From a virus, in IMG/VR virus record IMGVR_UViG_3300021378_000164, positions 1 to 23,889 of that record: a DNA stretch of 23,889 nucleotides, one strand, 5' to 3'. The position numbers and the translations under genes are program-made. Positions 1 through 23,889 of the stretch are shown here, one piece after another; the first letter of the stretch is position 1, and each line of letters opens with the position of its first letter. Under the pieces are notes generated by a model, which saw only the letters and a list, made by a program, of their open reading frames with translations, did no database searches and was not told where the DNA came from.

Positions 1-3000
1 GAATGGCCTGAAGAATTCTTGTATTGGCAATATCACATTAACGTTAAACCATTCAGATACAGAGGACCATACTTCTGTAAATTTATTCCAAGCATTTATG
101 AATGCCTCTCCTAGTAACTGGACTATTCCCACTCCAACTGCTGCGATTGCCTTTAATATTGGATTATTGATAATTGCCTGAACAACATTATTATCAAACC
201 AAGACAAGAAGTTTTCCCATGCCGTTTGATACCAAGTTGTAGGATCTTCTTCAGCACCATCTCCAGCGCCACCTTCTTTTAATGCCGCTTCAGCAGCAGC
301 CAAGGCTAAAAGTGCTGCTTCAAGTTGAGCTTCAAGATCGGATATCTTTTTGGGATCTCTTGTTCCAGCAGTTCCTCCACCTCCGCCACCACCGCCGCTT
401 GAAAGATTTGCCATTTCTTTTTTGGCAGCAAGGATCTGAAGCTCTTGTTCTAAATACTTCTTTCTGTCTGCAAATTCAAGCTTTTGCTTATCAATTGCAA
501 TCTGAATATCCCCATTAATATCTTCCAGAAGTGTTTTTTGATCTCCAAGCTTTGTTATTTTATCTTCATATGGCTTCATATCTGCCTGAATAGCTTTAAT
601 TGCTAATTCTTTTGCATAGATAGTGTTGTTTATTGAATCAATTTGTGGAGCATAGTTATCAATAATATCCTTGTATGGCTGAGTTTTTGCATCACGCAAC
701 TCTTGCTGCTTGGTTATTTCACGATCAGCTTCTGCTATTGCGTCTCCAGCAGCCTGAACTCTAAGCCTATAAGAGTCCTCTATTAAGAATTTTTGATACT
801 CTTGTGCATCTATTTGCTTCTGTATTGATTCAAGACCTGCATCAATAGCATCTCTTTCATCATTGATTAAGTCTTTTCTGTCTTCAATAAGTTTTTGTTG
901 ATCTTTTAGAGAATCTTTTTGTGCATCAAAAGCATCCTGTTGAGTGTTTACTGCTTGATCTGCTGCCTCTTGCTTCATTTCATTGGCTGCAGCAGTTGCA
1001 GCATAAATATCTCCCTCAGCCAAAGCTTGAGTCAGTCCAAGCCTATTCTTTTGTTGGCGAGCAATATTTTCATTTATCTTTTGTACCTTGGATAAAGCAT
1101 CGCTTTGATCATCAAGGTATCCTATTTGATCATCAAGTGCTTTTGATTGTACGTCAAGAGCTTTTTCTTCATTGTCAAGCGCTTCAAGCCTTGGCTTAGC
1201 AGTTTCTTCAGCAACTCTTTTTTGTCTTTCAAGCAAAGCAATTTGATCTTCATATGGTCTTAATAAGTTGTCTCTTTCTTTTTCAAGGTTTTGAAGAATA
1301 TCCTCTTGAGCTTTTTTCTGCTTTTCAAGTGAATCAAGTATTGGCTTATACTCTCTTTCAATCTCACTAACTGCCTGATTCTGCATATCAATGTCGTGAT
1401 TGATTAAATCTAGCTGATCCTTGTATACAGAAACTTCATCATTGATTGATTTAATTTGACTTTCATAGTCTTTTAATGGACCGTTTTGAATATTTTCAAT
1501 CTCTTCACCAATCATGGTCATTGCATATTCTGCTTCTGCAATTGAGTCAAGTGGTAGTTCTAGTTCTCCAACAGTGATACTGGTCTGACCCAATCTTCTT
1601 TGAAGAGTTTTATCAAACATATCCTCTGCCTTACGATCAATCTTAATTTCCTTAATCGTAATAGATGCCTGCTCATCTCTGATAGCATTTTCTCTGTCAG
1701 CAAATGGATCTTTTGTTCCTCCACCTGATGTGTCCTTACCCTTTTTCCCTGATGGCTTAGCTTTTTCTCTTGCCAATGCTGCTTCTATTCTTGCAATATC
1801 TCTTTTAGCTCCAGTAACTGCGGCCTGTGCTGCTGCAAGATCTTCTAGCTTTGATCTTACCTCGTCTGCAGTCATTCCAGCAGCCTGCATTTGCTGAATA
1901 AATCCACCCATGTCTATGCCTTGGGCTCGCAAAGATAAAATATCGAATGCGATTCCAGCATCAGTAATTGAATTTATAGTTGATTCTGATTGTGGATATA
2001 GGTCTATCATTTGCTGCTTCATTATTTCAAGACCTTGATTATTTGGGAGAGATGACAATTGCTGTTCTATTGATGCCATTCCTGCATTAAACTTTTTGGC
2101 CCCAATCTCTCCATTTACAAATTGAGCACTAACAAGGTTCATTGCTGACTGGGTGCTAGTTTTCAATAAATTAAATGCTGAAGATGTTTCAAGGATTGCC
2201 TTCTTCTGCTCATATTGTGGGACTATAGACTTCTTCATAAATTCTGGAAGCATGTCAACTGCTGCCATCCACTTCTTTGCATCATCAATTGCACCTTGAT
2301 CAATTGCCTGATTAAATCCTTGTTCTCCTAAACTCTTAAAGCTAGCCTGTACTCCGTCTACCGCTGGCTGTATGCTATCAGAAAGGAATGAAGCAATGTC
2401 CTTAATTTTTCCTTCATTATCAAAAGACATGGTTATGTCTGATTGTATTGGAACAAAAACATTTTGTTTCCCAGCCTCATTTGCTACCGCCTCAACAATT
2501 CCAACCGCTACGTCTCTTGGAGCACCCCCTGCAAGAAGATCTGCGAACATTGATCTTAGTGCTGCTTCTGCATTTATGTCAGACGCTGCTCCAATAATCC
2601 TAGACTTTTCCTGCATACCCCCATCTTCTTTGACATATGCTTCTGCCTCTTGTGCAACAGTTCTTGCTTCTTCGGTTCCTCCCACCGCTGTCGTAATTTG
2701 TTGGAAACCACTGGTTCTTTCTGTAAACCCAAATTTCTCTGCTATAGATTTTAGTTGATCTCCTGCTACCTTAGCCGATTCTCCTAAGTCTCTTACCTTA
2801 TCTCCTGCATTCTTAAATGCAAAGCCAAAGAGGGCCAAGGCTGAAATTACTGCAATTATTATACTTGCAAGTTGACCAAATCCAGGAACAAGGTTTACAA
2901 TTCCTGCAGCAAATCTAACTAATGCTGGAAACAATCTTCCAATTGCTGGAAGAAGCCTTCCAAACAATGCAGTAACTTTTCCTAGTGGTCTCAATAACTT

Positions 3001-6000
3001 AGAAAACATTCTTGCTGTTTTCCCTACTTTATTTCCTTTTAACATACTTGCAGCTAATGCAGCATCAGCCCCAGTTGATACTGCTGAAGACACTCCTTGT
3101 CCTGCTGCCTTTAATCCAGAGCTTACAGCTAAAGCTGTTAGTGCTGCACCAAATTTTTTCAATGCATCACCAATAATCTTAACTCTAAGTATTGCATCAA
3201 ACGCAGACAGAGCGGCGCTGGCAATAAAGAATTTATTGGCGATATCCCCTATTGGTCCAGGCAAGAACGACATAGCCATAGTTAGTCCATCAAGAGCATA
3301 TAGGGTTGATCTAAATCCACCAAGACCTTTTTTCTTTTGTGATGTTTCAAGAGCTGTTGCCTCTGCATTATTAATATGAGCATTTGCATCAATGTTTGAG
3401 GCAATAGTGTCTTTTTCATTTGCAATGGCTGCCATGGCTGCTGAATCAGCTAGCTCATCCATCTGAGAGGTTGCTCCAGAAATTGATGGTCCGCCTGGTT
3501 CTCCTGGTCCTCCAATGAGCACTGCCCCCCTAGAAACACTTGGAGGCAGAATGGTCTCCTCCATTCCTTGATTTATTCCTTGACCAATCCAGTTGCCAAG
3601 TTGATATGACCAAGGTGGTGGGGAAGCAGCGTTTGCATTTGATAAAACTTCTCTCTCAATATTAGATCCAGGGTTTCCCTCATCTATTCCTTCATTTATT
3701 GCTGCTGCTATCCTTATTCCTGATTCCCGATATTGCCTACTATCCAAAGTTTCAGTAAAACCTTCTCCTGCTGGAGCACTTTCTCTAACCCCTCCCACTG
3801 CTGTTACGGCTGTGGCTTGATATCCAGTTCTTGCTATAGTTCCAAGTCTTGTTTTGACATTTGCCCCTGCGCTAAGACCTCCAGCGGCTAATGAAAGCTC
3901 TTCATCTAATCTTGCAATAGATACATAAACCTTTTCTGCCTCAGCAGTAATTGGATGAATCTCTCTTGCCAATTTATCAATTTCTTCTTCCACCTGAGTC
4001 TGAGAAAGACCAGTTTCTTTCATAATTCTTTCAACATCTTCTGCGGCAAGAGTTATACCCTTTACTCTGTTAAGATAGTTGTTCATTGCTCCAAGGTCTG
4101 GAGTAAGATTGGCTAGGTCTGTCCAATCTCTATCTACTCTTTCTCCAGCATCATTTATTACCTGAAGATGAGATGCCTGAGTATTTGTTAGATTTCTCAT
4201 CTTTTCGCTATCTTGAGCAATTTCAGGCCAAACGGAAGCGACTTGGCTTTGGATTGCCTCAATCTCTGCTTGCTTGGTCGTCCATTGCATATCTGATCTT
4301 TCGCCTTGACGTATAATACTTGTGGGAGCCCCAGTCTTCTGTTGAGATGTAGCAAGAGAAGATATTTCGGGTATTCCACTAACTACTTCATCAATTCTTA
4401 CAGCTGTCACTTCAACATCATCGGTCATACTCTCTAGCACTCTGACAAATCTTTCCAGAGCACTAGTACCCATTTCTGATGCAGCTTGCAACCTTCTTTG
4501 AATTGCTTCTTGAACCTTTTGTGTATTACGATCTGGCAAGTTTAGATTTACCGACCCACCTCCAGGAATGGGGATGTTTCTCCCCTTTGCGTATCCAGCA
4601 ATATTTCCATTATTCATGGCCTCTAAAATTGGACCATATTTTTCGGATGCATCTTTATTAATTACAAATTCTCCAGGCATTAACAGTGCTGGCTCTGAAT
4701 CACTATTTCCACTACCGCCTACTTTTCCTCCAGTAGCCATCTTTCTTGGCACTCTTCCTAGCATAAGCCCCTGTGGTGATGATGCTCCTGCCGATGCCAT
4801 AGATCGTCCATATCTATTATAAGCTTCTGCTAAGGCATCAATTGCTTCTCTATTTACAAGAGCACTTCTTGTTAATCCAGAAATCTTTTCATCAATGGTT
4901 GAGGCTGCTGCAGAAGCTTCAAGTTCTGCTTGAGTTAAGAATCCAAAAGACTGTTCCATGGGTCCAGTAGATCCAACAATCTTTCCTACCATTCTTTGAT
5001 AGGTTCCTCGTATTAAGTCAAATCCCTTTATCATATTTCCAAGACCGTTAGCTATTAGACCAATTCCCATAAGGAAGACTGGGGCTACCCCAGCAAGCAA
5101 CGCAATTACGGCTGTTATGGCAACTTGTATTCCATTTGGCATTGAATTAAACACTTCTAAAACTTTTGTTGCTGCATCAACAATTGGTGTCAAAACCTTT
5201 AAGAAGATTTCTCCAATTGGAGCTATTGCAATCTTTAATCTTTCTACCGCCCCTTGAAATCTAACCCCAACTGCATCAGAAACTGCTCCAAGTTCTTTGT
5301 CTGATAATGCAGCAAGTTGAGAAACATCTTGACCCATAAGCTCAAGAACTCTTGAAGCTTGAGAGCCATCCTTTACGATGTTTTCAAATAATGCACCCAT
5401 ACGAGCAAACTGGAATTTACCAAAAACCTGAGCAAGGGTTTGCTGACGACTTAAATCATCAAGAGAATTAATAGCAAGAGCAAACGCTTGGACTGTTCCC
5501 ATCAAGTCTCCGCGATTTGCATTTACAATTGTATCTATGTTTATGCCAACAGCCTCTAATTGTTCTTTTGCCTGCTTTGTTGGATTAATTAATGATGCGA
5601 GACCAGACTTTAGTGCGTTAGCACCCTCAGCAGCATTGACCCCATTTTCTCTCATTGCAGCAAGGAATGCCGAAAGATCTTTTACGTCTCCACCAAGACC
5701 CTTAATGACTGTAGCCGCTCTTGGAATAGATTGGGTAATGTCATCAAGAGAAACAACGGTTTGGTTTTCTACTGCGTTCAAGAAGTCAATAGATCCTGCT
5801 AAATCGGTTGCACTTAACCCAAAGGCAGACTGCAGAGCGATTGTTGCATCTAAAGCTTGCTGTTGATCAATCTGACCAAGTGTTGCCAACCTTGTTGCTT
5901 CTGTGGTTGCTGCAAGCAGATCTGCACCCTGAGCACCTGTTGCCGCTGCCTTGGCTGCCATCTCCATTGTCTGTGAAGCAGAAATACCATACTTGGTAAA

Positions 6001-6750
6001 TTCAACGCCAAGACCCTTGATCTGCTCAAGCATTGCGTCTGTTTCAGCAATTGGAGTAAACGCATCTCCATAAACTCTTCTAAAACTTACCGCTTGCTTT
6101 TCAAGATCCATGAATACTTTGGATGCCAAGCCACCAAAAATAGTTAATGGTATGGTGAATCCAACCATCAACTGACGACCAGCCCATTGAGTATTTTTAC
6201 CCCAGTTTACAAGATGGGTTGAACCCTGCCTAAGCAATTGATTAAAGATTTGCTGCTTCTGTGCTGCCATGGCAAGATCCGTTGCCATTCCTTGTGGAAG
6301 TACTTCTGGTCTTACTGCCAGAACCTTCTGCATACCATTGACTTCTTTTCCAAGAGCAAGGTATCTAGTAGAAAGTGTTTTTACTCTTTCTTCTGCCGTG
6401 GCATTTATTGTATTTAGTTCTTTGGTAAAAGACTTACCAAAAGTTTTTGTGGATGCCATCCCATATCTGAAATATTCTCCAAAGCTTAGCTTTCCCTTTT
6501 CTAGGGATGAGGAGAACCTTCCAACATCTGTTTGGATGGTTTTTATTTGTGTAGAAAATTGGCCAATATCCCCAATTTGTTGTTGGAGTATTTTTGTGTT
6601 AGAGGCTAGGGAAGCCCTCATTGAGTCATTCGTTGAAACTATAGAGCTATTAAACTTTGATATTTGTGCCTCAAGTGTACGCAGTTGCGCTACGGCTGAT
6701 GCCGTATCAATATCAATTTGTATATTAGCTCTTACAGTATCTTCAGCCAT
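1..6750 (-). CDS. Phage tail tape measure protein (TP901 type), 3' end beyond window
   Basis: The frame is open without a stop from the ATG at 6750 to base 1, giving 2250 codons; the C-terminus lies outside the window. The start has AGGTG (6758-6762) seven bases upstream. Residues about 213-403 match the TP901-type tape measure core, including TKYGISASQTMEMAAKAA and SGLASLINPTKQAKEQL. Near residue 687 is the phage tape measure motif LMPGEFVINKDA. Hydrophobic stretches lie near residues 542-570, 1145-1185, 1280-1308 and 2193-2222. A very long charged coiled-coil region rich in D, Q, K, E and L covers about 1640-2107, followed by a run of eight glycines. Tape measures set tail length and are ejected into the cell on infection. 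At roughly 1.5 angstrom per residue, 2250 residues imply a tail over 300 nm (inference). Position after the tail chaperones agrees. I spot-checked the frame at seven places and found no frameshift. Confidence 0.95.
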   Translation of the reverse strand, partial: MAEDTVRANIQIDIDTASAVAQLRTLEAQISKFNSSIVSTNDSMRASLASNTKILQQQIGDIGQFSTQIKTIQTDVGRFSSSLEKGKLSFGEYFRYGMASTKTFGKSFTKELNTINATAEERVKTLSTRYLALGKEVNGMQKVLAVRPEVLPQGMATDLAMAAQKQQIFNQLLRQGSTHLVNWGKNTQWAGRQLMVGFTIPLTIFGGLASKVFMDLEKQAVSFRRVYGDAFTPIAETDAMLEQIKGLGVEFTKYGISASQTMEMAAKAAATGAQGADLLAATTEATRLATLGQIDQQQALDATIALQSAFGLSATDLAGSIDFLNAVENQTVVSLDDITQSIPRAATVIKGLGGDVKDLSAFLAAMRENGVNAAEGANALKSGLASLINPTKQAKEQLEAVGINIDTIVNANRGDLMGTVQAFALAINSLDDLSRQQTLAQVFGKFQFARMGALFENIVKDGSQASRVLELMGQDVSQLAALSDKELGAVSDAVGVRFQGAVERLKIAIAPIGEIFLKVLTPIVDAATKVLEVFNSMPNGIQVAITAVIALLAGVAPVFLMGIGLIANGLGNMIKGFDLIRGTYQRMVGKIVGSTGPMEQSFGFLTQAELEASAAASTIDEKISGLTRSALVNREAIDALAEAYNRYGRSMASAGASSPQGLMLGRVPRKMATGGKVGGSGNSDSEPALLMPGEFVINKDASEKYGPILEAMNNGNIAGYAKGRNIPIPGGGSVNLNLPDRNTQKVQEAIQRRLQAASEMGTSALERFVRVLESMTDDVEVTAVRIDEVVSGIPEISSLATSQQKTGAPTSIIRQGERSDMQWTTKQAEIEAIQSQVASVWPEIAQDSEKMRNLTNTQASHLQVINDAGERVDRDWTDLANLTPDLGAMNNYLNRVKGITLAAEDVERIMKETGLSQTQVEEEIDKLAREIHPITAEAEKVYVSIARLDEELSLAAGGLSAGANVKTRLGTIARTGYQATAVTAVGGVRESAPAGEGFTETLDSRQYRESGIRIAAAINEGIDEGNPGSNIEREVLSNANAASPPPWSYQLGNWIGQGINQGMEETILPPSVSRGAVLIGGPGEPGGPSISGATSQMDELADSAAMAAIANEKDTIASNIDANAHINNAEATALETSQKKKGLGGFRSTLYALDGLTMAMSFLPGPIGDIANKFFIASAALSAFDAILRVKIIGDALKKFGAALTALAVSSGLKAAGQGVSSAVSTGADAALAASMLKGNKVGKTARMFSKLLRPLGKVTALFGRLLPAIGRLFPALVRFAAGIVNLVPGFGQLASIIIAVISALALFGFAFKNAGDKVRDLGESAKVAGDQLKSIAEKFGFTERTSGFQQITTAVGGTEEARTVAQEAEAYVKEDGGMQEKSRIIGAASDINAEAALRSMFADLLAGGAPRDVAVGIVEAVANEAGKQNVFVPIQSDITMSFDNEGKIKDIASFLSDSIQPAVDGVQASFKSLGEQGFNQAIDQGAIDDAKKWMAAVDMLPEFMKKSIVPQYEQKKAILETSSAFNLLKTSTQSAMNLVSAQFVNGEIGAKKFNAGMASIEQQLSSLPNNQGLEIMKQQMIDLYPQSESTINSITDAGIAFDILSLRAQGIDMGGFIQQMQAAGMTADEVRSKLEDLAAAQAAVTGAKRDIARIEAALAREKAKPSGKKGKDTSGGGTKDPFADRENAIRDEQASITIKEIKIDRKAEDMFDKTLQRRLGQTSITVGELELPLDSIAEAEYAMTMIGEEIENIQNGPLKDYESQIKSINDEVSVYKDQLDLINHDIDMQNQAVSEIEREYKPILDSLEKQKKAQEDILQNLEKERDNLLRPYEDQIALLERQKRVAEETAKPRLEALDNEEKALDVQSKALDDQIGYLDDQSDALSKVQKINENIARQQKNRLGLTQALAEGDIYAATAAANEMKQEAADQAVNTQQDAFDAQKDSLKDQQKLIEDRKDLINDERDAIDAGLESIQKQIDAQEYQKFLIEDSYRLRVQAAGDAIAEADREITKQQELRDAKTQPYKDIIDNYAPQIDSINNTIYAKELAIKAIQADMKPYEDKITKLGDQKTLLEDINGDIQIAIDKQKLEFADRKKYLEQELQILAAKKEMANLSSGGGGGGGGTAGTRDPKKISDLEAQLEAALLALAAAEAALKEGGAGDGAEEDPTTWYQTAWENFLSWFDNNVVQAIINNPILKAIAAVGVGIVQLLGEAFINAWNKFTEVWSSVSEWFNVNVILPIQEFFRPF

Positions 6751-6769
6751 CCATTAGCACCTATTATTA

Positions 6770-6775
6770 ATTATA
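6770..6775 (-). promoter_or_regulatory. TATAAT box before the tape measure gene
   Basis: TATAAT lies 19 bases upstream of the tape measure ATG, in the 27-base gap after the second chaperone frame. The two bases before it are TG with no spacer base, so it is not a textbook extended -10. A start about seven bases downstream would give a leader of roughly 13 bases that begins near the AGGTG Shine-Dalgarno. No -35 hexamer is obvious. Confidence 0.35.
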
Positions 6776-6777
6776 CA

Positions 6778-7170
6778 CTAACCAAAAGGATTTTTAACGT
6801 TGTTGCCACTGGAATATTCTAATCCGTTTCCTATTCCAAATCCTTTTTGTTTTGCTGTTTGTCCTTGCAAAGAAACGATATCGTTAGAGTCAGTTACCTT
6901 ACCTCCACTAAACGCCCTCGCCTTAAGATCTTCCCATTCTTTTTGAGGATCTTTACTGCTTCCCTTATCTATATCTACTCCCTGCATAGCAGCAAGAAAC
7001 TTTCTATTTGTATTGTCTTCTTCTATTTTTGCGATGAGGATAGCAGATAGCTCTGGCATAGATATGGAGTCTTCAAGTTCTTCATAACTTTTCCAGATTC
7101 CCAAGAGCATGGCTCTTGATTCTAGGTCAACAAGATCTAGCTCTGACCAAGGCTCCCCACCGCTGCTACG
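6778..7170 (-). CDS. Tail assembly chaperone, downstream frame read by -1 frameshift (gpT-like)
   Basis: This frame is the second half of the tail assembly chaperone pair. An internal ATG at 7110 would give only 110 aa, but the frame stays open upstream and encodes a conserved-looking lead-in (EPWSELDLVDLESRAMLL) across the overlap with the first chaperone. It is entered from the first frame at GGGAAAC (7170-7176). The fusion product would hold residues 1-101 of the first protein plus about 130 residues from here, 231 aa in all. By analogy with lambda gpG/gpGT, the extension would bind the tape measure or recruit tail tube subunits; it is not part of the virion. There is no good Shine-Dalgarno before the ATG at 7110, which favours frameshifting over independent initiation. 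The end of the protein (FGIGNGLEYSSGNNV) looks disordered. Confidence 0.85.
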   Translation of the reverse strand, partial: RSSGGEPWSELDLVDLESRAMLLGIWKSYEELEDSISMPELSAILIAKIEEDNTNRKFLAAMQGVDIDKGSSKDPQKEWEDLKARAFSGGKVTDSNDIVSLQGQTAKQKGFGIGNGLEYSSGNNVKNPFG

Positions 7171-7472
7171 TTTCCCTGATCATCAAGCTTAATTCCCGCT
7201 GCTGCTTCTACAACCTTGTAGACGCTAGGGAGGTCAATTTCATCTTCAAGCTTTGCACGATCAACTGCAAGATCTGGTGCATATTGCTTCATGGCAATCT
7301 GAACACAGTCAATAAGAACGTCCATTGACTTATCGTTGTTATCTGCTACCTTTGCAATTGATTCAAACTTCTTCATGAATTCACGCAAAAGAGAAATCTT
7401 TAGTGGTCGCATAGAAATCTTTGTTCCATCTAGTAATTCTATTTCAGTTACTTCGTATACTGAGGTTGCCAT
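7137..7472 (-). CDS. Tail assembly chaperone (gpG-like)
   Basis: A 111-aa protein located between the major tail protein and the tape measure, the fixed place of tail assembly chaperones in siphoviruses. It begins MATSVYEVTEIELLDGTKIS and has a short beta N-terminus followed by helices (SLLREFMKKFESIAK), typical for the family. It would coat the tape measure while the tail tube polymerises. The start at 7472 has GAAAGGA a few bases upstream and an extended -10 box about 33 bases upstream. It terminates at TAG 7137-7139, but the GGGAAAC at codons 100-101 lets a fraction of ribosomes slip into the -1 frame and make the longer product. No sequence-level family assignment is possible by eye; the call rests on position, size and the frameshift. 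Confidence 0.88.
   Translation of the reverse strand: MATSVYEVTEIELLDGTKISMRPLKISLLREFMKKFESIAKVADNNDKSMDVLIDCVQIAMKQYAPDLAVDRAKLEDEIDLPSVYKVVEAAAGIKLDDQGNVAAVGSLGQS
7170..7176 (-). promoter_or_regulatory. -1 programmed frameshift slippery site GGGAAAC
   Basis: On the minus strand the bases are G GGA AAC, with GGA and AAC as zero-frame codons 100 and 101 of the first chaperone. This fits the X XXY YYZ rule exactly (X=G, Y=A, Z=C). After a one-base backward slip, both tRNAs re-pair as GGG and AAA, and the new frame is open to 6778. About 52 bases downstream, 7102-7118 form a perfect hairpin (CAAGAGC-CAT-GCTCTTG). That is farther away than usual stimulators, so its part is doubtful. Confidence 0.88.
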
Positions 7473-7504
7473 TTATAGTCCTTTCATTAACTATTGTTGG
7501 AAAT

Positions 7505-7513
7505 ATTATAGCA
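7505..7513 (-). promoter_or_regulatory. Extended -10 promoter TGCTATAAT for the tail chaperone genes
   Basis: TGCTATAAT reads towards the chaperone gene and lies directly after the hairpin that follows the major tail protein gene. The predicted start near 7498 gives a leader of about 26 bases containing the GAAAGGA Shine-Dalgarno. No clear -35 hexamer is visible, which is common for extended -10 promoters. Confidence 0.55.
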
Positions 7514-7516
7514 TGA

Positions 7517-7550
7517 CAAAGACCCCCGCGCAATGCGCTGGGGGCCTCTG
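7517..7550 (-). terminator. GC-rich hairpin after the major tail protein gene
   Basis: The core at 7523-7544 pairs CCCCC with GGGGG and GCGC with GCGC around an ATT loop, with one bulged A. Weaker outer pairs extend it to 7517-7550. In the minus direction the stem is followed by a short T-rich tract (TCTTTGTC) rather than a full U-run, so it may terminate only partly or protect the mRNA 3' end. It would let the tail tube gene be expressed more than the tape measure. Confidence 0.65.
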
Positions 7551-7574
7551 CCTATTAAGTTGTTTTTTGATTTA

Positions 7575-8255
7575 TCAGGTTGTGCTGTTAACTGTACGGT
7601 CAACAATCTTTCCATATGAACCATTGTTTGCAGGTAGCAAACGGAATGAAACCTCAAACATTGAAGCCTCATCACGCTTTGCTGATACTGTAACGTTGTC
7701 AATTGAAAGAGCACGGTAAGCAACGTAAATGCGCTCAATGTATGAGCCTGGATCACAATCACCTGTACCTGGTCCAACTGCAACCAGACCTCTTTCTACT
7801 GGACATTCACCAATAGCACCTGAAGTAAGCTCAAGTACTGAAGCATTTGATACTGTACCACTATCCATTGGTGTGTCTAGTGTTGTATCTGCATCATAGC
7901 TAGCTGCTGGGGCTGCAATTGCAACAAGAAGGTTCTCAAGTGTAGCTTCAGCGAATGCTGTTGCTAGATTAACTTGCATACCTTGCTTGTATAGCTTTGC
8001 AACGTCAAGAAGCTGATCTACCTGAACCTCACCAAAATCTGGCTGGAACTGTAGCTCAAGACCGTTAGTTGTGTAACCAATGTTACGAACTAGGGCTTGA
8101 CCTTCTGTTGAATCAGTAAGTGTTTCGATGTACTGAGTGTCTTCAACAAAGTCTGGGAAGACTACTGTATCTGGATCGAAATCTGCTGATGTTGAAACGA
8201 ACATAGCGGCTGCACCAACAATGATGTTCTTTGAATCTCCGCGTGTATATGCCAT
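7575..8255 (-). CDS. Major tail protein (tail tube)
   Basis: A 226-aa protein, beginning MAYTRGDSKNIIVGAAAMF, with many short beta-prone stretches and few charged helices. Its C-terminal part (SIDNVTVSAKRDEASMFEVSFRLLP) is typical of phage tail tube beta-sandwiches. It lies between the tail terminator and the tail chaperones, which is where the tube protein is found in siphoviruses. The start at 8255 is well supported by GAGGTG eight bases upstream. The gene sits alone between a TATAAT box with a 5' hairpin and a strong 3' hairpin, as expected for a highly expressed structural gene. The family assignment comes from context and protein character rather than a diagnostic motif. Confidence 0.85.
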   Translation of the reverse strand: MAYTRGDSKNIIVGAAAMFVSTSADFDPDTVVFPDFVEDTQYIETLTDSTEGQALVRNIGYTTNGLELQFQPDFGEVQVDQLLDVAKLYKQGMQVNLATAFAEATLENLLVAIAAPAASYDADTTLDTPMDSGTVSNASVLELTSGAIGECPVERGLVAVGPGTGDCDPGSYIERIYVAYRALSIDNVTVSAKRDEASMFEVSFRLLPANNGSYGKIVDRTVNSTT

Positions 8256-8273
8256 ATTTTTTCACCTCTTTTT

Positions 8274-8296
8274 CCATAGTATTTTTATTTCTATGG
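8274..8296 (-). promoter_or_regulatory. Inverted repeat in the leader of the major tail protein gene
   Basis: CCATAG and CTATGG pair perfectly (6 bp) around an 11-base A-rich loop. The repeat lies just upstream of the GAGGTG Shine-Dalgarno and inside the leader expected from the TATAAT at 8315-8320. It could form a 5' stem that stabilises the transcript, or act as an operator in DNA. Confidence 0.4.
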
Positions 8297-8314
8297 GGCG
8301 TTTCCTCAATAACT

Positions 8315-8320
8315 ATTATA
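8315..8320 (-). promoter_or_regulatory. TATAAT box before the major tail protein gene
   Basis: TATAAT preceded directly by CTG, in the 74-base gap upstream of the major tail protein gene. A start near 8308 would give a leader of about 53 bases with the CCATAG/CTATGG stem and the Shine-Dalgarno. The TG lies next to the box without a spacer base, so it only resembles the extended -10 boxes elsewhere in the window. Confidence 0.4.
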
Positions 8321-8329
8321 CAGCATTTT

Positions 8330-8863
8330 TTATAGGTAATCTTCTAGAGACTTGGTGTAATGATATTCCATATCAATAATAAACTCTGAAACATAGTATG
8401 GCCTTATGCTGAAATCCCTTGAATTTGATGGATCGCTTGCCATTCCTGAAGATACCTGATAAACTCTTAGTTTATGAAAAAATACTGGATACTCTTCATT
8501 ACCTCCATTATTTCTTATCCATGAATTTATATCTTTTGCAGCATCATCCGATCTATCAAGAATTATCTGTATTGCTGATCCCCAAATTAAAGTATCCTTT
8601 TCTTTTGCCTTTAAATTGTATCTAATCTCTTCGCACTTTATTGGATAGAATGGGTCCTTCATTTTTGTAAACATTCTGTCATAAATAATGTAAGTTTTAT
8701 TTTCCCAACTCTTTTTCCCAGAAGCGCTATCGCTTAAGGGGAATATTGGCACAGTCTGACCATAATTTTTTGATTGAGACAAGGATGGTTCTATAGACTT
8801 CATAGTATCCCAAAAATATTTATTAACGGCTATTGGAGCAACCCCTAGTGTATCTAAGCTCAT
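8330..8863 (-). CDS. Probable tail terminator protein
   Basis: A 177-aa protein encoded immediately before the major tail protein, the usual place of the tail terminator (lambda gpU / SPP1 gp17-like), which caps the finished tail tube and joins it to the head. The sequence mixes alpha and beta segments (KTYIIYDRMF, SAIQIILDRSDDAAKDINSWI, VSEFIIDMEYHY), in line with the small alpha/beta fold of terminators. It starts at 8863 inside the stop of the preceding gene (ATGA overlap), so it is translationally coupled. No diagnostic motif can be read by eye; the assignment is by position and size. Confidence 0.65.
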   Translation of the reverse strand: MSLDTLGVAPIAVNKYFWDTMKSIEPSLSQSKNYGQTVPIFPLSDSASGKKSWENKTYIIYDRMFTKMKDPFYPIKCEEIRYNLKAKEKDTLIWGSAIQIILDRSDDAAKDINSWIRNNGGNEEYPVFFHKLRVYQVSSGMASDPSNSRDFSIRPYYVSEFIIDMEYHYTKSLEDYL

Positions 8864-9534
8864 GATAATTTATCTCCAACCATAGTGAAATATCTTCTTC
8901 CTGCTTTTACTCCTGCAGATTTCCCAACCTTTGTTCCTTGTGAATATAAAGAGGGAAACTCTTTTGCATTTTTTAATTTTGACATCAATGGTCCAATCAC
9001 TGAATACTTAAAGTAAGCTCCAAAAAATTCATCGACCACCTTTCCGAAACTTCCAGCAACTTCATCTCCACCTGGATGAGCTATATAAATTGAACTAGAT
9101 GTAAAGACTGTTTCATCTCCATCTTGGAATGCAAGAACAGAGGAGTTTGTTGGAGACACAGTTATAGATATTGCATTTTCCATAATGTCTGCCTTGTTCA
9201 CAAACACATCTCCAGACTCAGAAGATGGCTTTTTGGATGGAAGAAATTTTCCACTAAAGGTTATTGAATATTTTGTTGCATCAACGTTTATGCTAAAAAG
9301 TCTTGAGCTTTTATTCCCAACCTCATTCCATTCATATATATGGTGCAACGCTGTAGGATTTGTTCTTGCCTTTGAGTCAATATATCCACTCAAAGCTTCT
9401 GCTGCATAACCACCCAAAACCTTATTAAACTCTGTTCTATTTATATCTATTCCCTGAAGAAATCCATCGGAATAAGATACAGTGTTTTTTAATATTTTAG
9501 AAAGTTCTAAATTATTGATTTTCATTTTAATCAT
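8860..9534 (-). CDS. Probable tail completion / HK97 gp10-like neck protein
   Basis: A 224-aa protein between the head closure and tail terminator candidates, where HK97-gp10-like tail completion proteins lie. Residues about 32-60 (VLGGYAAEALSGYIDSKART) and the basic C-terminal end (GVKAGRRYFTMVGDKLS) have the helical, basic look of that group. The central part is longer and more beta-rich than a minimal gp10. The start could be 9534 (MIKMKI) or 9525; the upstream AGGTAA near 9543 favours 9534. The gene overlaps the next by four bases. The assignment is mainly by gene order. Confidence 0.55.
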   Translation of the reverse strand: MIKMKINNLELSKILKNTVSYSDGFLQGIDINRTEFNKVLGGYAAEALSGYIDSKARTNPTALHHIYEWNEVGNKSSRLFSINVDATKYSITFSGKFLPSKKPSSESGDVFVNKADIMENAISITVSPTNSSVLAFQDGDETVFTSSSIYIAHPGGDEVAGSFGKVVDEFFGAYFKYSVIGPLMSKLKNAKEFPSLYSQGTKVGKSAGVKAGRRYFTMVGDKLS

Positions 9535-9535
9535 A

Positions 9536-9964
9536 CTACATTACCTGCCTATCAGAACGATTGAACATTATTTTGTAATATTCTATTTCGTTCCAAGGAT
9601 TGACATATGGCTCTACTGCCATAACCTCATATACTGTAGGCTCTCCATCATCTTCTATGTAAAACATTAGACCATTACTTGCATTTTGTATATTGGTTAT
9701 AAGAATGCTTGTTATTGGATACCTTATTCCTTCTACAGAAACTCTTGGATCTAGCTTTGTTCTTCCAATAAGTTTTCCTTCATATTCAAAAAAGGTATTG
9801 TTTTTTAATCCATCTTTCTCTACCGCACCCAAGATTTCAGCATATCCAATTAAAGTTTGGTCAAGCATCCAAGACTTATTCTCTACTCCAAAATTATCTT
9901 GGGTTTCTGTAGAATAGTAGATGTCCATGTTCATTGAGAACATTACGTTTGGCCCACAAAACAA
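9536..9964 (-). CDS. Probable head closure (stopper) protein
   Basis: A protein of up to 142 aa following the adaptor, in the place of head closure proteins (SPP1 gp16-like) that seal the portal channel after DNA packaging. It contains the beta-rich motif YSTETQDNFGVENKSWML and a C-terminal stretch around EVMAVEPYVNPW. The start is uncertain. A TTG at 9964 directly follows the TAA of the preceding gene and has AGGGGTG upstream; the first ATG is at 9943 with only a weak Shine-Dalgarno. I give the longer form because of its ribosome site, but residues 1-7 may not be translated. Function is inferred from gene order. Confidence 0.6.
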   Translation of the reverse strand: MFCGPNVMFSMNMDIYYSTETQDNFGVENKSWMLDQTLIGYAEILGAVEKDGLKNNTFFEYEGKLIGRTKLDPRVSVEGIRYPITSILITNIQNASNGLMFYIEDDGEPTVYEVMAVEPYVNPWNEIEYYKIMFNRSDRQVM

Positions 9965-10921
9965 TTAAAGCACCCCTAGGCGATAAACAGGAATCGAATA
10001 ACTTTGTAGAATCTTGTCTACAATTAGGTTTCCCGAACCTTCTAGAGATATGTTTGAATATTTTACCTTAAACTGATCTGTTTGATATTCTGTAATATAT
10101 TTACTGATGTGGTCAAGTTTTCCACATTTAATATCATCTATAAGTAATTTTGTTGCATTTTTAATATCATTAGGAACCACTGACCATCCCCAGTCTCCAT
10201 AAACAGTGTAATCAAATCCATTTGGGAACAAGGAAACGCCTTGAATTTCAGTCAATGCTGCTACCTGATCATACATGTCTCCATATAGCATATATGAATC
10301 AGATGCCCCAACAGGCATATGAACAGATTTTGATTCTAGTCTGTTGTATACTCCAGATTGAGCAATGGTCATTCCAGTACCATCTGGAGTAATAATGTAA
10401 TTCTGTTGTCCGTCAATTGGATCAAATCTATCATAAACTTTTACATTATTTTCGTAAACAATGTTAATTTTATTTGCCCTTCTTGGAAGCCCAAGATAAT
10501 CTGCTCCAAGACCGTTCATCTCTTCTGCACCTGTTTCATAATAAAATCCACCAACCAAGGTGTCAATTATTTGCCTAGCAATCTGTTCTAGAGCAACATA
10601 TTCTTCAATCTCACATTCTTCTTCGGCAAGAAGGGATGGATTATAATATGGTCTGTATATATATAAATTATCTATTACGACAGTTTCATCTGCTACCTCA
10701 TCAACATCCATAGTATAAATGTAGAGGGAGTACGTTCCATCATATTTTTCAAAGTATTTTGGCAAAGTATAGCTAACCACTCCAAGGCTTGATGCAGTTA
10801 CTTGTTCTGAAACAATAAGCTCAGAATGATCAGCGTATATCTCAAGAATATAGGTCTCGTCTGCCGTAAGATCTTCATAAGAAAGTTCAAAGGGAAACGG
10901 CGGTTGACGCAATATATTCAT
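9965..10921 (-). CDS. Head-tail adaptor with extra N-terminal beta domain
   Basis: A 318-aa protein with two parts. Residues about 1-95 look like an Ig- or FN3-like beta-sandwich (ETYILEIYADHSELIVSEQV, TYSLYIYTMDVDEV). Residues about 100-318 resemble phage head-tail adaptors (YqbG / gp6-like): a helical segment (VALEQIARQIIDTLVGGFYY), a short beta insertion (ANKINIVYENNVKVYD), and a C-terminal segment with FDYTVYGDWGWSVVPNDIKN and a helix. The adaptor ring docks under the portal and carries the head closure protein. Adaptors are usually 100-200 aa, so the extra N-terminal domain is notable. The ATG at 10921 follows the stop of the preceding gene by one base and has no Shine-Dalgarno, which implies translational coupling. 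Confidence 0.7.
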   Translation of the reverse strand: MNILRQPPFPFELSYEDLTADETYILEIYADHSELIVSEQVTASSLGVVSYTLPKYFEKYDGTYSLYIYTMDVDEVADETVVIDNLYIYRPYYNPSLLAEEECEIEEYVALEQIARQIIDTLVGGFYYETGAEEMNGLGADYLGLPRRANKINIVYENNVKVYDRFDPIDGQQNYIITPDGTGMTIAQSGVYNRLESKSVHMPVGASDSYMLYGDMYDQVAALTEIQGVSLFPNGFDYTVYGDWGWSVVPNDIKNATKLLIDDIKCGKLDHISKYITEYQTDQFKVKYSNISLEGSGNLIVDKILQSYSIPVYRLGVL

Positions 10922-10922
10922 T

Positions 10923-11327
10923 TTATAGGCCGTAGTGGTCTGCTACTTCTTCTGGTGTTGCTTCACGAACAGAATTTAGTGTCAGCCATTTTTCAGCCGC
11001 CTCCTTTGTAACAATATTATAACCTGGTGTTAAAGTTCCTATCATATTCCATCTTAAGTTTTTTTCTGAATAAACAGCTACCTTTGATGCTGTCATTTTT
11101 TCTGTGCTTCTTATACTGGCACTTTTATTTGATGAAGTTGGAGACATTATTATATTCTCTGGCTTTTCTGTCTTAATATCTTCTCCGATACTTGATTCAA
11201 TATTTAAAATTTTTGAAAGAATTTTTGTCTTTGTTTTAGCATCACCGAGGCTAATATTATTTTCTTCTGCATACTCTCTTAATTCTTTTGCAGTTTTTAA
11301 TGATAGTTCTTCCATTTTCTCTTCCAT
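10923..11327 (-). CDS. HeH/LEM-domain protein after the capsid gene (YqbF-like)
   Basis: A 134-aa protein. Residues about 7-42 (LSLKTAKELREYAEENNISL followed by GDAKTKTKILSKIL) fit the HeH/LEM or Rho-N/SAP helix-extended-loop-helix pattern, common in small phage proteins and linked to nucleic acid binding. The C-terminus (VTKEAAEKWLTLNSVREATPEE) resembles the small proteins encoded between capsid and adaptor in many phages, for example the YqbF position of the B. subtilis skin element. Its job is unknown; a capsid accessory or connector role is plausible. The start at 11327 is favoured because a TGTTATAAT box ends exactly six bases upstream, giving a leaderless mRNA; a second ATG lies at 11315. 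There is no convincing Shine-Dalgarno. Confidence 0.7.
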   Translation of the reverse strand: MEEKMEELSLKTAKELREYAEENNISLGDAKTKTKILSKILNIESSIGEDIKTEKPENIIMSPTSSNKSASIRSTEKMTASKVAVYSEKNLRWNMIGTLTPGYNIVTKEAAEKWLTLNSVREATPEEVADHYGL

Positions 11328-11333
11328 TCTCTA

Positions 11334-11342
11334 ATTATAACA
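11334..11342 (-). promoter_or_regulatory. Extended -10 promoter TGTTATAAT, leaderless start at 11327
   Basis: TATAAT occupies 11334-11339, with TGT before it. Six bases (TAGAGA) separate it from the ATG, so the usual start seven bases downstream is the A of ATG itself. It lies directly downstream of the hairpin behind the capsid gene. Confidence 0.6.
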
Positions 11343-11354
11343 GAATATAGCTGA

Positions 11355-11382
11355 GGGGGCAGAGAGTATTTTCCCTGCCCCC
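11355..11382 (-). terminator. GC-rich hairpin after the major capsid gene
   Basis: GGGGGCAG pairs with CTGCCCCC (8 bp, perfect) around a 12-base loop, 22 bases after the capsid stop codon. In the minus direction only a loose T-rich stretch follows, while on the plus strand TTTTTTATTT follows about 11 bases on. It may be a partial terminator or a 3' stabiliser of the capsid mRNA. Confidence 0.6.
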
Positions 11383-11404
11383 ACAAGCATTTTTTATTTA
11401 GTTA

Positions 11405-12535
11405 TTAGGATGTTGCACCTGAAACATCTGCGTAAGCAACTGCGTCAAGCTCTTCCCATGTGATGCCCAGACGGACGAATACTGTGTATTCAATTGTGTC
11501 CTTCTTAGCTTGGTATTGGCGATTGACTGTGATATCGCGCTGGAAACCCCATACACGGTTCTGTGGGAATGTAAGATCTACATAATCCGCAGGATAGTAA
11601 GGAACTTCCATGACATCGATACCAAGAACACGGGTGGTGCGAGCACCTCCGAATGTCTGTCCAGCGCCACCGAGGTAGGCATTGGTGTACTGATCTGTAC
11701 CACGCAAAGCAGGAGCAACAGCTTCTGCAATAGCGTCAGCAAGTGTTCCATTGTTGGCAACGATACCAGCAAAGGCATCTGTACCTGCATAGAACTTAAG
11801 ACCACTCTTTACAGCGCGGTACTTACGTGGCATTGCATAAATGATTTGCTGCATTACCTCTGGTGTCCAATCGTTTCCAGAAACAGAAACAACTGCCTGA
11901 TGTGCATCAGATCCACCTGTAACTTGGTTGACGAAACCATTCCAAATTCCTAGGAATGGATCGGCACCACCATCACCGTTAATAGCCAAGTCTTCGATAT
12001 CGTTACCGAAAGCGCTGGTCATAAGACGGACAAGGTGATCTTCAAGGGCACCTCCTTCAATATTATCCTCAAGGGACTCTGTTGAAACCTCCCAGTCAAG
12101 ACGGATCTTCTTTGTTGTAAGCTCCACCTTTGTGAAAGTAGCGCCAGCGTTTGTGTAAGCACCATCTGCCTGTGCTGCTGCACGGATAACACGCTCTCCA
12201 ACGTTGACCTTTTCGATCTCCATTGTGTTTGCACGCATTGTTACCTTGCGTCCATCATTAGCAAGAACTGTTGCATCCCAAACGTAATCGATAAAACGAG
12301 TAGCTTGTTCTGGATTCAGGATACCTCCAGCAACTCCTGATGGATTTACTGCATTTGCTCCTGTTAGATCTCCGTAGTTAGCGCTTGGAATGTTTCCAAT
12401 TACGCCAGCTCCTGGATCTGTTACGCCGCCAATGTTGCCAGCTGCAACGGCTCCTTGACCTTGGTATAGACCTGGTGCTGGATCTCCGTATTCGCCAGAC
12501 TCACTTGGCTGATTCTTTAAAATTTCTTCTGACAT
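11405..12535 (-). CDS. Major capsid protein (HK97 fold)
   Basis: A 376-aa shell protein encoded after the prohead protease. Typical HK97-fold features are the N-arm after residue 75 (EQATRFIDYVWDATVLANDG), the E-loop/spine region with AAAQADGAYTNAGATFTKVE and KKIRLDWEVSTESLEDNI, and the A-domain end with VWGFQRDITVNRQYQ and VFVRLGITWEELDAVAYAD. The first 75 residues are glycine- and proline-rich and do not form the long helical delta domain of HK97 gp5, which fits a separate scaffold. I chose the ATG at 12535 (MSEEILKNQ) because GGAGGTG at 12545-12551 lies nine bases before it. A longer frame from 12610 overlaps the protease gene and places that ribosome site inside the coding region. GC content and smooth codon use fit high expression. 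Confidence 0.93.
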   Translation of the reverse strand: MSEEILKNQPSESGEYGDPAPGLYQGQGAVAAGNIGGVTDPGAGVIGNIPSANYGDLTGANAVNPSGVAGGILNPEQATRFIDYVWDATVLANDGRKVTMRANTMEIEKVNVGERVIRAAAQADGAYTNAGATFTKVELTTKKIRLDWEVSTESLEDNIEGGALEDHLVRLMTSAFGNDIEDLAINGDGGADPFLGIWNGFVNQVTGGSDAHQAVVSVSGNDWTPEVMQQIIYAMPRKYRAVKSGLKFYAGTDAFAGIVANNGTLADAIAEAVAPALRGTDQYTNAYLGGAGQTFGGARTTRVLGIDVMEVPYYPADYVDLTFPQNRVWGFQRDITVNRQYQAKKDTIEYTVFVRLGITWEELDAVAYADVSGATS

Positions 12536-12544
12536 TGTATATTT

Positions 12545-12551
12545 CACCTCC
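12545..12551 (-). promoter_or_regulatory. Shine-Dalgarno GGAGGTG that sets the capsid start
   Basis: GGAGGTG nine bases upstream of the ATG at 12535. It decides between this start and the longer in-frame starts at 12553 and 12610. Confidence 0.75.
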
Positions 12552-12567
12552 ATTTTTCTTTTTGTTG

Positions 12568-13161
12568 TTATGCGAATAGGTCGGACTTTGTGAGGAAACG
12601 TCCACCCCATAGTGCTTTTTGCTGAGCCTTTTCGAAAATTGGCTCCTGTACGATCTCTCCGAGATCGCCAGACTTACGGAAAGCAGTATCCTTTTCCACT
12701 GCATCTACACGCTTTCCAAACTCATTCTTCACTGAATCAACATCATGCTTAACACCTGTAACTGTCTTGTTGAGTTCGTCTACCTTCTCATTAAGAGCCT
12801 TAATGGTGTCAGCAAGCATGGTGAATGTTGACTGAACCTCTTCAACTAGAGCCTTGGCTACTTCATTTTCCTCAGCCTTCATTGACTTTTCCTCCATGAC
12901 TTCCTCTTCTTCCATGGACTTTTCAGCCATCTCTTCTTCATCGTCTTCTTCTTCAGTTGAAATCTCAACTTCTACAGCCTTTTCGACTTCTTCATCAGAC
13001 ATCTTAGCCTCTGATTCAGACTTCTCAACTTCTGGCTCTTCAGACTTCTCAACTTCTGTTTCGGATTTTTCCATTTCAACTTCTACAGCCTTCTCTACAG
13101 TTTCTGTAACAATTTCTGCTACATCTTCTGTTGGGGCCATTTCTGTATTTTCATTTTCCAT
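12568..13161 (-). CDS. Nested in-frame capsid scaffold protein
   Basis: An internal start in the frame of the prohead protease. Codon 246 of the protease is ATG (13161), preceded by a near-perfect AAAGGAGGT at 13169-13177 with eight bases between GGAGG and ATG. This would give a 197-aa protein identical to the protease C-terminus. It has an extremely acidic N-terminal half with repeats of the EVEKSE type, then a coiled coil (residues about 118-155, LADTIKALNEKVDELNKTV) and a short basic tail. Small, acidic, coiled-coil proteins are typical scaffolds. The arrangement copies lambda C/Nu3, where protease and scaffold share one frame. The capsid protein lacks an obvious delta domain, so a separate scaffold is needed. 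The ribosome site is visible in the sequence; the role is inferred. Confidence 0.78.
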   Translation of the reverse strand: MENENTEMAPTEDVAEIVTETVEKAVEVEMEKSETEVEKSEEPEVEKSESEAKMSDEEVEKAVEVEISTEEEDDEEEMAEKSMEEEEVMEEKSMKAEENEVAKALVEEVQSTFTMLADTIKALNEKVDELNKTVTGVKHDVDSVKNEFGKRVDAVEKDTAFRKSGDLGEIVQEPIFEKAQQKALWGGRFLTKSDLFA

Positions 13162-13896
13162 CTTGCTTACCTCCTTTGCGTCATTTTTGATAGTAGAAAG
13201 AATAGACTTTACTACCTCTGCCTTTTGAGCATCATTAGTCTCAACGAAACCAATGTTGTTCATACCTTTGTCGCACCTTGGGCAATCGGATGTACCATCA
13301 GATGATAACTGAACAATGTCGTCATCGTTGCACCAAAATACGTTTTCAATTAGGGCCTTAGAAAGATACCCTCCAGTATGACCCTTTTCAATGCTGATGA
13401 CATTGGCGTATTGATTTGCAGGGTTGTCTACTAAAGATAGTTCAAAAAGATCATAGTCTTTAATGATTCTAATAGACTTATTCATGTTTTCGTCAAAAGT
13501 ATCCTCGTAATCTTTTACGCTACCACCAATTGAAAAGCCTGTTAATGTGCCATCAAGAACCTTTTCCCATGTATCCTGAGCACCTTTACTTACATATGTA
13601 GAAACATAGACTCCTTTATACAATTTTCCAGTTTCTTGATCATAAAATGAATCTTCTTTGAATGAGACTAATTTGCCAACAGCTTTTTTATCATCGTGCA
13701 TCTCTCTTATGTTTCCACGAAATTGCTCAAAAGCCTTTACGCTAGCTTCTGATGGAACAATGTCCCCTTGACGATCAACATTATCTAGAGTAGCGAATCC
13801 AGAAACGATTCTTCTCTCTATATCAACCTTTGCAATTGGCATTGAAAGTCTTAGGCTATTTCCCTCAGATTCCCAATGTACTTTAGAAATTTCCAT
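12568..13896 (-). CDS. Prohead maturation protease fused to scaffold (HK97 U35 / XkdF-like)
   Basis: A 442-aa protein in three parts. Residues 1-170 form an HK97-type serine protease: GFATLDNVDRQGDIV, the catalytic histidine at H67 (EMHDD), the serine at S122 (GTLTGFSIGG) and the closing motif FELSLVDNPAN (151-161). Residues 186-215 hold a small cysteine cluster (C189, C205, C208; CPRC), possibly a zinc ribbon. Residues 246-442 are the acidic coiled-coil scaffold that also has its own start. The protease cleaves the scaffold and capsid N-termini during maturation. The start at 13896 has AGGAG four bases away, but a TGGTATAAT box lies so near that a transcript from it would lack this site. The gene ends 32 bases before the capsid ATG. 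Confidence 0.9.
   Translation of the reverse strand: MEISKVHWESEGNSLRLSMPIAKVDIERRIVSGFATLDNVDRQGDIVPSEASVKAFEQFRGNIREMHDDKKAVGKLVSFKEDSFYDQETGKLYKGVYVSTYVSKGAQDTWEKVLDGTLTGFSIGGSVKDYEDTFDENMNKSIRIIKDYDLFELSLVDNPANQYANVISIEKGHTGGYLSKALIENVFWCNDDDIVQLSSDGTSDCPRCDKGMNNIGFVETNDAQKAEVVKSILSTIKNDAKEVSKMENENTEMAPTEDVAEIVTETVEKAVEVEMEKSETEVEKSEEPEVEKSESEAKMSDEEVEKAVEVEISTEEEDDEEEMAEKSMEEEEVMEEKSMKAEENEVAKALVEEVQSTFTMLADTIKALNEKVDELNKTVTGVKHDVDSVKNEFGKRVDAVEKDTAFRKSGDLGEIVQEPIFEKAQQKALWGGRFLTKSDLFA
13169..13177 (-). promoter_or_regulatory. Internal Shine-Dalgarno AAAGGAGGT for the scaffold
   Basis: One of the best ribosome binding sites in the window, lying inside the protease coding region (codons for AKEV) and correctly spaced before the in-frame ATG at 13161. 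It is the main evidence for the nested scaffold gene. Confidence 0.8.
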
Positions 13897-13905
13897 ATTA
13901 CTCCT

Positions 13906-13914
13906 ATTATACCA
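13906..13914 (-). promoter_or_regulatory. Extended -10 promoter TGGTATAAT before the protease gene
   Basis: TGGTATAAT in the 35-base gap between portal and protease genes. Nine bases separate TATAAT from the ATG, so the mRNA would begin about three bases before the start codon. TTGATAAAAA stands just upstream, as it does before the box at 22877. Confidence 0.55.
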
Positions 13915-13931
13915 ACTTTTTTATCAAATTG

Positions 13932-15560
13932 TTACTGTGTTGATCTACCCTCGCCTTGAGGGTTTCTTCCAGTAGTTGTGGCAACGCTATCTGATGCATT
14001 ATTCATTCTTTCTGCATCTCTCTCTCTGTTTCCTGCCAAGTTTGCACGAGCATCTGTTTCTTGTCTTGTAGTCATTTCAAATACCTCATTTCCACCTGGC
14101 CTTTGTGCCATGCCAAGCTGCTCCCTTGCCTCGTTTGGAGTGATAACTTGAGTCTTAAGGTATCTTTCAAGAATTTGTGATTGAGCAACTTCATCTGTTA
14201 AGGTTAGTTCATTGAACTTTAAGTTAACAAGATCTGTTTTTGTTTTTACTACCTTGTTTACCATTTTTTCAATATATCTTTGTGCTGGACGAGTTACCTG
14301 CTCTTTGAATGTGCGGTCTTGTGCCATAGCAGCAGCAAGACCTCCAGCATCAACTCCGCCAAGCTTTGAAAGAGGGACTTGGTGAGCCATTAAGATGTCA
14401 TCACGATTCTTTTGATGATAATCATTAAATGATGCTTCTTGTACATTTGCTTCAATTGGCATCATCTGAAAGTCAATGGCATTCCCCTGCTGATCTGCAG
14501 GAAGTGGAACGTAAAGAGTTCTATGATTTTGTCCCTTTAACCCAGTTTGTAGAAATCTAAATAGTCTATCTTCTGATTCATGGTCAAGTCTTGCACCCTT
14601 AACAACAACAATGTATCTTGGCACAGCCTTATTCTCAAAGTAATCAATATTAAACTGTGATGCCAACTGATCTCCCTTAAGAGACAAGTAGGCAGAAAGG
14701 ATATCTGGAACACCATAAAATGTGTTAAGTGGTGAATAGGCTTTAAAATGAATAACTTCATTTGGACGCGGATCGTCTGTAATTGGATTTTGATTGGTTG
14801 CACCAAAATTGCGGAAATACACTACCTTGCCAGCAATAATTTGTGTGAACCCATCACGAATCCTGCGTACCCGCATTGTTGTAGATGGAATATGACCTAA
14901 ATATCCTATGTCTCCAGCAACAGTTCTGCCGACTTCTAGGTATCCATTTCCTGTTGACTCAAGATCAAGGAGTACCTTCTCCATTGTTGTGGTAAAACTA
15001 TCGTCATCGTTTAAGCTTTCAATCCACTCCATTGCTTCGCCCTTTAATCTATCTAGGCGACGGCGAGCTTTTTGAGCAGCAGTTTCGCTTTCCATAGATT
15101 CAAGTCTAAGTACAACATCTTTAGCTGTTTCAAACTTATATCCAAGACCAACGGTATTTGACACCTTTGCATCAATTGCTGCGTGGTTTGCAAAATTTGT
15201 ATCATAAAAGTTTGCAAGCTCATATAGGTTATATGGTGGAGTGATAACATCAAAAAGACCATATCCATTTCTAAATATTTCTCCTGGATTCATTTGCTTT
15301 GATTGAACACCATCAATACCTGTAGACCTTGTTCCTGCAGCCACAGCGTATGGACCAGTGGCCCTTCCATCACGATCTACAGGAATGTTGACGGACTTCT
15401 CCATCTTGTTTTCTGTTCTGCTGGTTCTTCTTTTAAAGTTTGTATTTAATCCATTGAAGTCTTTAATCTCTTCCCAAGATTTATTAAAGGGATCTTTTGC
15501 TAAAAATTCATCCTCTATCTGAATGTCATCAGAATACTTTATTACGATATCATCTTTCAT
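13932..15560 (-). CDS. Portal protein
   Basis: A 542-aa protein matching the SPP1/PBSX-type phage portal family. It has a variable N-terminus (1-85), the wing region (PPYNLYELANFYDTNFANHA), a stem and clip region (EVIHFKAYSPLNTFYGVPDI), the crown-side helices after SQFNIDYFENKAVPRYIVVV, and the C-terminal segment HQVPLSKLGGVDAGGLAAAM with VITPNEAREQLGMAQRPGGN, all characteristic. Twelve copies form the channel at one capsid vertex for DNA packaging and exit, and they nucleate head assembly. The ATG shares one base with the stop of the preceding gene (TAATG), so the two are coupled. AGGA lies four to five bases upstream. The terminase that would work with it is not in the window. Confidence 0.93.
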   Translation of the reverse strand: MKDDIVIKYSDDIQIEDEFLAKDPFNKSWEEIKDFNGLNTNFKRRTSRTENKMEKSVNIPVDRDGRATGPYAVAAGTRSTGIDGVQSKQMNPGEIFRNGYGLFDVITPPYNLYELANFYDTNFANHAAIDAKVSNTVGLGYKFETAKDVVLRLESMESETAAQKARRRLDRLKGEAMEWIESLNDDDSFTTTMEKVLLDLESTGNGYLEVGRTVAGDIGYLGHIPSTTMRVRRIRDGFTQIIAGKVVYFRNFGATNQNPITDDPRPNEVIHFKAYSPLNTFYGVPDILSAYLSLKGDQLASQFNIDYFENKAVPRYIVVVKGARLDHESEDRLFRFLQTGLKGQNHRTLYVPLPADQQGNAIDFQMMPIEANVQEASFNDYHQKNRDDILMAHQVPLSKLGGVDAGGLAAAMAQDRTFKEQVTRPAQRYIEKMVNKVVKTKTDLVNLKFNELTLTDEVAQSQILERYLKTQVITPNEAREQLGMAQRPGGNEVFEMTTRQETDARANLAGNRERDAERMNNASDSVATTTGRNPQGEGRSTQ

Positions 15561-15928
15561 TAGTCCTGCGCCCCATGCTTCTTTAATGTTTGCTGTGCAT
15601 CATATACTGCACCCATATCATTCAAATTTGGAATAAGTCCGTTTGTCATTCTGTCTACCTGCTCAGAATATCCCTCTTCACTAATCCTGCTAATTCCAGG
15701 ATAAAACCAAGGGGTTCCTTCTGGCTTCCCATAATGTGCTGCAGCCTTTCTAAGCTGTGCAATTTTAGATAGATCATGCTTTCTTGATGGAATATTCAGA
15801 AAGCTTCCATCTCCATCATGAAAAAGGTGACCATCTGGAAGCTTCCAGAAATAAAGTCCCCAATCATATCCTTTATCTATAATTGTGGCTTTTGACTTAC
15901 CAACTTTTGGTTTTCTAGTGTTACTCAT
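15560..15928 (-). CDS. Small conserved protein upstream of the portal, function unknown
   Basis: A 122-aa soluble protein with a basic N-terminus (SNTRKPKVGKSK) and tryptophan- and tyrosine-rich motifs (YDWGLYFWKLPDGHLFHDGD, IAQLRKAAAHYGKPEG, FYPGISRISEEGYSEQVDRM). I believe similar small proteins stand next to portal genes in actinophages, but this is from memory and no function is known to me. It is not an HNH enzyme: no HxxxH or CxxC pattern is present. It overlaps the portal start by one base. It has no Shine-Dalgarno; TATAAT ends six bases before the ATG, so its mRNA is probably leaderless. Confidence 0.8.
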   Translation of the reverse strand: MSNTRKPKVGKSKATIIDKGYDWGLYFWKLPDGHLFHDGDGSFLNIPSRKHDLSKIAQLRKAAAHYGKPEGTPWFYPGISRISEEGYSEQVDRMTNGLIPNLNDMGAVYDAQQTLKKHGAQD

Positions 15929-15934
15929 GGTTAG

Positions 15935-15943
15935 ATTATAGCA
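15935..15943 (-). promoter_or_regulatory. Extended -10 promoter TGCTATAAT, leaderless start at 15928
   Basis: TATAAT occupies 15935-15940, with TGC before it, partly just past the stop codon of the LamG gene. Six bases (CTAACC) separate it from the ATG, which places the transcription start on the A of ATG. This box would drive the head module (small protein, portal and onward). Confidence 0.6.
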
Positions 15944-15945
15944 GA

Positions 15946-18900
15946 TTATACTGGTTTACGGATATATGGGGGTTCAATCCAGACAATAGAAGAGAATGCA
16001 CTAAATTGATCATTTACTATAGAAACTCCAGAACCGTCATCTACCGTTATTATGTTTGTCCCCATGTACGTCTCATATATCTCTTTTGGAGTAATTGAAT
16101 ACTGCCTTGATTCCTCTAAAACATAAATATCTTTCCATTCATTTGGTATATCCAATACACCATTTTCATCATACCAAGATTGCCAATCAACCTCATTTCC
16201 CGAGACTGGCTCTTGACCACCATAAAGAATGTCTTCCCAAGTTCTTGGAATTGTTACTCCAAATTCATTAAGACCTGTTGACTTAAAAAATGAAATATTG
16301 CTGTATGTGCATCCAAACAATAAGTTCAAAGATCCAGAGAAGTTGTTCATGTCTAGAGGCTCATCAAAAGAGAATGCAATAGCATTCCATTCATATTTTT
16401 CTATGTATGGATTTTCAACTTTTATGCCGTTCTGATAAAAAGATATTCCCGAATACTCTCTCTTTGTGTCTTGCTCTCTCGCAGACAAGTAGAATCTTTT
16501 TGCAGTTTCATCTGGAGTAATTGTAAACTCAATCCCTAGTGACTTTCCTGTTAAAGAAAATATAGTTTGTGTTGTTGATATTTGCTGAAATATATCATAT
16601 TTCATAAAAAGCTGAAAGGCTCCTAGTGAATAGTTTGAGCTTTTATTTTTATTTATAGGAATTAGAGATCCATATTCAATTTCAGAGTCTGTGTTTAATA
16701 TCTTTATTCCAGTATTTTCTGTTAAATATAAGTATGGAAGATTTTGCTTTCCTAAAAGTATTGGATTCTTTGACTTTCCACTATAATATATACCAGTTTT
16801 TACATAGGGGTAAATTGGCGTACCAGTCTTAGTTCCAATTGCTGTAAGTCCATTTTGATCAAGATTTCTTGAGGCAATCTCTAGATTTCTTACCTTCAAG
16901 GGGTTGCTGATGGTTCCGTCTTGCTCTATTTCAAAATGCAGAACCATTGCAACATTTTTAATATTAATTGTTTTTGGTGGATAAACTATTGCCCCATCAA
17001 CAATTCTAAACTTAGTCTTATATGCCTTATACGGATCTTCATTTGTATTTTCTTCATCTGCGTATATGGTGTAAGAATCTGTGAGATTTTTTGTGTATAC
17101 AAAACTTGATAGAGGCTCGTCTGCTCCCTCTGCAAGAAGTTGGAATGTCACATAGGCGTCAAGAGATGACTGGGACGTATCTATTTGATATTCTGTTATT
17201 ATGTTTGATGCTAAGTCTGCATAATCTGCATACCCAGTAAGAATTGGATTATCTAAAACAGAATAACTCTTTTGAATTGGATCGTTATAAGCATCAAAAA
17301 GTTCTTGATATGTCCAGTCTGGATTATCTACCGTGGTCTCAGTTATTGAAATTAGAGATGGGTAACCAAAGTTAAATTGTAAATAGTCTAAATCATAGGC
17401 TCTATCATTATTTCTTGTTTTAATATATGAAGCAAAAGAAGATAGTGGAAAATACTCTTCCCATTGAGATGATACGGATATGTCAAGAAAGAATGCTCCA
17501 TATCTAAAGAAGGGGGATAGGGTATATGATGCATAATGACCATGCAACAATGCCTCATCTTCATTGTTGGCGATACCATTATCTTGAAAATGTTCTGATA
17601 TAGAATTATAGTTATTCTGATCCGAAAAACCTATTCGATAAATCTTTCCCTCAAATGTTGATTGACCGTTTCCTCCTACAAACATAGATAATACTTCTGG
17701 AGCACCAAAGAATGAAGACAGTTCGTAGTTAAATGATTGAGACAATGTTGGTATATTGATACCCACAACAAAGTGACTATTCGATACAGTAAAGCCAGTG
17801 TTAGACAGTTCTTGACCATCAAACTCATATGTTATGTCGTATCCAGTTATATTCATTTCAAATCTTTTTCCAGTTAATGTATTTACTATATGAATTAGAG
17901 GTCTTGTTTCTGTTACTTCTGACTCTACCTCAAATATTCCATAAATAGAGCTTAGTGGATTAGATAGAAATGTCAAAGAGGGGAAGTTTAGGTAACATTG
18001 CTCTGTCCAGTTTGTTCCAGTTACAGGAACCCATTCACCATCTTCAATATTTGGTCTAAATGATATATTTGTAGGGTGATTTCCACTTGGATACAAGAGG
18101 TCGTTTAAATCCTTACAATCTGAATACCATTCAACAACATCCCTTCCACCTAGAGATATATCTGGCAAAAAGTAATCTGGGACAGAAATAGAGTTTGTGT
18201 TTGCAATAAGGTTATTGTAATACCCTGCATCCCATCTTTCCATATCTGGATAAATTTTATTTACCGAATAATTTGCATTAGAGAAGTTTATAATAGCTTC
18301 CTCTCCGTCAAAGGAATCGTTTATTAGCTCAAGTGGATCTGTTCCTTGACCCCAAACAAACCTTTTTCTAGCTACTTGCAGTGGAATGGGATATGGGAAA
18401 ATTGAGATACAATCAATTTCCATCAGGTCTATATCTTCATAGCTATATAAGCCAATCCAATCACTATCAGACAAACTTATAGTTTCTCTATTTATTTTTA
18501 TTTGAGCTACAACTTCTCCATTAATAAGCATATTAAATGTATCATCTTTTACATATAGATGTACCATCATTGGTCTATACCAATACGATACATTATGAGA
18601 AGAAAACTTTCCATCGACAACTAATGTGATAAAACCTTCACTTACATATATTCCATCATTAGTGTCTATTGGGCCAAGAATTCTTCTTGACTCTTTTGTT
18701 GTTGGCCTTATCTTCAACCAAAACTCTAATGTGTAATCTTTATATATTCCATCTCTTGTAAAAAATTTTTTGTTTGGAAAAATGAATGATGGAGATCCTA
18801 CTTTTGATGGATATATCTTTGTAACATTCTCTGATCCGAATATCATGGGTATTCCTTGATTTTTTGCAAGGAGCTTTCCATCTTCATGAATGAAGTAAGC

Positions 18901-19614
18901 ATTTTCTGAAAGTATGCCATATTGGTCTGAAGGCACCACCTTGTTGGATATTCCAGATAGTGCTGGAGCGTCTTCTAAACTAGCACCCAAGCTTTTAGAT
19001 GTGAATGGTTCTGACCATTGACCAACAGTAATACCATTAAAAATAAAATTGTATCCACCAGCAAATCCACCAACTTCTACTTTTGCCCTAAATATTATAT
19101 GACAATAATCTGAATCAAATTCTTGAATAACAAAAGTTTCTTGTAAATGCACCCACTCTCTTCTGTTAGCTGCTGGAATTGTCGTCATAACTTCTATCCA
19201 AGAAGATGTATCGTTATCATAATACTCATATCCAAATTCATATTCAGAAACATATATGGAATCCTGATAAAGATACATGCTTATACAAAATGTTTCAAGG
19301 TCTGCACTACAATCACTAAAAAGAAACAAGCTTGGACTTTTTGCCTCTATGTATACCCCCTCCGACAGAGGAACGTCACCTTCTATGCCAGCGTATATTT
19401 CACTGTCAAATGGGGAGGATGTGTCTGGAAGATCCAGTGAGTCATTAGCTGTCCCATTTGTTATAGTCCATCCTGCATATGGAGAATTTGGCTCAAATCT
19501 TCTTTGCTCATCCGTTATTAAAGATATGTATGAAATATCATCGTCTATAGGCCAGATACCTAGTGGATGCTCTGAGTAAAGTTTTGCTGCGTACATATTA
19601 GAAACATTTGCCAT
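15946..19614 (-). CDS. Large LamG-like minor tail protein
   Basis: A 1222-aa protein built of repeated beta-sandwich domains. The N-terminal motif LYSEHPLGIWPIDDD resembles large minor tail proteins of actinophages. Residues about 60-200 look like a carbohydrate-binding beta-sandwich. A LamG/concanavalin-like unit lies at about 245-410 (YTLEFWLKIRP, FITLVVDGKFSS, FNMLINGEVVAQIKI). Similar but weaker units lie near 545-690 and 990-1130 (LGAFQLFMKYDIF, SLGIEFTITPDE). LamG units bind sugars, so a role in host attachment at the tail tip or side fibres is likely. It has no signal peptide or membrane segment. AGGAG lies ten bases before the ATG, and TGCTATAAT at 19633. It stands upstream of the portal, whereas minor tail genes usually follow the tape measure. 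Confidence 0.8.
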   Translation of the reverse strand: MANVSNMYAAKLYSEHPLGIWPIDDDISYISLITDEQRRFEPNSPYAGWTITNGTANDSLDLPDTSSPFDSEIYAGIEGDVPLSEGVYIEAKSPSLFLFSDCSADLETFCISMYLYQDSIYVSEYEFGYEYYDNDTSSWIEVMTTIPAANRREWVHLQETFVIQEFDSDYCHIIFRAKVEVGGFAGGYNFIFNGITVGQWSEPFTSKSLGASLEDAPALSGISNKVVPSDQYGILSENAYFIHEDGKLLAKNQGIPMIFGSENVTKIYPSKVGSPSFIFPNKKFFTRDGIYKDYTLEFWLKIRPTTKESRRILGPIDTNDGIYVSEGFITLVVDGKFSSHNVSYWYRPMMVHLYVKDDTFNMLINGEVVAQIKINRETISLSDSDWIGLYSYEDIDLMEIDCISIFPYPIPLQVARKRFVWGQGTDPLELINDSFDGEEAIINFSNANYSVNKIYPDMERWDAGYYNNLIANTNSISVPDYFLPDISLGGRDVVEWYSDCKDLNDLLYPSGNHPTNISFRPNIEDGEWVPVTGTNWTEQCYLNFPSLTFLSNPLSSIYGIFEVESEVTETRPLIHIVNTLTGKRFEMNITGYDITYEFDGQELSNTGFTVSNSHFVVGINIPTLSQSFNYELSSFFGAPEVLSMFVGGNGQSTFEGKIYRIGFSDQNNYNSISEHFQDNGIANNEDEALLHGHYASYTLSPFFRYGAFFLDISVSSQWEEYFPLSSFASYIKTRNNDRAYDLDYLQFNFGYPSLISITETTVDNPDWTYQELFDAYNDPIQKSYSVLDNPILTGYADYADLASNIITEYQIDTSQSSLDAYVTFQLLAEGADEPLSSFVYTKNLTDSYTIYADEENTNEDPYKAYKTKFRIVDGAIVYPPKTINIKNVAMVLHFEIEQDGTISNPLKVRNLEIASRNLDQNGLTAIGTKTGTPIYPYVKTGIYYSGKSKNPILLGKQNLPYLYLTENTGIKILNTDSEIEYGSLIPINKNKSSNYSLGAFQLFMKYDIFQQISTTQTIFSLTGKSLGIEFTITPDETAKRFYLSAREQDTKREYSGISFYQNGIKVENPYIEKYEWNAIAFSFDEPLDMNNFSGSLNLLFGCTYSNISFFKSTGLNEFGVTIPRTWEDILYGGQEPVSGNEVDWQSWYDENGVLDIPNEWKDIYVLEESRQYSITPKEIYETYMGTNIITVDDGSGVSIVNDQFSAFSSIVWIEPPYIRKPV

Positions 19615-19632
19615 TTTTTATTCTCCTAGTTA

Positions 19633-19641
19633 ATTATAGCA
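19633..19641 (-). promoter_or_regulatory. Extended -10 promoter TGCTATAAT for the LamG gene
   Basis: TGCTATAAT lies at the foot of the hairpin behind the reductase gene and 18 bases before the ATG of the LamG gene. A start near 19626 would give a leader of about 12 bases that begins at the GGAG of the Shine-Dalgarno. Confidence 0.55.
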
Positions 19642-19642
19642 A

Positions 19643-19671
19643 AGCGGGGCAGCCTCAAACGCTACCCCGCT
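19643..19671 (-). terminator. GC-rich hairpin after the ribonucleotide reductase gene
   Basis: AGCGGGG pairs with CCCCGCT (7 bp), then a one-base mismatch, then AGC with GCT, around a 7-base loop. In the minus direction the stem is followed by TTTGCTATAATT, a short T tract that merges into the next promoter. It ends the reductase transcription unit 15 bases after its stop codon. Confidence 0.65.
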
Positions 19672-19685
19672 CCGCAACCAACCTA

Positions 19686-21629
19686 TTACGCAGAAACTAG
19701 ATCAACAACATCACAAGCGCCTGCAGTACATGCCAACTCTTGTGTTCCAGAAGTGGTATCCTCTAGTTCGTAAAGTGGAAGTGATTGCCAAGGAATATTT
19801 TCTGGCATTGACTTCAAAAGTTTTTCATACTCTTCTTTTGTTATTTCTTGATAAGGTGCCTGCTTATATGAATGCTCAGAAAGTGGTAGGAATGAAACCC
19901 CACCAATTGAGTCAAAATTTTTGAATACCCAAGCTCCTACATCAAGCCATTCATCCTCTGCAACATTAATTGTTACGGATGGATTGTGCTCTGTCCAGTG
20001 TGTTCGATAAGTTTTCCAAATCTCAAGATGGTCAATTGCTGACATATCCTTAGTTACAGTGGCACCCCTTGGGGCCTTAATTGGAAAATAAAACACAGTA
20101 GTCATGTCAGGCTTCATTACGTCAGGCTCGTTTGGAACACCAAAGTCCTTAAGGAATGCTGTTAGTGGATCTTTGTTATCTGCACGAACAGATCTAATGT
20201 AATATTCTGAATACCATGGATGGATTCCACTAGATACCCCAGTAAGCTGAGAGACAGTTCCAGAAGGCTTTACAGTGGTGATAGCGGTAGAATGATTGAT
20301 TCCCAATTTATCTGCCTCAACTGCATTCTCTCCAACAGCAATTTCTCTTAAGCTATCAAGCAGGCTTGGAAGATTCTTATGAAGTGTTCCAGTCAACTTA
20401 TTTCCAAAAATTCCTGTTAGAGATACGCCAAGCAATCTTTCTTCTTCTGTATTTGACTGCCATGTCTTACGAATATATTTAAATGTGCTTAGTGTTGATT
20501 GCCATGTGCCCAATATAGTTGCAAGACGAACCTTTTCTGAAAGAGTTTCGGCTGTATCTTCTGCATCAATAACGACTTCTGTCAAATTACAGAATTGGTT
20601 TGCACGGAGAAGAATTTCTCCACATGGATTAGTTCCAGCAACCTTTCCTGATTCCCTTCGACCAAATTTGTCAATGTGCTTACGAACAGCATCTAGATTA
20701 TAGATTCCTCTTTCTCCTGACTTTGATTCGTATAGATTTCTCCATTCACGCAGGAACTGAGCAGTATTTGGCTTTGAATTATATACCGCTGAATTATTGG
20801 CAAGAGCACGCTGACCCTCCTGCTCCCACCATTGTCCACTCTTTGCCTTTGCCATCTCAAAATCGTCAAGATTAGATAGGGAGATTAAGGCTGAACGTCG
20901 AACTCCTCCAACGACAACAACTTCACCAATCTTACACATAAGATCATGAGCTTCAATTGGCTTAAGTCTGCGACCCTTTGCAATCTTAAATTGCTCAACA
21001 GTAAACTTAAATAGGTCGTTTAATGGATCTGGACCTGATGCCCTTCCTCCGAAAGTCTTTAATCGTGCTCCTGCTGGACGAACCTTTGACATATCCCACT
21101 CGGGAATCTGACCAGTAACAAGAAGTCCAATGAGTTCTTTAAATGACTTAGCCCAGCCCAACTTTGAATCCTCAACAACTATTGTTGTATTTGTTGGGAA
21201 AAGTTCTTCTGCAATTACTGGAAGACTGTCTACATACTTTTGCTCAACAGAGAATCCAACCCCAGTACCATTCATCAGAATATACATGGCCTCATCAAAG
21301 GATCTAAGGCTGTCTACGGCAATAAAAGAACAATTGTATGCCGCGATGTGGTCTCTTTCTAAAGCTGGCCCTGCGGTCATCATGGCACGCATAGATGGCA
21401 TAACCTTGTGATGAATAATTGCTTCTCTTACTTCTGTAAACGTAATATCTTTGTCATCATACTTATAATTCTTTACAAGGTGATTTCTCATGAAGTCCAT
21501 GTATCGATCTACAGTCTCTACCCATGTTTCCCTCCTACCCTTTTCCTCAAGCCATCTTGAGTACCTTGAAACATGAATAAAATTTCTGTATGGATCTGAT
21601 ATTGATCCATTTTCGTCAATGAACGACAT
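19686..21629 (-). CDS. nrdJ: Adenosylcobalamin-dependent ribonucleoside-triphosphate reductase (class II, monomeric)
   Basis: Reduces ribonucleoside triphosphates to dNTPs in the cytoplasm with a radical made from coenzyme B12. The 647-aa protein has all the catalytic parts of the Lactobacillus leichmannii RTPR type. C100 (AAYNCSF) and C347 (NQFCNL) are the redox cysteine pair. The active-site motif GTNPCGEI gives N334, thiyl C336 and E338. KPSGTVSQLTGVSSGIHPWY (454-473) is the conserved phosphate-binding and barrel region. C634 and C639 near the end (ELACTAGACD) are the relay cysteines. No ATP-cone is evident; the length is somewhat below the 739 aa of the L. leichmannii enzyme and similar to phage forms. 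The ATG at 21629 has GAAAGGGTG five bases away. It has its own promoter and 3' hairpin and lies among virion genes. The host must supply B12 cofactor. Confidence 0.95.
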   Translation of the reverse strand: MSFIDENGSISDPYRNFIHVSRYSRWLEEKGRRETWVETVDRYMDFMRNHLVKNYKYDDKDITFTEVREAIIHHKVMPSMRAMMTAGPALERDHIAAYNCSFIAVDSLRSFDEAMYILMNGTGVGFSVEQKYVDSLPVIAEELFPTNTTIVVEDSKLGWAKSFKELIGLLVTGQIPEWDMSKVRPAGARLKTFGGRASGPDPLNDLFKFTVEQFKIAKGRRLKPIEAHDLMCKIGEVVVVGGVRRSALISLSNLDDFEMAKAKSGQWWEQEGQRALANNSAVYNSKPNTAQFLREWRNLYESKSGERGIYNLDAVRKHIDKFGRRESGKVAGTNPCGEILLRANQFCNLTEVVIDAEDTAETLSEKVRLATILGTWQSTLSTFKYIRKTWQSNTEEERLLGVSLTGIFGNKLTGTLHKNLPSLLDSLREIAVGENAVEADKLGINHSTAITTVKPSGTVSQLTGVSSGIHPWYSEYYIRSVRADNKDPLTAFLKDFGVPNEPDVMKPDMTTVFYFPIKAPRGATVTKDMSAIDHLEIWKTYRTHWTEHNPSVTINVAEDEWLDVGAWVFKNFDSIGGVSFLPLSEHSYKQAPYQEITKEEYEKLLKSMPENIPWQSLPLYELEDTTSGTQELACTAGACDVVDLVSA

Positions 21630-21780
21630 ACAAACACCCTTTCTAGATTTAATTTGTGAGTATTGAGTATATCATCTTTGCTGTATTCAATGCAATAACT
21701 TTGGTAACATTTTTATTAAGATTCGTTGGAAATAAACAACTTTCTAGATATTGTTATTTATAACAGTTTGATTAATTTTT
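21630..21780 (-). promoter_or_regulatory. Leader and promoter region of nrdJ
   Basis: The longest intergenic gap in the window. TTGCAT (21690-21695), an 18-base spacer and TGATATACT (21666-21674) form the only promoter here with both a -35-like hexamer and an extended -10; the start would be near 21659. A second TGTTATAAA box lies at 21757-21765 inside the short palindrome GTTATAAATAAC. The 10-mer ATCTAGAAAG occurs twice, at 21639-21648 and 21740-21749. I see no cobalamin riboswitch, tRNA or small gene. Confidence 0.5.
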
Positions 21781-22710
21781 CTATGCCACCCTATATGCTA
21801 TGACGACTATTCCAGAAGATCCAGACCCGCCTGGCCCACCACTTTGATTTGAACTACCTCCGCCGCCTCCGCCGCCGCTGCCTCGGTTTACAGTTGCGCT
21901 TTGTCCACCTACGTTACCAATAGCTCCATTTCCTCCTCCAGAAGATCCAGATCCTGCAACTGGTCCAGAAGTTTGAACCTCTGACCCTCCTCCTCCTCCG
22001 CCTGCTCGGGCTAAGGCACTACCCGTAATGCTTGATGTAGTACCAGTTCCACCATTTCCTCCACGGTTTCCCGAAGTAGCACTATATCCTATAAGAGAAG
22101 ATCCCCCACCTCCACCGCCAGCATCGACAACGCCAAGACCTCCATTAAATCCTTGACCAACCACTCCAACGCCTCTTGCGCCTGCGCTTTGGAACCCATC
22201 TCCTGCTGCGCCACCACCAGAGCCACCATTTGCACCACTTCTATTACTAAAGCCACCTCCACCACCACCACCAGTGGAAACCACTAAAGAACCTATCGAA
22301 GAGTTTACTCCATTTGCTCCCCTTTGACCGCTACTAGTTCCATTAGAACCTCCGCCTCCGCCACCACCGATAGTTACCGTATAGCTCGCCTGACCCATGT
22401 AGGTCTCATCTTCAAGATATCCTCCTGCTCCTCCTCCTGCGCCTCGGAATCCACCACCACCTCCGCCGCCTGCAACAACTAAAGTGCTAAAAGGAAATAC
22501 TCCAGTTGACTGGGTTACTACAAAAGTTCCTGATGAGGTAAAGGTGTGTACTTTCCAAGTTTCTCCAGTACCATTATAATTTGCTATGGTTGCAGTTGTT
22601 CCACCAGATGCTGCATTATAAGCAGCCCAAGTATTAACCCCACCCTTTACCGTTTTTGTAACTTGCTGAGACCCTATTCTAATATTGTTAGAATTATTCC
22701 AAATTGTCAT
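21781..22710 (-). CDS. Glycine-rich tail adhesin-like protein
   Basis: A 309-aa protein. Residues 1-75 form a non-repetitive N-terminus ending in the motif WKVHTFTSSGTFVVTQ, which in many phage and marine bacterial proteins introduces a glycine-rich domain. Residues about 76-300 are arrays of poly-glycine runs (six to eight G) separated by short polar segments, and the end is SGIVVIAYRVA, a conserved closing strand. Such domains are known in phage adhesins, for example the polyglycine-II sandwich of gp38 of T-even-like phage S16, where the loops contact the host receptor. A role at the fibre tip is inferred. The start follows the stop of the 48-aa gene by two bases (TAATAATG) with no separate Shine-Dalgarno, so translation is coupled. 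It ends like the partial protein at the window edge, which suggests a paralogous pair. Confidence 0.78.
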   Translation of the reverse strand: MTIWNNSNNIRIGSQQVTKTVKGGVNTWAAYNAASGGTTATIANYNGTGETWKVHTFTSSGTFVVTQSTGVFPFSTLVVAGGGGGGGFRGAGGGAGGYLEDETYMGQASYTVTIGGGGGGGSNGTSSGQRGANGVNSSIGSLVVSTGGGGGGGFSNRSGANGGSGGGAAGDGFQSAGARGVGVVGQGFNGGLGVVDAGGGGGGSSLIGYSATSGNRGGNGGTGTTSSITGSALARAGGGGGGSEVQTSGPVAGSGSSGGGNGAIGNVGGQSATVNRGSGGGGGGGSSNQSGGPGGSGSSGIVVIAYRVA

Positions 22711-22712
22711 TA

Positions 22713-22859
22713 TTAGCCAACTATCATGTAGACTGTATTAGCTTCTGGAGTTAGAGCATCGTACTCAGATTGAGTAACCTCCACAATCTTATCTACTGTA
22801 CCATTTCCAAGTATGGGATTTCTATTAATTATGTCTGCTGTATCTCTTGCTCTAGTCAT
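22713..22859 (-). CDS. 48-aa tail-fibre-type peptide
   Basis: A short gene that simple length filters miss. It encodes 48 aa starting MTRARDTADIINRNPILGNG, with a C-terminal part (VEVTQSEYDALTPEANTVYM then IVG). The pattern E-Y-D-A-L-x(5)-NT-x-Y-x-I is widespread at the ends of phage tail fibre and upper baseplate proteins, where it is a small beta unit. The start has an excellent GGGAGGAG site (22865-22872), five bases away, and TGGTATAAT at 22877. It lies two bases before the glycine-rich adhesin gene, so the two are co-translated. It may be a small fibre component, or an N-terminal anchoring module that exists as a separate peptide here. Confidence 0.75.
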   Translation of the reverse strand: MTRARDTADIINRNPILGNGTVDKIVEVTQSEYDALTPEANTVYMIVG

Positions 22860-22876
22860 TATATCTCCTCCCTAAA

Positions 22877-22885
22877 ATTATACCA
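22877..22885 (-). promoter_or_regulatory. Extended -10 promoter TGGTATAAT before the 48-aa gene
   Basis: TGGTATAAT in the 32-base gap between the 120-aa gene and the 48-aa gene. A start near 22870 leaves a leader of about 11 bases containing most of the GGGAGGAG site. TTGATAAAAA lies just upstream, the same arrangement as at 13906-13914. Confidence 0.5.
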
Positions 22886-22891
22886 TTTTTA

Positions 22892-23254
22892 TCAAGAAGT
22901 ATATTGAGGAATTTCTATCCAAGATCTACTTTTTTCATCCCAAGACCAGATTCCTTCTTCTGGCATTGGAATTGGGGGCTGCCAATTATGTTCAGAATCT
23001 AAAGTCCAAGAATCGTATGGCCTTGGTGTTATAAAAACATCTGATTCCGAATCATAAGAATATCCTATTCCAGCGTACATCTTTCTAAATCCATTTTCGG
23101 CGGCATTATAGCTTGTTCTAATCCAACTCCCCTCTATACCAATTCCATGAATATATGCTTCAATTGCTGCATCATTTTCATCTCCACCCAAATTGTCTGG
23201 TATAACAATTACTTCTCTTACAATATTATCTTCTATTTTTGCTGCATGTGCCAT
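22892..23254 (-). CDS. Tail-fibre-associated protein of marine/freshwater phage type
   Basis: A 120-aa protein with the layout MAHAAKIEDNIVREVIVIPD at the N-terminus, then a middle motif (GSWIRTSYN, RKMYAGIGYSYDSESDVFI) and a tryptophan-rich C-terminus (PRPYDSWTLDSEHNWQPPIP, GIWSWDEKSRSWIE). I recognise this pattern from proteins encoded beside tail fibre genes in aquatic phages; the W-x-P and W-x-W-x(6)-W patterns are its hallmark. No biochemical function is known to me. AAAAGGAGGA (23261-23270) is a strong Shine-Dalgarno six bases before the ATG. It lies between the two glycine-rich genes, which supports a role with the fibres, perhaps as a fibre tip or assembly factor. Confidence 0.7.
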   Translation of the reverse strand: MAHAAKIEDNIVREVIVIPDNLGGDENDAAIEAYIHGIGIEGSWIRTSYNAAENGFRKMYAGIGYSYDSESDVFITPRPYDSWTLDSEHNWQPPIPMPEEGIWSWDEKSRSWIEIPQYTS

Positions 23255-23283
23255 TTTGTATCCTCCTTTTTATAAATAGTCAT

Positions 23284-23889
23284 TTAGTTAGTCCTCACTC
23301 GCACGATCACGATTCCTGAACCACCAGCAGCGCCGTTGCCAGCATTTTGTCTAGCGCCGCCTCCGCCACCAGTATTTGCTGTCCCAGCAACAGGGCTAGT
23401 AGTACTAGCAGCGCCGCCGCCGCCTGTGCCGCCGTCGCCCTGAGTGCTGGAACCAGAACCACCACCGCCACCAGCACGGGTTACAGAACTATTTGTGATG
23501 GAACTTGCTTTGCCAGCACCACCATCTCCGCCATCGACAGATGTGGCATTCTGACCAGCAGCACCAGCGCCGCCGCCGCCGCCGCCAGCGTTACCAGCAG
23601 CAGTACCTCCAGCGTTACCAAGACCTATCGTTGCAGCGCCGTCGCCACCGCCGCCCGACCCGCCAGCACCCGCGAGCCCAAGCCAGCCCTTGCCTCCTCC
23701 ACCACCTGGAGAAATAGCATAAAGACCGATAACAGAGGAGGCTCCGTTGTACCCCAAAGGCTGATAGGTGTAGTTAGTTGAGCCTGAGCCACCCGCACCA
23801 ACTACAACAGTATGCGCTCCAGTTGGTAAATAAATTGATGATTCAAGGTGTCCTCCACCGCCACCACCGCCAGCAGAGAAGTTGTTTCT
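23284..23889 (-). CDS. Glycine-rich tail adhesin-like protein, 5' part beyond window
   Basis: The frame is open from the stop at 23284 to the right edge, at least 201 codons, with the N-terminus missing. A TTG at 23757 is not the start, because the frame continues upstream with NNFSAGGGGGGGHLESSIYL and TGAHTVVVGAGGSGS. The protein is made of poly-glycine runs with A, S, T and D between them and ends in GGSGIVIVRVRTN, like the closing strand of the 309-aa protein. The DNA is far richer in G+C than the rest of the window because of the glycine and alanine codons. A receptor-binding fibre role is inferred from the domain type and from its neighbours. Confidence 0.8.
   Translation of the reverse strand, partial: RNNFSAGGGGGGGHLESSIYLPTGAHTVVVGAGGSGSTNYTYQPLGYNGASSVIGLYAISPGGGGGKGWLGLAGAGGSGGGGDGAATIGLGNAGGTAAGNAGGGGGGAGAAGQNATSVDGGDGGAGKASSITNSSVTRAGGGGGSGSSTQGDGGTGGGGAASTTSPVAGTANTGGGGGARQNAGNGAAGGSGIVIVRVRTN

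Follow-up and report, generated by a model that had tools for sequence, protein, structure and literature searches.

The window analyzed here, a 23.9-kb stretch of 23,889 nucleotides from an uncultivated virus record (IMG/VR; G+C, 39.6%), carries its late genes on the minus strand in the order portal, protease, and major capsid protein (Table 1). The protease open reading frame (ORF) is the only one between the portal and capsid genes. The capsid gene directly follows the protease gene in the window, as it does in the annotated Streptomyces phages that were fetched; in these phages, the gap between the portal and protease genes holds only a small membrane or hypothetical gene. On the same strand, a gene for a B12-dependent ribonucleotide reductase (19686-21629) adjoins the structural genes, and two genes (21781-22710 and 23284-23757) encode very glycine-rich proteins with long glycine runs, possibly tail or fibre parts.

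Table 1. Features of the portal-protease-capsid region and related sites, in window coordinates
Feature	Position	Strand	Description or basis
Portal protein	13932..15560	-	ORF and profile matches
Extended -10 box	13906..13914	-	TGGTATAAT, 9 nt before the protease ATG; this ATG lacks a well-spaced Shine-Dalgarno sequence
Protease ORF	12568..13896	-	Full-length head maturation protease/scaffold, 442 aa; Pfam and phrog matches
Protease domain	13402..13896	-	Residues 1-165; H67, S122, and D157 invariant in both family alignments
Cys-bearing beta module	13240..13350	-	Residues 183-219 (C189, C205, C208)
Internal Shine-Dalgarno sequence	13169..13177	-	AAAGGAGGT; invariant in the window's lineage
Internal start codon	13159..13161	-	ATG, codon 246 of the protease ORF; ATG or GTG in every homologue
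Putative nested scaffold CDS	12568..13161	-	197 aa, predicted 22.3 kDa, pI 4.2
Acidic disordered linker	12877..13161	-	Residues 246-340; 41 acidic, 9 basic
Long helix	12670..12876	-	Residues 341-409; hydrophobic periodicity peak at 3.5 residues (coiled coil)
Conserved C-terminal tail	12571..12669	-	Ends in WGGRFLTKSDLFA
Major capsid protein	11405..12535	-	HK97 fold, 376 aa, without a delta domain
TGNTATAAT sites	7505-7513, 11334-11342, 13906-13914, 15935-15943, 19633-19641, 22877-22885	-	

Judged by its profile matches, the protease is of the Peptidase S78/XkdF type, as evidenced by PF04586 (Peptidase_S78; 33.3 bits against a cut-off of 21), PF14550 (Peptidase_S78_2; 32 bits against a cut-off of 24), phrog_9427 (E = 8.6e-125), and viral structure matches to prohead proteases. 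The invariant residues H67, S122, and D157 are the putative catalytic residues. An AlphaFold model built on 51 homologues had a mean pLDDT of 63.6, and only its outline was used: a folded protease (residues 1 to 165), a beta module (183 to 219), a helix (225 to 239), disorder (240 to 340), a second helix (341 to 409), and a loose tail. In this model, the folded part ends at residue 239, which places codon 246, the internal start discussed below, at a predicted domain boundary. A PDB fold search with the protease model gave no significant match. To call the Cys module a zinc ribbon would be a guess; in one group of homologues (L155-L232, e.g., L155 and L161, with an ELSIVD motif), two of its three cysteines are lost and the internal start is kept.

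The sequence-only reading had pointed to an ATG behind a strong Shine-Dalgarno (SD) sequence at codon 246, and this proved exact: AAAGGAGGT stands before the codon with a GGAGG-to-ATG spacing of 8 nt, and the ORF that opens there spans 197 of the 442 amino acids. No other perfect AAAGGAGGT exists in the window, where one-mismatch matches number 13 versus 7.7 +/- 2.9 by chance; taken by itself, an SD motif only modestly above chance in the window would be weak evidence. The signal at codon 246 is nonrandom because the SD sequence is combined with an in-frame start codon. As a control, 393 other long ORFs of related loci (86,815 codons, with 2,999 in-frame ATG, GTG, or TTG codons) yielded three internal starts with an SD match of at least 8 nt, and all three (in L051, L054, and L137) lie in members of the protease family that the filter had missed. 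The stretch from -25 to +20 around the internal start in the window has a minimum free energy of 0.0 kcal/mol, a value that puts it in the bottom 1.5% of the gene's positions for structure.

Homologues were drawn from viral contigs, one genome collection, and annotated Streptomyces phages. Because the peptide patterns used in the large profile scans came from the protease domain and the Cys module, the loci were not selected for their start signal. All 186 distinct homologues that are complete from the protease motif through the stop codon have an in-frame ATG or GTG behind an SD sequence, which is at least 7 nt long in 182; the loss of the internal ATG or SD sequence among homologues, which the sequence-only reading had named as an observation that would count against it, was thus looked for and did not occur. 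A chance motif is rejected by this conservation together with the 393-ORF control. In a set of 159 distinct complete proteins, the internal start has an SD match of at least 6 nt in every case, versus 0 of 1,625 other in-frame starts of the same genes with a match of at least 7 nt, and the nested product would be 159 to 297 residues long (median, 181). These counts include close relatives, the 159 proteins forming 60 clusters at 90%, 22 at 80%, 11 at 70%, and 3 at 60% protease-domain identity.

The spacing between the SD sequence and the start codon is almost always 7 to 10 nt across homologues, and in the window's lineage AAAGGAGGTAAGCAA[G/A]ATG is kept at every locus that reaches this point. 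Three loci deserve separate mention: L386 has an SD match of only 5 nt, in AGGGAGGG; L027 has a long GGAGG-to-ATG spacing of 13 nt; and in L097 two internal sites tie, of which the QEENNM site (AGGAGG, 8 nt) is likely the right one. Most of the gene is more structured than the initiation region (median percentile of the latter, 0.15; Wilcoxon p ~3e-27, computed on sequences that are related rather than independent). With the nested part as query, tblastn gave matches in 127 Streptomyces phage records, and in every match listed that part lies inside a gene annotated as a capsid (head) maturation protease; the tail is encoded in 579 of 600 sampled viral-contig stretches. The family belongs to tailed phages, and these 127 records of cultured Streptomyces phages are among its members. 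Homologues L143-L146 (Chloroflexi, Ktedonobacterales, and one labelled Proteobacteria) share a similar protease domain and were left out of the counts because their tails are unrelated and GC-rich.

Across the family, the SD context occurs in two codon phases, KEx...ATG (83 members) and EGG/GGA...GTG or ATG (76 members), and it is therefore the nucleotides rather than the residues that are conserved. The codons AAG GAG GTA AGC (encoding KEVS) are invariant in 23 sequences whose conserved columns average 39% synonymous difference; from codon usage, the chance of this codon set in one sequence is ~0.0085. In the EGG and GGA groups, the valine at the start position is always encoded by GTG, yet GTG makes up 3 to 10% of their valine codons, and in one lineage the start is GTG in 38 members and ATG in 8. 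In loci L024, L054, L069, L077, L107, and L115, an insertion of additional residues separates the Cys module from the internal start, and these insert-bearing lineages still keep the start beside the tail.

Such patterns bear on what else might have produced the motif. It could simply reflect codon bias or the encoded peptide (Lys-Glu-Val or Glu-Gly-Gly), given that the peptide is likewise conserved within each lineage; this seems scarcely credible when the same nucleotides arise from different peptides and codon phases between lineages and the KEVS codons stay fixed where synonymous sites elsewhere change, and peptide constraint as the cause was rejected on the strength of the two phases. Its position exactly at the domain boundary would also suit a site of ribosome pausing that assists folding of the protease domain ahead of tail synthesis, the ATG being incidental. 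Pausing, however, would need neither a start codon nor a stretch of low structure, whereas every homologue has a start codon, almost always at 7 to 10 nt, including the rare GTG and the swaps between GTG and ATG, and we regard this explanation as very improbable. Equally improbable is the proposal that translation gives the full-length protein alone, which then frees the scaffold by cleaving itself, as described for P2 gpO: a protease that carries a scaffold-like tail could act on itself, and might do so alongside internal initiation, but self-cleavage leaves the conserved SD sequence and start unexplained. Initiation at codon 246, as read from the conserved start signal, is in our judgment very likely.

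What the internal start would yield resembles a scaffold in composition and shape. As the sequence-only reading had described for the part downstream of codon 246, the nested product is acidic and contains a coiled coil, with 61 acidic versus 24 basic residues, a pI of 4.2, and a hydrophobic repeat of 3.5 residues. A C-terminal KSxD...W-x-G-x-FL segment (the WGGxFL tail) is common to lineages whose linkers do not align, and this C-terminal tail is a candidate coat-binding segment. A PDB sequence search with the tail returned generic coiled coils only, and comparison with Nu3, Mu Z, and annotated scaffolds revealed no sequence similarity. No stand-alone scaffold gene was found in relatives by a tail-profile scan, the matches being only the ends of protease ORFs, contigs truncated on their 5' side, or two ORFs with an upstream interruption (L351 and L380/L064). 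In the last of these (L064 and L380 are the same contig), an in-frame stop lies within the protease domain, and the scaffold part with its start is undamaged; the stop is either a sequencing error or a genuine loss. Separately, residues 405 to 409 (AFRKS; 12670-12684) show synonymous variation of 0.07 versus 0.39, as low as in the region of the internal start.

The capsid protein offers no obvious scaffold of its own. Across 22 capsid proteins, a stretch of only ~22 to 74 residues precedes the conserved fold, ~22 in the Streptomyces-phage relatives and up to ~74, rich in Gly and Ala, in the window's lineage, and the earlier view that the capsid protein has no obvious delta domain stands. Scaffolding of the HK97 type would need an N-terminal capsid domain of roughly 100 residues or longer, and no stretch of that length is present. 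The HK97 capsid protein has a delta domain of 102 residues (PMC8508860), and the cited examples of phages that keep the scaffold within the capsid protein are HK97 and T5 (PMC3185693). In 8ho3 and 8zvi, 458-residue capsid proteins with a longer N-terminal part, it is the fold region to which the capsid profile aligns (E, 0.01 to 0.02). An AlphaFold model of the capsid protein (pLDDT, 46) was too poor for use.

With initiation at codon 246 granted, the nested product is quite likely a scaffold, a reading that draws on its position, its shape, and the absence of another candidate. The internal start could instead be real and its short product something other than a classical scaffold: a minor head protein, for instance, or a protein that regulates or partners the protease. 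This alternative has a small though appreciable chance, since known scaffolds show no detectable similarity to the tail, whose function is read only from its position and shape. Against it, the tail is acidic, disordered, and coiled coil in character, it lies immediately upstream of the gene for a capsid protein that lacks a delta domain, and the interval from portal to capsid gene yielded no further candidate for a scaffold. Scaffold function could, in principle, also come from the full-length protein alone or from a gene beyond the 23.9-kb window.

The start of the full-length protease, on which the sequence-only reading was silent, is of a different kind. Among 152 genes, none has an SD match of at least 5 nt at a workable spacing before the full-length start. 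In the KE lineage, TATAAT lies 4 to 11 nt before the protease ATG in 73 of 76 genes, mostly at 9 or 10 nt, versus 1.3% at control ATGs, and the extended form TGN-TATAAT occurs in 57 genes in all. The box is rarer in the EGG lineages (13 of 76), for which coupling to the upstream gene is an alternative route to protease translation. A TATAAT-like signal ~10 bp before the start is taken to indicate leaderless genes, which are common in Actinobacteria (PMC3160421); one relative, L142, lies within an Actinomycetota MAG contig. A spacing of 9 nt would give a leader of ~3 nt, and "near-leaderless" is thus the safer word. That the protease is made from a near-leaderless mRNA has at best an even chance. 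Within the window, TGNTATAAT occurs six times versus 1.6 expected, always on the minus strand and ahead of genes; at two of these sites (before 11327 and 15928) the distance to an ATG is 6 nt, an arrangement seen in leaderless genes.

We propose that the protease gene is probably two genes in one frame, one for a 442-residue protease with a scaffold tail and one for a 197-residue scaffold. Ribosomes that start at the gene's own ATG would make the former, and those that start at codon 246, behind a near-consensus SD sequence, would make the scaffold alone. The protease would be translated poorly or from a near-leaderless mRNA, because its start has no well-spaced SD sequence and, in the window's lineage, mostly lies 9 to 10 nt behind a conserved TATAAT, and the scaffold start would be strong, the outcome being many scaffolds and few protease-scaffolds. 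Through their common tail (the coiled coil and the WGGxFL end), both products would co-assemble with the capsid protein, and the protease would thereby be carried into the procapsid, where it would later remove the scaffold. Internal initiation, the product ratio, scaffold function, and protease targeting are all features that we infer from gene anatomy and conservation. More tentatively, and with somewhat less than an even chance, the gene may work in two modes: the protease would come only from a near-leaderless mRNA whose promoter abuts its ATG, and the scaffold from the internal SD sequence on the same mRNA and on read-through mRNAs. The mode of initiation would then set the protease-to-scaffold ratio throughout a large phage lineage.

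Nested scaffold genes are already known from lambda and Mu; what differs here is the S78 protease, the unrelated tail, the Cys module, and the protease start without an SD sequence. The sequence-only reading had likened the locus to lambda C/Nu3 in a phage with an HK97-type protease, and the design is supported by the S78/XkdF match, the conserved start, and the acidic coiled-coil tail. In both systems, the scaffold is encoded in frame in the 3' part of the protease gene, the protease shares the scaffold tail, the gene adjoins the head genes, and the scaffold is acidic (annotated Nu3 has a pI of 4.5). However, lambda C is a Peptidase_S49 protein whose start has a clear SD sequence (AGGAGG), whereas the window protease is of the S78 type and its full-length start lacks a well-spaced one. 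Descent from a common C/Nu3 locus found no backing, given the two peptidase families and an hhalign probability of 0.1% between alignment A5 and Nu3, and comparisons likewise gave no support for a common origin of the tail and either Nu3 or Mu Z. Mu I/Z also has an in-frame internal scaffold start in its protease gene, with Z behind AGGAG at 8 nt, but the Z sequence is unrelated, and the window family is of the S78/XkdF type with a Cys module between protease and scaffold. A putative start at Val177, with ACGAGGA, is described for gene 27 of the Mu-like Pseudomonas phage PaMx73 (PMC4378225).

HK97 and T5 share with the window an HK97-type protease that adjoins an HK97-fold capsid protein, whereas their delta or scaffolding domain is on the capsid protein and the scaffold-like part here is on the protease. 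In herpesviruses, the scaffold is likewise encoded in frame in the 3' part of the protease gene (UL26/UL26.5), and the short form, UL26.5, has its own internal mRNA start rather than internal ribosome entry.

If this reading is right, it names the missing scaffold of a large phage lineage and extends the nested design, known from lambda (S49) and Mu, to phages with an S78 protease, an indication that this solution evolved more than once. No description or annotation of a nested gene in these phages was found in the open-licence literature, nor any proteomics that detects both products, and an earlier mention elsewhere is possible. Annotation that assigns one start per ORF overlooks nested genes of this kind. 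The nested-scaffold prediction can be tested in laboratory phages that are already in culture.

Inspection of lambda itself yielded one further observation. The annotated Nu3 start has no SD sequence, and an in-frame ATG ~210 nt downstream follows AGGAGG (lambda record 5309-5369; L387 1110-1170). The annotated Nu3 may be too long.
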